From Sedimentibacter saalensis (GTDB lineage: Bacteria; Bacillota; Clostridia; Tissierellales; Sedimentibacteraceae): a DNA stretch of 64,000 nt. The stretch spans positions 186,001 through 250,000 of the forward strand of contig NZ_VLKH01000003.1 in assembly GCF_007830175.1 (NCBI RefSeq), written 5' to 3'. Below are positions 1 to 64,000 of this stretch, one piece after another. Each line of letters starts with the position of its first letter. Within the stretch, counting starts at the first letter, position 1. The position numbers and the translations under genes were made by a program. The notes under the pieces are model-generated. The model was given only the letters and a program-made list of their open reading frames with translations, did no database searches and was not told the DNA's origin.

Positions 1-483
1 GATTTTTACATCTTCTCCCAGAAGCTTAAGTTCAACAGCAGCAACTCCCACGGAATGCATTATTCTGTTATCAATTCTTTCATCCATGGCTACGCTTGCA
101 GCAGAGCCTACAGCTATGCCTAAATCTCCTGTATTTAATGCGCATGGAACATCGGTATTTTTTAGTTTTTCTTCGCAATTTTCATATCCGCAAAATCCGC
201 AGTACTTGATTCCAAGTGGTTTAATCCTTGTCCCAAACAACACAACAATGTGAGAACTTAAAATGTTTTGTGCATCTCTTAAGAAATATTCAGGCCCTTT
301 GCCCTCATTAACCAGTTCTATCAGTTTTTCAGACAGCTTTACAACAGTATCTCCTTCGGCAATTGCTATTTCAATATTGTCAATTCCCTTGGCCTTTGGA
401 GCAGTCCTTGCTGCAGTCATCATTTTTTCAGCAGTCCTTCTTAAAACATCATTTCTGATTTCAAATTCATTTACAATACCCAT
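1..483 (-). CDS. DUF2148 ferredoxin-like domain protein (3' end outside window)
   Basis: The reading frame runs from an ATG at 483 to the window edge with no stop, so only the first 161 codons are seen. It begins MGIVNEFEIRNDVLRRTAEK, and a good AAAGGAG ribosome site lies just upstream. A nitroreductase-like stretch (TAARTAPKAKG) comes first. A cysteine cluster of the form CGFCGYxNC followed by a PCA motif comes later and probably binds an iron-sulfur cluster. This arrangement is typical of the DUF2148 family, whose function is unknown, although several members sit near redox genes. It is transcribed away from the GGDEF-EAL gene and shares the 484-834 intergenic region with it. The family assignment is by eye. 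Confidence 0.8.
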   Translation of the reverse strand, partial: MGIVNEFEIRNDVLRRTAEKMMTAARTAPKAKGIDNIEIAIAEGDTVVKLSEKLIELVNEGKGPEYFLRDAQNILSSHIVVLFGTRIKPLGIKYCGFCGYENCEEKLKNTDVPCALNTGDLGIAVGSAASVAMDERIDNRIMHSVGVAAVELKLLGEDVKI

Positions 484-730
484 AAAAACTCCTTTTGATA
501 CTAAGCTAACATTTGCACTATAAGTGCCAGCAAGTTTTTAAAAATTATACAGTAAAACTGATAAAACTTCAAGAACTTATTTGTAATGATAATTTTCAGC
601 CAATGGATTACATATTGTTTTGTTTTTTTATACTGAATTACAAATATGTTTATTATTTTGCTAATATTTTTTAACTATCTTTAAAACTCTTAAATTTCAA
701 AGAATATTCGCTGTCGAAAATATAGTTTTC

Positions 731-759
731 TTGATATTTTTTGCTGTCTATGTTAAAAT
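731..759 (+). promoter_or_regulatory. Probable sigma-A promoter of the GGDEF-EAL gene
   Basis: TTGATA at 731-736 and TAAAAT at 754-759 are separated by 17 bases, close to the housekeeping consensus. They lie about 75 bases before the ATG at 835. The rest of the 484-834 gap is AT-rich and shows no other gene or riboswitch that I recognise. Confidence 0.5.
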
Positions 760-834
760 TATTGTAATTTATGAAAGATTATTAACAGTGTAACAAAATA
801 TTCCAAAATTTGCATACATTGTTTTGAGGTACAT

Positions 835-3183
835 ATGGAATATAAGAAAGTTTATGTGAAGACTGTACTTACTTTAATATTGATATACTGCACATTTTTT
901 ATATCGTCTTTGTTCAGGTCGGATTTTTACGGAAATATTTTTTCGCCCATAGCATGCATGGCTACTCTTGTAATAATGTACCGAAATACATCTCGTATAA
1001 ATGGGAAGGCTCAGCCATTAAGCAAAAGAATTTGGGCATATCTTACCCTTGCAGTGCTGGCATGGACAATATCGGATATTGTATGGTCATTTTATTACTT
1101 TTTCACTCCTTTTAATCCTGGGGAGAGTCTTTTCCTGATACACTCTTATTCTGTTTCGAATGTTTTTATATTTGCAGCAGAAATTATATGTGCTGTTGAA
1201 ATTTTCAAAAAGTGGAACTTGCTTCAATTGATACTTGATTCAGTATCCATTGCCTTGTCAACAATAATTTTATTATGGGTTGTATACTTCAACAGCAGCT
1301 TTGAAATTGTTAAGATGATATCCCAGCAGCACATAGTGGACAACATAATGTTTGTACTTGACATTGCAGCGTTGATCGGCATACTTGTAACAGCTTTCTC
1401 AATTAGGCAGGGAAAGGTAAGCTTATACACCAAGTTGGTCATATACGGAGTCTTTGTTTTTATCCTTGGTGATTTGCACTACCTTTACCAGACTTTTTAT
1501 GACCTTTACAATCCCAACAGCATGACTGATTTTACATACATGGTTGGTTTCTTGCTCATTGCAATGGGATCAATTACAAAAAACTACTGGGAACATTTGA
1601 AAATAAGGGAAACTTTCTCATATATCAATGTAGGACTTCAGCACAGGCGTCTTACAATTTTTATATTTCCTGTAATTGCCCTTTTGTTCAGGAATTTTGA
1701 TGTTCAGATAATATCAAATTTTCTTGTAATCATAGTTTTTCGTGAAATAATGAGCTCATACATACAGAAATATATTGAACATGAAAGACTTCTTAGCAAG
1801 GAAAAGGAAATGAACATGCTGCTTGAAGATAAAATCAAACAAAGGACCATGGAAATTACCAAAAAGAACAAACAATTGGAAATCAAAAACACTGAACTTG
1901 ATTATATGTCAAAGAAAGATCATCTGACAAATTTGTACAACAGACGCTATTTTTTTGAGAAATTCAATAATGGTTTTTTATCCACATTAGATTCCGGAAG
2001 AACTGCATTGTTTTACATCGACCTTGATCGTTTCAAAATAATTAATGACATGTACGGTCATCATGTTGGTGACATGGCACTGATTGAAATATCCAGGAGG
2101 CTAAAATTATATGACAATGATGATTCAATACTGGCGAGGCTTGGGGGAGACGAGTTTGTTCTAGTGAAATATGGTGATTTTACATATGACGAATTTTCTC
2201 AACTGGCAGACTCTATCATACATGATTGCAATGCTCCCATTGAAATAGGCGAGTACATGCTTTATGTATCAGCCAGCATAGGAATATCCGTATACCCCGT
2301 AGATGCCAAGGACAGCTATACACTCATGAGAAATGCAGATTTGGCAATGCATGAAATGAAGGACAACGGAAAAAACGGTTTTATATTCTTTGATTCAAAA
2401 TTCAGCGACAAAGCAAAAAGAAAGCTTCTTTTGGAAAATTTGTTAAAAAGTGCAGATTACGACAAAGAATTCAGCATTTTATATCAGCCTCAGCTTAATA
2501 TTCACAGTAAAAAAATAATAGGAGCTGAAGCTCTTCTCAGGTGGAACAGCAAGGAGCTTGGGAGTGTTTCTCCAGAAGAATTCATTCCCATTGCAGAAGA
2601 AACAGACTGCATAAACAGCATTGGCCTATGGGTCATGGAACAAGCAATAAAACAATCTGCAAAATGGAACAAAATGTGCTACAATGTTAAAGTTGGAATA
2701 AATGTTTCTCCGAAGCAGCTGGACAGCAAAAATTTAATAGAGACACTCACAAGAATACTTGAGGAAAATAGTCTCTCTCCAAAGTATATAGACATTGAAA
2801 TAACTGAGAACGTGGCAGTAGCTGGTGAATACAAAATCCATCAGATAAACTCGCTTTTCGGAAGCCTTGGAGTATCAGTTTCTATAGATGACTTTGGTAC
2901 AGGCTATTCAGCACTTAGCTATCTGAAAATATTTCCTTTTGAAAGAATTAAAATTGCAAAACCTCTTATAGATGTTATTGCAACTGACAGTTTTGATTAT
3001 GAAATTGTAAAGGCAGTAATCACCCTTGCAAAATCCATAGGCATACGGACAATAGCTGAAGGGGTTGAATCCGAGGATCAGCTTGAAATACTCACAAGTC
3101 TTGGCTGTGATGAAGTTCAGGGATTCCTATTAGGAAGGCCCATGGATAAATATGAATTTGAAAAACTTTTAAAAAACAATTAG
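835..3183 (+). CDS. Membrane GGDEF-EAL cyclic-di-GMP turnover protein
   Basis: A 782-residue protein. The first ~310 residues carry about eight to ten hydrophobic segments, so this is a membrane sensor. A charged helical linker (about 320-360) follows, then a GGDEF domain with an intact GGDEF motif near residue 437. A C-terminal EAL domain has an EALLRW motif near residue 565. GGDEF domains make cyclic di-GMP and EAL domains degrade it. No RxxD inhibitory site is visible before GGDEF. In the EAL domain the Asn (GINVSP), Glu (ITEN), Asp pair (DDFGTG) and final Glu (AEGVE) are kept. The usual K-I-D motif reads KIA, so one metal-site Asp is lost and phosphodiesterase activity is uncertain. The start is preceded by GAGG at a suitable distance. 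The next gene follows after 37 bases on the same strand, so the two may be co-transcribed. Confidence 0.9.
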   Translation: MEYKKVYVKTVLTLILIYCTFFISSLFRSDFYGNIFSPIACMATLVIMYRNTSRINGKAQPLSKRIWAYLTLAVLAWTISDIVWSFYYFFTPFNPGESLFLIHSYSVSNVFIFAAEIICAVEIFKKWNLLQLILDSVSIALSTIILLWVVYFNSSFEIVKMISQQHIVDNIMFVLDIAALIGILVTAFSIRQGKVSLYTKLVIYGVFVFILGDLHYLYQTFYDLYNPNSMTDFTYMVGFLLIAMGSITKNYWEHLKIRETFSYINVGLQHRRLTIFIFPVIALLFRNFDVQIISNFLVIIVFREIMSSYIQKYIEHERLLSKEKEMNMLLEDKIKQRTMEITKKNKQLEIKNTELDYMSKKDHLTNLYNRRYFFEKFNNGFLSTLDSGRTALFYIDLDRFKIINDMYGHHVGDMALIEISRRLKLYDNDDSILARLGGDEFVLVKYGDFTYDEFSQLADSIIHDCNAPIEIGEYMLYVSASIGISVYPVDAKDSYTLMRNADLAMHEMKDNGKNGFIFFDSKFSDKAKRKLLLENLLKSADYDKEFSILYQPQLNIHSKKIIGAEALLRWNSKELGSVSPEEFIPIAEETDCINSIGLWVMEQAIKQSAKWNKMCYNVKVGINVSPKQLDSKNLIETLTRILEENSLSPKYIDIEITENVAVAGEYKIHQINSLFGSLGVSVSIDDFGTGYSALSYLKIFPFERIKIAKPLIDVIATDSFDYEIVKAVITLAKSIGIRTIAEGVESEDQLEILTSLGCDEVQGFLLGRPMDKYEFEKLLKNN

Positions 3184-3220
3184 ACACAACAATATGCATA
3201 CGTAATAATGGGGGGTAAAA

Positions 3221-4687
3221 ATGAAAAAAAGAATATGGACAGCATTATTAGCTTTCATGATAATGCTTACGGCAGTATTGCCGTCAAACGCATACGGGTT
3301 AGATTTGGATGTAAATGATCAGGCAAAGTTCATGCAAAATGCATTGAAGGGAATTTTGGGTTTTGAAGAAGTTTCTGATCTTACAATCGACAAGCCCGGA
3401 ATCAAAATTGAAAACAAAGTATACAACAACATATACATAACAAAAAATGTAAAAAACGGAAAAACAAATTTGAGCAATGTTGTTGTTACAGGTGGATTGT
3501 TTGTTGAAGGAACGGGGCAAAATTCAGTCTTTATTGAAAACTCGAATGTAAAGTGCCTCACAGTTAATAAAGAAGAAGGATCTGCAAAAATAATGGTAAA
3601 AGGCAGCACTGAAATTGATGCTGTAAAAATATATTCTGATACCACTTTGGAACAGCAAAGTCTGTCAGGTAATGGTTTTAAAGATATCAGCATTTATAAG
3701 GACATTCCTTTATCATTAAAAACAGACAAAAAAGTTTCCTGGTCTCTGGACAAAAAAATTGCATCTATTAATTCCCGCGGCGAATTTTTGGCAAAAGATC
3801 TGGGTGAAGTTATAATTTATGCAAAAAACAGCGGAATAAAATCAGAATTTTGCAAAATCAAAATTGTCGAGCCTGAAATACCAACAATTAAGATACTTGC
3901 CATAGGAAACTCATTTTCAAACGATTCATTGAGCATGGTATATGACATTGCCAAATCTGCAGGAATTGATGTGATTGCAGCCAACCTTAACTTCAACGGT
4001 TGCTCTCTTCAGACACACTGGATTAATGCAAGCAGCAACAACGCATATTACACTTATCAAAAATGGACATCCGACGGCATGAGTCAAAAGCCAAAACAAA
4101 CCATGAAAACAGCCTTGCTGGATGAAGATTGGGACTACATAATTCTGCAGCAGTATTCAGGATACTCGGGAATTTATACAACATTTAAGCCGTACCTCAA
4201 TTACCTTGCTTCATATGTAAAAGAATTGTCTCCAAATGCAAATCTGTCATTGAACATGACTTGGGCATACGCATCTGACAGCAGCCATTCAGACTATGGA
4301 AGCTACAGAAGAAACCAGGACACCATGTACAAAGCCATTGCCAAGACATACCAGCAGGCAGCTGATGAAAGCAAGATTCAAATAATTATTCCCTGCGGAA
4401 CATCAATTCAAAATGCAAGAACAAATCCATACCTGAAGTCCATAGGAGACGAGCTCACCAGGGATGGTTTCCACTTAAATGAAGAGATGGGAAGATACAT
4501 AGCAGGTCTTACAGTCTTTGAAACGTTAATTGTAAATGAGGAAAAAATCAACGTAGATCTGTATAATGATGTTACATTCATCCCAGGCAAAGACCAGGAC
4601 AAGAATCTGATCAAGTACGCAAAGAATTCTGTTATGGATGCTGTCAAAAAGCCTTTTAAAGTAACGGCTTTCAGTGCAAAAAAATAA
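3221..4687 (+). CDS. Secreted SGNH-like protein (DUF4886) with Ig-like domain
   Basis: A 488-residue exported protein. A clear signal peptide (MKKR, a hydrophobic core, then a cleavage site near SNAYG) covers residues 1-26. The middle part (about 160-215) looks like a bacterial Ig-like beta domain. From about residue 225 there is a DUF4886 domain, which belongs to the SGNH-hydrolase-like superfamily. Its nucleophile block is GNSFSND and its C-terminal block is DGFHLNEEMG, which supplies the D-x-x-H pair. Members are probably esterases or acylhydrolases acting on extracellular or cell-wall glycans, but the substrate here is unknown. The gene follows the cyclic-di-GMP gene closely, so its export may be coupled to that signalling. 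The start is set by a strong GGGGGG ribosome site before ATG. A terminator lies 55 bases after the stop. Confidence 0.8.
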   Translation: MKKRIWTALLAFMIMLTAVLPSNAYGLDLDVNDQAKFMQNALKGILGFEEVSDLTIDKPGIKIENKVYNNIYITKNVKNGKTNLSNVVVTGGLFVEGTGQNSVFIENSNVKCLTVNKEEGSAKIMVKGSTEIDAVKIYSDTTLEQQSLSGNGFKDISIYKDIPLSLKTDKKVSWSLDKKIASINSRGEFLAKDLGEVIIYAKNSGIKSEFCKIKIVEPEIPTIKILAIGNSFSNDSLSMVYDIAKSAGIDVIAANLNFNGCSLQTHWINASSNNAYYTYQKWTSDGMSQKPKQTMKTALLDEDWDYIILQQYSGYSGIYTTFKPYLNYLASYVKELSPNANLSLNMTWAYASDSSHSDYGSYRRNQDTMYKAIAKTYQQAADESKIQIIIPCGTSIQNARTNPYLKSIGDELTRDGFHLNEEMGRYIAGLTVFETLIVNEEKINVDLYNDVTFIPGKDQDKNLIKYAKNSVMDAVKKPFKVTAFSAKK

Positions 4688-4741
4688 AACAAATTCAAGG
4701 CATCTTGTTAATGTCATTAAATTAAGATAATGCCTTAAAAG

Positions 4742-4766
4742 AACAGAGTAAAACTCTGTTTTTTTT
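4742..4766 (+). terminator. Intrinsic terminator after the DUF4886 gene
   Basis: An 8-bp perfect stem (AACAGAGT/ACTCTGTT) with a 3-base loop is followed by six further T residues. It closes the GGDEF-EAL/DUF4886 unit. Confidence 0.8.
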
Positions 4767-5054
4767 ATGTAATTTTTTAAAAACATCTTTATGATTTACA
4801 ATCGGCTTTATCTGATTGCATTGCAAACTGTTAATTAACAAAAATTATTAAATCTTCATTGTTGGAATTTAATATAATTTAAACTTCAAGCACTGTCAAC
4901 AGGTGCCAATGTTTTATAAAGGTACATATAATAGCATAAAAAGGTAAGTTAGAAGCAGCTCTTCTGTTAAAGGAGCTGAAGTAACTGTTTATGACATATA
5001 TTAATTATTATTTCTTCAAGGCTATAGATTAATCAAATGTTTAAGGAGATATAA
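4767..5054. other. AT-rich intergenic leader, no gene seen
   Basis: No coding frame of note. A short imperfect hairpin, AGCTCTT with AAGGAGCT (about 4957-4978), could be part of the 5' leader of the downstream SpoIID-like gene. I do not recognise it as a known riboswitch. Confidence 0.4.
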
Positions 5055-6494
5055 ATGTTTTTATTAAATAATTATTATCATAACAATACAGACTTGATTA
5101 TAAATATACCAGGAATTCCAGCAGAATTTGTAACTATTCCTGAATATATAACGGTGCATTTAGATCGCCCTGATGAAGTTGCTGAAAATATAACCGTACC
5201 ATTTATTGATTACATTAAAAACGTAGCATCTTCAGAACTATATCCTACCTGGCCTGAAAACGCATTAAGAGCAAATATACATGCTATTGTTTCTGTTGCA
5301 TTAAACAGGTATATCTTAGAATGGTACAGGTCAAGAGGATATGAATTTGACATTACAAATTCAACACAATTTGATCAGGCATTTGTTAAAGGCAGGGGTA
5401 TATATGAAAGCATTGATAGAATTGTTAATGAAATATTCAATGATTATGTTATCAGAGATGGTCAAGTAATACCGCTTTTTACAACATTTTGTGATGGAAG
5501 GTTGACTAGTTGCAATGGATTGTTTCAGTGGGGAAGTGTAGATTTAGCTGAACAAGGTTATACTCCCATGGATATTTTAAAATATTATTTTGGAGATGAT
5601 ATTTCTTTAGTTGAAAATGCCCCCGTTGGAGGTGTAGGTTTGGCATATCCCGGAGAGCCGCTTATGCCTGGTGATTCAAGCATTATTATATTGAGACAAC
5701 AATTAGGTTTAAACAGGATAGCAATGAATTTTCCTGCCATACCCCAAATAGCTCCTACAAATGGCTATTATGGGGAATCTACAGAAAATACAGTCAGAGA
5801 GTTCCAAAGAATCTTTAATTTGCCTGTAACAGGAATAATAGATAAAGCTACATTTTATAAAATAAGACAAATTTACGCAGCGGTTTCCAAGTTATCCGAA
5901 TTAGTAGTTGAAGGTTCGATATATGAACAAATAATCGAAATATCAAAAGATGCTTTTTTAAAAGGAGACATAAGGCCTGGCGTTGATCTGTTACAATATC
6001 TGCTAAGTGTTATGTCAGTTTTCTACCAATCTGTACCAAGTGTTGCGATAACAGGAATATTTGATGAACAAACCAGGGTTGCTGTCATTGAATTTCAAAA
6101 AGTTATGGGTCTGCCGGCAACGGGTATTGCAGATAAAGATACATTAAACCTTTTGATTAGGGCTGCACTTGGAATATTCTCCACATTGCCTCCAAAAGAA
6201 GTATATATTCCCTATTTAAGATTTCCGGGTTTACCTTACAGAAAAGGTGAGGGTAGAGAAAGCCCCGGCATATTGATAGCACAAGAAATGTTATCTTATA
6301 TATCGTTGGCTATTCCATCGATCTCCTATATAAGCGAAGATGGCATATTTGGAGAAGAAACAGAAAGAGCAGTAATAGCTTTTCAACAAATGTTTGGATT
6401 AGAGGCGACAGGAGTGATAGATGAAGCTACGTGGAATGAATTATCAAGAGTCTATATGCAGCAGAGATATGGCGAGCTTCAACCGACATTATAA
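5055..6494 (+). CDS. SpoIID-like domain protein with three peptidoglycan-binding repeats
   Basis: A 479-residue protein. Residues ~25-195 resemble the SpoIID/LytB amidase-enhancer domain (ITVHLDRPDE, a TWPENALRANIHAI stretch, CNGLFQWGSVDLAEQG). Three PG_binding_1-type repeats follow at about 205-275, 310-370 and 395-470. Each ends with a phrase such as VREFQRIFNLPVTGIIDKAT. The family is common in clostridia and is expected to bind and remodel cell-wall or spore peptidoglycan. No signal peptide is visible, which is typical of proteins acting in the mother cell or forespore. The start ATG has an AAGGAGAT ribosome site. The small beta-sandwich protein downstream resembles a domain that accompanies this family, so they probably work together. 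Confidence 0.8.
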   Translation: MFLLNNYYHNNTDLIINIPGIPAEFVTIPEYITVHLDRPDEVAENITVPFIDYIKNVASSELYPTWPENALRANIHAIVSVALNRYILEWYRSRGYEFDITNSTQFDQAFVKGRGIYESIDRIVNEIFNDYVIRDGQVIPLFTTFCDGRLTSCNGLFQWGSVDLAEQGYTPMDILKYYFGDDISLVENAPVGGVGLAYPGEPLMPGDSSIIILRQQLGLNRIAMNFPAIPQIAPTNGYYGESTENTVREFQRIFNLPVTGIIDKATFYKIRQIYAAVSKLSELVVEGSIYEQIIEISKDAFLKGDIRPGVDLLQYLLSVMSVFYQSVPSVAITGIFDEQTRVAVIEFQKVMGLPATGIADKDTLNLLIRAALGIFSTLPPKEVYIPYLRFPGLPYRKGEGRESPGILIAQEMLSYISLAIPSISYISEDGIFGEETERAVIAFQQMFGLEATGVIDEATWNELSRVYMQQRYGELQPTL

Positions 6495-6669
6495 ATATTT
6501 AACAAACAAAAATGACTAAGGTCATAAAACATGAATTATTAAAGTGCAAAATTAAGACAAAGCAAAACACCAGCTAAAGAAATATTACATATGATAAGTT
6601 CTTTATAAATAAACTCCATCACTCTACTGCATATATTAAAGTATAAGCTTTAAGAAAGGAAATGATATA

Positions 6670-7089
6670 ATGTTGTACTCAATTCGTTCATATAATAGAT
6701 TAAATGCAAGTGAAACTGGTATACTAGACATTAGAGTATCAGATAATAGAAACAGACCTATATCAAAAGCTTTTGTTAGTATTGCTAAAATTTCTTATAC
6801 AGGTCAATATAATGAAAGTGCAGAAGGTATAGTAATAGCAGAATTATATACAGATAATAATGGTATAGTCCATATAGAATTACCAGTATTAAATGAGTTA
6901 ATAGGTAGTAATGAATTTTATTCTGCGAGCATTTCTGACGAAGGATATTATAACGCGTATATTTACTATATTCAAATATGGCCTAATATGGCCGCTTCAT
7001 ATGAGGTAGGCTTAACCCCAAGGATCAGTGGAGAAGAAAGATTTAAATTTATTTTTCAACCCCAAAAAGGAACCATTCATGAACACTAA
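6670..7089 (+). CDS. Small carboxypeptidase-regulatory-like beta-sandwich protein
   Basis: A 139-residue protein without signal peptide. The core reads as a transthyretin/carboxypeptidase regulatory-like fold: LDIRVSDNRNRPISKAFVSI, then a Gly at a turn before IVHIELPVL, then a GYYNAYIYYIQIWPN strand pair and EVGLTPR. In clostridia I recall this type of domain alongside SpoIID-like/PG-binding proteins such as the one 175 bases upstream. A shared wall- or spore-coat-related role is therefore likely but not proven. A similar domain appears at the N-terminus of the DctP-like protein at 32705-33982. A good AGAAAGGAAATGATATA ribosome region precedes the ATG. Confidence 0.65.
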   Translation: MLYSIRSYNRLNASETGILDIRVSDNRNRPISKAFVSIAKISYTGQYNESAEGIVIAELYTDNNGIVHIELPVLNELIGSNEFYSASISDEGYYNAYIYYIQIWPNMAASYEVGLTPRISGEERFKFIFQPQKGTIHEH

Positions 7090-7107
7090 AAAATAAATCG
7101 CCGGAAA

Positions 7108-7148
7108 TAAAAAAAGTCAATTGAAAGTGCACAAACTTACAATTGACT
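7108..7148 (-). terminator. Terminator of the aro operon (minus strand)
   Basis: AGTCAATTG (7115-7123) pairs with CAATTGACT (7140-7148). An inner AAGT/ACTT pairing extends the stem, and on the minus strand it is followed by a run of T residues. It lies just beyond the aroK stop and would end the aro transcript. Confidence 0.7.
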
Positions 7149-7171
7149 ATAATTCTATGATTCTATTTGTC

Positions 7172-7214
7172 ACAAGATGTTTAACTTAATGACATTGGGC
7201 ATCTTGTCTTTTTA
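7172..7214 (+). terminator. Terminator for the plus-strand gene at 6670
   Basis: ACAAGATG (7172-7179) pairs with CATCTTGT (7200-7207) and is followed by a T-rich stretch on the plus strand. It overlaps the end of aroK on the other strand, so the convergent genes share a double-terminator region. Confidence 0.65.
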
Positions 7215-7703
7215 TTTTACAACTCTTTTGATAATATCCTGTACAACTTCTGAAATATCTCCTGAATTGGACACTTCTATATCACAGTATTCCTTGTACA
7301 AGTCTATTCTTTCATCATATAAATCATATACTTTTTTTATTCCGTCCTTGAGGAGGGGGCGGGTGCTCATATCTATGTCAGCTACTATGTCTTCAACACA
7401 TCTGTTTATGAACACAATGGTGGAGCTTTGTTTAAGGAAGTCAATATTTTCTTTCCTTTTTATTATTCCTCCGCCTGCAGATATGATGCAGCTATCCATT
7501 TTACTCAGCTCTTCGGCGCATCTTGTTTCTGCATCCCTGAAACATTCCTCGCTTATAGCAAAAAGTTCCTTGATTGTTTTATGTTCTTTTTTTTCAATAT
7601 GTTCATCCATATCTATAAACTTCATACAAAGCTTTTGGGAAACCATGAGTCCAATTGTGCTTTTGCCGCTTCCGGGCATTCCAATCAATACAATGTTTTT
7701 CAT
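7212..7703 (-). CDS. aroK: Shikimate kinase
   Basis: A 163-residue P-loop kinase that phosphorylates shikimate to shikimate 3-phosphate with ATP. The Walker A motif GMPGSGKST sits at residues 8-16. The DMDEHIE segment carries the Asp that binds shikimate and Mg2+, followed by RDAE and the SAGGGI glycine motif. The lid region shows STRPLL with the conserved Arg. The length is normal. Its ATG overlaps the aroC stop by four bases (ATGA), the usual sign of translational coupling. It is the last gene of the six-gene aro operon that starts with the leader peptide at 13335. Confidence 0.95.
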   Translation of the reverse strand: MKNIVLIGMPGSGKSTIGLMVSQKLCMKFIDMDEHIEKKEHKTIKELFAISEECFRDAETRCAEELSKMDSCIISAGGGIIKRKENIDFLKQSSTIVFINRCVEDIVADIDMSTRPLLKDGIKKVYDLYDERIDLYKEYCDIEVSNSGDISEVVQDIIKRVVK

Positions 7704-8815
7704 ATGTCACCTTTAGTTTTGTTGAAAAAAATTTCACCTTCCCGTTCCATGATTAAATCAAGAACAACAAGTGCGGCAGCTGCATCAATAACAGGAATCG
7801 CTCTTTGCACAATGCAGGGGTCGTGACGTCCGCTTACTTGCAGTGTTGTGTTTTCCATGGTTGAAACATCTATTGTTTCCTGCAGCTTTGAAATTGACGG
7901 TGTAGGCTTTATAGCCGTCCTGAAAACAACCGGCATTCCGTTTGTAATGCCCCCCAGGATTCCGCCATTGTTGTTGCTTTTTAAAAACACGTTTCCTTCC
8001 TGTGTATAGTATGGGTCGTTTGACTCTGATCCCCTCATGTTTGTTATGTTGAAACCCTGTCCGAACTCAATTCCCTTTACTGCAGGTATGGAAAAAATCA
8101 TGTGTGAAATTTTGCTCTCAACAGAATCAAAGAATGGTTCACCGTATCCTGCTGGAATGTTGAGTATGATTGTTTCTGCAACTCCCCCAACAGAATCACC
8201 CTCTTCTTTAGCTTTCAATATTTCATGCTGCATGAGTTTTTTTGCTTGCTGATCTATGACAGGAAAATCCATGCTTCTTATATTCACAACAGTCTCGGGA
8301 TTTTCTTCAAAACTACTGTTATCAGCAATTCCATATATTTTTTTAATTCTTGTACCTATTAATATTCCCTTGTAATTTTCAAGAACCTGCATGGCAAGTG
8401 CACCTGCGAACAAAAGAGGAGCTGTTATTCTTCCCGAAAAGTGTCCTCCTCCCCGATAATCATTGAAGCCTGAATATTTCACATGGCCCGTATAATCCGC
8501 ATGGCCAGGGCGCATGGCATACTTAAGATACGAATAGTCTTTTGACCTTGTATCCTCATTTAATATAATTGCGCAAAGGGGGCTTCCTGTAGTCTTTCCT
8601 TCAAACAAGCCGCTTACAACACTTGGCTTGTCGCTTTCCTTCCTTGCTGTTGAAAAACTGTCTTTCCCGGGGGCACGCCTCTCCATTTGACTTTCTATGA
8701 AGTTCATGTCTATTTCCAGACCGGAAGGCAGGCCGTCTATTACAACGCCTATGGCACCGCCGTGAGATTCACCGAATATGCTTACTTTTAATTTATTGCC
8801 TATCATTGAACTCAT
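7700..8815 (-). CDS. aroC: Chorismate synthase
   Basis: A 371-residue FMN-dependent enzyme converting 5-enolpyruvylshikimate 3-phosphate to chorismate. Typical features are GESHGGAIGVVIDGLPSG near the N-terminus, RRAPGKDSFSTARKESD, the RPGHADYTG segment, and the GGGHFSGR signature with its catalytic His and Arg. Late in the chain come NNGGILGGITNGMP and a SGRHDPCIVQRAIPV stretch with the conserved Arg-His-Asp. Full family length. The start overlaps the end of aroA by 23 bases and is preceded by GGGGTGAAATAA. The enzyme needs reduced flavin, which suits an anaerobe. Confidence 0.96.
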   Translation of the reverse strand: MSSMIGNKLKVSIFGESHGGAIGVVIDGLPSGLEIDMNFIESQMERRAPGKDSFSTARKESDKPSVVSGLFEGKTTGSPLCAIILNEDTRSKDYSYLKYAMRPGHADYTGHVKYSGFNDYRGGGHFSGRITAPLLFAGALAMQVLENYKGILIGTRIKKIYGIADNSSFEENPETVVNIRSMDFPVIDQQAKKLMQHEILKAKEEGDSVGGVAETIILNIPAGYGEPFFDSVESKISHMIFSIPAVKGIEFGQGFNITNMRGSESNDPYYTQEGNVFLKSNNNGGILGGITNGMPVVFRTAIKPTPSISKLQETIDVSTMENTTLQVSGRHDPCIVQRAIPVIDAAAALVVLDLIMEREGEIFFNKTKGDI

Positions 8816-10046
8816 TTATTTCACCCCCCAGCATTTTATAGTCTTCCCAGAAGTTAGGATATGACTTGTTGACTGCCATGCAGTCCGTAAGTATTATGTC
8901 TTCACGGCACCTTGTTGCCGCCACAGCAAGAGACATTGCTATGCGGTGATCATTCCAGCTGTCAACAACTGCCCCTCCGTCTAAGACGTCTTTTCCCTTG
9001 ATTATAAGTCCGTCTTTTCGCTCCTCTATAATAGCCCCAAGCTTTCCAAGCTCTGTTGAAATGGCCTTCAAGCGGTCAGACTCCTTTATTCTTAATCTTT
9101 CTGCATTGGTTATATATGTGGTTACTCCATCCTTAAGAGATGCCAGCACTGTAAGAATTGGTACTAAATCGGGTATTTGAGAAGCATCTATTGTAACCTG
9201 TTCCATGCCGCTGTCATATTTCCTTACAATATCTACAATTTCCTTATCTCCCTGCAGTGAGTCAACGTTAAGTCCAAGACAATCCACATCGTTTCCTATT
9301 TCTCTTGCGACTATGAAAAACGCAGCCTGAGAATAATCTCCTTCAACTTTGTAATTAGCATTCTTATACTTACATTCCTTGTTTATTTTTAGCTCCCTGT
9401 AGTCTTGGTTCTCTACAGATATGCCGAACTTTTCAAGCATGTTTATGGTAAGGTCCACATAACCTCTAGACTCTAAGTTATCCTTTATCTTTATTGTTGA
9501 ATCTTTTCTAAGAAGGGGAAGTGCAAACAACAATCCTGAAATAAACTGAGAGCTTACCCCTCCTGTCATTTCATAAGTTCCTCCCTTCAGATTTCCTTTT
9601 GCCCATAAAGGCAGCTGTCCATCATTAGTTTCATAATCTATGCTGTCTCTTTTAAATATTTCGAAAAACACATCAAGAGGCCTCTTTGACAGATTTCCGG
9701 AACCGGTGAATGTACATCTATCTGCAAGCATCAGTCCCACAGGTATTAGAAACCTGAGGGTTGATCCCGACTCCCTGCAGTTTATGAATGCTTCTGAAAC
9801 ATTTCCTTTACTTCCATTTATGCAAAGAGTACTGTAAGGACCATCCCCTGAAACTTCAATTTCTGCTCCAAGCTGTTTCATGCTGTCCATGGTTGCCTTT
9901 ATATCTTCTGACAAAATAACATTTTCCACTATGCTTTCTCCAGAGCTTAAGCCTGCGCAAATTAATGCTCTGTGGCTCATGCTCTTTGACGGAGGAGCAT
10001 ATATTTTTCCATTTAATTTTGCTGGCTTAATTTTAATTGCAGACAT
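8793..10046 (-). CDS. aroA: 3-phosphoshikimate 1-carboxyvinyltransferase (EPSP synthase)
   Basis: A 417-residue enzyme adding enolpyruvate from PEP to shikimate 3-phosphate. Motifs include PPSKSMSHRALICAGLSSGES near the N-terminus with its phosphate-binding Lys, SGSTLRFLIPVG, and TGGVSSQFISGLLFALPLL. The RIKESDRL signature and a DHRIAMSLAVAA stretch are near the C-terminus. The QLPLWAKGNLKGG region fits the substrate loop. The length is normal. The gene starts 11 bases after aroB and overlaps aroC, so it is central in the operon. Confidence 0.96.
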   Translation of the reverse strand: MSAIKIKPAKLNGKIYAPPSKSMSHRALICAGLSSGESIVENVILSEDIKATMDSMKQLGAEIEVSGDGPYSTLCINGSKGNVSEAFINCRESGSTLRFLIPVGLMLADRCTFTGSGNLSKRPLDVFFEIFKRDSIDYETNDGQLPLWAKGNLKGGTYEMTGGVSSQFISGLLFALPLLRKDSTIKIKDNLESRGYVDLTINMLEKFGISVENQDYRELKINKECKYKNANYKVEGDYSQAAFFIVAREIGNDVDCLGLNVDSLQGDKEIVDIVRKYDSGMEQVTIDASQIPDLVPILTVLASLKDGVTTYITNAERLRIKESDRLKAISTELGKLGAIIEERKDGLIIKGKDVLDGGAVVDSWNDHRIAMSLAVAATRCREDIILTDCMAVNKSYPNFWEDYKMLGGEINEFNDRQ

Positions 10047-10057
10047 ATATTTCTCCG

Positions 10058-11119
10058 TTAAATAAATTTGCTTGTTTCTTGTTCAGGTATTGTGTAAATA
10101 AATGCATTTCCAATGTCTTTTAAAAGTATGAGGTTCAATTTGCCTGATATGTTCTTTTTATCAACCAAAATGTTCTTAATTATTTCTTCTCTATCCAAAT
10201 GAGGGATTATGTATTCTATACCGTAATTTTCAAGTGCACCCTTAATTTTATCCGATGTTCCTTTTTCGGTAATACCCATTTCCTCACTTTTTTTAGTTAT
10301 CCAGTACATTCCAACAGAAACAGCTTCACCATGAGAATATTTTTCATAGTTGAAATATTTTTCAATGGCATGGCCTATGGTGTGACCAAAATTCAAAAGC
10401 ATTCTGATGCCCTTATCTTTTTCATCCATTTCAACCGTTTCTTTTTTTATGCTTAAACATCTGAAAATGATGTCTTCAATATTGTCTAAAAGTTCAAAAT
10501 TGCTTTTGATGTCAAGAAGCATACTGAACAATTCTTTGTCTCTTATGCATCCATACTTTATGGCTTCTCCAAGACCATCCTTCACAAACTTCTCAGGAAG
10601 GCTGTTCAGCACTTCCGGATCCACCAGCACAAGTTTTGGATGATAAAAGCTTCCAATTAGGTTTTTTCCTTCATCAAGGTTTACTGCAACCTTGCCTCCT
10701 ATGCTTGAATCTATTTGTGCAAGAAGTGATGTGGGAATTTGTACAAAATCTATACCTCTCAAATATGTTGAAGCTGCAAAACCGGCCAAATCTCCAACAA
10801 CTCCGCCTCCAAGGGCAACTATTAAATCTCCTCTTGTAATTCCCATGCTCACAAGATTTGAATACACATGTTTCAAAGTATCAACTGTCTTACTTTGTTC
10901 CCCTGGCTTTATAACTATGAATGTTGGGGTAAAATTTTCTGCAGCCAGGGACTTTTCAAGTATTTCACCATATAAGCCAAACACATTTTCATCTGTTACA
11001 ACAGCAATTTTATTGCTGCTGTAAACTTTTCTGATATCATGTCCTGCATTTTTTATAATTCCTTTTTCTATAATAATATTGCTTGTAATACTTCCTAAAT
11101 TCATATTAAGCTTTTTCAT
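10058..11119 (-). CDS. aroB: 3-dehydroquinate synthase
   Basis: A 353-residue NAD- and metal-dependent enzyme cyclising DAHP to 3-dehydroquinate. The sequence shows the KPGEQSKT segment, GGGVVGDLAGFAASTYLRG for NAD binding, and PTSLLAQIDSSIGGKVAVN with active-site residues. GLGEAIKYG supplies a metal-binding Glu. Two histidine motifs, FGHTIGHAIEK and YSHGEAVSVGM, hold the metal. Full length. It overlaps the end of tyrA by 14 bases, indicating translational coupling. In this operon the order is aroF-tyrA-aroB-aroA-aroC-aroK; aroD and aroE are not in the window. Confidence 0.96.
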   Translation of the reverse strand: MKKLNMNLGSITSNIIIEKGIIKNAGHDIRKVYSSNKIAVVTDENVFGLYGEILEKSLAAENFTPTFIVIKPGEQSKTVDTLKHVYSNLVSMGITRGDLIVALGGGVVGDLAGFAASTYLRGIDFVQIPTSLLAQIDSSIGGKVAVNLDEGKNLIGSFYHPKLVLVDPEVLNSLPEKFVKDGLGEAIKYGCIRDKELFSMLLDIKSNFELLDNIEDIIFRCLSIKKETVEMDEKDKGIRMLLNFGHTIGHAIEKYFNYEKYSHGEAVSVGMYWITKKSEEMGITEKGTSDKIKGALENYGIEYIIPHLDREEIIKNILVDKKNISGKLNLILLKDIGNAFIYTIPEQETSKFI

Positions 11120-11972
11120 AGTTCATCTCTTTTCTCAGCATGCTGCTGTTTTTAAAAACTACCTTCAAGGAATCAATGTCATCGTTGTCAATCATTTTGG
11201 AAATATTTTTTATATCCTCAATTACAGCTTCAAGTTCTGCAACTATATTTTGTTTGTTTTCATGAAGGAGTTCACTCCACAACTCACAGTTTATGTCTGC
11301 AACTCTTGTAATATCCCTGAAGCTCCCGCCATGTAAATCTTTGCTACGTTCAAAACTCTTGCTGTTCATCATGATGCATGCCAGTATGTGTGGAAGCTGG
11401 CTTGTGTATGCAACTATCCTGTCATGTTCTCTTGGTGACATTTCAATTATTCTCTTAAATCCTATTGTAAATAGAATTTCTTTTAAAAGCAATACCAATT
11501 CTTTATTGCTTTTTTCATCAGGCGTTATGATGTAATTTGTGCCTTGAAATATGCTGCCGTCTGAATATTTGTAGCCCATGCTTTCCTTGCCGGACATGGG
11601 ATGACCACCTATGAATTCACAGTCACTCCTTAGAACGTCTCTTGCTCCCTGTACAATCTTTTCTTTTATCCCCGAGGTATCTGTTATCAAAGCTCCGTGT
11701 TTGAAATTATCCCTGTTTTTTTTCATGAACTCAAGTACTGCATTAGGGTACGTACACAAAATTACTATGTCAGAATTTTTAATAGGAATTGTATCATCCT
11801 CAAATAAATCATCAATTATTCCCGACTCATGGGCCTCCTTCAGTACATCCCTGTCAAGATCCAAGGCCCATATGCTTTTAACACTTAAATTTTCTCTTAT
11901 AGATTTGGCCATGGAACCTCCTATTAGTCCCAGCCCTACAATTGTAATATTGAAGTCACATGCTATATCCAT
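11106..11972 (-). CDS. tyrA: Prephenate dehydrogenase
   Basis: A 288-residue enzyme oxidising prephenate to 4-hydroxyphenylpyruvate, the tyrosine branch. An N-terminal Rossmann motif VGLGLIGGSMAKS binds NAD. The GGHPMSGKESMGY segment holds the catalytic His, and HDRIVAYTSQLPHI and HGGSFRDITRVA are typical of the helical domain. No C-terminal ACT domain is present, so tyrosine feedback may rest on transcription rather than on this enzyme. That fits the Tyr-rich leader peptide in front of the operon. The gene begins 9 bases after aroF. Confidence 0.93.
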   Translation of the reverse strand: MDIACDFNITIVGLGLIGGSMAKSIRENLSVKSIWALDLDRDVLKEAHESGIIDDLFEDDTIPIKNSDIVILCTYPNAVLEFMKKNRDNFKHGALITDTSGIKEKIVQGARDVLRSDCEFIGGHPMSGKESMGYKYSDGSIFQGTNYIITPDEKSNKELVLLLKEILFTIGFKRIIEMSPREHDRIVAYTSQLPHILACIMMNSKSFERSKDLHGGSFRDITRVADINCELWSELLHENKQNIVAELEAVIEDIKNISKMIDNDDIDSLKVVFKNSSMLRKEMNYEKA

Positions 11973-11981
11973 AGTGCACCT

Positions 11982-12995
11982 CTAGATTTCTCTGTCTTCT
12001 ACCTGGGCAAGAATCTTAAGTTTTCCCATTAGGCGGTCAAATTTTTCAGGCTTTATTGACTGAGCACCATCACACAAAGCATTTTCCGGGTCGTTGTGCA
12101 CCTCAATAATCAGCCCGTCTGCCCCTGCAACAACTGCTGCCTTCGCCATTGGTTCAACCATCCACCACAATCCTGCCGCATGGCTGGGGTCTATTATTAC
12201 AGGCAGATGGCTGAGCTTTTTAATGGCAGGTATGGCACTTAAATCCAAAGTGTTTCTTGTGTATTTTTCAAATGTCCTTATTCCTCTTTCGCACAATATT
12301 ACATTTTCATTTCCACCGGCCATAATGTATTCAGCTGACATGAGAAGTTCTTCGATTGTGGCAGACAGTCCTCTTTTTAAGAGAATCGGCTTGTTTGTTT
12401 TGCCAAGCTGCCTCAAAAGGTCGAAATTCTGCATGTTTCTTGCTCCAACCTGAATAACATCCACTTGTTCAACAAATTCATCCAGAAATTCCGTAGACAT
12501 TATTTCTGTTACAATTGGGAGCCCTGTTTTTTCCCTTGCAAATTTTAAAAGCTCAAGCCCTTCTCTTTTCAGTCCCTGGAATGCATAAGGGGATGTTCTT
12601 GGCTTGAATGCTCCTCCTCTTAAAAATCCTGCCCCAGAATTTTTTACAGATTTAGCAATGGATAAAATTTGCTCTTCACTTTCAACCGAGCAAGGTCCTG
12701 CAATTATCGCCAGCTTTTTGCCCCCAATTGATCTGTCATTTACGTCAACCACAGTGTTGTCCGGGTGAAAAAGCCTGTTTGCTTTTTTGTAAGGTTCCTG
12801 CACAAGAATAACCTTGTCGACTATGCTTATTGTCTGGAATGTTCCGGATTCTATGTCGCTTGTATCCCCTACAACCCCAAGAATGTGATGATTGAGGCCC
12901 ATTGATTCGTACACTTCACACCCGAATTGATGAATTTTCTTCTTTACATCTTCAATTTCTTTTTCGCTTGCTTGATTGTTGATTACTAATATCAT
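11982..12995 (-). CDS. aroF: DAHP synthase (type I beta), leader-peptide-controlled copy
   Basis: A 337-residue 3-deoxy-7-phosphoheptulonate synthase joining PEP and erythrose 4-phosphate. Residues 1-70 form the ferredoxin-like regulatory domain (MILVINNQASEKEIED...). The barrel follows, with GPCSVES, RGGAFKPRTSPYAFQG, QVGARNMQNFDLL, LLKRGLSATIEELL, CERGIRTFE, DPSHAAGLWW and EVHNDPENALCDGAQS. The ATG at 12995 is chosen because GGAGGGCAAC precedes it. A longer frame upstream only reads through the hairpin leader and is not protein-like. The second copy at 14497 has the same length and is clearly paralogous. It is the first structural gene of the six-gene aro operon. Confidence 0.95.
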   Translation of the reverse strand: MILVINNQASEKEIEDVKKKIHQFGCEVYESMGLNHHILGVVGDTSDIESGTFQTISIVDKVILVQEPYKKANRLFHPDNTVVDVNDRSIGGKKLAIIAGPCSVESEEQILSIAKSVKNSGAGFLRGGAFKPRTSPYAFQGLKREGLELLKFAREKTGLPIVTEIMSTEFLDEFVEQVDVIQVGARNMQNFDLLRQLGKTNKPILLKRGLSATIEELLMSAEYIMAGGNENVILCERGIRTFEKYTRNTLDLSAIPAIKKLSHLPVIIDPSHAAGLWWMVEPMAKAAVVAGADGLIIEVHNDPENALCDGAQSIKPEKFDRLMGKLKILAQVEDREI

Positions 12996-13019
12996 GTTGC
13001 CCTCCTGAATTTTAATAAA

Positions 13020-13135
13020 ATAAAGTTGCTCCGCAACTCCGCTAGGGGGACCTATGTCCCCCTTGACGGCAAGAGCGTCCCGCTCTTTGCAATCCCTGTT
13101 TTTATATACTAGGAAAGAGAACTTTCCAAGTATAT
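13020..13135 (-). repeat. Array of four hairpins between attenuator and aroF
   Basis: On the minus strand four strong stem-loops follow one another. They are a long AT-rich one (TATATACT with AGTATATA, 13096-13135), AAGAGCG/CGCTCTT, GGGGGAC/GTCCCCC (about 13050-13067) and AGTTGC/GCAACT (about 13024-13038). The GC content is much higher than that of the surroundings. It looks like an inserted repetitive palindromic element, or a structured 5' leader that protects or regulates the aroF message. None has a U-tract, so they are not terminators. Membership of a dispersed repeat family is my inference. Confidence 0.5.
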
Positions 13136-13211
13136 AAAAAAAGAGTCCCCAAGGACTCTTCCTGATTTCCAAATATTATAATTATAGATTAAGCATAATC
13201 ATAAGATAAGA
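13136..13211 (-). promoter_or_regulatory. Transcription attenuator of the aroF-aroK operon
   Basis: The terminator is AAGAGTCC-TTGG-GGACTCTT (13160-13141) followed on the minus strand by T residues (to 13136). It starts 29 bases after the leader-peptide stop. A possible antiterminator pairs 13211-13197 (inside the end of the leader gene) with 13167-13157. That helix has about 11 pairs with two bulges and takes the first four bases of the terminator stem. A ribosome stalled at the upstream Tyr codons would leave this arm free; one that reaches the stop would cover it. The terminator is clear, the antiterminator is a proposal. Confidence 0.7.
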
Positions 13212-13335
13212 ATTTAAGTTTTGATCCTTTATAAATAAATCTATGCAGTTTTTTTGTACAAAAATAATAGTAATAATAATTACTAAAATAATAGTTATAC
13301 AATTTAGCCGCCATAAACTTATTTACAACTTTCAT
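13189..13335 (-). CDS. Tyr/Phe-rich leader peptide of the aroF operon
   Basis: A 48-residue open frame with ATG at 13335 and a strong AGGAGG ribosome site (13341-13346). It holds 11 Tyr and 5 Phe; residues 13-25 read YNYYFSNYYYYYF, eight Tyr and two Phe in 13. Such codon runs are the mark of leader peptides in ribosome-mediated attenuation. The regulated amino acid matches, because tyrA and DAHP synthase lie downstream. A promoter lies 34-61 bases before the ATG and an intrinsic terminator lies 29 bases after the stop. The peptide itself has no expected function. It is longer than the best-known enteric leader peptides. I know of no described equivalent in clostridia. Confidence 0.85.
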   Translation of the reverse strand: MKVVNKFMAAKLYNYYFSNYYYYYFCTKKLHRFIYKGSKLKFLSYDYA

Positions 13336-13368
13336 TCTGATCCTCCTGATTTCATTTAAATTATATGT

Positions 13369-13396
13369 ATTGTATCACATAAAATCCGGATGTCAA
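13369..13396 (-). promoter_or_regulatory. Promoter of the leader-aroF-tyrA-aroBACK operon
   Basis: TTGACA (13396-13391), a 16-base spacer and TACAAT (13374-13369) closely match the housekeeping consensus. They place transcription start about 20 bases before the leader-peptide ribosome site. Confidence 0.75.
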
Positions 13397-13442
13397 CAAA
13401 TTATTTTAAAAATTGAAATTAGCAGCATAAATCATTATTATT

Positions 13443-14489
13443 TTAAGCCTTGAAGCTTCCAAGTATTTTCATGTATGGAAGTTCCGTCTTAAGCTGGCTG
13501 AGCATTGATTTTATTTTGTTGTCACATAAATTGCCCTCAAAATCCACATAGAACATGTATTCCCATGTTCTTATGCGATTGGGCCTTGAGTTGATGTATG
13601 ACAAATTGCAGCCATAATAAGCAAAAGTTGATAGCACTTCACTTAAGGAGCCTGTTTCATGAAGAACATTGAAAACAATGCTCACTTTATTGTGATTATC
13701 TTCAACCAGCAGTTTTTTTGAAACTGCTGCAAAACGGGTGTAATTCTTTTTTTGATCATTGATTTGTTTTTCAATTATTTTTAACCCGTAGAGCTTTGCA
13801 GCTTCTTCAGAACATATGCAGGCAGTGCTTTTTTTGTTAAGTTCAGCTGTTTTCTGAGCCGCAATGGCTGTATTAATTTCATCCTTTCCTATAAACTTGT
13901 GTTTTGCGATATATTCGCTGCACTGAGCCAATGCCTGAGGATGGGAATAAACTTCCCTTATGTCTTCAGGATTGGTATCAATACAGCAAGCCAGGCAGTG
14001 ATCAACTTTCTTCTCATATGTGTGGTTAATAAACAAGTCATACTTTAAAAGGAGGTCATAAACATCATTTATGTAACCTGCCGTTGAATTCTCTATGGGT
14101 ACAATTCCAATGTCTGCTGTTCCTTCAAACACTGATTTAAACACATCTTCAAATGTGAGTCTGTTAATTAATTTAGCCTCACTGAACAGCGACTTTGCAG
14201 CACTTTCGGAATATGAGCACTCAAGTCCCTGGTAACATACGACTTCAACCTCTTTTTTTTCCCTGCATCCGAAATCGAGTTTTTCAAGAACAGGATTCAA
14301 TTTGTATTTGTATCTCATGTCCATGGATTTCTGCATATTGAGAAAATATTTATATTCCATGCCATAATCTCCGGTTCTTTCTTTGTCTGCCAGTATTATT
14401 TCTTCCAGAACAGCCATGCGTTTTTCGAACAAATCCTTCATTGCTGCATCATAATCATTTAATTTTCCCATCAAATAATCATAGTCCAT
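13443..14489 (-). CDS. pheA: Chorismate mutase/prephenate dehydratase (P-protein)
   Basis: A 348-residue bifunctional enzyme making phenylpyruvate. The N-terminal ~80 residues form a divergent AroQ-type helical mutase domain (DYDAAMKDLFEKRMAVLEEI). The dehydratase domain (about 85-260) has YSESAA, VPIENSTAGYINDVYDLL, SHPQALAQCSEYI and the NYTRFA motif with the catalytic Thr. The C-terminal ACT domain reads GSLSEVLSTFAYYGCNLSYI then NSRP, where many family members have GALS and ESRP, so Phe binding may be altered. I use the ATG at 14489, seven bases after the aroF stop with AGGTG before it. An upstream in-frame ATG would overlap aroF and lacks a ribosome site. Confidence 0.92.
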   Translation of the reverse strand: MDYDYLMGKLNDYDAAMKDLFEKRMAVLEEIILADKERTGDYGMEYKYFLNMQKSMDMRYKYKLNPVLEKLDFGCREKKEVEVVCYQGLECSYSESAAKSLFSEAKLINRLTFEDVFKSVFEGTADIGIVPIENSTAGYINDVYDLLLKYDLFINHTYEKKVDHCLACCIDTNPEDIREVYSHPQALAQCSEYIAKHKFIGKDEINTAIAAQKTAELNKKSTACICSEEAAKLYGLKIIEKQINDQKKNYTRFAAVSKKLLVEDNHNKVSIVFNVLHETGSLSEVLSTFAYYGCNLSYINSRPNRIRTWEYMFYVDFEGNLCDNKIKSMLSQLKTELPYMKILGSFKA

Positions 14490-14496
14490 AAAACAC

Positions 14497-15510
14497 CTAC
14501 ATTGTCCTTCCAACTGTATTTGCAATCATTTTTAACTTTCTCATTGTTTCCTTGAACTCACCGTAAGTCAACGACTGCGCACCGTCACAAAGAGCGTTGG
14601 CAGGATCATTGTGAACTTCAATAATAAGTCCGTCAGCACCTGCAGCAACTGCTGCCATAGACAGTGGCTCAACCATCCAGTTCATGCCTGCAGCATGGCT
14701 TGGATCCACAATTACCGGCAGATGGCTGAGTTTCTTAAGAGCAGGTATGGCACTTATGTCAAGAGTGTTCCTTGTGTATGTTTCAAAGGACCTTATTCCT
14801 CTTTCACACAAAATAACATCTTCGTTTCCTTCGCTCATAATGTATTCAGCAGACATGAGAAGCTCTTCCAGTGTATTTGAAAACCCTCTTTTCAAAAGAA
14901 CAGGTTTGTTTGTTTTTCCAACTTCTTTAAGCAGCTCGAAGTTCTGCATGTTGCGGGCACCGATTTGAAAAATGTCAACAGAGTCCAGGAACATCTCTAT
15001 GTGAGCTGCATTTGTTATTTCAGAAACTATTGGCATCCCTGTTTCATCCTTCGCAAGATTTAACAGCTCCAGCCCATCAGCCTTAAGACCCTGGAAAGAA
15101 TAAGGTGAAGTTCTTGGCTTCCACGCTCCTCCCCTTAAAATTGAAGCTCCTTCATCATTGACATTTCTGGCAATGTCTATTATCTGCTCCCTGCTTTCCA
15201 CAGAACAAGGTCCTGCCATAACGACAACATTGGGACCTCCTATTTCCATGTTGCCAACTTTAATTACTGTATTCTCCGGATGGAGTTTTTTGTTTGCTTT
15301 TTTATATGGCTCCTGCACCTTAATGATTTTTTCAACATTTTTGTTCAGGTATATGGAGTTTATGTCAAGGACAGTAGTGTCCCCCACAAGTCCCAGCACC
15401 GTAGTGCTCTGGCCAACTATTGAATTGACCTGTATGCCGTATTTGTCAAGCATCTCTCTTATTTTTAATATTTCTTCTTCCTTTGTTCCGTTTTTAAGTA
15501 CAAGTATCAT
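14497..15510 (-). CDS. aroF: DAHP synthase (type I beta), T-box-controlled copy
   Basis: A 337-residue paralogue of the gene at 11982-12995, with the same layout of N-terminal ferredoxin-like domain and barrel. Motifs are GPCSVESREQ, RGGAWKPRTSPYSFQG, QIGARNMQNFELL, LLKRGFSNTLEELL, CERGIRSFETYTRNTLD and DPSHAAGMNW. It feeds the phenylalanine branch with pheA directly behind it. Expression is predicted to depend on the T-box leader at 15543-15815. The ATG at 15510 is preceded by GGAGGCAATT. The two copies are moderately diverged, so the duplication is not recent. Confidence 0.95.
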   Translation of the reverse strand: MILVLKNGTKEEEILKIREMLDKYGIQVNSIVGQSTTVLGLVGDTTVLDINSIYLNKNVEKIIKVQEPYKKANKKLHPENTVIKVGNMEIGGPNVVVMAGPCSVESREQIIDIARNVNDEGASILRGGAWKPRTSPYSFQGLKADGLELLNLAKDETGMPIVSEITNAAHIEMFLDSVDIFQIGARNMQNFELLKEVGKTNKPVLLKRGFSNTLEELLMSAEYIMSEGNEDVILCERGIRSFETYTRNTLDISAIPALKKLSHLPVIVDPSHAAGMNWMVEPLSMAAVAAGADGLIIEVHNDPANALCDGAQSLTYGEFKETMRKLKMIANTVGRTM

Positions 15511-15542
15511 AATTGCCTCCGATAATATAATTTTTTATAAAT

Positions 15543-15815
15543 AAAAAAACCTTCCGAATCCTATAATTAAATAGGGACGAAAGGTTATAATTCCGCGGTA
15601 CCACCCAAATTCAGCATGTGCTGCACTTTTTCGAATACAATAATATTCTATCCCTGTAACGTGGGAATACGTCCTGGACTACTTAATTCATCCAGTCAGC
15701 TCAAGAGGGAACTTCAAAATGATTTCTCTAATACCCGCTTTCAGTCTACGACGGGTACTCCCTGTTAGATTCGTCAGATTTACTTTCATCTGTCACAGCC
15801 GTTATATATTTTTTA
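15543..15815 (-). promoter_or_regulatory. T-box riboswitch upstream of aroF-pheA, probably tRNA-Phe
   Basis: The T-box core TGGGTGGTACCGCGG is at 15606-15592. It is followed by a terminator whose arms begin AACCTTTCG (from 15586) and end CGGAAGGTT, with seven T residues. Upstream lie stem I and the conserved TTGAGC element (about 15704-15699). A UUC triplet at 15711-15709 stands five bases before TGAGC, where I expect the specifier codon. UUC means phenylalanine and agrees with pheA in the operon. Uncharged tRNA-Phe would favour the antiterminator. The T-box call is certain; the specifier rests on alignment by eye. Confidence 0.93.
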
Positions 15816-15816
15816 C

Positions 15817-15845
15817 ATAATATAATCAAAAACAATTATTGTCAA
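15817..15845 (-). promoter_or_regulatory. Promoter of the T-box-aroF-pheA operon
   Basis: TTGACA (15845-15840), exactly 17 bases, then TATTAT (15822-15817). This near-consensus promoter lies just before the T-box stem I. Confidence 0.8.
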
Positions 15846-15995
15846 CATCTTTTTTATGTTTTTTTCAACAACAATCTATACGCACTGATTTGCACCAAAC
15901 GCCTTACGTTTGGAAACATAAAGCTACATCATTATTTCTAATTAAAAAACTCAACTTGCCATGTCTTTATTGTTCAAAATAAAGACAACTAGTTG
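15846..15995. other. Intergenic region with two hairpins
   Basis: CCAAACG/CGTTTGG (about 15897-15915) and GTCTTTATT/AATAAAGAC (about 15963-15987) form stem-loops. The second lies directly after the glutaredoxin stop on the minus strand and may end that transcript, although its T-tract is weak. Confidence 0.4.
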
Positions 15996-16325
15996 TTATT
16001 CAATTTGATTCTTGCAGTTCGGACACTTCAATACTGCTTTTCCTTTATCTGTTGGAACACGCATCTTTGTGCCGCATACGGAACATGCTTTGACCCTGTG
16101 GTCTACAAGGTCTAATATCTTTTGCTGGTCAAGTCCTACCACAACATCATCTCCGATTAAAAATGTTGGAACACCGGTCACTTTTCTTCTCATCATTTCC
16201 TTGCGTGCTTCCGGATCTGCACCTATATCCCTTTCCACATAGTGGATATTATTTTCTGAAAGGAACTCCTTTGCCATAGTGCAGTAAGGTCATGTCTTTG
16301 ATGTAAACAATGTAACATTTTTCAT
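15996..16325 (-). CDS. Glutaredoxin-like selenoprotein (UxxC) with C-terminal zinc ribbon
   Basis: A 109-residue frame from ATG 16325 (GAAGGGA ribosome site) that contains an in-frame TGA at 16292-16290. The N-terminus reads MKNVTLFTSKT-U-PYCTMAKEFL. The TGA falls exactly on the first Cys of the CPYC active site, giving U-P-Y-C. The rest is a normal glutaredoxin/NrdH fold: ERDIGADPEARKEM, TGVPTFLIGDDVVVG with the cis-Pro, LDLVDHR. Two Cys pairs (CSVCGTK and CPNCKN) then form a zinc-ribbon tail. A hairpin fitting a bacterial SECIS lies downstream of the TGA. Ordinary gene callers would report only the last 93 residues. A nonsense mutation is the alternative; the precise position, intact flanks and a second such gene in the window speak for selenocysteine. 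Confidence 0.82.
16259..16292 (-). promoter_or_regulatory. Candidate bacterial SECIS element in the glutaredoxin gene
   Basis: After the TGA come 17 bases and then AAAGG-AGTT-CCTTT (16272-16259), a 5-bp stem with a 4-base loop. The loop starts 22 bases after the TGA and has G as its second base. This agrees with the bacterial SECIS rules as I recall them (loop roughly 16-37 bases downstream, a G among the first two loop bases). The stem is short. Confidence 0.55.
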
Positions 16326-16394
16326 AAAATCCCTTCTTTCATAATATAATTCTATCACAACATATTAATTTTTAAGTGACATTGTCACATATAT

Positions 16395-17573
16395 TTATTT
16401 TTCCCAGGTCAGAAGCCTTCTTTCACCATCAATATTTTTAATGTCCGTAATGTCCTGGCTCACTTCAAGAACTCCCCTATATTTGCATGCTGCATCCCTC
16501 AGCGCAAAATACTGAATCAAAATCAGTCTTCCCTTAATATTAATCCAAAACTTTGCTGAATCCTCTTTTCCTTCCCTGAAGCTCTGTATTATTTCTTCAA
16601 CAATGTGGACACTTTGGGGAGGATGGCAGTTGTTAACGCTTCGTCCTATTACCGCAGGAGAACGGGGAAAAATCCTGTCCTTTGAGTTACTAAAGTATCT
16701 GACTTTGTTGAATTCATCTACAAATGTCAGGTCAACAGGCAATGCGTTAAATACCATCAATATTTCTTCGAAGTTCATTTCACCTGTTTCAGTTCTGAAA
16801 ACACCTGCTGCGGACATGTCATGAGAGAGTGATTCCATAAAAGTTTCCTTGTCTTTATTTATGAACGGAAAATCATATTCCAGACTTTGTCTGTGCATTT
16901 CATACCAGTCCTTTTCGCTTAATACTTCACATGCAGCAGGAATCAATATAAGCTCTTCTTTTTTCTTCACTCCGAGAATTCCAAAAAATAACCTTGCTAT
17001 CGAAATGTTTATCTGCTGTTCATTAGAACTTTCATCCTTTGTGGTTTGAATTGCTGTTTTTAATTGTTCTCTCACTTCATCGTGAAGAGCCCACATTACA
17101 GAAAGTCCTTCAAACCTTGGTGCTGCTTTTTCCATGTAAGGAAACAGTATGTTTTCTTTTTTGATATAATGAGCATTGAAACTTTCAAGTTCCAAAAGTT
17201 TTTCAAGTATTTTTTCTTTTTTTACCTTTAAGTCAGGTTCTTTTAACAAAATCTTTATTTCATCTGTTTTTTCAACCAATGCTTTGTTTTCCTTGAGCAT
17301 GTCATCAATATAATTGTCATTTTGTGGTTTTTTCCACTTATAGTCTGACAAACTCTTGAAAAATGCATTGATTGCCTTGTCAAGATAAATCAAAATATCA
17401 TGAGGCTCAGCCCCTTCATCAAGAATGCTCTTAAAAACATCAAAGGCTTCCTGAGGAGTTATTTTTTCAATGAATTCTTTGTGTCTTAGATACAACTCCT
17501 GACCGTCGGCCCTGGCCCCCAGCCCTTTTACATATTCCTTTAAATTTTCAGTTCTTTCATCAAAATTATTCAT
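16395..17573 (-). CDS. DUF438/hemerythrin/PAS domain protein
   Basis: A 392-residue cytoplasmic protein with three parts. Residues ~8-75 are DUF438 (NLKEYVKGLGARADGQELYL, TPQEAFDVFKSIL). Residues ~80-225 are a hemerythrin-like HHE bundle (SFNAHYIKKENILFPYMEK, MWALHDEVREQLK), which usually carries a di-iron site. A C-terminal PAS domain (~265-385) contains VDEFNKVRYFSNSKDRIF and PAVIGRSVNNCHPP. Proteins with this layout are common in anaerobes and are thought to sense oxygen, NO or redox state. No output domain is visible. The ATG at 17573 has GGGGTGA upstream. It stands alone between the glutaredoxin gene and the terminator of the acid-sugar operon, so a redox-stress link with the glutaredoxin is possible. 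Confidence 0.85.
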   Translation of the reverse strand: MNNFDERTENLKEYVKGLGARADGQELYLRHKEFIEKITPQEAFDVFKSILDEGAEPHDILIYLDKAINAFFKSLSDYKWKKPQNDNYIDDMLKENKALVEKTDEIKILLKEPDLKVKKEKILEKLLELESFNAHYIKKENILFPYMEKAAPRFEGLSVMWALHDEVREQLKTAIQTTKDESSNEQQINISIARLFFGILGVKKKEELILIPAACEVLSEKDWYEMHRQSLEYDFPFINKDKETFMESLSHDMSAAGVFRTETGEMNFEEILMVFNALPVDLTFVDEFNKVRYFSNSKDRIFPRSPAVIGRSVNNCHPPQSVHIVEEIIQSFREGKEDSAKFWINIKGRLILIQYFALRDAACKYRGVLEVSQDITDIKNIDGERRLLTWEK

Positions 17574-17660
17574 GCGTCACCCCTAAGTGTTTTCATTGTA
17601 TTTTTTACCTATTTAATATACCCATCATTCAGAAGACGAAACGTTAATTTTATATTAATA

Positions 17661-17692
17661 AAAGCCTGTTCTGATAGTGCTGAACAGGCTTT
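17661..17692. terminator. Terminator at the end of the acid-sugar operon
   Basis: AAAGCCTGTTC (17661-17671) pairs perfectly with GAACAGGCTTT (17682-17692), with A/T tracts on both sides. It closes the minus-strand operon ending with glycerate kinase. Confidence 0.8.
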
Positions 17693-17720
17693 TAACTGGA
17701 AACAATTTTTGTTGCAGAAA

Positions 17721-18863
17721 TTATTTATTTTTATTTACGCTTTTCATAAGCCTTAAAATGTTATCCATGGTTGCTTCCATATTTTCCTTACTTTTTGTGC
17801 GGCTCACAGCAAAGTCTTCAGGAAGTCTGTTTATTGTGAATATGGATGTTACTCCCATTTCATAGGCATCGTCAATTCCGCAGTCCGCCCCCCCGACTAT
17901 TACTGTAACAGGAACATTTTTCTTCTTTGCTCTTTTGGCAACCCCTATTACAACCTTGCCTCTCAAGCTTTGAGTGTCAATTTTACCTTCGCCGGTAAAA
18001 ATCATGTCGGCATCTTGAATTACCTGGTCAAAGTTTACAGTATCAAGCACCGTTTCAATGCCCATCTGAAGCTTAGAATCAAAAAATGCAATCATTCCGG
18101 CACCCATTGCTCCTGCTGCGCCTCCACCTGGAACGTCCTCCAAATCAATGCCTATGTCACTTTTAATAACATGGCATAGATTTCTAAGACCATTGTCAAG
18201 TTCAACAACAGTGTCTTTGTCGGCTCCCTTCTGAGGCCCGAATATATATGCTGCTCCTTTTGTTCCAAACATAGGATTGTCAATATCACACATTGTTACA
18301 ATTTCAATGTCAGCAATAAGATCAGAGCGCTTGGACAAGTCTATTTTTGCAATATCCTTCAATGTTCCTCCCACAGGTATAAACTCTTCTCCCTGTTTGT
18401 TGAAGAATTTTACGCCTACAGCTGCAGCAGCTCCGCATCCCCCGTCATTTGTGCTCGAACCTCCAAGACCAACAATGATTTTCTTACATCCTTTTTGTGC
18501 TGCAGCCATAATAAGCTGTCCAACACCATAGGTTGTTGTTTTTTTAGGGTCTTTTCTGTCTTCAACTAATGGAAGACCGGCACAGCTTGCCATTTCTATG
18601 ACTGCAGTTTCTCCACCGTTGATTGTACCGTAAAAAGACTCCATGTCTTCAAAATACGGATTCTTCACAGTCTTTGTTATTTTCTCTCCTCCAACGGCTG
18701 AAAGAAAGCAGTCAACACTGCCTTCTCCTCCATCTGCCACAGGAATGGACACAACCTCACAATCAGCAAAATGCTTTTTCACATTTTTGGACATAATGCT
18801 GCATATGTCTTCAGAACTTAATGTGCCTTTAAAAGAATCGGGAATCAAAATTACCTTTTTCAT
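17721..18863 (-). CDS. Glycerate 2-kinase (GckA/GlxK type)
   Basis: A 380-residue glycerate kinase of the GlxK/GarK family, which phosphorylates D-glycerate, usually to 2-phosphoglycerate. It starts IPDSFKGTLSSEDICSIM, a family hallmark. PVADGGEGSVDCFL, GVGQLIMAA, GLGGSSTNDGGCGAAAA, GPQKGAD, PGGGAAGAMGAG and FTGEGKIDTQSLRGKVV follow. Full length. It is the last gene of the sigma-54 operon, 12 bases after the LarA homologue. Its presence suggests that the pathway yields glycerate, for example from tartronate semialdehyde, although no tartronate semialdehyde reductase is in the window. Confidence 0.92.
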   Translation of the reverse strand: MKKVILIPDSFKGTLSSEDICSIMSKNVKKHFADCEVVSIPVADGGEGSVDCFLSAVGGEKITKTVKNPYFEDMESFYGTINGGETAVIEMASCAGLPLVEDRKDPKKTTTYGVGQLIMAAAQKGCKKIIVGLGGSSTNDGGCGAAAAVGVKFFNKQGEEFIPVGGTLKDIAKIDLSKRSDLIADIEIVTMCDIDNPMFGTKGAAYIFGPQKGADKDTVVELDNGLRNLCHVIKSDIGIDLEDVPGGGAAGAMGAGMIAFFDSKLQMGIETVLDTVNFDQVIQDADMIFTGEGKIDTQSLRGKVVIGVAKRAKKKNVPVTVIVGGADCGIDDAYEMGVTSIFTINRLPEDFAVSRTKSKENMEATMDNILRLMKSVNKNK

Positions 18864-18875
18864 AAAATCATCACC

Positions 18876-20153
18876 TTATTCTATTACCATTACAGAAACT
18901 CCGTCAGGAATAACTGTAACCGTTGCTTTGGAGTTGCCGAGTATCTCTTCTGCTTTTTTCAATGCCTCTTCAACGCTTTTTGCCGGTATCATGTGAAAGT
19001 CCATGACAGTCTGATCGTCTGAATCAGAAACATATATTACTCTGGCTTTTTGAAGAACACGAATGAAAACCTGTGACTGCCACTGGTCTGCTTCTGTTTT
19101 GTTTCTGTCTCTTGACATAAACAAATCAAGAGTTTTCTTAATGTCTGCCTCATCTCTGAATGTATTGTAAAATACATCTCCGCCATGGCCATCATTTGAT
19201 TTTGCAAGCATGATTATTACACCGTCCTGCTTGACAGTCACTTCTGCAGCTGTCATTCCCTTTACTGCCTGATAAATGTTCTGGTCAAGAGGATAGCCTC
19301 CGTTAGTGGAAATTGTAATATCAGCAGGAACCGCCTTAACTCTGCAGAGCTTTGAAAGAAATTCGCATCCCTTGGCATGAGCTTTTTCCATATCTCCTGC
19401 AACTGCATATATAACTTCCTTTTCTGCATTTATAACAACATTTACAATATAAGCTAAATTTGCTTTTCTTGAAGCCCACATCATATCCTTGTGGATTGGG
19501 TTTCCTTCAAGAATACCTGTTCTTGATTTAGGATCAGCAATAAATTCTGAGCAGTGGTTAGCAAGCACAGTCTGGCGGCTTGCTATTCCAGGAAGCACAC
19601 TTTTTCTTCCCCCTGAATAGCCTGCAAAGAAGTGTGGTTCAATGAATCCCTCTGCAACAAGCAAGTCTGCTTCATGGGCAAGCTTGTTGATAATGAGCTC
19701 GCCTCCTGAGGGAAGGATTCCTAATTTTACAAGCATGCTGTCATCATCGCAGTCATGAATATAAATTTTTTCGTTATTTACAATTTCCTCACCAAATTTT
19801 TGAACAAGTTCATTTTTTGTTGTTTCCCTGTGGCAGCCTGTTGCAATAAGAATTGTAATATCCGCTTCAGGATTTCCCTTTCTTATTTCTTCAAGCATGA
19901 GAGGCATGATTATTTTGCTTGGTACAGGTCTTGTGTGGTCACTGGCAATAATCACGATTTTTTCTTTTCCTTTTGCCAGGTCGCAAAGTTTTTCTGAACC
20001 TATGGGATTATCCATTGCGTTTTTTACCAGTTCTGTCTGGCCCACTTCCGGTTTATAGTGATGCAGTTCGCTTACAAGCACTGCATTTAATCTTTCTTCC
20101 TGAATTTCCAATGAAACGTGTTCTTTGCCATAAGGCAATTTTATACTAGTCAT
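18876..20153 (-). CDS. LarA-family nickel-dependent 2-hydroxyacid racemase/epimerase
   Basis: A 425-residue LarA homologue (DUF2088). LarA racemises lactate using a nickel-pincer nucleotide, and relatives act on other 2-hydroxyacids including sugar acids. The residues that hold the cofactor are all visible. ATGCHRET carries one catalytic His. EGFIEPHFFAGYSGGRK carries the second His and, ten residues on, the Lys that binds the cofactor. Sixteen residues further is the Ni-ligand His in VLANH. This spacing equals the H174-K184-H200 pattern I recall for the Lactobacillus enzyme. The cofactor genes larBCE are not in the window. Lying between pdxA-like and glycerate kinase genes, it probably inverts a stereocentre of an acid sugar rather than lactate. 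Confidence 0.85.
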   Translation of the reverse strand: MTSIKLPYGKEHVSLEIQEERLNAVLVSELHHYKPEVGQTELVKNAMDNPIGSEKLCDLAKGKEKIVIIASDHTRPVPSKIIMPLMLEEIRKGNPEADITILIATGCHRETTKNELVQKFGEEIVNNEKIYIHDCDDDSMLVKLGILPSGGELIINKLAHEADLLVAEGFIEPHFFAGYSGGRKSVLPGIASRQTVLANHCSEFIADPKSRTGILEGNPIHKDMMWASRKANLAYIVNVVINAEKEVIYAVAGDMEKAHAKGCEFLSKLCRVKAVPADITISTNGGYPLDQNIYQAVKGMTAAEVTVKQDGVIIMLAKSNDGHGGDVFYNTFRDEADIKKTLDLFMSRDRNKTEADQWQSQVFIRVLQKARVIYVSDSDDQTVMDFHMIPAKSVEEALKKAEEILGNSKATVTVIPDGVSVMVIE

Positions 20154-20235
20154 AATAACCTCCTTGATTAAAACATATATAATGATTTATGATACATAAT
20201 CTAATTATTTGAATTATTAGATTTTTTCATAAACG

Positions 20236-21213
20236 TTATAACTTCATTCCTATTTCAATTGCCTTGAGCATGCTGTCTTCTCTTGCAATATTTTTGCCTG
20301 CAATGTCAAATGCTGTGCCGTGGTCCACGGATGTCCTTACAACATCAAGTCCCACAGTGATATTAACGCCGCTGTCAAAGTTCAAAAGTTTAAGAGGAAT
20401 GTGTCCCTGGTCGTGGTACATGGCGACCACAATGTCATATTCCCCGTTGTACATCTTCAGAAATACAGTATCCGGAGGTATTGGACCACAAACATTTATA
20501 CCTTCTTTTTTGCATTGTTCAACAGCAGGCTGTATTTCTTCTATTTCTTCTCTTCCAAAAATGCCGTTTTCACCTGCATGGGGATTAAGTCCTGCAACTG
20601 CAATTTTTGGAGAGACATATCCCTGTTTTTTAAGTGTTTCATCTGCTAAGTGCACAACATCCATTATTCTTTGTTTTTTTGCGTTGTCACATGCATCCCT
20701 TAAAGACATGTGAGTTGTGACGTGAATAACCTTTAGTTTGTCGCTCCAAAGAAGCATGGCATAAGATTTTCCATGAGTAAATTCACCAAAAATTTCAGTG
20801 TGTCCAGCATAGTTGTATCCTGCCAGATGCAGCGCTTCCTTGTTCAGGGGAGCAGTGACAACTGATGAAATGTCTTTTCTAAGAGCAAAGTCAATGGCTG
20901 CCTTCACGCTTAAAAATGCACATTTACCTCCATTGGCACTTACTTTTCCCACTTCGAAATCATCAAGGGAAATATTCATGGGGTCATGAACATTCACATA
21001 CCCTTCCTTGAAATCTTTTGTATTTTCTATTTTATTGAATTTGAATCCATAACCATACATTTCATTGTAATGCTCAAGAAGTGCAAGACTTCCGAAAAGT
21101 ATGCATCTATTCACATATTTCGGCACACTTTTCAATGATTTCAAAGTAATTTCCGTTCCTATTCCACAGGGATCTCCCAATGTGATTCCGAACATTTTAT
21201 TAATTTTGTCCAT
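20236..21213 (-). CDS. PdxA-type 4-phospho-hydroxyacid dehydrogenase (PdxA2-like)
   Basis: A 325-residue member of the PdxA family. The N-terminus reads GITLGDPCGIGTEITLKSL. Metal-ligand histidines appear in YNYAGHTEIF, AMYHDQGHIPLKLL and VDHGTAFDIAGK, and GLNPHAGENG is typical. PdxA itself acts on 4-hydroxythreonine phosphate for vitamin B6. The close partnership here with a DUF1537 kinase (14-bp overlap) points to the PdxA2 role instead. In that role a 4-phospho-threonate or erythronate is oxidised and decarboxylated to dihydroxyacetone phosphate. No B6 genes are nearby. The substrate stereochemistry cannot be read from sequence. Confidence 0.88.
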   Translation of the reverse strand: MDKINKMFGITLGDPCGIGTEITLKSLKSVPKYVNRCILFGSLALLEHYNEMYGYGFKFNKIENTKDFKEGYVNVHDPMNISLDDFEVGKVSANGGKCAFLSVKAAIDFALRKDISSVVTAPLNKEALHLAGYNYAGHTEIFGEFTHGKSYAMLLWSDKLKVIHVTTHMSLRDACDNAKKQRIMDVVHLADETLKKQGYVSPKIAVAGLNPHAGENGIFGREEIEEIQPAVEQCKKEGINVCGPIPPDTVFLKMYNGEYDIVVAMYHDQGHIPLKLLNFDSGVNITVGLDVVRTSVDHGTAFDIAGKNIAREDSMLKAIEIGMKL

Positions 21214-22432
21214 CTGTCACCTCTTTAAGTTTTCTCATTGAATATACAAGTATGTCTTCCTTTCCGAAAGCTCCTGCCTTTGTAATAACCTTGAGCCCGT
21301 CAAATGAACCGCCTCTTAATCTCATGAGAGGAATGCCTGTTGTGACTTCGCCGCTTATGGAAGACCCCAGTGCGCCAAGCTTTTTGAAAAGTCCTATGGC
21401 TGTGTCTCCTCCTGTGAGGAAAACTCCTGAAACCTTTATTTTTTCAAGTACTTCCTTTGATATTTTACCAAGCAAATCCTGTACAAAAATGCTGATTTCA
21501 TTTGTAGTCATGGACTTTCCGGCACCTGATGTATTTATCAATTCATATTCTTCCAAGCTGTATGATGCAGGTGAAATAATGATCAAGTCATTTCCATGAG
21601 ATAAAATTTTCACTGCTTCATCAACTGTGTTATTTATATTCTTTCCTTCAATTATATCAGAAACTGGAACCTTGAGTATTTTTATTCCTGAATTTTCTGC
21701 AAATTTAACCTGACTTCTCGTTACGGAACTCACACTTCCCACAACTGCCAGTGAAGGAGGAGTTCTGTATTCAATTTCAAACAGATTGTCAGCCATAGCT
21801 GCTGTTCCAACCCACAATATTCTTTTGCCTGTTCCAAGACAATTTTTGATTATAATCTGCATATGAGCATTGCTTGATGCATCAAATGTGAATATTCTGC
21901 CGGCTGAAAAGTTAAAATTATCTTCTTGTAAATCTTTTATACTTACGTGAGTAATTTTTTCATCATATACTTTTTCAAGTATTTTTTTTATGTTGTCTTG
22001 TGTCACGGGTTTTATAGGGTCTTTTGCAAGCTCAGTTTTTGTAATTGGAATACCGTTAAGACAATGTACTCCTTCAACCGTTGTTCTGCCCAGATCAGGA
22101 AGCGCAGGAGAAAAGACTACCAAATCGCTTTTGAAAGCTTCATCCACAGCTTTGATTTCCTCGGCTATATTTCCTCTCAATGTGGAGTCTACCTTTTTTA
22201 TCACATATTTGAAACCGGAAAAATCAATGTCCTTAATAATTTTTCTCACTGTACTGTATGCTTCTTCCCCGGACATTCCTCTTGATTCAGTGTCTAAAAC
22301 ATATGATGTGCCGGAATTGCCTATTAAATCAGCAGAAAACACCACATCCGTAGCAATACCTCTTCTTTTAAGCTGCACGCCTGTGTCATTTGCTCCGGTA
22401 AAATCATCCGCTATTATTAAATATCTGTTAAT
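21200..22432 (-). CDS. Four-carbon acid-sugar kinase (DUF1537), AUU start
   Basis: A 410-residue kinase of the DUF1537 family (OtnK/DtnK), which phosphorylates threonate-, erythronate- or oxo-tetronate-type acids. The N-terminal substrate motif ADDFTGANDTG is in frame, but there is no ATG, GTG or TTG before it. The frame is closed by TAA just upstream. A strong AAGGAGG site stands six bases before ATT AAC AGA at 22432, so AUU is the likely start (MNRYLIIADDFTG). A GTG at 22378 would remove the conserved motif and lacks a ribosome site. Further motifs are KKVDSTLRGNI, FSPALPDLGRTT, VVGSVSSVTRSQ, SGVFLTGGDTAIGL and the GEVTTGIPLMRLRGG stretch. It overlaps the pdxA-like gene by 14 bases. Confidence 0.88.
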   Translation of the reverse strand: MNRYLIIADDFTGANDTGVQLKRRGIATDVVFSADLIGNSGTSYVLDTESRGMSGEEAYSTVRKIIKDIDFSGFKYVIKKVDSTLRGNIAEEIKAVDEAFKSDLVVFSPALPDLGRTTVEGVHCLNGIPITKTELAKDPIKPVTQDNIKKILEKVYDEKITHVSIKDLQEDNFNFSAGRIFTFDASSNAHMQIIIKNCLGTGKRILWVGTAAMADNLFEIEYRTPPSLAVVGSVSSVTRSQVKFAENSGIKILKVPVSDIIEGKNINNTVDEAVKILSHGNDLIIISPASYSLEEYELINTSGAGKSMTTNEISIFVQDLLGKISKEVLEKIKVSGVFLTGGDTAIGLFKKLGALGSSISGEVTTGIPLMRLRGGSFDGLKVITKAGAFGKEDILVYSMRKLKEVTDGQN

Positions 22433-22494
22433 ATTAAAACCTCCTTACATAACTTAAAGACAGACTGAGTCTGTCTTCAAATTCATGAAACATA

Positions 22495-23451
22495 TTATGC
22501 TTCTTTATTCTTTCTGTATGTTCCGTTTACCTTTTTATCCAGGTATGAAACAAGAAGCGGACAGCATATTGCTGTCACAATTATGGCAGCTGCAACCTGC
22601 ACTGTTGCGGCTGCTGCTACAACCGCCAATGAAGGGTCAACTGCTGCTACAGCCTCAGGTGTAGCAACGGCATTTCCTGCAGTTGTTCCTATAGCAGCTC
22701 CTACTGCCGGATTTTTCGCTTTCAGCAATTTCATTACGAAGAAACCGCCAAATCCTGTTATAACTGTTGAAACAAGTCCAAGAATTATGCCGGGCACTCC
22801 TGCAGTAATGATTTGGCCGAAGTTAAGAGCAGCTCCCAGTGGAAAAGCAAAGAAAGGAATGCACAACACTGTACCCTTTGCTAAAAACTCTCTCATGTCT
22901 TCATCTGCATTTCCAAGAATGAAGCCTATAAGAATAGGCACAATGCAAGCTACAAGAGACATAAAAGGAATTGATGCAAGTCCTGCTGCACCCAATGCTA
23001 TCATTGTGAGGAAGGGTCCGTCATTTATTGACAATATTGAAATTGCTCCTACATCTGAAGCATCTCCGTATTGTCCTGCAAGAGCCGCATAAAGACCTCC
23101 GTTTGAGTTAGTCACAGCTGCTATTACTGCTATTGGACTTAATCCCAGAACTCCGTTTATTCCCCACACTTTTCCAACAGCCCAACCTAATCCGGCTCCA
23201 AGTATAAATTTAACCATAGTGAGGCCTACGCCTTTTGCAAGAGAACTTCCAGCCTGCTTTACGTCAATTTGTGCTCCGTTGCATAATAGGAATAGTGCAA
23301 TGAGTGCGCTGGCGCTGTTCTTGAACAATGCCGTCGTAAATCCGCCTATCATTAACGCATTAGGAAAAAATGTATTAATCGTTGCACCCAGCAGCAATGG
23401 TACTACCATTAACCCTCCAGGAACTTTTTGAATACCCTTTAAAATTTTCAT
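22495..23451 (-). CDS. kdgT: KdgT-family 2-keto-3-deoxygluconate permease
   Basis: A 318-residue membrane protein with about ten hydrophobic segments, matching the KdgT family of proton-coupled 2-keto-3-deoxygluconate transporters. It begins MKILKGIQKVPGGLMVVPLL. LCNGAQIDVKQAG, NSNGGLYAALAGQYGD, NDGPFLTMIALG and TAGNAVATPEAVAAVDPS are family-like. I start at 23451, behind GGAGGAGAATAAT; an upstream TTG overlaps that ribosome site. In this operon it is the only transporter and presumably imports the sugar acid that the dehydratase and kinase act on. The true substrate may differ from KDG. Confidence 0.9.
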   Translation of the reverse strand: MKILKGIQKVPGGLMVVPLLLGATINTFFPNALMIGGFTTALFKNSASALIALFLLCNGAQIDVKQAGSSLAKGVGLTMVKFILGAGLGWAVGKVWGINGVLGLSPIAVIAAVTNSNGGLYAALAGQYGDASDVGAISILSINDGPFLTMIALGAAGLASIPFMSLVACIVPILIGFILGNADEDMREFLAKGTVLCIPFFAFPLGAALNFGQIITAGVPGIILGLVSTVITGFGGFFVMKLLKAKNPAVGAAIGTTAGNAVATPEAVAAVDPSLAVVAAAATVQVAAAIIVTAICCPLLVSYLDKKVNGTYRKNKEA

Positions 23452-23470
23452 ATTATTCTCCTCCAATTAT

Positions 23471-24637
23471 TTAAAATGTGTAGCCAATTCTATAAATTCC
23501 GAATTCCTTATGACCAAGAACCTCTGCTTTAGTCAGTTTTCCGTTTGAAACTTCTATTATTTTGTCGAAAATTTCTCTTCCTATGTCATCAAGTGTGGCT
23601 CCATCAGTAATTATTTTGCCTGCATTGATATCAATGTTGTCTTTCATTTTGTTGTAAGTGTTTGTATTGCCTGTAATCTTGATTACGGGAGCTATGGGAC
23701 ATCCTGTTGGCGTTCCTCTTCCTGTTGTGAATACAACAATTTGAGCTCCTCCGGCTACCATTCCTGTAATGGAGTCAATGTCTTCTCCGGGAGTATCCAT
23801 AAAATAAAGTCCTTTTTTATCCTTTGGAACCATTTGGGCATATTCTAGTGCGTCTTCGAAGTTATACATTGTTCCGGCTTTGTGCATGCAGCCCAATGAT
23901 TTTTCTTCTATGGTTGTTAGTCCTCCCTGAATATTGCCGGGAGTAGGCTGCGTCCCTCTTAAATCCTCACCCATGGCAATTGCCCTTTTTTCCACATCGC
24001 TGACCATTCTCAGGAACTTCTTTTTCTTTTCTTCTGTGTCGAATCTGTTGACCAAAAGATGTTCCGCACCTATAACTTCAGTTGTTTCGCTCAATATGCT
24101 GCTTCCGCCGGCAGCAACAAGCATGTCTGAAGCCTTGCCTATGGCAGGATTTGAAGCAATACCGCTTGTAGGGTCTGATCCGCCGCACTCAAGTCCAAGA
24201 ATAATTTCACTTATGTCAAATTCAACCTTTTGTTGTGCAGAAAGCTCGGCAGACATACTGCTTAAAATTTCAGCACCTTTAGATATGGTTCCCAATGTGC
24301 CGTTGTTTTCCTGTATTATAATGTATTCAACTCTCTTGCCTGTCCTGGCTATATCTTCCGCCATATCTTTTGAATTTATTCCTTCACATCCAAGACCCAC
24401 AATCAAAACTGCGCCTACGTTTGGATTGCATCCAAAACCTGTCAGTGTTCTTACAGTCTGTCTGTAATCCACACCAACCTGACAGCAGCCATGCTGATGA
24501 GGTATTGCTACTGCACCGGGAACAAGATTTGCAATTTTTACAGCTGTTTCACTGGCACAGACCGAAGCAGGAATTACCAACAAATGATTTCTGATTCCGA
24601 ATGTATTGTTTTCTCTTTTATATCCGGTTATTTTCAT
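23471..24637 (-). CDS. UxaA-family dehydratase, large (catalytic) subunit
   Basis: A 388-residue protein matching the C-terminal domain of altronate/galactarate dehydratases and the SuyB subunit of sulfolactate sulfo-lyase. Motifs are GYKRENNTFGIRNHLLVIP, PHQHGCCQVGVDYRQT, GLGCEGIN, GLECGGSDPTSGIASNP and TGRGTPTGCPIAPVIKITGN. The cysteines and histidines probably bind the iron centre. The start overlaps the small-subunit stop by four bases. In well-known UxaA the two domains form one chain; here they are separate genes as in SuyAB. It likely dehydrates a sugar acid to a 2-keto-3-deoxy acid. Confidence 0.88.
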   Translation of the reverse strand: MKITGYKRENNTFGIRNHLLVIPASVCASETAVKIANLVPGAVAIPHQHGCCQVGVDYRQTVRTLTGFGCNPNVGAVLIVGLGCEGINSKDMAEDIARTGKRVEYIIIQENNGTLGTISKGAEILSSMSAELSAQQKVEFDISEIILGLECGGSDPTSGIASNPAIGKASDMLVAAGGSSILSETTEVIGAEHLLVNRFDTEEKKKKFLRMVSDVEKRAIAMGEDLRGTQPTPGNIQGGLTTIEEKSLGCMHKAGTMYNFEDALEYAQMVPKDKKGLYFMDTPGEDIDSITGMVAGGAQIVVFTTGRGTPTGCPIAPVIKITGNTNTYNKMKDNIDINAGKIITDGATLDDIGREIFDKIIEVSNGKLTKAEVLGHKEFGIYRIGYTF

Positions 24638-24921
24638 TTTACTGCCTCCTGTTTGTCTCCTCGTCCTCTGGTGCTTTCAATGTTGTGCACATGAGCATAA
24701 TCTCCGGAATTAATGTCTCTTGTAGCAAGGCCTATGACCTGACCGTACTTTAAAACTGGTGAACCCTTTTTTATGTCCTTTATAGCCATTTTATGAAACT
24801 GAGGTATGTCTTCTTTTACAACAAATGTTAGGCCATCTGCGACTACTTCATCGCCTTTGTAAAGTGATCTTAAACAAGTAACCACATTGTCATTGTCTGA
24901 AGTTTTAAGGATTGCATTCAT
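24634..24921 (-). CDS. UxaA-family dehydratase, small SAF-domain subunit
   Basis: A 95-residue SAF-type domain equivalent to the N-terminus of altronate dehydratase or to SuyA. It begins MNAILKTSDNDNVVTCLRSL and contains IPQFHKMAIKDIKKGSPVLKYG and the GLATRDINSGDYAHVHN segment, whose HVHN end is the family signature. It is the first gene behind the sigma-54 promoter at 24998-25013 and overlaps the large subunit gene, so the two are made together. Confidence 0.88.
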   Translation of the reverse strand: MNAILKTSDNDNVVTCLRSLYKGDEVVADGLTFVVKEDIPQFHKMAIKDIKKGSPVLKYGQVIGLATRDINSGDYAHVHNIESTRGRGDKQEAVK

Positions 24922-24997
24922 TAAATCATTCCTCCCCTTTGGATTTTATTCAGAATTATTAGGACACATTCATATATATTATGTCACAATAAATAAG

Positions 24998-25013
24998 AGC
25001 AATTTTCGTGCCA
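24998..25013 (-). promoter_or_regulatory. Sigma-54 (-24/-12) promoter of the acid-sugar operon
   Basis: The minus strand reads TGGCACGAAAATTGCT, an exact match to the consensus TGGCACG-N4-TTGCW. It lies 77 bases before the ATG of the dehydratase small subunit. The divergently ordered but same-strand regulator upstream has the sigma-54 contact motif GAFTGA, so the pairing of activator and promoter is convincing. Confidence 0.92.
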
Positions 25014-25138
25014 AAAAATAAAATCACTCCATACATTCATGTTTAAATTATTAAGCGTTGAAATAAGAATACCTTTTTAAAAACTATTTTAATTGTTGAG
25101 AATTTATGGTAAACATCACTGCTTCAAAAAATAAAATA

Positions 25139-25157
25139 AGGTTGATATAATCAACCT
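25139..25157 (-). terminator. Terminator of the sigma-54 activator gene
   Basis: AGGTTGAT (25139-25146) pairs with ATCAACCT (25150-25157). On the minus strand it follows the activator stop immediately and is followed by a T-rich run. It separates the activator transcript from the sigma-54 promoter. Confidence 0.75.
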
Positions 25158-27029
25158 CTATGTTGTTTTTTTCAACCTCTTCCACAAAGTAGTTCTGTCA
25201 ATCTTCAATATGTCACATGCAGCCTTTGTGCTGCAATTGTTGTTTAAGTATACCTTTTCAATATATTGCTGAGTCATAGTGTGAAGATCAACAGTCAAGT
25301 CTTCTCCAAAAGTTACAGCATTTTGATTCATTTTTATAATTTCCTCCATCTCAATTAACGTTTCAAAAGAGTTGAGGATTACGCACCTTTCCATTATGCC
25401 TTGAAGCTCTCTTATGTTACCTTTGTAATTTTTTGCAATCAATATGTCCTTAACTGTTTCCGGCATTTTAATTTCTTCTTTTTTATATTTTTTTGAATAT
25501 TTTTTTATGAAATATTCAGCCAGAATCAATATATCTTCTTTTCTTTCTTCCAGTGAAGGAATATACAAGTTGAGAGTGTTGATTCTAAAAAAAAGGTCAT
25601 CCCTGAATTTCCCCTGATTAACCAGGTCATCGAGATTTTTATTTGTAGCACATATTATTTTTACATCAACCGGAATAACCTTGTCTCCGCCTATTCGCAT
25701 TATTTGCTTTTCCTGAAGAACTCTTAATAACCTCCCCTGAAATTCCAGGGGTATTTCGCTTATCTCATCGAGAAAAATAGTACCGTTATGGGCAATTTCA
25801 AACATTCCCGCCTTGCCGTTTTTTCTGGCTCCTGTAAATGCTCCATCTTCATAGCCAAACAGCTCGCTTTCAAACAGCGTCGATGGAATGGCCGCACAAT
25901 TTACAGCAACAAAGGGACCTTTTGAACGAAAACTTGAATTGTGTATGCCTTGACACAGCATTTCTTTTCCCACTCCCGATTTTCCGCACACAAGTATTGG
26001 TGTGTCATACTGGGCATACTTTTTTGCAGTTGAAATACATTTTTCCATTTTATTGCTTTTATAAATTATGTCCTTGAACTGATACTTGGCAACAAAGCCA
26101 TGCTTCGCAAGGCTTCTTCTAATTTCATGGTCCATAACGCTTACATCGGAGGCTGCTATAAATGAAATTACAACTCCAAGGATTTCACCGTTCACATCAA
26201 TTGGCACAAGATTTGTAATCATCTTTTTATCCATTACTGTCATGATTTTTGCAATGACAGCATTTCCGCTCTGTAAAACGTCACTTATGTCCATATTGTC
26301 AAATATGCTTTCTATATTATTACCTAGTACTTCATCTTTCCTGAGATCAAACAGACGTTCAGCTTCCTTGTTGAACACTGTTATTTTCTTATTTTTATCC
26401 ACGGTGATTATTCCGTCGTGAATGAAATCAGTTATTGCTTCTGTCTGACTTCTTATTCTTTCTTCATTTTTAATGACACTTAATACAAGCAAAGCTTCAT
26501 TTATGGCAACACTTATATTTTCTTCCCTCGATTCAATGACAGAACCGTGAAAGTTATGTATGCCTGACAAAAGCCGTACAGTCGTGTCTCCCATAAATGT
26601 GTTAATCCCGTTTTCCATGGCTGTTTTTATGGCATGGTGGATATCATTCTTGTCCTGTATTGCTATGTTTGTAATTTGATTTTTTATGAAATGGTCAATC
26701 ATGTCAAAACCGTAAATAACATTGGTAAAACCTATTATCCCAATGGGCTCGTCTGTTTTTCCAAGCTTGTTGTAACAATCAATTACATCGTATACATCCA
26801 CTCTGATTTCAATGGCAGGTATGTTGAACCTTTCCTTGTAATAGCTGTAGGAACCGCCGCGGCTTATTATTACCTTTGTATCTTTTGTGACATATTTGTC
26901 TGTCCTGGCAATATCATCATGAATATTTCCATACACTGCCTTGACATTGTCATACTTGTTTTTAGCAATGATTTTTTTTGCTTTTTTCAACATGCCTTCC
27001 GTCGGTGCAAAAATAACTATTTCATTCAA
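25158..27029 (-). CDS. PrpR-type sigma-54-dependent transcriptional activator
   Basis: A 623-residue enhancer-binding protein. Residues ~1-185 resemble the PrpR N-terminal sensor (IVIFAPTEGML, IISRGGSYSYYK, GIIGFTNVIYGF, FMGDTTVRLLSG). A PAS domain follows (~200-310), then an AAA+ domain with CGKSGVGKEMLCQG (Walker A) and GYEDGAFTGARKNG, whose GAFTGA loop contacts sigma-54. A GTIFLDEISEIP segment and a FRDDLFFRI motif come next. The C-terminal Fis-like helix-turn-helix reads STKAACDILKIDRTTLWKRL. I take the TTG at 27029 as start because GGGAGGAAAG precedes it. It most likely activates the acid-sugar operon just downstream when it binds an organic-acid ligand. Confidence 0.92.
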   Translation of the reverse strand: MNEIVIFAPTEGMLKKAKKIIAKNKYDNVKAVYGNIHDDIARTDKYVTKDTKVIISRGGSYSYYKERFNIPAIEIRVDVYDVIDCYNKLGKTDEPIGIIGFTNVIYGFDMIDHFIKNQITNIAIQDKNDIHHAIKTAMENGINTFMGDTTVRLLSGIHNFHGSVIESREENISVAINEALLVLSVIKNEERIRSQTEAITDFIHDGIITVDKNKKITVFNKEAERLFDLRKDEVLGNNIESIFDNMDISDVLQSGNAVIAKIMTVMDKKMITNLVPIDVNGEILGVVISFIAASDVSVMDHEIRRSLAKHGFVAKYQFKDIIYKSNKMEKCISTAKKYAQYDTPILVCGKSGVGKEMLCQGIHNSSFRSKGPFVAVNCAAIPSTLFESELFGYEDGAFTGARKNGKAGMFEIAHNGTIFLDEISEIPLEFQGRLLRVLQEKQIMRIGGDKVIPVDVKIICATNKNLDDLVNQGKFRDDLFFRINTLNLYIPSLEERKEDILILAEYFIKKYSKKYKKEEIKMPETVKDILIAKNYKGNIRELQGIMERCVILNSFETLIEMEEIIKMNQNAVTFGEDLTVDLHTMTQQYIEKVYLNNNCSTKAACDILKIDRTTLWKRLKKTT

Positions 27030-27124
27030 AGTCTTTCCTCCCACGATATTTTTGAAAATTGAAAATATGTTTAATATTATACCACAAAATCCAACAGTTT
27101 GTGCAAAATTTTGTCAGGCGGGGA

Positions 27125-27895
27125 TCATGCTTTTATCTGTTCAATTGCTTTTTTGAAAGCATTTATATACATTGCAGTATCTAAATTGTATGCAACACCG
27201 TTATAGCCTTCTTCGAAATATGACTTTGCTGCTTCTATGCTTCCTGTAAAAATGAAGATTGGTTTGCTTGAATTTCTGCATGCATCCAGTACTCGTTTCA
27301 AAGCTTTTTTGAATTCAGGATTATCAAATTGTCCCGGTACTCCCATTGATATGGATAAATCATATGGTCCAACAAATATTCCGTCAACACCATCCATTGC
27401 AACAATTTCTTCTATATTTTCAAGACAGCCGATAGTTTCGCACTGAGGTATAAGCATTGTGTTATCATTGCAGATTTTCATATATTTGTCGATACTCGAT
27501 GCATCTTCTGAATTTCCATATTCCGAAACCCTGCCATAAATAAATCCTCTTTTGCCCACAGGAGAATATTTTCCGTATTCTACAATGTTTTTAACCTGCT
27601 CAACAGTTTCAACACATGGTATTATGAGACCCTTTGCTCCTGCATCAAGCATCTTAAGTATGGAAGATCTTGTTATATCCTTGATTCTTACAAAGGGCGT
27701 GATATTCTTTAACTCTGCAACTCTAATAAAATCCATTGCACTTTCAACATCAAAAGGTCCGTGTTCCGTATCAATAATTGTATAATCAAGTCCTGTTATA
27801 CCCAGACATTCCATGGCTGTGGTGCTTCCCATTTGAAAAAATGTGCCAAGAACTTTTTCGTTGTTTGATAATTTTTGCTTTACAATATTATTCAT
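27125..27895 (-). CDS. HpcH/HpaI-family aldolase
   Basis: A 256-residue class II aldolase of the HpcH/HpaI family (GarL, RhmA, HpaI), which split 2-keto-3-deoxy acids into pyruvate and an aldehyde. It shows GTFFQMGSTTAMECLGITGLDY, IDTEHGPFDVESAM (metal and catalytic His region), FVRIKDI, LDAGAKGLIIPCVET, MLIPQCETIGCLENIEEI and GIFVGPYDLSISMG. Full length. It has its own promoter and lies upstream of the sigma-54 activator. With the dehydratase it would complete a GarD-GarL-like route (acid sugar, keto-deoxy acid, pyruvate plus tartronate semialdehyde). That chemistry would explain the glycerate kinase. The substrate is inferred. Confidence 0.9.
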   Translation of the reverse strand: MNNIVKQKLSNNEKVLGTFFQMGSTTAMECLGITGLDYTIIDTEHGPFDVESAMDFIRVAELKNITPFVRIKDITRSSILKMLDAGAKGLIIPCVETVEQVKNIVEYGKYSPVGKRGFIYGRVSEYGNSEDASSIDKYMKICNDNTMLIPQCETIGCLENIEEIVAMDGVDGIFVGPYDLSISMGVPGQFDNPEFKKALKRVLDACRNSSKPIFIFTGSIEAAKSYFEEGYNGVAYNLDTAMYINAFKKAIEQIKA

Positions 27896-27926
27896 TGCAT
27901 CCTCCAGATTAATACATATTTTCTTT

Positions 27927-27955
27927 AATATATACCATAGATTTCAATATGTCAA
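27927..27955 (-). promoter_or_regulatory. Promoter of the aldolase gene
   Basis: TTGACA (27955-27950), 17 bases, TATATT (27932-27927). A housekeeping-type promoter about 30 bases before the aldolase ATG. The sigma-54 activator gene, 96 bases downstream of the aldolase, may be read from it too. Confidence 0.65.
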
Positions 27956-28042
27956 AAATGCATTAGTGTACTACTTCCTTTTTCATGAATAATTTGGAAA
28001 ATATTGAGAATAATATGAGCATTGACCAGAAAGGAGAAAGAA

Positions 28043-28360
28043 ATGAAAGGAATAATATTTTCAACAGTTATATTGTTAATAGTATCATTAATAGGCTTTT
28101 CCACCAATCCATCCTACGAGGATTACAAGGAATGGAACAAGACACAAGACTATGAAGAAATGGGGGCCTCCACGCAAATAGAAAAATCTGTGGTAGGATT
28201 TGTTTCAGACCTGGTTGCAGACAGCACTGTTGTAAGAGAAGATTACAAGGTTTTAAGCCTCTACACCGTAGAAAATGACGGCTCCTCCTACAAAGTATTG
28301 GGAATTTTCAACAATTTCTTTGTCATAGACAACGAGGAAGTTCCCGTTATTGAACAATAA
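28043..28360 (+). CDS. Small membrane-anchored or secreted protein (DUF4359-like)
   Basis: A 105-residue protein starting at the ATG behind AAAGGAG. Residues 1-20 (MKGIIFSTVILLIVSLIGF) form a signal peptide or anchor. The following STNPSYEDYKEWNKTQ resembles the DUF4359 family. A later segment (VVREDYKVLSLYTVEN, YKVLGIFNNFFVI) suggests a small beta fold outside the membrane. Function unknown. It stands alone, is convergent with the diguanylate cyclase gene, and shares a bidirectional terminator with it. Confidence 0.7.
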   Translation: MKGIIFSTVILLIVSLIGFSTNPSYEDYKEWNKTQDYEEMGASTQIEKSVVGFVSDLVADSTVVREDYKVLSLYTVENDGSSYKVLGIFNNFFVIDNEEVPVIEQ

Positions 28361-28379
28361 CTAAAATCCTATTGCACAT

Positions 28380-28411
28380 AAAAATCCGCTGATTGTTCTC
28401 AGCGGATTTTT
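28380..28411. terminator. Bidirectional terminator
   Basis: AAAAATCCGCTGA pairs with TCAGCGGATTTTT over 13 bases with a 6-base loop. It serves both convergent genes. Confidence 0.85.
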
Positions 28412-28417
28412 CATCCT

Positions 28418-29551
28418 TCACTGCATATACACTTTGTTCCGTACCATTCTGTGGCTTACAGTTCCTATTACTTCATCTTCCGTTATGCCGTATCCGCCTG
28501 TGTATTTGTACATGCCAAAAGAAAATGTATATGGTATTTTAATTATTCCTTCTTCATAAACAAGAGAATTTTTTAAATTATTGATTTTATTTTTAACTGC
28601 CTCAACATCACAGTCATTTTCTATTAAAAGACAAAATTCATCTCCGCCGAACCTGTATAACTTATCGGTTTTTCTTAAACTTCTTTTTAATTTACCGGCA
28701 AAATGCACCAGTATTTTATCTCCCACGTCATGTCCGTATGTGTCATTAATATTTTTAAACTTATCAAAATCCATGAATAAAATTGTAAACGGTGTCTTGT
28801 TGTTCAAATAATCAGTAAGTGTCACAGAAAGACTGGCCTTGTTGTTAACTTTTGTCAATGAATCTATCATCGCATAAGCCTTCATTTCCTTTACCATTGC
28901 TTTTTTAAGTATTGAAGTCTGGAACGGCAAAAGAAACATATAAATTATAAGAATGCCGCTGACACCGTAAGCTTCATATCCGTAATACATTATGATGTTT
29001 ATAACAGCACATACATATACATACGCCAGTTGAGCGTATATGCTCTGAGGAGTCATCTCATCCAGACTGTTTGTGTACAAACAGATTATGATATTGAGCA
29101 TTACTACGTTCACCAAGTCATAAAAACTAACTGCTGCCACAATTACAAGTATTGGATTATATCCCTGGAGCAACGTGCTGATTAACTTTGCTGACAATAT
29201 GCATATTGCCCGCATGGACCAGTTGTAAAGCAATTTGCTTATTGAATTAAACAGTCTCTCATGTTTTATTATTTTAACTGCTAATATTTCCAGTATCATT
29301 GACAATGTTACTATGACAACGCAAGTGGCAGGATTGAACTTGAAGACTGCAAATATTGCCACTGCTGCAAGGAATGAAATTGCCTTGTTTTGTGAATATC
29401 TTAATATTACAACCTCAAGCACCATTCCAAACACTGTTATGAGTATTCCTAAAACAGTTACTTCAACTCTGTAATTAAAAAGCATGAAGGCGCTTAAAAA
29501 CACAGCAACAACTATTGCAGTATACATGTATGGTTTAAAAAACTTATTCAT
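28418..29551 (-). CDS. Membrane diguanylate cyclase, copy 1
   Basis: A 377-residue protein with about seven hydrophobic segments in residues 5-215 and a GGDEF domain from ~225. The active motif is FGGDEFCLL, with DFDKFKNINDTYGHDVGD before it. An RKTD inhibitory site lies five residues ahead of GGDEF, so product feedback is expected. It makes cyclic di-GMP. The gene at 31314 is a paralogue of almost equal length and matches along the whole chain, including the membrane part (FNPATCVV, LLPFQ). The membrane sensor type is not one I can name. It is convergent with the small gene at 28043. Confidence 0.92.
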   Translation of the reverse strand: MNKFFKPYMYTAIVVAVFLSAFMLFNYRVEVTVLGILITVFGMVLEVVILRYSQNKAISFLAAVAIFAVFKFNPATCVVIVTLSMILEILAVKIIKHERLFNSISKLLYNWSMRAICILSAKLISTLLQGYNPILVIVAAVSFYDLVNVVMLNIIICLYTNSLDEMTPQSIYAQLAYVYVCAVINIIMYYGYEAYGVSGILIIYMFLLPFQTSILKKAMVKEMKAYAMIDSLTKVNNKASLSVTLTDYLNNKTPFTILFMDFDKFKNINDTYGHDVGDKILVHFAGKLKRSLRKTDKLYRFGGDEFCLLIENDCDVEAVKNKINNLKNSLVYEEGIIKIPYTFSFGMYKYTGGYGITEDEVIGTVSHRMVRNKVYMQ

Positions 29552-29650
29552 TCCTTAAATCACCAACCGTTCTTTGTTAGACTGTCATATGCATATATAT
29601 CGTCATAATTGTGTAAAAGTTTACCCTGCAGCCCTGGCGGTGACAAATAA

Positions 29651-29683
29651 AAAAGGTTAAGCAGCAACTGTGCTTAACCTTTT
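29651..29683 (-). terminator. Terminator after the aminotransferase gene
   Basis: AAAAGGTTAAGCA (29651-29663) pairs with TGCTTAACCTTTT (29671-29683). On the minus strand it is followed by a T run. Confidence 0.85.
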
Positions 29684-29694
29684 GATATTTTATA

Positions 29695-31011
29695 TTATCT
29701 TTGTGCTTCAAATTGTCTTAAGAGTTTAACGAACAATTCTGGTACTTTTGCCATGTTTTCAGGAGATTCAACAAATGAAATTCTGAACTGAGTGCTTCCG
29801 GGGTTGAACTCGCCGTCTTTAATATCATAGAAGCCTTTCAATGGTGCAACAAGAAGTGTTGTTTCAACTCCGTCTATGGAAACTGAGCCTTCACCAGCGC
29901 AGTACAATACGAAATCTATGGCATCAAATCCAGGTTTTACAACGTTTCTAACATCAATTACAGAGTAGATTGATGCATCAGGGCTTGAAACAATGAGTCC
30001 AGGCTCTTGTTCTTTCAATCCGTTGTATACATTGAATATCAGTTCCTTGTAGTACTCGCGAAGTCCTTTGCACCAATCAGCAATTTGTTCTTTGCTTTCA
30101 TGTGCCAGTGCTCCGAATATGTACTGACCTATGGCATTAGCACAGAGGTTTGCAGTATATTCAGCTACTGAACGGTTATTGAAATCAGCATTGTCAGTTA
30201 TTAAAGCACCGATTCTGAGTCCGCATGCATTCCATACCTTTGATGCAGTTTCAACACTTATTCTTCTTCCTTCAATTCCAGGAACATCTGCATCAGTAAT
30301 TCCCCATATACTTACAAGTTCACTGCCTTCTACATAGTACAATTCACGATATGCTTCATCGCTTATCATCCACATGTTGTATTTTACGCACAGTCGTGCA
30401 AGTCCTTTAAGAGTTTCATAATCATAAAGCTGTCCTGTTGGGTTGTCATAAGGAATAACAAGAAGAGCTCCAGGATTGTTTTCTTTTATAGTTTCTTCAA
30501 TTTTATCAAGTTCAGGAAGGCTGAACTTTCCGTCTTCGTTCAAATGACGTTTTACAGTAACAGTCTTGCGTCCTATTCTTTCTGCAAATGAAATATAGTT
30601 TGTGTAAGCTGGATCTATCATCATAAGAGGTTTTTCACCAGTGCCTGGAGCACCGCAAACGCCTATTAGCAATAATTCCATACCAGTAGAGCCTCCATCT
30701 GTTACCTGAACAAATAATTTACTGGTATCAAAACCTTCGCAGCTAAGGATGTTCTTAAATGCATCCTGAGTTTCTTGCAAACCAACAGTGCTTGTATATC
30801 TGATAACGCCTTTTGCAAATGGGCTTTCTGGTGCATCAAGTGCAAACATTCTTTTCTGCATTGCAGGATTAGTTGGAAGTGATACATTCCCTATACCTAC
30901 ATTAATAACAGCCTGTGGTTTAACTTTACGTTCCTCATATTTCATCTGCGCCAGTCTAACATCTGATGGCGTCCTTGATTCAAAATGTGCTGACAGTATT
31001 GGTTTACTCAT
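29695..31011 (-). CDS. PLP-dependent class I/II aminotransferase
   Basis: A 438-residue fold-type I aminotransferase. Visible motifs are INVGIGNVSLPTNPAM, RYTSTVGLQETQDAF, TDGGSTGMELLL, PYDNPTGQLYDYE (the conserved Asn-Pro-Thr-Gly), MISDEAYREL with the cofactor Asp, and SVETASKVWNACGLRIG with the Schiff-base Lys. FRISF near the C-terminus supplies the carboxylate-binding Arg. It is a soluble enzyme; the amino acid pair used cannot be told. It is a single-gene unit between two diguanylate cyclase genes, with its own terminator. The start has AGGAGGTTTTTACC before ATG. Confidence 0.9.
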   Translation of the reverse strand: MSKPILSAHFESRTPSDVRLAQMKYEERKVKPQAVINVGIGNVSLPTNPAMQKRMFALDAPESPFAKGVIRYTSTVGLQETQDAFKNILSCEGFDTSKLFVQVTDGGSTGMELLLIGVCGAPGTGEKPLMMIDPAYTNYISFAERIGRKTVTVKRHLNEDGKFSLPELDKIEETIKENNPGALLVIPYDNPTGQLYDYETLKGLARLCVKYNMWMISDEAYRELYYVEGSELVSIWGITDADVPGIEGRRISVETASKVWNACGLRIGALITDNADFNNRSVAEYTANLCANAIGQYIFGALAHESKEQIADWCKGLREYYKELIFNVYNGLKEQEPGLIVSSPDASIYSVIDVRNVVKPGFDAIDFVLYCAGEGSVSIDGVETTLLVAPLKGFYDIKDGEFNPGSTQFRISFVESPENMAKVPELFVKLLRQFEAQR

Positions 31012-31313
31012 TTGGTAAAAACCTCCTAAAATTAATTTAATATTTTGTTTAATTGTTATAAATTAAACGTTTTTAATTTATATATCATTAATTGTCACGT
31101 ATTCATTATAAACAAAATTTGCATTTTTGTCTATAGATTTGTAAAGATTTAAACTGAGCAAAAAAGACATAATTTAAAGACGTGAGTAATCATATGGCGG
31201 ACAAGTTTATGAAAATATAATTTGTAAAATAAAAACATTTATATTTAAAATAAATAAGGACAATGCATTATCAATCTTAAGGAATAAATACTTTGTCCAA
31301 ACATTAACAATTA
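31012..31313. other. Intergenic, promoter region of the aminotransferase
   Basis: Very AT-rich, no reading frame of interest. It presumably holds the aminotransferase promoter and the end of the second diguanylate cyclase transcript. I see no clear terminator or riboswitch. Confidence 0.35.
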
Positions 31314-32465
31314 TTATGGCTGCATATATACATTATAAACTTTGTTTTGTATCATCCTGTGGCTGACAATGCTAATAATCTGATCCTCTGTTACCCCATG
31401 TTCTCCACTGTACTTATACTTGCCTATTGTAAATGAATATGGGATTTTTAATATATTTTCTTCAAATACAAGTGACCCCTTTAGGCTGTTTGTCTTTTCA
31501 ATAACAACATTGACATCGCATTCCTTGTCAATAACAAGACAAAACTCGTCTCCACCAAATCTGTACAACTTGTCTGATTTTCTTAACTTTCCTTTTAATG
31601 TTACTGCAAAATGTTTAAGAATTTTGTCTCCCACATCATGTCCGTATGTATCATTTATTTTTTTGAAATTGTCAAAATCGATGAACACCAATGTAAAGGG
31701 AATTTTGCTTTGAACATATTCTGTAAGAATTTTAGTGAGGCTGGCCTTGTTGTACACATTTGTAAGAGAATCAACAAGGACAGATGTTTCTATTTCATGC
31801 CCCATTACCTTCCCCATGATTGAATTCTGAAAAGGAAGCAAGAACAAAAATATCACTGCGACGGCATTTATTCCATATGCCCCGTAACCGTAGTAAAGCA
31901 AGATATTTATAATTACACTGATATAAATGCAGGATGTCATGGAATGGATGCTGTTAACGTGTGCTTCATCTTTATTGTTCGTGTACAGGTAGATTATCAG
32001 CATTAACATTGACGCATTGATTGTGTTGTGTAAAGTCGATGCAAGAATCATTAAAAACACCGCATTTTGTCCATGAAGAACAATGATTGCTGCTGATACG
32101 GTTAGAATGCTTACTATGCGCATGGCCCAGTTATATAATGCCTTGCTGGCTGAAGAAAATGTATTTTCATGCTTTAAAAGCTTGTCTGCTGCAGTTTCAA
32201 TTAAAAATGAAAGGGTTACTATGAATACACACGTTGCAGGATTAAACAAAAAAGCTGCAAAAATGATTATAGTCCCACGAAGAGATGCTCCGCTGTGCTG
32301 CGAATACCTTAACATCAAAACCTCAAGAACGGCCCCATATGCTGCAATGAATACGCTTAGCAAAACAATTTCTGTTCTGTAGCTGACTAACATAAGTATG
32401 CTGAGAAAGGCAGCAAAAATAATGGTTCCTATCAAGTAAGGCTTATATAATTTATGCATGTTCAA
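31314..32465 (-). CDS. Membrane diguanylate cyclase, copy 2
   Basis: A 383-residue paralogue of the protein at 28418-29551. The N-terminal ~215 residues are membrane segments in the same pattern. The GGDEF domain shows DFDNFKKINDTYGHDVGD and FGGDEFCLV, with an RKSD inhibitory site five residues before. Both copies end with a SHRMxxNKVYxxYMQ-like tail. The shared architecture over the full length marks a duplication that the aminotransferase gene now separates. The ATG at 32465 follows a weak GGGGGAATTTGAAC ribosome region. Confidence 0.92.
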   Translation of the reverse strand: MNMHKLYKPYLIGTIIFAAFLSILMLVSYRTEIVLLSVFIAAYGAVLEVLMLRYSQHSGASLRGTIIIFAAFLFNPATCVFIVTLSFLIETAADKLLKHENTFSSASKALYNWAMRIVSILTVSAAIIVLHGQNAVFLMILASTLHNTINASMLMLIIYLYTNNKDEAHVNSIHSMTSCIYISVIINILLYYGYGAYGINAVAVIFLFLLPFQNSIMGKVMGHEIETSVLVDSLTNVYNKASLTKILTEYVQSKIPFTLVFIDFDNFKKINDTYGHDVGDKILKHFAVTLKGKLRKSDKLYRFGGDEFCLVIDKECDVNVVIEKTNSLKGSLVFEENILKIPYSFTIGKYKYSGEHGVTEDQIISIVSHRMIQNKVYNVYMQP

Positions 32466-32704
32466 ATTCCCCCAAAATTATAAACATTTATTAATATAAG
32501 TAAGTTTTAATCCTATCCAAAAAATCGTACTAGAATTATTATACCTAAATTTTTGAAATTTGTCATTAAAAAGTCATCAATTAAAATTTTTACATTATTA
32601 ACATAAAATATCCATTTTGTTTATTTTTCGAACAAAATTGTATCAACATAAGTTTATCATACTTGCATAAAAATAATGTCTAAAAAAGTCGACAAAATCT
32701 TGGA

Positions 32705-33982
32705 TTATTTGCTCATTTCCATATAAAAGTCTATTATTTCATCATCATTAACCAGAGTACGTATGCTGTCATAAACAGGCATTGCTGCAAATTTTACCAT
32801 ATCCTGCCTTGTTCTTTCCGGCAAATCAACTATGTCCATGCCGTTGTCAATAAGTGTTTGTTTCACATCTTCAAGACGCTCATCTGCCTTAATTCGAGCA
32901 TAGGCAGTTGCATTTTTTGCAGCTTCTTCAATTACTTTCTTTTCCTGTTCATTGAGGCTGTTAAAAATATCATTTGTTGTGATCAAAGGTAAAAAATGAG
33001 GCAGATGATTTGTGTTTATAACATAGTCCTGTGCATCATAAAACTCAAATGCTGCAATGTTTCCATAGGGATTTTCCTGAGCATCAATATATCCGCGCAG
33101 CAATGATGAATGTATTTCTCCCACCGGAAGAGGTATGACTATTGCTCCAAGCAGCTGCCAGAATTTTATGTGGTTTGGATTTTGAATTGTTCTGATTTTA
33201 ATTCCTCCAAATTGTTCTATATCCTGAATTTCTAAATTTGAAGTCATTTCTCTGAATTGTTCATCAGCCATACCAAGCAATTTGTATCCGGAATTGCTGT
33301 ATATATTATTTATCTTTTGGTAGAAATATTCATTATCCATTGTGTTTCTCAATTTGTTTATATCATTATAAACCATTGGCATATCCAGTATGGATAATTC
33401 GGGAACTAAATTTACCTGATGAGCTGTAGTTTGTATAATAAAATTCGGGCTTCCTTCACTTATTGTAGTGCTGAGCATCTGTCTGTCATTTCCCAATGCA
33501 GCATCTGTAAACACCTCTATTTTCATTTTTCCGTTGCTCAATGTATTTACTTCTTCAGCAAATTTTTCTGCATACAAAGTAGCAAGGGAGCCTTTTGGAG
33601 AATCCAAACCCAACGTAAAAGTCATATCTCTTATATCATCTTGAACATGCTCCATGTCTTCAACAGACTGCATGTTGTAAATACACATATTGACAGGAAT
33701 CATGTCAATACAGAGTTTTAAAGTTTTCCCGGGGTAAAATGGTATATTGCTTATTTGAACCGGATGGTATCCATTGGAATTAATCACAATAGTATATTCA
33801 TTAAATTTGTCAGATTTAAATATATGTAATAATGCTTTTTCAATAGGCAAATCTTCATGATTTGTTAAATCAACACTTAAATAAGAACATTCTGAACTAT
33901 CATGCTCATGCAAAACAAACAATTTTTGATTTGTTCCACTATAGATTTTATCGCATGGATAATTTAAAACCCAATAATACAA
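32705..33982 (-). CDS. Orphan DctP-like protein with N-terminal beta-sandwich domain
   Basis: A 425-residue protein starting at TTG 33982 behind AAGGAAG; the codon before it is a stop. Residues ~118-420 match the TRAP transporter solute receptor DctP (FTLGLDSPKGSLATLYAEKF, GNDRQMLSTTISEG, KIRTIQNPNHIKFWQLLGA, GYIDAQENP). Residues ~25-105 look like a carboxypeptidase-regulatory-like sandwich (LPIEKALLHIFK, INSNGYHPVQISNIPFYPG) similar to the protein at 6670-7089. There is no signal peptide and no DctQ/DctM gene nearby, both unusual for a periplasmic-type receptor. It may bind an acid ligand in the cytoplasm or be spore-associated. Function unknown. Confidence 0.75.
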   Translation of the reverse strand: MYYWVLNYPCDKIYSGTNQKLFVLHEHDSSECSYLSVDLTNHEDLPIEKALLHIFKSDKFNEYTIVINSNGYHPVQISNIPFYPGKTLKLCIDMIPVNMCIYNMQSVEDMEHVQDDIRDMTFTLGLDSPKGSLATLYAEKFAEEVNTLSNGKMKIEVFTDAALGNDRQMLSTTISEGSPNFIIQTTAHQVNLVPELSILDMPMVYNDINKLRNTMDNEYFYQKINNIYSNSGYKLLGMADEQFREMTSNLEIQDIEQFGGIKIRTIQNPNHIKFWQLLGAIVIPLPVGEIHSSLLRGYIDAQENPYGNIAAFEFYDAQDYVINTNHLPHFLPLITTNDIFNSLNEQEKKVIEEAAKNATAYARIKADERLEDVKQTLIDNGMDIVDLPERTRQDMVKFAAMPVYDSIRTLVNDDEIIDFYMEMSK

Positions 33983-34047
33983 TTATTAACACTTCCTTTT
34001 ATAAGCATATAACAATATATTCAAACTGATAAAATATGTGATATAAA

Positions 34048-34078
34048 AACAGCCCTTGACAAAATGTCAAAAGCTGTT
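34048..34078 (-). terminator. Terminator after the YmaF gene
   Basis: AACAGC/GCTGTT with an inner TTGACA/TGTCAA stem, followed on the minus strand by T residues, just beyond the YmaF stop. Confidence 0.65.
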
Positions 34079-34085
34079 GATTACT

Positions 34086-34373
34086 TTAATGAACGGAAGT
34101 GTAACCTTCGGTGTAGTGCGTATGTCCATCTTCATATGTGGTAACAGTTTCATAACGGTGTACGTGACCGCCTCTTACCTGAATATCCGGGCCTGTTCTT
34201 GTTTGGATTCTGTGCCTGTGACCATCATTGAATGTTGTGACATCTGAAATATGATGATAATGACCGGGAATGTTAGGATCCGAAGATGTACTGCCTCTGT
34301 AATAATGCCTGTGACCGTCATCTATGGTAGTTGCTCCTTCAAAGGAGTGTCTGTGATTTCTGTTTCTCATCAA
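34086..34373 (-). CDS. YmaF family histidine-rich protein
   Basis: A 95-residue protein built of repeats around paired histidines: NRNHRHSFEGAT, DGHRHYYRGST, GHYHHISDVT, DGHRHRIQTRTG, GGHVHRYETVT, DGHTHYTEGYT. Histidine pairs are spaced about every 14-16 residues. This matches the YmaF family of spore-formers, whose function is unknown; metal binding is plausible. It is a monocistronic gene with a terminator behind it. Confidence 0.85.
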   Translation of the reverse strand: MMRNRNHRHSFEGATTIDDGHRHYYRGSTSSDPNIPGHYHHISDVTTFNDGHRHRIQTRTGPDIQVRGGHVHRYETVTTYEDGHTHYTEGYTSVH

Positions 34374-34459
34374 ATCACCTCCCTAACATCATTTTATGCA
34401 GACATGCATTTATTGTTACCTTAATCTTCTCATGATTCACAATGCAAACTATATTTTCA

Positions 34460-34680
<221 letters not shown>

Positions 34681-34773
34681 TCAATATTTTTTCAATACAT
34701 AAATAAAAACGTAGATTTACTGGATGTATATGTTTATAATATAAATAGCGAAAGAAGCAGGAAGGAGAACATT

Positions 34774-35355
34774 ATGTCTCAGATAACAAAGCGGGCGTTA
34801 GAAGCTTCTTTGAAAAATCTACTTCTTAAAAAGCCCCTTGATAAAATAACCATCACCGATATTGCTGAAGATTGCGGTATTAACCGCATGACCTTTTATT
34901 ATCATTTTAAGGACATATATGACCTTGTAGAATGGTCGTGCATTGAAGATGCAACGAAAGCACTTGAAGGCAAGAAGACATATGATACGTGGCAGCAAGG
35001 TTTTATGCAGATATTTGAAGCAGTATTGGAGAACAAACCATTTATTCTTAATGTATATCGTTCTGTTAGCCGGGAACAAGTAGAAATATATCTGTATAAG
35101 TTAACGTACAATCTACTGATAGGTGTTGTGGATGAAAAGGCTGCTAATATGGCTGTCCGAGAAGAGGACAAGAAGTTTATAGCTGATTTTTATAAATATG
35201 CTTTTGTGGGATTGATGCTGGATTGGGTTAAGAACGATATGAAAGAAGAACCACAAATAATTATTGATCATCTTTCTGTTCTGATGCATGAAAATATTAC
35301 CTCAGCACTGAACCGTTATAGAACCGACAACAATACATCAAAAACCGATGAATGA
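34774..35355 (+). CDS. TetR family regulator (DhaS-like)
   Basis: A 193-residue repressor-type protein. The start is the ATG behind GGAAGGAG; a longer frame upstream is not protein-like. The helix-turn-helix reads KKPLDKITITDIAEDCGINRMTFYYHFKD, parts of which are the typical TetR signature (residues ~18-45). The C-terminal part resembles TetR_C_8 (DhaS-like). It lies 122 bases before the oleate hydratase gene on the same strand, so it probably controls that gene in response to a fatty acid or membrane stress. Confidence 0.88.
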   Translation: MSQITKRALEASLKNLLLKKPLDKITITDIAEDCGINRMTFYYHFKDIYDLVEWSCIEDATKALEGKKTYDTWQQGFMQIFEAVLENKPFILNVYRSVSREQVEIYLYKLTYNLLIGVVDEKAANMAVREEDKKFIADFYKYAFVGLMLDWVKNDMKEEPQIIIDHLSVLMHENITSALNRYRTDNNTSKTDE

Positions 35356-35477
35356 TAAAAAATATTATAGTCTTGCCGTTATGATAAAAGTTTTATCATG
35401 ACGGCATTTCTGTTTAATGTGGAATTTATTTTATTTTGATAAAATACATACATAAAAAAATATTTTTGGAGGTATAT

Positions 35478-37253
35478 ATGTATTACTCAAGCGGTAACTA
35501 TGAAGCATTTGCACGACCATTGAAACCGGCAGGAGTGGAACACAAGTCTGCATACATCGTCGGCAGCGGCCTTGCAGCATTGACTGCTGCCTGCTATCTC
35601 GTCAGGGACGGACAAATGAAGGGCGAACATGTCCATATTCTTGAAAAAGAACCAATCCCGGGAGGAGCCTGTGACGGCTACAAGTATGAGAATGTAGGAT
35701 ATGTCATGCGCGGGGGCCGTGAAATGGACAATCACTTTGAGGTTATGTGGGACTTATTCCGTTCTATCCCCTCTATTGAGACTGAAGGCGTAAGTGTTCT
35801 GGATGAATATTACTGGCTCAATAAAAAAGACCCAAACTATTCCCTCTGCCGTGCAACGGTCAATCGTGGCGAGGATGCCCACACAGACGGCAAGTTTGAC
35901 ATATCAGACAAGGGTGCCATGGAGATCATGAATCTATTCTTCACTCCAAACGAAAAGTTGCAGGACAAGCGCATCACTGATGTATTCGATGATGAAGTGC
36001 TGTCATCGAACTTCTGGCTTTATTGGCGTACGATGTTTGCCTTTGAAAACTGGCACAGCGCATTGGAAATGAAGCTTTATATCCAGCGTTTTATCCATCA
36101 TATAGGTGGTCTGCCGGATTTTAAGGCTCTGCGTTTCACGAAGTACAATCAATATGAGTCCATGATATTGCCAATGGTAAAATATCTGGAAAGCTTCGGC
36201 GTCCAGTTCCACTACGGTGTTAAGGTTGTTAATGTAAAGTTTGATTGCTCCGGCAATAAAAAACAGGCAACTAGCATTGAAATAATTCGTGAAGGCAAAA
36301 ATGACAGCATTGATTTGACAGAAAATGATCTGGTGTTCATAACTAACGGCGGCTGTGTAGAAAATTCAACAATTGGAGATCAGAATTCGCCAGCCGTATT
36401 CAACACGGAAATCAAAGCAGGTGGAGGCTGGGACATGTGGCGTAAAATTGCAGCACAGGACCCCTCCTTCGGACATCCCGATAAGTTCTGCCATGACCCG
36501 GAGCAGTCCAATTGGATGAGTGCTACCGTTACAACTCTCGACCAGCGTATTATTCCGTATATCAAGAATATTTGCAAGCGTGATCCATTCTCAGGCAAAG
36601 TGGTGACCGGGGGCATCGTCACAGCGAAGGATTCATCTTGGCTTCTTAGCTGGACAATCAATCGCCAGCCGCAGTTCCGCCAGCAATCCAAGGATCAGTG
36701 CCTTGTGTGGGTATACGGTTTATTCTCCGATAAACCAGGTGATTACATTAAAAAGCCCATGCGTGATTGCACAGGAAAAGAAATCTGCATGGAATGGCTG
36801 TATCACATAGGAGTGCCTGAAAACGAAATTGAAGACATGGCTGCTAAAAGTGCCAATACCGTTCCCTGCATGATGCCTTACATCACTGCTTTCTTCATGC
36901 CCCGTGCTTATGGAGACAGACCTGATGTTGTACCTAATGGAGCTGTCAACTTTGCTTTCCTGGGACAGTTTGCAGAAACAGCCCGTGATACAATTTTCAC
37001 CACCGAGTATTCCATGCGTACAGGCATGGAAGCTGTTTACACACTTCTTGGTATAGACCGCGGTGTACCGGAAGTATGGGGCAGCGTATATGATTTGCGC
37101 AACCTGCTAAACGCCACAGTACAGCTTCGTGACGGTAAAAAAGCAATTGACATGGACCTTGGTTTCAAGGAAAAAATAGTATTGAAAAAAGTTCTCAAAA
37201 AAATTAAGGGAACAGATATTGAAAGGCTATTGAAGGAATACAATATCATTTGA
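35478..37253 (+). CDS. ohyA: Oleate hydratase
   Basis: A 591-residue FAD-dependent fatty acid hydratase adding water to the double bond of oleate to give 10-hydroxystearate. Features are AYIVGSGLAALTAACYLVRDG (dinucleotide-binding), GACDGYKYENVGYVMRGGREMDNHFE, MFAFENWHSALEMKLYI, LRFTKYNQYESMI, and NFAFLGQFAETARDTIFTTEYS near the C-terminus. Family length. The start is the ATG behind GGAGGTATAT. Arg codons here are mostly CGT/CGC and the GC content is higher than in neighbours, which use AGA, a sign of acquisition from another lineage. Such enzymes detoxify host or dietary unsaturated fatty acids. Confidence 0.95.
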   Translation: MYYSSGNYEAFARPLKPAGVEHKSAYIVGSGLAALTAACYLVRDGQMKGEHVHILEKEPIPGGACDGYKYENVGYVMRGGREMDNHFEVMWDLFRSIPSIETEGVSVLDEYYWLNKKDPNYSLCRATVNRGEDAHTDGKFDISDKGAMEIMNLFFTPNEKLQDKRITDVFDDEVLSSNFWLYWRTMFAFENWHSALEMKLYIQRFIHHIGGLPDFKALRFTKYNQYESMILPMVKYLESFGVQFHYGVKVVNVKFDCSGNKKQATSIEIIREGKNDSIDLTENDLVFITNGGCVENSTIGDQNSPAVFNTEIKAGGGWDMWRKIAAQDPSFGHPDKFCHDPEQSNWMSATVTTLDQRIIPYIKNICKRDPFSGKVVTGGIVTAKDSSWLLSWTINRQPQFRQQSKDQCLVWVYGLFSDKPGDYIKKPMRDCTGKEICMEWLYHIGVPENEIEDMAAKSANTVPCMMPYITAFFMPRAYGDRPDVVPNGAVNFAFLGQFAETARDTIFTTEYSMRTGMEAVYTLLGIDRGVPEVWGSVYDLRNLLNATVQLRDGKKAIDMDLGFKEKIVLKKVLKKIKGTDIERLLKEYNII

Positions 37254-37318
37254 TAATATAAGCGGCATGATTTCGCTCATACCGCACATGTTGATGGCAA
37301 AGTATATATTTGGACGTT

Positions 37319-37392
37319 GTCATTCTGAGGTGCAGCCGAAGAATCTCATGTTTTCAATAAAGATGAGATCCTTCACTATAGTTCAGGATGAC
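37319..37392 (-). repeat. MITE-like palindromic repeat, copy 1
   Basis: Ends GTCATTCTGAG and TTCAGGATGAC are imperfect inverted repeats. They enclose GAATCTCATG and AGATGAGATCCTTCACTATAG. Three further copies lie at 45592, 50066 and 53799; this one is in the opposite orientation to the last two. It lies directly after ohyA. Confidence 0.8.
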
Positions 37393-37423
37393 AGCGTAAG
37401 GTTTTTTGTTAACTATATACAAA

Positions 37424-38086
37424 TTAATTTAATATTTTTTCTTTTCTAAACATTGTTCCGAACACCACAGCTAATATGATGCAGCTAAATAATACGGCTC
37501 TTTCCATAATCATATTTGTCAAGACTGTTCCTAAAATAACTCCAAAAATAAAAAATAAGATAATTCCATACAACTCCAGTCCCTTAGTCAGTTCCTGAAC
37601 ATTTTTTGTGTGATAATATATAAACAACTGTTCTGTTGCACTGCGAAGGTTACCCGTACACATGGTTGTGGTATATTTTCTGAAGCACTCAAACTGCAGG
37701 GCACATACAAAGGAAATTGCCGAGTTGACAATCAAGTCCATGTTTCCCTTAGGAACAAATGCAACAACAGTTAATATAACAATTTCCACAGCCACAACAA
37801 TTTGTCTCCAATGAATGAGTGAATTTTGTTTAAATCTGCTCCTAATTAACTCTGATAAGACAATTCCCAAAATAAATGCTGCAATTGGTATCATGTAGTG
37901 AATTGTACTGCTAAAGTTTTTCTGTGAAATATTCAATCCCATAAGAACGATGTTTCCTGTTTGTGCATTGGCAAAAACCTTTCCTCGTGAAATATATGTA
38001 TAAGCATCAAGGAACCCGCCAACAACTGCCAGCAAGGCACCTACCACGTATGATTCTGACATCTGAGTATATTCTCTTTTTAACAT
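37424..38086 (-). CDS. YoaK/DUF1275 family membrane protein
   Basis: A 220-residue protein with six hydrophobic segments, of the DUF1275 (YoaK) family. ALLAVVGGFLDAYTYISRGK, FANAQTGNIVLMGLNIS, CALQFECFRK and TTMCTGNLRSATEQLF are the family motifs. Function unknown. I start at 38086 behind TTGGAGGTTAAAT; an earlier ATG has no ribosome site. It is a single gene, convergent with ohyA. The 38087-38508 gap upstream is AT-rich and shows nothing recognisable. Confidence 0.85.
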   Translation of the reverse strand: MLKREYTQMSESYVVGALLAVVGGFLDAYTYISRGKVFANAQTGNIVLMGLNISQKNFSSTIHYMIPIAAFILGIVLSELIRSRFKQNSLIHWRQIVVAVEIVILTVVAFVPKGNMDLIVNSAISFVCALQFECFRKYTTTMCTGNLRSATEQLFIYYHTKNVQELTKGLELYGIILFFIFGVILGTVLTNMIMERAVLFSCIILAVVFGTMFRKEKILN

Positions 38087-38508
38087 ATTTAACCTCCAAT
38101 TCAATTTAAACATAAAATAAAAAATATTAAGTCGTCATATAACACTGCGACTTAATATGATATTGTACTACAAAAATATTAAAAACTCTATGAATCTTTT
38201 TAAAATTTATATATTCCACTAATCGGGTATGTTTCAATTAAACGCCGTTTTAACGTTACGAATTTACATATTTCAATTGAGAAGGTTGTATAAAATCATT
38301 CAAAACCTTGCAATATACTTATTAGGTGCATCTATTTAATAACGAGTTTACTTCAGAGATGCAACTTCAATTATACAATATAAAATATGCTTTAAATAAA
38401 TTTGAATTATCTTACGAAAATAGCAATAGCCAATGCGATAATATATTAGCATGACTTCTGCTGATTTATCATTGCATTGACTTTCACTTATTGAAAAAAC
38501 GCTAAAGC
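38087..38508. other. Intergenic region without recognisable content
   Basis: AT-rich, no convincing reading frame, terminator or RNA motif. It should contain the YoaK-gene promoter (minus strand) and the 3' end of the anti-sigma transcript. Confidence 0.35.
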
Positions 38509-39564
38509 TCAATTAGAAATCGAAAATGTTTCACCGAAGATATAAAACTCCTTCACAAGCTCTGCAGAAATAGGGAGATCGTAAGAGATGTTTATCACAA
38601 ACGCCGAAACTGGCTTATTCGCACCGTCTTTACCACTCATGATAACATAGCTGAAATCCTCTTCTGAAAGTATGGTGCCATCAGAGAGTGTGACACTTAT
38701 ACTCCCAACTTCAGACGAAAATGCCTCCATAACATCCTTATTATGTAAATTGTATGAAAGTACTATTGTAGAGCTCATAGGAGTTATTTTAATATTCTCA
38801 AGCATAAAATTGTTTTCATTTACTGTAACTGGCTTCCGTATAAGAAAAGTTCTGCTGTATTTACTTCCATCTGTTAGCTCCAACTTGAATTTCCATTTAT
38901 CCTTATATAAGGGTTTCATTACAAGAGCGGTGCCATTGCTAACATAATATCCAAAATTTTCGAGCATTATTGAATACGTACCAGCTTCAAATTCATTATG
39001 GTTTATTATAGTGTAGAGTATCTCGAACTGATTATCCGCAAGAGTAGGATCATCCTCACTATAATAATATCGTACACTCGTCTGTTCCATGTTTTTGAGT
39101 AGGCTTCCGTCAATCTCAGATTCGAACCTATAATTCATGAGAGTTTCATATCCTGTATCAAATAGCACACTTTGCAACTCCTTTGCAGTAATTCTCAACA
39201 TTACCATCGCCATATTTCCACTGGATATAACGTCCATAACTTCGATTTTAATTTCATTAGTCTCGATAACTGTTCCAATTGTTGTTCCAGAAATAGCACT
39301 AAGTTGCTCGACATTCATATAATCATATACGCCACCAGAACTTTCCGCCTTATTTGTAAACAGCTGAATAAAATATCCTCCAACAATTGAAACCGCCAAA
39401 ACTGTGGTAGATAAAATTATTGCTAATATCAAAACAGCAGTTGCAGTCAAAGGTAATCGCCTACGTCTAACTGTGGTTTCTGACAGCCCTTCTATTTCAA
39501 CGTATAGTTTTTCCTTCCATTCTGTCGGTGTTATAATATTTTTAAAGTTATTGAAATCACTCAT
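38509..39564 (-). CDS. Anti-sigma-factor-like membrane protein (DUF4179 type)
   Basis: A 351-residue protein. A short cytoplasmic N-terminus (residues 1-38) is followed by one membrane helix (TATAVLILAIILSTTVLAV) and an outer region of beta structure. It resembles the DUF4179 family found next to ECF sigma factors. The ATG overlaps the sigma-factor stop by eight bases, so the two are translated together. The N-terminal piece probably binds the sigma factor. What the external domain senses is unknown. Confidence 0.8.
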   Translation of the reverse strand: MSDFNNFKNIITPTEWKEKLYVEIEGLSETTVRRRRLPLTATAVLILAIILSTTVLAVSIVGGYFIQLFTNKAESSGGVYDYMNVEQLSAISGTTIGTVIETNEIKIEVMDVISSGNMAMVMLRITAKELQSVLFDTGYETLMNYRFESEIDGSLLKNMEQTSVRYYYSEDDPTLADNQFEILYTIINHNEFEAGTYSIMLENFGYYVSNGTALVMKPLYKDKWKFKLELTDGSKYSRTFLIRKPVTVNENNFMLENIKITPMSSTIVLSYNLHNKDVMEAFSSEVGSISVTLSDGTILSEEDFSYVIMSGKDGANKPVSAFVINISYDLPISAELVKEFYIFGETFSISN

Positions 39565-40036
39565 CTTTAATCACATCCTTTAACATTTCTCTTCCACGTT
39601 TAAGTTGAGATTTTATTGTGTTTTCGTTTCTTTTGAGAATTTCAACAAGCTCCTTAATGCTGTATCCCTCATAATGATATAGATAAATTACCTCGGAATA
39701 TTTGTATGGCAGGGTTCTAACTGCATACAGCAAGCTCCAATCGAATTTCTCTATATACGGAATCACCAGCTTATCTATGTCGAAGTGATTTCTGCGAAAT
39801 AGCTTCCGATGTATATCCCGACTTTCATTTATAGTGACGGTTATAAGCCATCGTCGAATCTCTTCATCTGGTTTTTGCCACATCTCCTTTGAATTATATA
39901 GCTTAATAAATACATTTTGCCAACAGTCTTCAGCATCTGCGAGGCAATTAAAACGGAGATAGCATATACGTGTTACCATGTCAGAATATTTTTCAACATG
40001 GTTAACATATAAATCGTTCGCAATCAATAAATTCAT
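39557..40036 (-). CDS. ECF-type RNA polymerase sigma factor
   Basis: A 159-residue sigma-70 family factor of the extracytoplasmic type. Region 2 spans ~10-80 (YSDMVTRICYLRFNCLADAEDCWQNVFIKLY). Region 4 spans ~105-155 (LPYKYSEVIYLYHYEGYSIKELVEIL, NENTIKSQLKRGREML). No other domains. It forms an operon with the overlapping anti-sigma gene and probably autoregulates. The promoter it recognises is not evident in the 40037-40387 gap. Confidence 0.92.
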   Translation of the reverse strand: MNLLIANDLYVNHVEKYSDMVTRICYLRFNCLADAEDCWQNVFIKLYNSKEMWQKPDEEIRRWLITVTINESRDIHRKLFRRNHFDIDKLVIPYIEKFDWSLLYAVRTLPYKYSEVIYLYHYEGYSIKELVEILKRNENTIKSQLKRGREMLKDVIKDE

Positions 40037-40387
40037 GTCTACATAACCACCTCTTTAACTATAGAACGTTTCAGGATAGCTTTTGGTTGCATTGTAATTT
40101 AAAAATTTATTATATTATACCATAAATTATATTTTACATAATTATTTGCACGCATTTTTGCAGTCATTTTTACACACTATTTTGCAAGTGTAATGAATTT
40201 ATTACATATGCTTTTTCTTGCAAAAACCTATGCAAAAATTAATGAAATCTTTATTAAAAGCAATATAAATGTTGAAATTTAAATAAAATTAAAGAGTGCA
40301 AAACTTATTGTAATTTTGCACTCAAAAACAATTGAAACTTGTTGTTTGCACATCTAAAGTAAACCCGTTACTTTTTTATTGGATTAT
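40037..40387. other. Intergenic region with a terminator at 40294-40323
   Basis: Mostly AT-rich. It should carry the sigma-factor operon promoter. GAGTGCAAAA (40294-40303) pairs with TTTTGCACTC (40314-40323). On the minus strand this hairpin is followed by a T-rich tract, so it probably ends the lipoprotein transcript. Confidence 0.55.
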
Positions 40388-40978
40388 TTATTTTGGCTTC
40401 TTTACTTCGCCATTAAAATAAAAATCCTTTTCATTTGCTTTTATATATTCATGAAGTTTCTCTAACATTGACTTCTCACTGGTATAATATCTGTCATCAA
40501 GTTCGCTGAAATCGGGTTCATATTTTTCCAATTCATCACGACGTTTTTCCCTGTCTTTATTTGGCTTTCCGCCAAGCATAACAGCAGATTCCTTAATTAT
40601 GTCATAGTTTTCTGACGCTCCTATTTCTTGAAAACCTTTCATTGCATCTTCCCATACTATTCCTGTGGAATTGTAATAAAACTGGTCATGACCTCCGTTA
40701 TTTACCTCTGATAAATACCATTCAATTGCAAAAACATATCGTTGCGGTTTTGTGAATTTCGCTAAATCTTTGTTGTATTGCTTTTCGCCATCATAAATGC
40801 TCACGCTCCACCAAACAGGTTCAATAACCCTAAAATCATCATTTGATGAAATTATAGCATCATCTACCACTATTTTTTCTGTTATGTATTCTACTTTATT
40901 TACATCATTCGAATTTTTATCACAACCACTTAATATGACTATCAACAGTATGAATACCAAAACAATTGCATTTTTCAT
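40388..40978 (-). CDS. DUF4375 lipoprotein
   Basis: A 196-residue lipoprotein. The signal sequence ends in a lipobox, VILSGC, near residue 18-20. The mature part matches DUF4375 (RYVFAIEWYLSEVNNGGHDQFYYNSTGIVWEDAMKG in outline, then YDIIKESAVMLGGKPNKDR). Function unknown. I start at 40978, eight bases after GGAGG. It stands alone. Confidence 0.85.
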   Translation of the reverse strand: MKNAIVLVFILLIVILSGCDKNSNDVNKVEYITEKIVVDDAIISSNDDFRVIEPVWWSVSIYDGEKQYNKDLAKFTKPQRYVFAIEWYLSEVNNGGHDQFYYNSTGIVWEDAMKGFQEIGASENYDIIKESAVMLGGKPNKDREKRRDELEKYEPDFSELDDRYYTSEKSMLEKLHEYIKANEKDFYFNGEVKKPK

Positions 40979-41335
40979 GAACATTTCCTCCTGGCGATTA
41001 TATATATTAAATTTTACTTTATTTCACCATATTCCTAATAGGGTTTATCTGAAGGGATACTGCTATAACCATTAGCGCTATTTTTGTATTATTTTATTAA
41101 TATTTAATTTCATTTTTATCCCATTCCATAGTTTAGTTTGATTAGGTCTATATTTACCAGATAATTGTACTTATTTACAACTTAAAATTGTTCCAACGAC
41201 TAAATCACACAGTGGGTCATAAAACACCTTTTCTTTTTCTAACTCTACATACTTGACTGTCATCTTATTTTTCAAGCACCTAAGTTCATGACCATGGAAA
41301 TATCCGGTTATTTCAGCTACACCTATGTATAGCCC
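40979..41335. other. Intergenic region with a short possible gene remnant
   Basis: On the minus strand, right after the DUF362 stop and in the same frame, about 50 codons without stop read IGVAEITGYFHGHELRCLKN and onward to VVGTILSCK (about 41175-41330). There is no start codon or ribosome site at the front. It may be a decayed gene end. The rest is AT-rich. Confidence 0.35.
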
Positions 41336-42484
41336 TTATACGCTAAGCCTTGCTATTATGCCTGCTATAACATTGTCTTTTTTCAATTCAACAGCCTTGT
41401 GCATGCACAATTCATGACAACACATGCATTCAATGCATTTATTGTAATCAATTTTCTTAGTACTTACATCTATTGCTTTTACAGGACAGCTTTCTACACA
41501 CATATTGCATTGCTTACATTTCTTTTTATTAATTTCAGGCTTTGTTTTAAAAAAGTCTATTACCTTAATTACTGACTTATTATTTTTTTGTTTTGTACTC
41601 CTGAAATTTTTAGGCAACTTAAAACCTTCTAAATGTGGAATATAATTATAATCGCCAACTATTTCTATTTCATCCGGATTATATTGACCCAAGTTTCTTT
41701 TTTTTGCTGCACTTAAAACAGGTATATCATCAAGCATCATTCCAAGCATATTAACAGCTATTGTATCCAAAGCTAACGGGTCTGTGCTTATCAGAATTTT
41801 GTTTGACTTGTAAACAGTTCCCGCTGTAGGGCCTTCTCCCTGCATGGAAATTATGCCGTCCATTATATGAAGATCAAATTTAGCTGCTTCATGTATATCA
41901 GCTAAAATTTCACCAAAATCTTCTTTGTCGGGTGCCATTTTATGATACATGGCCTTTCGAAGCCCTGGTATGCAGCCAAATACATTTTTTACTGCTCCTG
42001 TATAAATATTTGCAGAGTGAGTTTTTAATTTTGGCACATTAATTACCACATCTGCATCAAAAAGCGGTTTTGCCAGGTACATCTTTTCCTTGAACTTACC
42101 ATGGGGCTGCACTTCAAAGACACCTTCTCTGTCAAAGTTTTTTATGATTGCACCTTCCTCTTCAGCTACCTTGTCATATCCTGTAACTTTAAAGCCTTGA
42201 GCAGTTGGTGCAATACCGGCTATGGCTCCTCCAGAACTATCTCCAATCCACACTGTACAACCCTTATTTTTTAATATTCTTGTTAATGCCCTTACAAATT
42301 CACTGTGAGTGACTGCAGCCGAATCAGAAGATTTAGGTCCTATAAGATTAACCTTGAGCAATACAACATTACCTGTCTTGACAAATTTATCCCATCCTCC
42401 TAATCTTTCCATACCATTGTTTATTTTAACAATTATGTCATCTACTGAATAGTCTTTACATTCCTGGATAATAACTTTATTCAT
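41336..42484 (-). CDS. DUF362 protein with C-terminal 2x[4Fe-4S] ferredoxin domain
   Basis: A 382-residue protein. The DUF362 domain (~30-280) shows LLKVNLIGP, VWIGDSSGGAIAG, DVVINVPKLKTHS, TGAVKNVFGCIPG and DPLALDTIA. The C-terminal ~70 residues hold two cysteine clusters, CKQCNMCVESCP and CIECMCCHELC, for two [4Fe-4S] centres. Such proteins are frequent in anaerobes and are presumed redox enzymes or scaffolds of unknown reaction. I start at 42484 (AAAGGAAATATAGCA before ATG). It is monocistronic. Confidence 0.9.
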   Translation of the reverse strand: MNKVIIQECKDYSVDDIIVKINNGMERLGGWDKFVKTGNVVLLKVNLIGPKSSDSAAVTHSEFVRALTRILKNKGCTVWIGDSSGGAIAGIAPTAQGFKVTGYDKVAEEEGAIIKNFDREGVFEVQPHGKFKEKMYLAKPLFDADVVINVPKLKTHSANIYTGAVKNVFGCIPGLRKAMYHKMAPDKEDFGEILADIHEAAKFDLHIMDGIISMQGEGPTAGTVYKSNKILISTDPLALDTIAVNMLGMMLDDIPVLSAAKKRNLGQYNPDEIEIVGDYNYIPHLEGFKLPKNFRSTKQKNNKSVIKVIDFFKTKPEINKKKCKQCNMCVESCPVKAIDVSTKKIDYNKCIECMCCHELCMHKAVELKKDNVIAGIIARLSV

Positions 42485-42704
42485 TGCTATATTTCCTTTC
42501 TGTAAATAGTAGTTTTTCAATGTCTTCCTTATACTATATTTTACTACATAATTTATAGGTATAAAATAATTTTTTCAAATATAACTTATGGGTGTTTATA
42601 AGGTTCGATACCATTAATTTTCCTTATTTTTCATATAGGTATATCATTTAATTGTGATTTATTATATAATTTATTTATGTCATCTTATTAAATGGGGGTA
42701 GGCT

Positions 42705-43691
42705 GTGAGTTTATTTTGGTTTGATAGGCTTCAATATTCAGAAGTATTAGAAAAACTGATTATTTTTGAATTTTTTGAAACAGACTCATTACATATCAAT
42801 AGGATTACTGAGGCAACATGGAACTCGGAGCTGGCTAAAGAAATCCTTGATAAATTTACATATGAAAAACATGGTTTAATACGCAGACTTATGATTTCAA
42901 ACAGCAGCATATGCTACTATTTAATATTCTATACAAATAATGATGAAGATAAAAAAATAGTTATTGAATATAAAGATATACATACAAGATGTATCCATGA
43001 GTATGGAAACTTTGAAAATCTTCAAAATTGGTTTCTTGAAATTAACAACATAGATGGAGACGCTCATTCTAAAACCTTGGGTAAAGTTAAAACCTCTACT
43101 GAATATGCAAAAAACTTACTATATAATTACTGGAAATCAGATATAAATGCAGATGATGACCAGGGTCTGGAATTTACTAAAAGGTTATTAACATATAAAA
43201 ATCCTAAGGGAGATCTCATTGAAGCAACTACAAAAGGATTTGATTTTGATTTTTTCATTTTCTTTGAAGCAAGTAATTCCTTAATTAATATAGAATTTGC
43301 TCTTAATTATAAAAATACCAAGGAAAATTATGTATGCACCCCCATGAAGTATTGCTGGGGATATGGTCCTCCTGGTGTTCCTGATAATCAAATGAAATAT
43401 AACAGACTGTGGAAGGCTACAAAATTGCTGAATGGAGAATTTTCAATATTAAACTACAGTGAAAATAACAATGACATAGGGTTTAGCATTATAAATGATT
43501 TAGATTATAATAAAGGTTTTTTAAATGAAACAAAATATATAATCTCCAAAGATAACTTTGAAAAATCCATTTTTGAAACTGCCAGCGAACGCTGCTTGTC
43601 TTTTAAGCATTTTAAGGATAACAGCAAACAAATTAAGCAATACGGCAATGATTTTTTTAATGAATGGAAAACAAATAGAAGCAAGTACTAA
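42705..43691 (+). CDS. Unknown protein in operon with AlwI-family endonuclease
   Basis: A 328-residue soluble protein starting at GTG behind GGGGGTAGGCT. I do not recognise its family. The middle part reads ATTKGFDFDFFIFFE, then LINIEFALNYKNTK, then DNQMKYNRLWKATKLLNG. An Asp followed about 15-20 residues later by an E-x-x pattern in a strand is reminiscent of PD-(D/E)xK nucleases, but this is weak. The gene ends 12 bases before the endonuclease gene, so they share a transcript. Some AlwI-type enzymes (BspD6I, BsrDI, BtsI) need a separate smaller subunit to cut the second strand, and this could be such a subunit. It could also be a specificity or control protein. Confidence 0.6.
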   Translation: MSLFWFDRLQYSEVLEKLIIFEFFETDSLHINRITEATWNSELAKEILDKFTYEKHGLIRRLMISNSSICYYLIFYTNNDEDKKIVIEYKDIHTRCIHEYGNFENLQNWFLEINNIDGDAHSKTLGKVKTSTEYAKNLLYNYWKSDINADDDQGLEFTKRLLTYKNPKGDLIEATTKGFDFDFFIFFEASNSLINIEFALNYKNTKENYVCTPMKYCWGYGPPGVPDNQMKYNRLWKATKLLNGEFSILNYSENNNDIGFSIINDLDYNKGFLNETKYIISKDNFEKSIFETASERCLSFKHFKDNSKQIKQYGNDFFNEWKTNRSKY

Positions 43692-43703
43692 TGAGGTGAA
43701 AAC

Positions 43704-45569
43704 ATGGCAAAATGTTGGAGTTTAAGTACTACAATCAGGAACCCGGAAAGAAACGCCCCCTTTCTGAGAGTTCTTCAAGAATTTGAAGGTGAACCTTTCA
43801 ACAGCAACACACAAGCAAATTTATTTAAAAGACTTATTCAAACAAAAAATTACATGCCTATGGGACTTCCAAAGAGAATTAAAGATAAATATGAAGACCC
43901 TGAAGAATTTACACATGAAGAACTGTCAGAAATCTTATCATTAGCAAGTTATGAAAATAAGAGTATTGATAACATAGAAGATATTTATGCCATGCGTGGC
44001 AGAACAGCGGTGTCAAATCTAAATAAAATGTGTGCTGCAGTGGCACGGGATTCACATGGACCAGTGAGAATAACACCTTTAGGTATGGAGATTATTTCCG
44101 GCACACCTGACTTTAGCAATATCTTTTTAAGGTACTTTTTAAAATGGCAATTGCCAAATGGTGTTGATCGTGGATTTAACGACTTTAATATAATTCCATT
44201 TATCGCCACCATGCATGTTGTAAAACAAGTAAATGAAATGTGGTTTTCAATGGGCAATAATCCGGTTGGTTTATCAAAAATCGAGTTTGCTTTATTTATT
44301 CCCACGCTAACAAATTACAAAGATATTAATGATACTGCAAACCAATTAATTGAATTTCGTTGTAATTGCAGAAAACTTAATGGAGAAGAACAGAAAAATT
44401 ACATAGATACACAGTTTATTGAAAAAGTTATAAATGTTTTTTCCCTTCAGACTGATGATGACTTTGAAATAGAGAAGAAAATAAATACCCTTTATGATTA
44501 TGCAGACTCTGCAATCAGATATTTCAGAATGACAAACTTATTTTATTACAGGGGTAACGGCAGATACATAGACTTGTCTCCAAGAAGAAGTGTTGAAATT
44601 GAAAAACTCTTAGAAACTTTTTCAGGTGAATCATTGAGATTCGGTGATATTGAAGAATATTTCGATTATATGTCAAACCTAAATATGCCCCAGCTTCCTT
44701 GGGAAAATATTGGTGACCTTCAAGCTGCGTTAATTAACCTGCGTGAAGAAGCAACTCATATACAGGCTAAAATAGAGTCTGAATTTCAAGGCCAAAGTCT
44801 TCACAGTTTCACATTTGATACTGCCATATCAGGTGACTTGACCATACTTAATAACCACATTAAGGAAACAAGAGAAATCATTAATTTATTAAATGTTGAT
44901 TATTCTATTTTGCTTGAACGCAGTCTATCAAATATTGATACCTATATTTCTGAAATAAGTAAGTTATCTTCTCGAAGAAGAAGCATTTCTGGACAAGACC
45001 CGTTAAACCTTGAATGGAATGTTGCCCAATCCCTAATGGCCTTAGATGATGCCAAAGAGATTATTCCTCACTACAATGTAGGAGATGATAATTTGCCTAC
45101 ATTTACAGCACCAGGCAATACTCCGGATATGGAATGCCACTACATTGATTTTAGCATGATTTGTGAAGTAACATTGCTTAACGGAAGAGACCAGTGGTAC
45201 AACGAAGGACAACCGGTTATGAGGCACTTAAGGGATTTTGAAAGCAATAATCATAATGAAAATAATTATTGCTTATTTCTAGCACCGTCTCTGCACAGAG
45301 ATACTGTGAATACATTTTGGTACAGTGTCAAATATGACTATGAGGGTGCTCGTCAAAAGATAATCCCTTTAACATTAGATCAATATACTAAAATACTTTC
45401 CATTGTTAAAAACAAATATTTCAAACATAGTATTCGTGTCAATCAACGCACTTTGAAAAGCCTTTTTGATATTGTTTATTCAAAAGTAGATGAACACAAC
45501 AACTCCGGTGACTGGATTTTAAGTATTGACAACTGCATAGATACCTGGGAGAAAAGCTATCTGATATAA
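43704..45569 (+). CDS. AlwI-family type IIS restriction endonuclease
   Basis: A 621-residue protein. The N-terminus, KCWSLSTTIRNPERNAPFLRV, is the signature of the AlwI family, which includes the nicking enzymes Nt.BspD6I and Nt.BstNBI and recognises asymmetric 5-bp sites. A DNA-recognition part is followed by the nuclease domain. Residues D475, E488 and E501 (PDMECHY, ICEVTLLNG, NEGQPVMRHL) have the D-x12-E-x12-E spacing I recall for Nt.BspD6I. The length is close to the 604 residues I recall for that enzyme. It is convergent with two adenine methylase genes. The recognition sequence cannot be read directly. Confidence 0.88.
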   Translation: MAKCWSLSTTIRNPERNAPFLRVLQEFEGEPFNSNTQANLFKRLIQTKNYMPMGLPKRIKDKYEDPEEFTHEELSEILSLASYENKSIDNIEDIYAMRGRTAVSNLNKMCAAVARDSHGPVRITPLGMEIISGTPDFSNIFLRYFLKWQLPNGVDRGFNDFNIIPFIATMHVVKQVNEMWFSMGNNPVGLSKIEFALFIPTLTNYKDINDTANQLIEFRCNCRKLNGEEQKNYIDTQFIEKVINVFSLQTDDDFEIEKKINTLYDYADSAIRYFRMTNLFYYRGNGRYIDLSPRRSVEIEKLLETFSGESLRFGDIEEYFDYMSNLNMPQLPWENIGDLQAALINLREEATHIQAKIESEFQGQSLHSFTFDTAISGDLTILNNHIKETREIINLLNVDYSILLERSLSNIDTYISEISKLSSRRRSISGQDPLNLEWNVAQSLMALDDAKEIIPHYNVGDDNLPTFTAPGNTPDMECHYIDFSMICEVTLLNGRDQWYNEGQPVMRHLRDFESNNHNENNYCLFLAPSLHRDTVNTFWYSVKYDYEGARQKIIPLTLDQYTKILSIVKNKYFKHSIRVNQRTLKSLFDIVYSKVDEHNNSGDWILSIDNCIDTWEKSYLI

Positions 45570-45591
45570 ATATAAGATGTTTAAATCTATT

Positions 45592-45628
45592 GAAAAGATG
45601 AGATTCTTCGGCTGCGCCTCAGAATGAC
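45592..45628 (+). repeat. MITE-like repeat, half copy 2
   Basis: GAAAAGATGAGATTCTTCGG with CTCAGAATGAC at its end. Only the right half of the element at 50066-50137 is present, lying between the endonuclease and methylase genes. Confidence 0.7.
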
Positions 45629-45688
45629 AGCATCCAAACAAATAATTTGTCACAAGTATAATAGTTTTCTAGACATTAGAAGTAACAG

Positions 45689-45722
45689 AAACGGGCTGCT
45701 TCAAAAATGAGACAGCCCGTTT
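45689..45722. terminator. Bidirectional terminator between endonuclease and methylase genes
   Basis: AAACGGGCTG (45689-45698) pairs with CAGCCCGTTT (45713-45722). It lies in the convergent gap and can serve both sides. Confidence 0.75.
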
Positions 45723-45738
45723 CATATAATAAATAATA

Positions 45739-46653
45739 TTAATAATTAGTTATTAAAACTTCAACAGTTTTATTCGAACGATCTTTAATCTGGTAATTTG
45801 AATTGTTGTAGCTCATGTCTAAATAATGTATTTTATAATCATTGTTTGTTATCCAGCTTTCAAGTATCGTATTCTTAGTGCCTTTATTTTCAATGACATT
45901 AGAGAGAGCAAAATTTATATTATTCCTGTTCAAGCTGTCAAGAAGCTCATATAGTTTGTATTCACAATCCTCAGCCCAACCGCCTTGTTCGTTATATGAA
46001 GCATTTGTTATTAAATATGGCGGATCAGCATAAACGAAAGATCCTTTAAAATCATTTGCCGTAAGACATTTAAAATTAACATTAATAAATTCAGAGTCGC
46101 TATCTTTTATATTTTTCAAAAATGTGATTAAATTACTCTTAATTTTACTGTTAAAATCTCTCTTCCCCACAGGAATATTAAAGTTTCCTTCTTTGTTAAA
46201 TCTGATTTGATTATTAAAACCAAAAACAATCAAAGTATAAAGCATAATATTCTTTTTAAACCCATTTTTTTCATGTTTCAATGAATTGTAATCATTTCGC
46301 AAATTCAAGAACTTCTCGCGATTGTAATTAGCAAGCCCATCTGGGCTTGTACATCCATAATAATCATATCCAAAAACACTGCTGTCAGAAAGATCATATG
46401 TTTTTATGATGTTTTCAATTTCTGACAATATAATATCTATTTCATAAGCTTTAAAGACATTTAATAACTCAATTAATTGAGGATTAAAATCAATAAACTT
46501 CTTGTTGTTTGCAACAACATTTATTCCAACATTACATCCACCGGAGAACAAATCAACAAATTGATCAATATCATCAGGAAAAAGCGGAAGTATTTGCTTC
46601 AATAATTTATGTTTGCCCCCGGTATAATTAAATGGAGATTTAATATAGTCCAT
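45739..46653 (-). CDS. D12-class DNA adenine methylase
   Basis: A 304-residue N6-adenine methyltransferase of the Dam/D12 class. KSPFNYTGGKHKLLKQILPL and FVDLFSGGCNVGINV are the AdoMet-binding motifs, and FVYADPPYLITN is the catalytic DPPY motif. It lies 10 bases after the second methylase gene and is read with it. An asymmetric type IIS site needs methylation on both strands, which explains two methylases. It protects host DNA from the AlwI-type nuclease. Confidence 0.92.
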   Translation of the reverse strand: MDYIKSPFNYTGGKHKLLKQILPLFPDDIDQFVDLFSGGCNVGINVVANNKKFIDFNPQLIELLNVFKAYEIDIILSEIENIIKTYDLSDSSVFGYDYYGCTSPDGLANYNREKFLNLRNDYNSLKHEKNGFKKNIMLYTLIVFGFNNQIRFNKEGNFNIPVGKRDFNSKIKSNLITFLKNIKDSDSEFINVNFKCLTANDFKGSFVYADPPYLITNASYNEQGGWAEDCEYKLYELLDSLNRNNINFALSNVIENKGTKNTILESWITNNDYKIHYLDMSYNNSNYQIKDRSNKTVEVLITNY

Positions 46654-46663
46654 AGTCCTTCCT

Positions 46664-47893
46664 TTAGTTAACTCTGCAGTAATAAATCAATTCTTTATGA
46701 TTGTCAATTTTGCTCTTTCCGGTTGTAAAGGCATTAAAGTCTGTTTCATAGACTTTAACCTCACCCTTTTGCTTTAAAATTTCAATAATTTCTTCATTTG
46801 AGATTTTTGCATTGGAACGTCCATTTCCTTTTTTAGCCATATTGTTATAAGAAACAAGAATATGTTTTGTTCTTACATTTTCTATCAAATCCCTGAAAGT
46901 ATCTACAGCTTTTACAGTACAATAATTGCTTTTTATGTGACTTCTTTGTTTTATTTTTTTAGCTTTTCCTTGCAGCTCAGGCTTTTTATTCTCTGCAATA
47001 TTTTCTAACAAATGATAGGCATCCCCGTACTGTCTGCTGTTATACGGTGTATCAATGTATGTTACATCTGCTTGTACTTCTTTAACAAGCACATTGGCAT
47101 CACAATTATAAATTTGATTGTTTATATTTGCATCATCGTTAATATTTGGCATTAATAATTCTAATTCTTTTATGTTATCAAGAGTCTCTCTATATGCATC
47201 ATAATGACCGCATGTGTTTGCTGCTTTGTCTGCTGCATAAAGCAGTGATGTTATGAGTATATTTTTTTCACGGGCATTAATAGAATTCTGTTCATATAAC
47301 ACGTCGATTTCATCTCTGATATAACCAATTTTTCTGGCATTTTGTATTGTAAAATATCTATCTCCAAAATTAACAGACATATAATTATCATCATTGATTA
47401 TTGCTTCGTTAAGTTGTTTTATAGTATGTATTAATTTTTCAGCATCATAGCTCTCAGAACTGAAAAAAGTATCATATGCAATATAATTTGATTTCAAAAT
47501 GTCATTTACTATAACTACCTTGTTTTGATTGTTGTAATAGTTTGAAACAACACCTGTGCCGGCAAAGGGCTCGAAAAACGTATTAAAATTCTCAACATTT
47601 TCTCTGATAATACTTTCAATGAAATCAATCAATTTTTGTTTGCTCCCCAAGTATCTTCGGTTTGACATTTCTAATAAAGTATCATCATTATGTTTTTGAA
47701 TGCTTAAATTCTTATTATTCTTTTCACTAAGAAGTTTTCGAAGCTGATCCAGGTCTTCTTGTGTCCAGATTCGCCATCCCCGCCAATCCTTAACAGGTTC
47801 ATTCAACAATCCTTCATGTATCCAATTATATAATGTCTGCCTGCTAATATCGAATTCCTTCAGTATGTATTTTGTACTAATTTCCTTTAGCAT
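46664..47893 (-). CDS. DNA adenine methylase with N-terminal MerR-like HTH
   Basis: A 409-residue protein. Residues ~1-55 (KYILKEFDISRQTLYNWIHEG, then GWRIWTQEDLDQL) form a MerR/excisionase-type DNA-binding domain. The remainder is a D12-class adenine methylase with RRYLGSKQKLIDFI, FFEPFAGTGVVS and a catalytic YIDTPYNSRQYG motif (DTPY in place of DPPY). The fused helix-turn-helix may add sequence contact or let the methylase repress its own operon, which would delay the nuclease in a new host. The start at 47893 has AGGAGGACAA before it. Confidence 0.88.
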   Translation of the reverse strand: MLKEISTKYILKEFDISRQTLYNWIHEGLLNEPVKDWRGWRIWTQEDLDQLRKLLSEKNNKNLSIQKHNDDTLLEMSNRRYLGSKQKLIDFIESIIRENVENFNTFFEPFAGTGVVSNYYNNQNKVVIVNDILKSNYIAYDTFFSSESYDAEKLIHTIKQLNEAIINDDNYMSVNFGDRYFTIQNARKIGYIRDEIDVLYEQNSINAREKNILITSLLYAADKAANTCGHYDAYRETLDNIKELELLMPNINDDANINNQIYNCDANVLVKEVQADVTYIDTPYNSRQYGDAYHLLENIAENKKPELQGKAKKIKQRSHIKSNYCTVKAVDTFRDLIENVRTKHILVSYNNMAKKGNGRSNAKISNEEIIEILKQKGEVKVYETDFNAFTTGKSKIDNHKELIYYCRVN

Positions 47894-47982
47894 TTGTCCT
47901 CCTGCACGCATCTAATGCATCTTGCTAATTTTACTATTTAATAATACCATCATATTCGAATTTCAGCAATACTAATTTAAAG

Positions 47983-48012
47983 GTCATAGGGGACAGAACC
48001 GTCCCCTATGAC
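47983..48012. repeat. GTCATAGGGGAC palindrome, possible terminator of dapA
   Basis: GTCATAGGGGAC and GTCCCCTATGAC form a perfect 12-bp stem with a 6-base loop (AGAACC). Related fragments occur at 53766-53780 and 53907-53923, so this is a dispersed repeat. It sits four bases past the dapA stop and may act as its terminator. Confidence 0.65.
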
Positions 48013-48016
48013 TTCT

Positions 48017-48892
48017 TTAAATTTTTCCTAATTCGTTTAAATCTTCTCTTAAAATTTTTAATACATTTTCCCTTGCTTCTGTTAATGGAAGCCTTAATCC
48101 TCCAACATTTACTCCCATCAGATTTAAAGCTGCTTTTACTGGTATTGGGTTTGCAATTACAAATAAGTTCTTAAAGATATTTAATAATTTAAGATGCATT
48201 TCTTTTGCCTTTTCAGTATCCTTGGATATGAAAGCATCTATCATTTCCTTCATTTCAGGACCTACAACATGAGATGCTACACTGACTATTCCATAGCAGC
48301 CTATTGACATTGCAGGAAGCAACATTGAATCGTCTCCTGAATAAACTAGAAAATCCCCAGGGACGCGCTTTATTATTTCGGCAAACTGAATTATGTTTCC
48401 GCTTGCCTCTTTTAATGCTTTTATATTATCAATTTGAGCAAGTTTTTCTACTGTTTCCGGCAATATGTTGCACCCGGTTCTTCCGGGCACATTGTACAGC
48501 ATAATTGGTAAATCAACAGATTCTGCAACTTTCTTAAAATGACAATACAAAGAATCCTGGTCAGGCTTATTGTAATATGGCGTAACTACCAGAAGTCCAT
48601 CAACCCCCGCCTCTTGTGCTGCCTTTGCATTTTCTATGGTAATTTTTGTATTATTAGTCCCTACCCCTGCAATTACTGGAACATCCACAGAATCCTTTAT
48701 AATTTTATATAAATTTATTTTTTCATCTTCTGTTAGAGTTGGAGCTTCTCCTGTTGTTCCTGTTACGACTAAAGCAGTACTGCCCTCCTCAACTAATTTA
48801 ATTGCAAGTGAACTGGCAGCTTCAAAATCAACATTTAACTCTTCATCAAAAGGTGTCACCATAGCCGTTATCAATCTTCCCCATTTAACCAT
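48017..48892 (-). CDS. dapA: 4-hydroxy-tetrahydrodipicolinate synthase
   Basis: A 291-residue pyruvate-dependent aldolase joining pyruvate and aspartate semialdehyde in lysine, cell-wall and dipicolinate synthesis. GRLITAMVTPFDEELNVDF, TGTTGEAPTLTEDEK (the Thr-Thr pair), VVTPYYNKPDQ, YNVPGRTGCN (catalytic Tyr and Arg) and ALKEASGN with the Schiff-base Lys are present. Full length. It is divergent from the aspartate kinase gene and near dpaAB, so this copy probably supplies spore dipicolinic acid. Confidence 0.95.
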   Translation of the reverse strand: MVKWGRLITAMVTPFDEELNVDFEAASSLAIKLVEEGSTALVVTGTTGEAPTLTEDEKINLYKIIKDSVDVPVIAGVGTNNTKITIENAKAAQEAGVDGLLVVTPYYNKPDQDSLYCHFKKVAESVDLPIMLYNVPGRTGCNILPETVEKLAQIDNIKALKEASGNIIQFAEIIKRVPGDFLVYSGDDSMLLPAMSIGCYGIVSVASHVVGPEMKEMIDAFISKDTEKAKEMHLKLLNIFKNLFVIANPIPVKAALNLMGVNVGGLRLPLTEARENVLKILREDLNELGKI

Positions 48893-49031
48893 ATCATATC
48901 CCCTTTCAAAAAAATACTGTAATCCATTTTATGAAATATACAGGTATTTGCTAACAAAAATTAACCTCATGAATAAAATAAAACCATCTGATTACTGCAA
49001 TATTAGTAAATTTAAAGAGGGAGAGACAATA

Positions 49032-50015
49032 ATGGGCATAGTAATTCAAAAGTTCGGAGGAACTTCTCTTAGAAATTTAAATAATCAAAGTGAGTTTCTT
49101 AACCTAGTAAAAAAAGAAAAACAAATTGGCAGCAAGCTTGTTGTAGTTGTGTCCGCAATGGGCAGAGGAGGAGAACCTTACGCTACTGATACTTTAATAA
49201 ATCAATTAGAAAAAATAAACATCACCATAAATCCAAAGAAGAAAGACTTAATTATGTCAGTTGGAGAAATAATTTCTGCAGCTCTTGTTTCTCATTTGCT
49301 AGAAAGTGAAGGTTTACCCTCAGAGGCCTTGACAGGATTTCAAGCAGGAATAATTACAGACGATAACTTTAATTCCAGTAAAATAATTGATATTAACACA
49401 GATAAAATCCAAAAATATCTAAATGAAAATAAAATTGTTGTGGTTGCAGGTTTTCAAGGGGCCACAGAGGATTTGGATATAACAACACTTGGCAGAGGTG
49501 GCAGTGATACTACAGCTGTTGCTCTGGGCGGATATTTAAAGGCCGAAAGGGTAGATATATTTACAGATGTGCCTGGGGTTGCTGTTACAGATCCAAGATT
49601 AGTACCAACTGCCAGATATATTGAGAAAATTTCATATGATGATATGTACAGACTGGCAATTAACGGAGCAACCGTAATTCATCCGAATGCGGTTTTATTG
49701 GGAAAGAAGTATAATATACCTATACAAATCCTGTCAACATTTACGGATGATAATGGCACACTGATTTCCAATGATAAAAACAATTTAAAAATAACAGGAT
49801 TTGGAATAAAAAGACAAGAAAACAATTCAATTATATCATTTATTTTCAATGATGATTATAAAGATGAAATCAAAAAAGAACTGGATAAGTTTTTGACAAA
49901 TGAAAAAGATAACTTAATTAATACAGAATATTTTAACGATCAGGCTTCAATCGAAGTTAAAAATGAATTGCTTCCTGAGTTTTTACAAAGATTATATTCA
50001 AATTTCTTCTATTAA
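49032..50015 (+). CDS. Aspartate kinase, short form with reduced ACT region
   Basis: A 327-residue aspartokinase, about 75 residues shorter than the usual ~400. The catalytic domain is complete: IVIQKFGGTSLRN, VVVSAMGRGGEPYATDTL, MSVGEIISAALVSHLL, GFQGATEDLDITTLGRGGSD, IFTDVPGVAVTDPRLVP and NGATVIHPNAVLLGKK. After ~255 there is space for only one ACT-like unit, where normal enzymes have two. Feedback control by lysine or threonine may therefore be weak. With dapA and dpaAB next to it, this looks like the sporulation-associated kinase, comparable in role to dapG of Bacillus subtilis. I start at 49032 behind GAGGGAGAGACAAT. Confidence 0.9.
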   Translation: MGIVIQKFGGTSLRNLNNQSEFLNLVKKEKQIGSKLVVVVSAMGRGGEPYATDTLINQLEKINITINPKKKDLIMSVGEIISAALVSHLLESEGLPSEALTGFQAGIITDDNFNSSKIIDINTDKIQKYLNENKIVVVAGFQGATEDLDITTLGRGGSDTTAVALGGYLKAERVDIFTDVPGVAVTDPRLVPTARYIEKISYDDMYRLAINGATVIHPNAVLLGKKYNIPIQILSTFTDDNGTLISNDKNNLKITGFGIKRQENNSIISFIFNDDYKDEIKKELDKFLTNEKDNLINTEYFNDQASIEVKNELLPEFLQRLYSNFFY

Positions 50016-50018
50016 ATT

Positions 50019-50187
50019 AACGGTGCAAATTCTGCACCATCAGACTATTGATAACCCACGACGTTGTCATCCTGAACGATAGTGAAGGATCTCATCTGTT
50101 GAAAACATGAGATTCTTACGTCTTACCTCAGAATGACATCGTCCAAATATATTCTTGGTCATAAATGATTGTTCTGCACCGTTTTTT
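50019..50187 (+). terminator. Aspartate kinase terminator apparently split by a MITE
   Basis: AACGGTGCA (50019-50027) can pair with TGCACCGTT (50175-50183), which is followed by six T residues. The repeat at 50066-50137 lies in the loop. A small local hairpin GGTGCA/TGCACC lies at 50022-50038. The simplest reading is insertion of the repeat into an existing terminator. Confidence 0.5.
50066..50137 (+). repeat. MITE-like palindromic repeat, copy 3
   Basis: GTCATCCTGAACG at one end, CTCAGAATGAC at the other. Inside are GAAGGATCTCATC and ACATGAGATTCTTA, which can fold on each other. Closest to the copy at 53799-53874. Confidence 0.8.
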
Positions 50188-50195
50188 GACTGTTC

Positions 50196-50774
50196 TTATA
50201 CTAATATAGGTTGATACCGTTCACCTAGTATTGCTGCTTCTATTGTTTCTTCAATCATATCAAATTTAGCTATGAGGGAATTTGGTTTATTTGCTGCATC
50301 ATCCTGCCCAAAAGGCACAAAGTATATATTTCTTGTATTTAATAGCAAACCGATATTTTTAGCATTAGCTCCAAGTCCATCATTAGTTGCTATAGCTAAA
50401 ACTAATGGCCTTTGATTTCTTAAATGAGCTTTGCAGGCCATGGTCACTGACGTATCAGTTATTGCATTTGCAAGTTTTGCTGTTGTATTACCTGTACATG
50501 GTGCAACTACAAGAACATCAAGTTTTAATTTCGGTCCTATGGGTTCAGCATCAACTATTGATTTAATTATTTCTTTGCCAGTAATCTCTTTTAATTTATT
50601 TTTCCATTCTTGAGCAGTGCCAAATCTTGTATCATAAGCATCTACTGAATGTGATATGATTGGATAAATATCTGCACCTTTACTTGCTAAGTCCTTGATT
50701 ACTGGGAATACATTACTAAAATTACAGTATGAACCTGTTAATGCAAAACCTATTTTCAATCCTTCTATTGACAT
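50196..50774 (-). CDS. dpaB: Dipicolinate synthase subunit B
   Basis: A 192-residue flavoprotein-like subunit (SpoVFB) of dipicolinate synthase. LKIGFALTGSYCNFSNVFPV, GTAQEWKNKLKEITG, VVAPCTGNTTAKLANAITD and ATNDGLGANAKNIG are family features. Together with DpaA it oxidises the DapA product to dipicolinic acid in the mother cell during sporulation. The ATG follows the dpaA stop after two bases. Confidence 0.93.
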   Translation of the reverse strand: MSIEGLKIGFALTGSYCNFSNVFPVIKDLASKGADIYPIISHSVDAYDTRFGTAQEWKNKLKEITGKEIIKSIVDAEPIGPKLKLDVLVVAPCTGNTTAKLANAITDTSVTMACKAHLRNQRPLVLAIATNDGLGANAKNIGLLLNTRNIYFVPFGQDDAANKPNSLIAKFDMIEETIEAAILGERYQPILV

Positions 50775-50776
50775 AT

Positions 50777-51640
50777 TTATACATCCAACTCCTCTATGAT
50801 ATTATAAATTGTGTCCTTAATAACCATAGCGGCAGTTACTGGTGCTGCCTTTCCCGGAAGACCTAAAGCACTTATAGCTTTTATCTCCATTTCCCTTGCA
50901 GCTTCAAAATCAACTCCACCTGGTTTTGATGCTAAATCGATTATTAAACAATTACTGTCAATGCTTTTTAGCAATTCTTTATTAAGTATCATCTGAGGTA
51001 TAGTATTAAAAACAACGTTCATCTTCGGCAAATATGTCTTTAGGTCTTTTGTGTGTACTGAAATATAACCATAGTTCTTTATCCATGCAAGATCACTATA
51101 TTTTCTTGCTGATACATGCACGTTTGCTCCAATTCCATATAGCATTTTTGATAAAACCCTTCCAATTCTCCCATAGCCTAGCACTATGACATTTGAATTA
51201 TGAATTGTAACAGGTGTTTTTTCCATTGCAATTTGAATGGCTCCTTCAGCTGTTGGTATTGCATTTAAAACCTGCATTTCTTCCCTTTTAAAATAATCGG
51301 AAGATTTAATATTCTTATTCTTTAGTTTTTTTTCATGCTCAATATTGAATTTTCCACCAATAATCATTTGTTTTTCAGACATGAAGTCCAACACCATATC
51401 AATTGAGATTGCTTTATTTGAAAATGGAGCATTTACATTTAAATTGTCTGTAGAAAATGGCAGTGGACCTACAATAACATCAGCATATTCAATCGCTTCA
51501 TTTAAACTTACTGTTTCGTTATTATACTCCTCCAGCATATCAAACCCATATATGCAAACATCTCTTCCGTCTTTCATTAGTAATTTTCCAAGCTCTAAGC
51601 TTCTCTTATCTCCTCCTAATATGGTATATTTAAAACCCAT
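50777..51640 (-). CDS. dpaA: Dipicolinate synthase subunit A
   Basis: A 287-residue NAD(P)-binding subunit (SpoVFA) of dipicolinate synthase. An N-terminal domain (TILGGDKRSLELGKLLMKDG) is followed by a Rossmann domain with VIVLGYGRIGRVLSKML. VFNTIPQMILNKE, IIDLASKPGGVDF and ALGLPGKAAPVTAA complete the family pattern. Product dipicolinic acid gives spores heat resistance, so the host forms endospores. A candidate sigma-K promoter lies upstream. Confidence 0.95.
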   Translation of the reverse strand: MGFKYTILGGDKRSLELGKLLMKDGRDVCIYGFDMLEEYNNETVSLNEAIEYADVIVGPLPFSTDNLNVNAPFSNKAISIDMVLDFMSEKQMIIGGKFNIEHEKKLKNKNIKSSDYFKREEMQVLNAIPTAEGAIQIAMEKTPVTIHNSNVIVLGYGRIGRVLSKMLYGIGANVHVSARKYSDLAWIKNYGYISVHTKDLKTYLPKMNVVFNTIPQMILNKELLKSIDSNCLIIDLASKPGGVDFEAAREMEIKAISALGLPGKAAPVTAAMVIKDTIYNIIEELDV

Positions 51641-51675
51641 ATTACTCCTCCTTATAGAGTTTTTTCAAACTGTTA

Positions 51676-51702
51676 TATCTTATGCTAAATGGGAGTTTTA
51701 GT
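51676..51702 (-). promoter_or_regulatory. Candidate sigma-K promoter of dpaAB
   Basis: On the minus strand AC (51702-51701), 16 bases, then CATAAGATA (51684-51676), which matches the sigma-K -10 form CATAnnnTA. In B. subtilis the equivalent spoVF operon is made by sigma-K in the mother cell. The match is short and could arise by chance. Confidence 0.5.
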
Positions 51703-51840
51703 GAGAGTTGAACATAGGGACAGGAATATATTTAATTGCAAAGGTAGGATTAATTCTGATATGAATCATAAGTTATGGATATTTTTTCTATCAATTCCTT
51801 GAATGACGGTCAGTAAATACATAAGGGACAATGTATAAAC

Positions 51841-51881
51841 AGATGGTTATGATTACTAACATACAGCAATCATAACCATCT
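51841..51881 (-). terminator. 14-bp inverted repeat after the GNAT gene
   Basis: AGATGGTTATGATT pairs perfectly with AATCATAACCATCT across a 13-base loop, about 70 bases beyond the GNAT stop. The T-tract after it is weak, so it may be a terminator or only a stabilising hairpin. Confidence 0.45.
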
Positions 51882-51952
51882 ATGAAAATTCAAACTTTCC
51901 AAATTAATTTACGCTATCCAGCAAAAGTTCGCAAGACATATAAAACATTTAT

Positions 51953-52822
51953 TTAAATGACACTCTTCCTGTAGTAGTCAAACGATGTTTCAACTTCAAA
52001 GCCACATCCCCTATATAATTTAAAAGCATTTTTATTACTGCTGTCTACCTCTATTGTTATATTTTCTATACCTTCTTTTTTTAAATCTTTTAATATCAAC
52101 ATCAGCAGTTCTCTTCCAAAACCTTTTCCTTGAAATTGAGGTGATATACCAAGCCCAAATATTGATGCTTCTTCATTTTCAAAGCTAACAGAACCCATTC
52201 CAACAAGTTTTTCATCTACAAGTGCTATGTATTGAACTCTATTATTTGCTTCAAAAGTCCTGTCTATCATGCTTTTTGCATCGTCATATTCATCATTGAA
52301 TATCTCTTGGCTTAAACTGATAAGTTCTTCTAAATTCTTTTGTTCTGCCCTATATAACTTCACTTGAGATTCATTTAGTATTCTTATATCGTTTGAATAG
52401 TCCTTATATCTTAAAAAATATTCTGTAAAAACAATTTCTGCATTTTGCGTTGCTATTGCTTCTTTGCCATCAATTGATTGCGTTTCACATACAAATATTA
52501 TTTCTGATATGTTATATTTTTTTATCTCGTCTATAGCTTCACCGAGTAAACTCTTGAAATAACCTCTTCGCCTATATTCAGGCAAAGTATAAGCTGATAT
52601 TTCCGCTTCTTCGCTGGTTGGAATAAACATAGATATAAAGCTTACTAATCTGCTATCCTCATAAAGCAGGAATAGGGTTTTTATTTCAGAATTAAAGTTA
52701 ATAGATGTATCAAGAAAAATATTTCCATTTAACATATCATGATTTTTACAGATTAACTCAGCCTCTCTTATTTCTTTTATAATCTCTTCACTCAATTCAC
52801 TTAATTTCTTAATCAACAACAT
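51953..52822 (-). CDS. Tandem GNAT-fold acetyltransferase
   Basis: A 289-residue protein with two GNAT domains. The first (~10-135) contains ISAYTLPEYRRRGYFKSLLGEAI. The second (~150-289) contains IFGLGISPQFQGKGFGRELLMLILKD in two halves and KLYRGCGFEVETSFDYY. The R/Q-x-x-G-x-G/A acetyl-CoA loop is intact in the second and recognisable in the first. Target unknown. GGAGGGAT lies only three bases from the ATG at 52822, so one of the TTG codons right after it may be the actual start. Confidence 0.85.
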   Translation of the reverse strand: MLLIKKLSELSEEIIKEIREAELICKNHDMLNGNIFLDTSINFNSEIKTLFLLYEDSRLVSFISMFIPTSEEAEISAYTLPEYRRRGYFKSLLGEAIDEIKKYNISEIIFVCETQSIDGKEAIATQNAEIVFTEYFLRYKDYSNDIRILNESQVKLYRAEQKNLEELISLSQEIFNDEYDDAKSMIDRTFEANNRVQYIALVDEKLVGMGSVSFENEEASIFGLGISPQFQGKGFGRELLMLILKDLKKEGIENITIEVDSSNKNAFKLYRGCGFEVETSFDYYRKSVI

Positions 52823-53133
52823 ATCCCTCCACTCATATAATTATACATATTTAGCAATACTTCACACCATGATTGTTTAATACACAATACTGGCTCATGA
52901 AAATTATCTATTTTTAGAAATAGTTTACCTAAAAAATAAATAACTCCTGCTATCATCTTAATCTTGACCGACATTTAACCGACACCTTGACCGACATTTG
53001 AGCGACTTTTGGGTGTAAATTGACAAAATCCTTATGATTCATTGAATGCCTATCACTTTGATTGTATAGCAATTTTTCTCACAAAGCAAGTATTTATAAC
53101 TTTGTACAAATTAACCGCTAAATACCCCTTAAC
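52823..53133. other. Intergenic region with a 23-bp direct repeat
   Basis: CTTGACCGACATTT occurs at 52963-52976 and 52986-52999. On the minus strand this reads as a short NVG-type repeat in shifting frames, as found near the ends of some AAA-family ATP-binding proteins. It may be a decayed remnant of such a gene. No intact gene. Confidence 0.35.
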
Positions 53134-53159
53134 AAAAAAGAATAGCTTATTTGCTATTC
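53134..53159 (-). terminator. Terminator of the HesB-like selenoprotein gene
   Basis: GAATAGC/GCTATTC (53140-53146 and 53153-53159), followed on the minus strand by six T residues, about 85 bases after the HesB-like stop. Confidence 0.7.
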
Positions 53160-53243
53160 CCATATTATTTGACATTTTTATTACCTATAACTGTTTCAAA
53201 TAAATACCTATTAATAACTAAAAATTCTTCAACAGTAATTTTT

Positions 53244-53516
53244 TTATAAATTTAACCCTATTACTTTAAAAACAGAACCTAGTTGAATGATTTCAACATT
53301 TCCATCCATTCTAATACTTTTTTGTATGAATACATTCACTCCGTCTATGTTAAACTCATTATAATAATTGTTGTTATCTTCAAAATCTTTTACAAGCTCA
53401 ATACCTAAGCTCATTGGAGTGTTGCCTCACCCACCAAATGACATTACAGATTTGATGACGTAGGAACTGTTTTGAGCAACTGCAGTGTCATAAGCTTTTT
53501 TTTCAATATTAATCAA
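53244..53516 (-). CDS. HesB-like selenoprotein (GGUG motif)
   Basis: A 90-residue frame from TTG 53516 to TAA 53244 with an in-frame TGA at 53429-53427 (residue 30). It reads MINIEKKAYDTAVAQNSSYV, then IKSVMSFGG-U-GNTPMSLGIEL, later NEFNIDGVNVFIQKSIRM. This is the HesB/IscA-like pattern, in which a Cys normally stands where the TGA is. HesB-like proteins are among the described bacterial selenoprotein families. GGTGAT lies six bases before the TTG. A hairpin starts shortly after the TGA and a terminator follows the gene. A nonsense mutation in a Cys version is the alternative. The frame is open on both sides of the TGA, and the conserved position argues for selenocysteine. Confidence 0.78.
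53397..53429 (-). promoter_or_regulatory. Candidate bacterial SECIS in the HesB-like gene
   Basis: After TGA, CTCCAAT (53419-53413) pairs with ATTGAG (53402-53397) with one bulged base, leaving a 10-base loop that starts with G. The loop begins about 14 bases after the TGA, slightly nearer than usual. Confidence 0.4.
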
Positions 53517-53765
53517 GATATCACCATCTTTTCATATTATAATTTTAATATCAGTTCATTATTACTATTTTAATGTTACAATTTGCCCTTATGTATACAC
53601 ACCTTCTGAATATTCTTTATTAGTAAAAACTTAATTCTTATAATCTAATCTCATTAAATGTACCGTTTTAAGTATATCTTAAAAAGTAATAATGCAATAG
53701 TGTATTTTGCACACTACTAATGCAATATTCATAATTAATCCATTATATTGCCTAATTGTCACGAA

Positions 53766-53780
53766 GAACCGTCCGGGACC
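53766..53780 (+). repeat. Fragment of the GTCATAGGGGAC palindrome family
   Basis: GAACCGTCCGGGACC resembles one arm and loop of the palindrome at 47983-48012. It lies just left of the MITE copy at 53799. Confidence 0.45.
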
Positions 53781-53798
53781 ATTGAAAAAGCCTATTTT

Positions 53799-53874
53799 GT
53801 CATCCTGAACGTTAGTGAAGGATCTCATCTTTTGTTGAAAACATGAGATTCTTCGAGCAAGCTCTCAGAATGAC
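53799..53874 (+). repeat. MITE-like palindromic repeat, copy 4
   Basis: GTCATCCTGAACGTTAGTG at the left, CTCTCAGAATGAC at the right, with GATCTCATC and ACATGAGATTCTTCG folding on each other. It is nearly identical to the copy at 50066. Confidence 0.82.
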
Positions 53875-53906
53875 AGTGAATAAATGCATAGTTTTTCAGC
53901 GACCTT

Positions 53907-53923
53907 GAACCGTCCCCTATGAC
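53907..53923 (+). repeat. Second fragment of the GTCATAGGGGAC palindrome family
   Basis: GAACCGTCCCCTATGAC equals the loop end and right arm of the palindrome at 47983-48012. With the fragment at 53766 it flanks the MITE, as if the MITE had inserted into this palindromic element. Confidence 0.5.
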
Positions 53924-54003
53924 TACCCTACGGTTGATATTTACATATTATATATAAAAGCTATTGAAAAATATTATTTAGTCTGTTATATTAATAAAAT
54001 ATG

Positions 54004-54078
54004 TACTCTCATATATTTTCGAAAATATGGTTCGAAAGTTTCTACGGGATGACCTTAAATTATCCTACTATGAGAAGA
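54004..54078 (+). promoter_or_regulatory. Purine riboswitch aptamer (guanine type)
   Basis: All parts of the purine aptamer are present: P1 CTCATA/TATGAG, P2 TTTCGA/TTCGAAA with the AAATATGG loop, the J2/3 core GTTTCTAC, P3 GGATGA/TTATCC and J3/1 CTACTAT. The specificity base before UAU is C (54068), which pairs with guanine or hypoxanthine. It controls the permease-phosphoribosyltransferase pair via the terminator at 54122. The ligand would turn expression off. Confidence 0.92.
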
Positions 54079-54121
54079 ATAACAGATAATAGGGTCTTTA
54101 AGGCCTTGATTTATTGTGCCT

Positions 54122-54159
54122 AATCTGGAATTCTCCTCAAAAAGAATTCCAGATTTTTT
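54122..54159 (+). terminator. Riboswitch-controlled terminator
   Basis: AATCTGGAATTC (54122-54133) pairs perfectly with GAATTCCAGATT (54144-54155) and runs into T residues. It is the expression platform of the purine riboswitch. Confidence 0.85.
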
Positions 54160-54202
54160 GTTCTTTTCATTTCATAAATCAGAGTGCAACTAAGGAGGAA
54201 TT

Positions 54203-55270
54203 ATGGAATTATTAAAGGATTTACTTGCTGCATTAAGTGTTGTTCTTAACGGATTGCCGCAAGGATTATTAGCATTATCTTTTGGTTTTGCATCAGTACC
54301 GACAGCTTTTGCTTTTTTGGTTGGTGCTGTTGGCTGCCTGGCTCTTGGAGTTGTGGCACCAATTTCGTTTCAGGCTGAGACTATTACATTGGCTGGAACA
54401 ATGGGAAATAACATGCGAGAAAGATTGTCCATGATTGTTTTCGGTGCAATCGGCATGACATTTATCGGATTGTTTGGTTTGCTGGAAAAAATTGTTTCAT
54501 TCATCGGCCCCGCAATTACAAACGGCATGATGGCAGGTGTTGGAATAATGCTTGCAAGAGTTGCGTTAAATATGGCAAAGAAAAATAAAATTGTTGGGTA
54601 CGCTTCAATTGCAGTCAGTTTTATTGTTTACATGATTACAAAAGATTTGGTTTACACTGTAACAATATCTGTAGTTGGTACAAGCATTTTAGCAGTAATA
54701 TTAAAACAAAAATCAGATTTGATAATTACTGAAAGAGAAAAAATTTCATTTCAAAAGCCTGTAGTAAACTTAACTGTAATACAAGGGGCTTTAGCAATGA
54801 TTTGTCTTAATATCGGAGCAAATATTGCTTTTGGAGAAATTACAGGTTCAATTGCAAACACTGCCGTTAATATAGATCATTTATCAATTGTAAGCAGTCT
54901 TGCAGACCTTGTATCTGCATCATTTGGAGGAGGCCCTGTTGAATCAATTATTTCTGCTACGGGCGGAGCGCCTGATCCACTGCGATCTTCAGTTATAATG
55001 ATGGGCATTATGGCAATAATATTGTTCGCGGGACTTCTGCCTAAAATCGGTAAGTATGTGCCAAGCGAATCAATAGCAGGTTTCTTGTTCGTGCTTGGAG
55101 CAATAGTTACCGTACCTGTTAATGCATTGGCAGCACTAAGTGTAACTGGTATCCCCGGGGGAGCTATGGTTGGAGGTATCACTATGACTGTGACAGCCAT
55201 AAGCGATCCATTTTACGGAATGTTGGCAGGTGTTATTTTTAGAACTGTAGCAAGTTTAGTTGGAATGTAA
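54203..55270 (+). CDS. NCS2-family purine permease
   Basis: A 355-residue membrane protein with about ten hydrophobic segments, a compact member of the NCS2 (AzgA/xanthine-uracil) permeases. LPQGLLALSFGFASVPTAF, FGGGPVESIISATGGAPDP and GIPGGAMVGGITM are the recognisable loops. The length is some 70-100 residues below common NCS2 proteins, but the short form is normal for one clostridial group. Control by a guanine-type riboswitch and coupling to a phosphoribosyltransferase suggest guanine, hypoxanthine or xanthine uptake. ATG behind AAGGAGGAATT. Confidence 0.88.
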   Translation: MELLKDLLAALSVVLNGLPQGLLALSFGFASVPTAFAFLVGAVGCLALGVVAPISFQAETITLAGTMGNNMRERLSMIVFGAIGMTFIGLFGLLEKIVSFIGPAITNGMMAGVGIMLARVALNMAKKNKIVGYASIAVSFIVYMITKDLVYTVTISVVGTSILAVILKQKSDLIITEREKISFQKPVVNLTVIQGALAMICLNIGANIAFGEITGSIANTAVNIDHLSIVSSLADLVSASFGGGPVESIISATGGAPDPLRSSVIMMGIMAIILFAGLLPKIGKYVPSESIAGFLFVLGAIVTVPVNALAALSVTGIPGGAMVGGITMTVTAISDPFYGMLAGVIFRTVASLVGM

Positions 55271-55282
55271 CGGAGGTTTATT

Positions 55283-55822
55283 ATGAATACATATAATATT
55301 GAAGTAGCAGGAGTTAAAAGAAATCTTCCCATAATTAAAATAAAAGAAGACTTAAGCATTGCCAGCTTTGTAATATTAGGGGATACAGAATTGGTGTGTG
55401 CTGCTGCTGAAGAAATTGTAAAAAAACTGCCTGAATTAGATATTTTGGTTACAGCTGAAGCAAAGGGAATTCCTTTAACTTTTGAAATATCAAGATTATT
55501 GAAAATGAAAAAATACATAGTAGCCAGAAAAAGTGTCAAACCATACATGGATTCACCTATTATTGATGAGGTTGTATCTATTACAACTCAAAAGAAACAA
55601 CTTTTAGTTCTGGATGAGCAGGATGCCTTGAGCATTAAAGGTAAAAGAGTTGCTATAATTGATGATGTTATAAGTACAGGGGAATCTATAAAAGCAATTG
55701 AAAGACTTGTTGAATCAGCAGGCGGTATCATAGCAGCAAAGGCAGCCATACTTGCAGAAGGTGATGCAGCAAATAGAAATGATATTATTTTCCTGGAAAA
55801 GTTACCGTTATTTGAAGATTAG
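55283..55822 (+). CDS. Purine phosphoribosyltransferase (APRT/XPRT-like)
   Basis: A 179-residue type I phosphoribosyltransferase that makes a nucleotide from a purine base and PRPP. The PRPP loop reads VAIIDDVISTGESIKA (~127-142). LVTAEAKGIPLTFEISRLL and YIVARKSVKPYMD precede it as in adenine and xanthine enzymes. The gene follows the permease after 12 bases, so imported base is trapped as nucleotide. The base used is probably xanthine, guanine or hypoxanthine given the riboswitch. Confidence 0.9.
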   Translation: MNTYNIEVAGVKRNLPIIKIKEDLSIASFVILGDTELVCAAAEEIVKKLPELDILVTAEAKGIPLTFEISRLLKMKKYIVARKSVKPYMDSPIIDEVVSITTQKKQLLVLDEQDALSIKGKRVAIIDDVISTGESIKAIERLVESAGGIIAAKAAILAEGDAANRNDIIFLEKLPLFED

Positions 55823-55893
55823 AAATTAGGAACTCCACCATATTATGCAGCAAAAAGACTTGTAGGATGAAAATAAGTAAATAATTTTAAACG

Positions 55894-55932
55894 CAGCATT
55901 CGACAGATTAAAAAGTCGAATGCTGTTTTTTT
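55894..55932 (+). terminator. Terminator of the purine salvage operon
   Basis: CAGCATTCGAC (55894-55904) pairs with GTCGAATGCTG (55915-55925) and is followed by seven T residues. Confidence 0.9.
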
Positions 55933-55972
55933 CGTAAACAATGGAATCATAGAATATCATGGGGACGAGGGG

Positions 55973-57418
55973 TTATAATTGCTTTATCAATCTGATGTAA
56001 AACGCAACAGTTTCCATCAATGCTTTTACAGTGATTCGCTCATCATTGCCATGAATCATGCCTCTCTCTTCAGATGAAAGTGTCATTGCAGAAAATCTTA
56101 AGACATTGTCGCTAATTGCACAAAAATGCCTTGAGTCACTTGCAGCTAGCATCAAATAAGGTGACACAATTGTTCCTTGCCATGTTTCTTCTATGGCTCG
56201 CTCCACCTTTTTCCAGCCTTCCGATGTGGTATTCGCTATTGGTGAAGCGTTATGTCCCCCTATGCAAGTTACTTGAATTTCGGGATCTGATATTATACTG
56301 TTAATACGCGCTAAAGAACTTTCTACAGTGTCGGTAACCATCAAGCGTAAATTCAGTCCTACCTTGGCTTTGGGAGGCATGACATTGAACGCCTGGCTGC
56401 CTTCCATAACTGTCGGTGCAAGGGTGGTTCTAATGAGTGCATTCATCTCTCCACCTTGCTTTGTAAAAAGAACTTTTAAAAGCGGTCCAAAACACCACAT
56501 ATTCGCAAATATTAGACGGTACATAAACGTTGAATGTCTTCCCATTTTTTCAAACATCTCCTTAACCGCCGGGGAAATATTTGCTTTAAAAGGATGCTGT
56601 TCAAGCTTTACCACAGCTTTAGCCAATCTTCCTACTAATGTATGTGAAGGAGGTGCTGATGAGTGACCACCTTTACCAGACATTTCTAAAACCACATCCA
56701 TGTATCCTTTTTCACCTACACCGATGAGCGCACTTGGCTTTGTGACTCCTGGAAATACATTTTCAACAATTGCACCGCCTTCATCCAAAACGAGTTTTGG
56801 GCGAATGCCACGTGATTTTAACGCTTCGACGATAGTTGGTGCAGAATTACCGCTAATCTCTTCATCTCCTGAAAAAGAAAGATAGATATCTGTTTCAGGC
56901 ACAAATCCCTCTCCTATAAGCTTTTCTACAGCTTCAACCACACCACAAAGCGTTCCTTTTGTATCAAGTGTCCCACGTCCCCAAATAACGCCGTTTTCCA
57001 AAAGGCCTTCAAACGCAGGCTTTGTCCATAGTTCCTCATTCACTGGAACGACGTCATAATGTGACATTAACACCACAGGATCGCCGTCAGTCTTGCCGGG
57101 CCATCTATACAGAACACCTGCATCACCATAAAGTTCTCTCGTACAAGCTTCATTAAGTCTAGGATAATTCCTTACAAGCATTTCCTTGAATCGCTCAAAC
57201 TCCTTAAAATCTATTTTTGAACGGTCATTATACGATATGGTTTTGTGCTGTATCATCTCCTGAAATCTTTGAACGACGCCGTTTTCAACAGCTGAATCTT
57301 CTATTCCTGTCAGTGTTTGCTTTATCTCTTTTGATTTTTCGGGTTTAAAAAATGCTGCTCTTAAAAATATACTTGCTGCAAATAAAATTATTAATCCTAA
57401 TAAAATATAAATTGTCAT
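55973..57418 (-). CDS. M20 family metallopeptidase (PM20D1/carboxypeptidase S-like)
   Basis: A 481-residue zinc peptidase with one N-terminal membrane helix (YILLGLIILFAASIFLRAAF). Metal ligands and catalytic residues are in MSHYDVVPV, IWGRGTLDTKG and LSFSGDEEISG, with a dimerisation domain near GEKGYMDVVLEMSGKGGHSS. It closely resembles the PM20D1/carboxypeptidase S branch, which hydrolyses N-acyl amino acids or dipeptides. It is the last gene of a GntR-YfcC-M20 operon, so the transported compound is probably a peptide or an acyl-amino acid. Confidence 0.9.
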   Translation of the reverse strand: MTIYILLGLIILFAASIFLRAAFFKPEKSKEIKQTLTGIEDSAVENGVVQRFQEMIQHKTISYNDRSKIDFKEFERFKEMLVRNYPRLNEACTRELYGDAGVLYRWPGKTDGDPVVLMSHYDVVPVNEELWTKPAFEGLLENGVIWGRGTLDTKGTLCGVVEAVEKLIGEGFVPETDIYLSFSGDEEISGNSAPTIVEALKSRGIRPKLVLDEGGAIVENVFPGVTKPSALIGVGEKGYMDVVLEMSGKGGHSSAPPSHTLVGRLAKAVVKLEQHPFKANISPAVKEMFEKMGRHSTFMYRLIFANMWCFGPLLKVLFTKQGGEMNALIRTTLAPTVMEGSQAFNVMPPKAKVGLNLRLMVTDTVESSLARINSIISDPEIQVTCIGGHNASPIANTTSEGWKKVERAIEETWQGTIVSPYLMLAASDSRHFCAISDNVLRFSAMTLSSEERGMIHGNDERITVKALMETVAFYIRLIKQL

Positions 57419-57448
57419 CCTTATCCTCCTTATTTATAATTAAGCATT

Positions 57449-58804
57449 TTACAATCCATACCCAATTGTAAAGGCAACAGTAAGCCAAAATATCGATAAA
57501 AGCATCAAAATCCCTTGAAGCGGCAATATGAATTTAATCCACTTACCATAGCTTACTTGAACCAGTCCAAGTGAAATCAGCAGCACCGCATTAGTTGGAT
57601 AAAGTACATTTGAAAATCCGTCTCCAAACTGAAAAGCTAAAATTCCCAGTTGTCTTCCTATTCCCAACAGGTCCATAATTGGCACAAGAATCGGCATTAA
57701 TATAAATGCCTTAGCACTGCCTGATCCAATAAAAAAGTTCATCATCATAACAATAATAAATACAATAAAAACTGCTATTAACGGAGATGTGTGACTGATA
57801 TTTTGTGAAATTTGATAGAGAATTGTATCCAAAATATGACCTTCAATCATAACGTGTTTGATTCCTGTAGCCAGTAAAATTAAAATTATGGCTGGTGACA
57901 TATCCTTTGCACCAATGACAAACTGTTTTGCCACCCATGCGGGTTTTCCATTTGAAATAAGCCCCACACCAATGCCTGCCACAAGAAAAATAACACCGAT
58001 TAATGGCAATGTGTAATCTCTTAAGGCTTCCACAAAAGGTGTAGCTCCCACAAGCATAAACATGATGAGCATTAGAACTATAAAAAAGCCATATGCTTTT
58101 TTTGAAACATCTTGCTTGCTTGTAAGTTCATTTTCCACACAATCTATTCGATGTTTCTTTGTTCTACTGAACAAAAATGCAACTAAAATAGCATAAACAG
58201 AGATAAATACCAATAGTCTCAGCAATGCCCCAGAAAAAATAGGAACATCTGCAAGGCCTTGGGCAACACCTATGGTAAATGGATTTGTAACTGCAGCAGC
58301 AAAACCAAGTCCGGTTGCCAGTACACTTACGCCCAGCCCTGTCAATTCATCCCACCCCATTCGTCTTGCAAGGATAATAATGAGTGGTACGAGGGGTACT
58401 ACTTCTTCAAATACCCCGATGAAAGCACCAAGAGCCATAAAAACAAAGACAAGCATACAAAGAAGTACAAGTTCATTGTCTTTAAATTTCTTTACGATGG
58501 CTAAAATGATGCCCTCTATCAGTCCCGTTTCTTTAAGAAGATGAATAGAGCCACCAATGATTAACAGAAAAAGAATAATGGCTATCACAAGTGCTCCTGA
58601 TTCACTGAAGAGCACCAGTATTGGTGCACCTATCCAAGTGAGAATTGGGATTCCCTGTTCTTCTCTTATAGTAAATGTCATCGTTTCAGCATTAAAATCA
58701 CCATTAGGAATTAAGTAAGTCAGCAAACCCGTTAAAAACAGCATGACGATTAAAACGATTGCCGCGCTCAAAAATGTCTTAACAGCTGGATTTTTTTGTT
58801 TCAT
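57449..58804 (-). CDS. YfcC family transporter
   Basis: A 451-residue membrane protein with about twelve hydrophobic segments of the YfcC/DcuC-type (C4-dicarboxylate or basic amino-acid carrier) family. The N-terminal half has YLIPNGDF, ALGAFIGVFEEVVPLVPL and GLGFAAAVTNPFTIGVAQGLA; the C-terminal half has MMNFFIGSGSAKAFILMPIL and FGDGFSNVLYPTNAVLL. Substrates of YfcC proteins are poorly known. The start overlaps the GntR gene by 26 bases and has GGGGGAGAATC before it. Pairing with an M20 peptidase is common. Confidence 0.9.
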   Translation of the reverse strand: MKQKNPAVKTFLSAAIVLIVMLFLTGLLTYLIPNGDFNAETMTFTIREEQGIPILTWIGAPILVLFSESGALVIAIILFLLIIGGSIHLLKETGLIEGIILAIVKKFKDNELVLLCMLVFVFMALGAFIGVFEEVVPLVPLIIILARRMGWDELTGLGVSVLATGLGFAAAVTNPFTIGVAQGLADVPIFSGALLRLLVFISVYAILVAFLFSRTKKHRIDCVENELTSKQDVSKKAYGFFIVLMLIMFMLVGATPFVEALRDYTLPLIGVIFLVAGIGVGLISNGKPAWVAKQFVIGAKDMSPAIILILLATGIKHVMIEGHILDTILYQISQNISHTSPLIAVFIVFIIVMMMNFFIGSGSAKAFILMPILVPIMDLLGIGRQLGILAFQFGDGFSNVLYPTNAVLLISLGLVQVSYGKWIKFILPLQGILMLLSIFWLTVAFTIGYGL

Positions 58805-59543
58805 GATTCTCCCCCTCCAAAAGCCAATTTTTTTCTATAAATGTGAAAAGTACTTGTACCGTCTGAGCAACAACTTCTCTAATTTGTGCAGTGTTTTTAT
58901 TATCAATATTATTATTTTCAAGCTTGTTTTTCAGAATATCAATTTCATAATCATCTGACAAAAGTGATGTCACAGCCTTGAGTTTTGCTTCAAACAGACT
59001 TCGATCTCCGTGAAGCAAGACTGCACTTGCTACATTCAGAATACCACTTTTAAATTCATTGAGCAGCATTGGATAAACAGAATTGCCGCAAAACAAAGCA
59101 AAATTTTGAAGCCATATGAAAACATCAAGACTTTCTTCAAATTTAACTTGGTTTTGCTTTTGAATACAATCTCTTCGATTGTCATAAGGTCCATCAATCA
59201 AGAGTTCAATCATTGCCTCAAGATTGTTCTTAATAAAATTGAGCATGGACTGATTTAGTGATTTGCTGATGCCTCCATGATAAAGGTCATAAATACTTTC
59301 CAAAAGCCCAAGTTTACCTGTTTCTCTGTAATCGTTTACACGAATCCCCTGCCTTGGTATGATGGTTACCAGACCTTTTGATTCTAAACGTATGATTGCC
59401 TTATGAATGACCGGTCGGCTATATCCAAATTCACTTGCAAGTTCTCTTTCTGGTTTCAGCATAGAAAACTCTGGATACTTACCGTTTAAAATGCCCGTTA
59501 TAAGAAGCTCTTCAACGATTGCTTCCGCTGATTTTCCTTTCAT
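58779..59543 (-). CDS. GntR/FadR-family regulator
   Basis: A 254-residue regulator. The winged helix (~8-75) reads LKPERELASEFGYSRPVIHKAI and RLESKGLVTIIPRQGIRV. The all-helical C-terminal ligand domain is of the FadR/FCD kind but divergent. It is the first gene of the operon with the YfcC transporter and peptidase. A GTGGTATTACCAC palindrome between its promoter and start fits a FadR-like operator, so it likely represses its own operon. Confidence 0.9.
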   Translation of the reverse strand: MKGKSAEAIVEELLITGILNGKYPEFSMLKPERELASEFGYSRPVIHKAIIRLESKGLVTIIPRQGIRVNDYRETGKLGLLESIYDLYHGGISKSLNQSMLNFIKNNLEAMIELLIDGPYDNRRDCIQKQNQVKFEESLDVFIWLQNFALFCGNSVYPMLLNEFKSGILNVASAVLLHGDRSLFEAKLKAVTSLLSDDYEIDILKNKLENNNIDNKNTAQIREVVAQTVQVLFTFIEKNWLLEGENHETKKSSC

Positions 59544-59584
59544 TACCCCTCCTGGTTCTCATGTGTAACACTCTTAATAGAATC

Positions 59585-59597
59585 GTGGTATTACCAC
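59585..59597. promoter_or_regulatory. Putative GntR operator
   Basis: GTGGTATTACCAC is a perfect 13-base palindrome, of the TGGT-n-ACCA type bound by many FadR-like regulators. It lies about 15 bases downstream of the -10 box of the GntR operon. Confidence 0.65.
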
Positions 59598-59611
59598 AGC
59601 TATGATATTTA

Positions 59612-59640
59612 ATTATATGCATATATTTCCAAAATTACAA
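59612..59640 (-). promoter_or_regulatory. Promoter of the GntR-YfcC-M20 operon
   Basis: TTGTAA (59640-59635), 17 bases, TATAAT (59617-59612). Confidence 0.7.
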
Positions 59641-59732
59641 CTTATATTTTAAATATTCTGATATTCTTAGAGTAATTTTCTCCTAATTGTCCTTTAATTA
59701 AAGTTCTAATAGTTTATTTCTTAATAAAGAAG

Positions 59733-59852
59733 ATGTTAATATCAATATATACTTGGGTGAAAATTTCAAAAAATATAGAATCAGCATTTGAAGGTAATTT
59801 ACTTACTCCTCTTGATGTGGAGCGTAGATTTAATGCTTTAATTAAGCATTAA
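59733..59852 (+). CDS. Possible small protein or gene remnant, 39 aa
   Basis: An ATG frame of 39 codons reading MLISIYTWVKISKNIESAFE then GNLLTPLDVERRFNALIKH. The second half looks protein-like, with a helix-rich composition. The ribosome site is weak (AATAAAGAAG). A GTG inside, behind GGG, is another option. The last 30 bases overlap a terminator. It could be a small gene with its own terminator, or the end of a lost gene. I do not recognise a family. Confidence 0.35.
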   Translation: MLISIYTWVKISKNIESAFEGNLLTPLDVERRFNALIKH

Positions 59853-59868
59853 TTACGCTTGTTTTTTT
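59821..59868 (+). terminator. Terminator before the dehydrogenase-like gene
   Basis: AGCGTA/TACGCT outside and TTAATGCTT/AAGCATTAA inside form a long stem with a 5-base loop, followed by seven T residues. It lies in the leader of the gene at 59928, so it either ends a small upstream transcript or is part of a control element. Confidence 0.75.
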
Positions 59869-59927
59869 ATAGTACATCGAATGATTCCAGACATATACTA
59901 ATAAAAAAGCAAAAAGGAGTGTAATCA

Positions 59928-61334
59928 TTGAAAAAAGTAAATGTTAGACTGCGCCCCATAGTGAATAACATAAACTTGCCAACCGTCATTAAAACAGCCA
60001 TTCTTCCGGGAGACTCAATGGAAAGTTTGTTTATTGCGACACAGGTGGGTGAAATTTTTTATGTAAGAAATGAAAATATAAGGTTATTTTTAGATATTCG
60101 CCAGAGAATAATAGAGCTGGGTGCTAATGGTGGGTATGATGAAAGAGGGCTATTGGGCTTAGCGTTCCATCCTGATTTTTATAACAATGGCCTTTTTTAT
60201 CTTCATTATACATTAGCCGGAAGCCAAGGCCCTGGAGCTCTACCTGGTTCTTTCCTGCCAAACCCTTGTAATCCTAATACCCTAAACCTAAAATGGAATA
60301 ACAGAGAAACTAACTACGATCATATTGATACAGTTGAGGAATGGATTTTACTGCCAAACGGTCAAACTCATAGAAGACGTTCGTTGCTTAACTTAAGAAG
60401 ACCTTTTATGAATCATAATGGTGTCAACAGCTTAAAATTTTCGCCTGAAACCAAAAAACTAATATTGACAACCGGAGATGGAGGTTCAGGTTATGATCCG
60501 TTTAATTTAAGTCAGGATATAATGGAAGTTGCAGGCAAAGTAATTGAAATTGATGTAGCTATGAGTACTTTTATGGATATCCCAGAAGTAACGCGATTTG
60601 ATGAACTTCCTGAATCTATTTATAGAGCTCTTTCTGTAATTGCCAAAGGTGTTAGAAATATTCCCGGCATTTCATTTCAAAGATATTACAATCAATACAT
60701 CAAATATGTGGGAAATGTTGGTCAGGACTTGGTAGAATCAATTTTTTCATTTGTTTATTATACTCCAATACCGGTCACTGAAATAATTCAAGCTTCATCA
60801 CAAAATCGTGAGCTTAATCAGGAAGCTCTCATAAATCTGGGATGGAGGGGCTGGGAAGGTGATTTACCTACTCCCGTTATACGAGGTTGTTCATCGAACC
60901 CTTCTTTAACTCAGGAAACCATTGCTTATTTAAATGAAGCAATAAGCACTTCAACTGGTCGAATACATCCTCTGACTTGTTATTATCACATAGATTCACG
61001 TCCTGAAAAATTCAGCGGTTCAGCACTAACAGGTGTTCAACCATATATGGGAAGTGAAATTCCCGATTTAACGGGATGCGTTATTTTTACTGATTTTGTC
61101 TTAAGAGATTCACAACCACCTTCAAGAGGAGTTTTAGCCTACACTAAAATAAGGCCAGATTGCAAAGAAAATGATTACGGTATTATTGAACCGGATTATA
61201 ATTTTTACAATCAATCATCGTATTATGTCAGCCTGGGGACTAATCTCAATCAATCAAGACTATATTTAGGCGTCTATGGTTCTTCAAATGTAACCGATTA
61301 TAACAAAGGCACCATTTTTGAAATCGTTGAATAA
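59928..61334 (+). CDS. Glucose/sorbosone dehydrogenase-like beta-propeller protein
   Basis: A 468-residue protein resembling soluble PQQ-type aldose sugar dehydrogenases. ERGLLGLAFHPDFYNNGLFYLHYT, NHNGVNSLKFSPETKKLILTTGDGG in parts, KGVRNIPGISFQ and YVGNVGQDLVESI follow the family order over six blades. The start is TTG behind AAAGGAG. No signal peptide is present, though the family is normally exported. PQQ use in an anaerobic spore-former is doubtful. A spore-surface or structural role is equally possible. It stands alone, with a terminator behind it. Confidence 0.75.
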   Translation: MKKVNVRLRPIVNNINLPTVIKTAILPGDSMESLFIATQVGEIFYVRNENIRLFLDIRQRIIELGANGGYDERGLLGLAFHPDFYNNGLFYLHYTLAGSQGPGALPGSFLPNPCNPNTLNLKWNNRETNYDHIDTVEEWILLPNGQTHRRRSLLNLRRPFMNHNGVNSLKFSPETKKLILTTGDGGSGYDPFNLSQDIMEVAGKVIEIDVAMSTFMDIPEVTRFDELPESIYRALSVIAKGVRNIPGISFQRYYNQYIKYVGNVGQDLVESIFSFVYYTPIPVTEIIQASSQNRELNQEALINLGWRGWEGDLPTPVIRGCSSNPSLTQETIAYLNEAISTSTGRIHPLTCYYHIDSRPEKFSGSALTGVQPYMGSEIPDLTGCVIFTDFVLRDSQPPSRGVLAYTKIRPDCKENDYGIIEPDYNFYNQSSYYVSLGTNLNQSRLYLGVYGSSNVTDYNKGTIFEIVE

Positions 61335-61340
61335 TGCAAT

Positions 61341-61369
61341 AAAATTCTGAGGACAGTCCTCAGAATTTT
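61341..61369. terminator. Bidirectional terminator
   Basis: AAAATTCTGAGGA (61341-61353) pairs with TCCTCAGAATTTT (61357-61369) between two convergent genes. Confidence 0.8.
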
Positions 61370-61400
61370 ATTCACAAATTAAAAAGAAGATTCAATAGAT

Positions 61401-62090
61401 TTAATAAGATATTTTATCTTTAATGCACTGGCAATCTCGTAGTAGACTTTCATCTAAATTTTTAAAACATCCAGAATTTCTAGCTTTTTCAAGCAACTGA
61501 AAAGCCAGTCCATATTCTTTTAGGAAATAGGCAATATATCCACTTATATAATTTCGAGAAGGAGAGTCTTTTCTTCCAAATCCCCAAGTTCCGTTCACTT
61601 CCTCAACATCATTCAATAATGTTTTAAGTACTTCGTCCATATTCGAATATTTTTCAAACCATTTAAATCCATCGGAAATAAGCATTTCCTTAACGTCATT
61701 CATGGCTAAATCAATATTATTGCCTGATGAATCTATAAACCATATATCTTGCCTATTAAATTCTCTTTGATTTAAACTTTTATATAAATTTTTTCTAAAA
61801 TGACATCTATACTCTTCAGGTAATATACATCCATCTTTCTCTTTGATCGGATTATTTGGAATCTCATGTGGAATATCAATAAAATAGATTCCTAAATTTA
61901 CACCAAAAGAATATGTAGTACAACCTAATGATTCTGCCAAATATGAATTAAACGATTGAAAATTTACTACTTCTACTCTATCTTGGTTGAATCGCCATGC
62001 ATTTCGTGCAGTAAAATTACTGAAACCTTGTTCTTTTAAAAATGACCAAATAGTTTTTTTAATTGCTTTATTTACAATCTTACTATCCAT
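61401..62090 (-). CDS. DUF4304 family protein
   Basis: A 229-residue soluble protein. The N-terminal half (KKTIWSFLKEQGFSNFTARNAWRF, VEVVNFQSFNSYLAESLGCTTYSF, NLGIYFIDIP in outline) matches DUF4304. The C-terminal part is helical (YISGYIAYFLKEYGLAFQLLEKA). Members appear in toxin-immunity-like neighbourhoods, but the function is unknown. ATG behind AATGGAGGAAGA. Single gene. Confidence 0.8.
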   Translation of the reverse strand: MDSKIVNKAIKKTIWSFLKEQGFSNFTARNAWRFNQDRVEVVNFQSFNSYLAESLGCTTYSFGVNLGIYFIDIPHEIPNNPIKEKDGCILPEEYRCHFRKNLYKSLNQREFNRQDIWFIDSSGNNIDLAMNDVKEMLISDGFKWFEKYSNMDEVLKTLLNDVEEVNGTWGFGRKDSPSRNYISGYIAYFLKEYGLAFQLLEKARNSGCFKNLDESLLRDCQCIKDKISY

Positions 62091-62308
62091 TCTTCCTCCA
62101 TTATTAAAATATCAACAATTAATTTTTTAGATATTATATATATTTTTATAATTAAAAGCTTAAACTAACAAAACGTAGTATTTTACAATTACAACCTAAT
62201 GCCATTATATAGTACTTTTTTAGTTTGGTATATAAATAATATTTGTTTTCAATAGTGTTTTATGGGTATAAGTTAATCAGTAAAATTTGTATTGGAAGGA
62301 AATATAGT

Positions 62309-63076
62309 ATGAAAAATATGCCTGTATTATTTATTGGTCATGGTTCTCCCATGAATGCAATTGAAGATAACAAATTTGTTCGTGAATGGCAGTCGCTCAC
62401 AGAAAGATTACCAAACCCTAAAGCAATATTGTCGGTTTCAGCTCACTGGTATACAAATGGTACTAAAATTATGGATGAGGAACATCCAGAGACAATATAC
62501 GATATGTATGGTTTTCCGGATGATCTTTATAAAATTATATACGCTGCCAAAGGCTCTCCTGAACTTTCTAGCAACATTATTAAAATATTATCTCGTCCAG
62601 TGGAAATAGATAATTCATGGGGCTATGACCACGGAACATGGTCAGTATTACACAGAATATACCCAAAAGCAGATATTCCGTTGATTCAGCTTAGTGTCGA
62701 CCGTAACGCTTCCATGCAGGAGCATTACAATATTGGTCAACAATTAGCTAAACTCAGACAAGAAGGCGTTCTGATCTTTGGAAGTGGAAATGTTACACAT
62801 AACCTAAGTAGAATTAACTGGCAAATGGATGGAGGATATGATTGGGCTGAGGAATTTGATAATTATATCATAAAAAGTATTAAAGACAAAAATTATAATA
62901 ATGTGGTTGATTATAGAAAGATAGGTAAATCTGCAGATTATGCTGTACCTATTTCCGACCATTTTGCTCCGCTTTTGTATGTACTGGGAGCATTAGACGG
63001 AAATGAAAAACTAAGCGTCTTTAATGACGAATGTATTATGGGCTCCATGTCCATGACAAGCTATTTATTCGAATAG
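62309..63076 (+). CDS. ygiD: LigB-family extradiol dioxygenase (DODA/YgiD type)
   Basis: A 255-residue metal-dependent dioxygenase-like protein of the 4,5-DOPA extradiol dioxygenase family. PVLFIGHGSPMNAIEDN, ILSVSAHWYTNGT, DMYGFPDDLYKI, GYDHGTWSVLHRIYP, GSGNVTHNLSRINW and ISDHFAPLLYVLGAL carry the conserved metal His residues. I start at 62309 behind GGAAGG. Enzymes of this family cleave catechol rings with O2. What it does in an apparent anaerobe is open; oxygen scavenging or another substrate is possible. Confidence 0.92.
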   Translation: MKNMPVLFIGHGSPMNAIEDNKFVREWQSLTERLPNPKAILSVSAHWYTNGTKIMDEEHPETIYDMYGFPDDLYKIIYAAKGSPELSSNIIKILSRPVEIDNSWGYDHGTWSVLHRIYPKADIPLIQLSVDRNASMQEHYNIGQQLAKLRQEGVLIFGSGNVTHNLSRINWQMDGGYDWAEEFDNYIIKSIKDKNYNNVVDYRKIGKSADYAVPISDHFAPLLYVLGALDGNEKLSVFNDECIMGSMSMTSYLFE

Positions 63077-63080
63077 TTCA

Positions 63081-63114
63081 AAAATATCCTGCGTGAATAA
63101 TCGCAGGATATTTT
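63081..63114. terminator. Bidirectional terminator
   Basis: AAAATATCCTGCG pairs with CGCAGGATATTTT across an 8-base loop between convergent genes. Confidence 0.85.
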
Positions 63115-63117
63115 ACC

Positions 63118-63492
63118 CTAATTTACTTTATCACTACAAATTATTTCCATCTGTTTTTTCTTACTAAAACCTAAAAACACTAATTGATAGGATTTATCCA
63201 AAAGATCCTTTAGCAAATCATCTGGTACTTCTCCATCTGGCTTAATGGAATTCCAGTGTACTTTATTCATATAATATCCCGGAATTATGTCCTTAAATTG
63301 ACTTCTTAAAAAGTCTCCTTCTGCTGGTTCCAATTTTAAAGTAATATAATAAGGTTCATTATTTTCGTCCAAACAAACAGCAGCAAACATCTTCCCGCCA
63401 ATCTGATAACGAATCCAATTCCAATCCTTTTGAAGATCCTTAGTAACACCTTTTTTACTTACTAAAAATTCATCAACCCACGTATATCTCAT
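63118..63492 (-). CDS. MmcQ/YjbR family protein
   Basis: A 124-residue protein of the MmcQ/YjbR (CyaY-like fold) family. DWNWIRYQIGGKMFAAV, ITLKLEPAEGDFLRSQF, DIIPGYYMNKVHWNSI and LDKSYQLVFLGFSKK are typical. These are double-stranded DNA-binding-like proteins of unknown role. Single gene with GAGG before ATG. Confidence 0.88.
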   Translation of the reverse strand: MRYTWVDEFLVSKKGVTKDLQKDWNWIRYQIGGKMFAAVCLDENNEPYYITLKLEPAEGDFLRSQFKDIIPGYYMNKVHWNSIKPDGEVPDDLLKDLLDKSYQLVFLGFSKKKQMEIICSDKVN

Positions 63493-63636
63493 ATATTTTC
63501 CTCACTTATACTTTTTTCATTCGAGCCAACAAGGATAGTTCTCACTGTTCGTTGACACTCACCAAAATTCTTTTTTAGCAATTTGCCTTGCTGGATATAC
63601 ACTAAGAACTGTCCTCTATGGCATCCAATGGTTTCA

Positions 63637-64000
63637 TCATTCATAGAGTTGTCTATCTTTTATCATGGCTTCCTTTTTGCCATGAATTCTGCCAAGACCA
63701 TACATAAGCAATGCTGCACACAATAAATTGATAAAACCTGCATGCGTTGGATTAAATGTATTTACAACCCCAATAACCAGGTTTGCAAACCCAGCTATTT
63801 CAATCATTTTCCCAATTCTATCCAGATGGTTAATTCGTGAATCAATGTCTGAAAAAATATCGAACGAACCATCTTCCGCTTTCTTGCAAAAGTAAATCCA
63901 CTGCACTATGCGGCCAATGTATACAGCACCTGTTTCTTTCATAAAATTAATGTATGCATCATCTACTCCATGCATTTCCAGGCGAATAATGTACTCACCG
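63637..64000 (-). CDS. DUF2812 family protein (5' end outside window)
   Basis: The frame is open to the window edge (GEYIIRLEMHGVDDAYIN at the border), so the first ATG at 63975 is probably internal. The visible 121 residues show IGRIVQWIYFCKKAEDGSFD, IFSDIDSRINHLDRIGKM and two membrane segments (AGFANLVIGVVN, FINLLCAALLMYGLG). This matches the C-terminal part of DUF2812 proteins, which are membrane proteins often encoded beside PadR-type repressors. The partner gene would lie outside the window. Confidence 0.8.
   Translation of the reverse strand, partial: GEYIIRLEMHGVDDAYINFMKETGAVYIGRIVQWIYFCKKAEDGSFDIFSDIDSRINHLDRIGKMIEIAGFANLVIGVVNTFNPTHAGFINLLCAALLMYGLGRIHGKKEAMIKDRQLYE

Follow-up and report, generated by a model that had tools for sequence, protein, structure and literature searches.

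The trp, phe, his and ilv operons of enteric bacteria are controlled by ribosome-mediated attenuators, and T-boxes sense uncharged tRNA by binding the tRNA directly. Textbook accounts tend to assign leader-peptide attenuation to Proteobacteria and T-boxes to Firmicutes (cf. the accessible part of PMC2965389). Leader-peptide attenuation in Firmicutes has nevertheless been described, for other amino acids and other genes than those treated here, with His leader peptides at hisS*/hisZ of bacilli in the same accessible text (PMC2965389) and a Leu-rich attenuator at ilv of Staphylococcus aureus in the accessible part of PMC5794164. Attenuation at hisZ in Clostridium difficile and at lysQ in Lactococcus is cited from a 2010 survey in the accessible part of PMC4833913, and one further literature match (PMC1262725) concerned, in the part available, Actinobacteria.

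The closest report is uORFC-13-1, located upstream of aroF in Acholeplasma and environmental DNA (24 representatives), for which the accessible text proposes attenuation (PMC8632094). It is described there as an upstream ORF (uORF) with a U run coding for at least one Phe and a terminator right after it, and a further base-paired substructure is mentioned (PMC8632094). As far as this description goes, an aromatic-coding uORF, a terminator behind it and aroF downstream are common to uORFC-13-1 and to the Tyr leader reported here, which lies on the minus strand of a 64,000-nucleotide stretch of Sedimentibacter saalensis (the window). Compared by description alone, uORFC-13-1 differs in coming only from Acholeplasma and unknown organisms, and the accessible text gives no peptide family, regulon or Tyr tuning for it. 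No other closely related report was found in the open-licence literature; an earlier description of the present leader family is possible, as subscription papers lay mostly outside the search. At gathering score Rfam matched neither the window leader nor any part of 20 loci, 15 of which carry a leader, and five leader peptides were without a match in Pfam and NCBIfam. What looks new is the leader family, within a kind of regulation whose mechanism is known.

A promoter, a ribosome site, a Tyr-rich frame and a U-tailed terminator follow one another upstream of aroF-tyrA-aroB-aroA-aroC-aroK, and the promoter, the AGGAGG, the 48-codon frame with 11 Tyr and 5 Phe and the U-tailed terminator given in the first-pass annotation were all found at the locus. 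All features of the leader are on the minus strand. The promoter scan placed a -35 hexamer TTGACA at 13391..13396 and a -10 hexamer TACAAT, with TG before it, at 13369..13374. This pair (13396-13369) has 11 of 12 consensus matches and a 16-nt spacer, was described as a good sigma-70 promoter, and was the best of 11 such sites in the 3 kb scanned, where 8.9 were expected. A -35-like site was also present in G003, G015, G021 and G024 and was absent from the corresponding place in G009. The ribosome site AGGAGG (13342..13347) serves the leader peptide ORF (13189..13335; 48 codons, MKVVNKFMAAKLYNYYFSNYYYYYFCTKKLHRFIYKGSKLKFLSYDYA), which was assigned by ORF reading and from relatives and contains 11 Tyr and 5 Phe codons. 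The control codons, 13-25 (YNYYFSNYYYYYF, 13261..13299), are aromatic at 10 of 13 positions; stop-to-stop reading of the window in six frames gave 2807 frames of 13 or more residues, of which the leader ORF is the only one with such a stretch. The intrinsic terminator, AAGAGUCC-UUGG-GGACUCUU with a U tract (13136..13160; stem -10.3 kcal/mol), has a stem-loop spanning 13160-13141 and a U run on to 13136, and was missed by one simple terminator scan. Folding of 13100-13370 gave z = -6.57, equalled by 0 of 200 shuffles, an energy owed in part to the terminator and to the inserted repeat described below.

In the fold the N-terminal codons (region 1, 13308..13328) form the 5' side of a putative protector hairpin, and pair with part of region 2 (13229..13248). 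The region 2 core AAGGAU, codons 35-37 (13225..13230), was placed by alignment and duplex energy as the putative 5' side of an antiterminator; the 3' side is GUCCUU of the terminator 5' arm and loop (13151..13156), giving 6 pairs of which one is G-U. The core shares its alignment register with UAAUGAG of other genera. The enteric trp, phe, his and ilv attenuators likewise have a leader peptide with control codons, alternative protector, antiterminator and terminator structures and a biosynthetic operon behind. Unlike in those attenuators, region 2 of the Tyr leader lies inside the ORF, past the control codons, and the control codons lie in the loop between coding arms.

The controlled operon, also on the minus strand, begins with aroF (DAHP synthase, 11982..12995; Pfam PF00793, PF18152), followed by tyrA (prephenate dehydrogenase, 11106..11972; PF02153, PF20463), aroB (3-dehydroquinate synthase, 10058..11119; PF01761, PF24621), aroA (EPSP synthase, 8793..10046; PF00275) and aroC (chorismate synthase, 7700..8815; PF01264). 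The last frame (7212..7703) was assigned by its position and by a GMPGSGKST motif, which we take to be that of a shikimate kinase, and is listed as putative aroK. Between terminator and aroF stands a copy of a repeat of about 115 nt (13021..13135, minus strand), absent from the corresponding site in the near relative G003. The repeat is hairpin-rich, with 87 matches that visual grouping assigns to 40 genomic places. In numerous other copies the match to the window copy is split into two blocks by extra letters, so that the window copy may carry an internal deletion.

A paralogous unit, outside the attenuator and on the same strand, carries a T-box leader (RF00230, Rfam covariance model, 15570..15805), a paralogous aroF (14497-15510) as the first gene behind it, and pheA (13443-14525) behind that aroF. 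The T-box model had no match at the Tyr leader (13136-13396) and matched at 15570-15805 instead. The T-box resembles the Tyr leader in preceding an aroF unit in the same genome and differs in that no coding frame is involved. The GUUCC at its specifier loop, read off the alignment, fits the Phe codon UUC. One genome holds duplicate aroF units, one under a T-box and one under a leader peptide, and in the related G022 (L028) a T-box was found upstream of aroF too. A third AroF paralogue of the genome (G000:C11:96120-97127; L002, L195) is 72% identical; no leader was found for it, and L002 had no Rfam match at gathering score. Elsewhere in the window a purine riboswitch aptamer (RF00167, 86.6 bits) was located at 53989-54090 on the plus strand.

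Relatives were collected by an AroF search of 61 genomes, 50 of which had a match, and by an AroF search of genome contigs from which the best 80 loci of 578 relatives were taken. A leader-peptide profile scored against 112 partly overlapping loci gave 62 matches of at least 12 bits, the threshold, some of them the same locus fetched twice. The leader family has the core FYFYFSWGYYFSAGYLFCKK and a consensus of approximately MKNLIRKGI..QFYFYFSWGYYFSAGYLFCKKI....SNE; it stands upstream of aroF in many Clostridia and Negativicutes, and its leaders sometimes precede aroB, aroD, aroE, aroK-like genes, tyrA or sodium symporters instead. Leaders of the Sedimentibacter type retain S-N-Y-Y-Y-Y (or a near form) and K-L-H-x-x-I-Y-K-G. 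The nearest relative, G003, has an AroF 99% identical to that of the window and keeps the ORF, the Tyr run, the ribosome site, the promoter and the terminator, with no repeat insert. The first-pass annotation had proposed looking upstream of aroF homologues in related genomes and had held that an unconserved Tyr run or frame would speak against attenuation; the leader was found there, as just described, and both run and frame are conserved. In the coding frame 44% of codons 10-34 are aromatic, compared with 13% and 16% when the other two frames are read, and in 98 of 98 leaders it was the richest frame, figures that describe rather than test, since the leaders were picked by that frame. Synonymous and non-synonymous counts within the Sedimentibacter type (without the G024 leader) were uninformative, at 28 synonymous and 132 non-synonymous codon differences. 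An inner hairpin, AGC-UGG-GGC / AGC-GCU-GGC, recurs within the aromatic run of leaders from Clostridium and related loci, outside Sedimentibacter, and is perhaps a pause signal.

Genomes were searched with the peptide profile at four taxonomic levels. At order level, where E values up to 0.01 were accepted, 17 of 199 genomes had a match, at least three of these (L136, L138 and L139) being weak and apparently false. For the other levels E values up to 0.001 were accepted, and the sampled genomes with a match numbered 52 of 391 for the class, 11 of 398 for the phylum and 94 of 146 for the family of G315. The family of G315 includes Clostridium, judged by leaders identical to named Clostridium loci. 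These tallies miss true members, because the profile missed some true leaders, including that of the window's own genome. In view of the class and family tallies, the earlier statement that Firmicutes aromatic operons usually rely on T-boxes or TRAP calls for revision, although the aroF-pheA paralogue does have a T-box.

The set drawn from the peptide profile held 59 loci, several from genomes already used to build the profile. The next gene was aroF in 47 of them, and L164, with an unrelated short frame between, brings this to 48. A sodium:solute symporter came next at four loci (L131 and L156 by Pfam PF00474, L141 and L171 by likeness), in genomes of two separate families; these symporters are candidate aromatic amino-acid transporters, judged by their place behind the leaders. 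The other next genes were a type I dehydroquinase (L137), one tyrA and one aroB, and the rest comprised one contig edge and three apparent false matches. Among 26 further loci (L199-L224), several of which repeat species already in the set, an aromatic-pathway gene came next in every case: 23 aroF, one aroB, one shikimate dehydrogenase (Pfam) and one putative shikimate kinase-like gene. Some genomes carry several copies, with four leaders each in G1058 and G1043, preceding aroF, shikimate kinase-like genes (SKI in the one scanned by Pfam), shikimate dehydrogenase and a DAHP synthase of another type (L231, Pfam PF00793). Two leaders of G1043 (L229/L230) stand back to back on opposite strands, with shikimate dehydrogenase and a shikimate kinase-like gene behind them. 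In Pelosinus a second copy lies upstream of aroK, and in G024 (L184/L194), whose genome had no AroF match, the Tyr leader is directly upstream of tyrA.

The terminator scan used 57 leaders; L003, L033 and L088 had been removed as repeat loci, as had those second copies in Pelosinus that have no aroF behind them. Under strict settings a terminator separates leader and aroF in 54 of the 57, the window included, and one of the three misses (L041) shows an imperfect stem in its fold. When eleven leaders were folded, the N-terminal codons usually paired with codons past the aromatic run, and these latter codons mostly hold UAAUGAG or a near form, which is complementary to the CUCAUUA of the 5' arm and loop of the terminator. 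An alignment (A2) of 32 leaders was built with MAFFT without structure, 32 of 54 being kept by the analyst's choice. Fourteen divergent, near-identical or split rows were removed at the outset (L023, L021, L030, L031, L094, L085, L096, L081, L082, L062, L047, L007, L111, L076) and then eight divergent ones (L099, L052, L059, L100, L051, L083, L108, L054). In A2 the helix of region 2 with the terminator arm, UAAUGAGU x ACUCAUUA, had 91.4% of its cells paired vs 27.3-58.0% in six slid versions; both-sided changes were counted in 13 cells, where shuffling gave 3.8 on average, and no shuffle out of 500 attained the covariation score. Counted by pair, both-sided change (4 of 8) did not exceed the shuffled level (162 of 500). 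Of the 13 compensatory cells, twelve belong to one clade, the four Sedimentibacter rows, which have UAAAGGAU, CAAAGGAU or UAAGGGAU opposite GUCCUU in an unchanged register.

The same pairing was examined in 98 leaders by comparing own with other arms. The downstream part of the ORF binds its own terminator arm better than the arms of other leaders (double-centred mean -2.40, permutation sd 0.23), and 0 of 10000 permutations reached the observed value. The control stretch upstream of the terminator gave 7089 of 10000, and the reversed-letter arm gave a small signal (21 of 10000), so that part of the effect may be composition. The letters of region 2 are read in two frames, as the SNE type in 39 leaders and the FLMS type in 14, and lie past the ORF in three, which points to a constraint at the RNA level that keeps letters and not peptide. 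The frame, the aromatic run, the terminator, the pairing of region 2 with the terminator arm and the association with aromatic genes are thus shown by comparison of relatives.

Single leaders gave a less uniform picture. The window antiterminator (13230-13225 x 13156-13151) has -6.8 kcal/mol, a value equalled by 94 of 500 shuffles, and is the weakest of the seven Sedimentibacter-type copies, for which the counts, window first, were 94, 88, 1, 2, 4, 1 and 43 of 500. Across the 54 leaders the best duplex was inside the ORF in 46, and clearly beat shuffles (at most 3 of 60) in just 14. The protector hairpin of regions 1 and 2 is a strong fold in the window. On the 32 leaders 78.0% of its cells were paired (2 of 500 shuffles as high) vs 41.8-60.2% when slid, with five pairs showing both-sided change (9 of 500) and seven such cells (105 of 500); its covariation score was at the shuffled level (194 of 500), and the Sedimentibacter rows pair one column off. 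A different antiterminator, 13211-13197 with 13167-13157, had been put forward in the first-pass annotation. It has -4.5 kcal/mol as proposed and -6.2 when extended. Of 500 shuffles for the window, 362 did as well as the extended form, and across seven leaders this count ran from 18 to 401. The pairing was rejected as the main switch; it may play a minor role, the best case being G024 (18 of 500). Judged on the window by itself, the two candidates differ little in energy (-6.2 vs -6.8) and neither is clearly above shuffles (362 and 94 of 500). The comparative evidence points to codons 35-37 (13230-13225) with the terminator arm and loop (13156-13151) as the better-supported antiterminator.

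Taken with its relatives, the locus is very probably a transcription attenuator of the ribosome-mediated kind, responding to charged tRNA-Tyr and perhaps, to a minor degree, to Phe. When the leader is not translated, region 1 (the N-terminal codons) would pair with region 2 (the codons past the Tyr run) and the terminator would fold. When Tyr-tRNA is scarce, a ribosome would stall on the Tyr run, between regions 1 and 2, and keep the two apart; region 2 would then pair with the emerging terminator 5' arm and loop, and polymerase would read into aroF-tyrA-aroBACK. When Tyr-tRNA is plentiful, the ribosome would run through region 2, which would be covered or return to region 1, and the terminator would form.

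These states were modelled by allowing folding only 3' of the ribosome, which assumes that a stalled ribosome separates regions 1 and 2. In this downstream-only model the terminator arm of the window was engaged upstream at 0.25 without a ribosome, 0.86 with a ribosome on the Tyr run and 0.10 with one near the ORF end. The stall value was at least 0.7 in 49 of 54 leaders, and a full switch (stall at least 0.7, end at most 0.4) was obtained in 20, or in 17 if a lower no-ribosome value was also required. When regions 1 and 2 were allowed to re-pair around the ribosome (13 leaders), the window gave no switch on the Tyr run, where its arm was engaged at 0.25, no more than without a ribosome, and some leaders had the arm engaged at almost every ribosome position. 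Since the switch was modelled only if the stalled ribosome separates regions 1 and 2, we infer the mechanism, with its order of events, ribosome stalling and tRNA-Tyr as signal, from anatomy and evolution.

The choice of amino acid was examined in 80 of the 98 leaders (97 distinct peptides), the 18 without an assigned next gene being omitted. Setting aroF apart, Y/(Y+F) had a median of 0.58 in 58 leaders with tyrA as the next gene and 0.33 in 22 others, with aroB, aroC or pheA next (Mann-Whitney p = 4.5e-9). After removal of leaders more than 80% alike the values were 0.56 (n=50) vs 0.35 (n=18; p = 1.6e-7). In phylogenetic contrasts on the AroF tree (68 of the 80 leaders) the direction was kept but was weaker (r = 0.31; 303 of 10000 sign flips). 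Leaders of the Sedimentibacter type are Tyr-rich and without Trp, with 11 Tyr and 5 Phe in the window, 11 and 3 in G009, 13 and 4 in G015, and 9 and 6 in G069. All seven (six Sedimentibacter, and G069 of another family) lead into tyrA, and no pheA was found behind tyrA in the stretches read, some of which end soon after aroB. Leaders before tyrA operons are richer in Tyr and the others in Phe, and the control codons appear to match the end product of the pathway. The earlier proposal of ribosome-mediated attenuation with Tyr as the main signal is thus favoured by the conserved Tyr run, frame and terminator and by a Tyr share that tracks tyrA.

Other readings of the leader were weighed against attenuation by tRNA-Tyr. 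The attenuator could be decaying in the lineage of the window, with the terminator a constant brake and read-through unregulated; the window antiterminator is indeed the weakest of seven copies, and a repeat copy has landed between terminator and aroF. Against this, the ORF, Tyr run, ribosome site, promoter and terminator of the window are intact, G003 keeps them all without the insert, and the downstream-only position model still switches for the window, so decay is judged improbable. Somewhat less probable again is an arrest peptide, in which the aromatic-rich nascent chain would stall the ribosome on binding free tyrosine or another small molecule, as nascent TnaC arrests with tryptophan. 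Such a peptide would fit the conservation of the non-aromatic S-W-G, S-A-G and C-K-K, which most leaders of other genera share, but AGC-UGG-GGC and AGC-GCU-GGC form the inner hairpin in most of the eleven leaders shown, and this folding of the codons would explain the conservation of S-W-G and S-A-G. Phe and Tyr swap freely in the run, a 30-row alignment has no invariant column and just M1 is nearly so, and the Sedimentibacter leaders are without S-A-G. Arrest induced by tyrosine would also have the wrong sign, raising a tyrosine-making operon in times of plenty.

The two remaining readings deserve very little credence. A small hydrophobic protein or peptide with no relation to the operon, upstream of it by chance, would suit the 48 aromatic-rich residues of the ORF and the five leaders without a Pfam or NCBIfam match; searches by peptide only, however, found aroF behind 48 of 59 loci, other pathway genes or symporters behind seven more and an aromatic-pathway gene behind 26 of 26 further loci, and a terminator follows 54 of 57 leaders, which leaves chance placement scarcely credible. 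Rho-dependent or translation-level control in place of an intrinsic-terminator switch is equally hard to credit, as a U-tailed stem stands after 54 of 57 leaders and its arm is a better fit to its own leader than to other leaders.

With attenuation by charged tRNA-Tyr as the preferred reading of the window, the evidence moderately favours a wider one, in which one leader-peptide family is the main regulator of aromatic amino acids in many Clostridia. Up to four copies per genome would stand before aroF, second-type DAHP synthase, aroB, aroD, aroE, aroK-like genes, tyrA and sodium symporters, and would be retuned by one-letter Phe/Tyr swaps (UUU/UAU) to fit the genes controlled. In Sedimentibacter a mixed Phe/Tyr/Trp sensor would have become a Tyr sensor for aroF-tyrA, the duplicate aroF-pheA having passed to a T-box, and the symporters would carry aromatic amino acids. 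The presence of an unlisted family of attenuators in 94 of the 146 genomes sampled from a family that contains Clostridium would alter the picture of clostridial aromatic control. The codon make-up of each leader may be read as a prediction of the amino acid to which its operon answers, and leaders before symporters suggest the substrates of these symporters. With a T-box and a leader peptide on duplicate aroF genes in one genome, the swap of two sensing systems would be directly testable.
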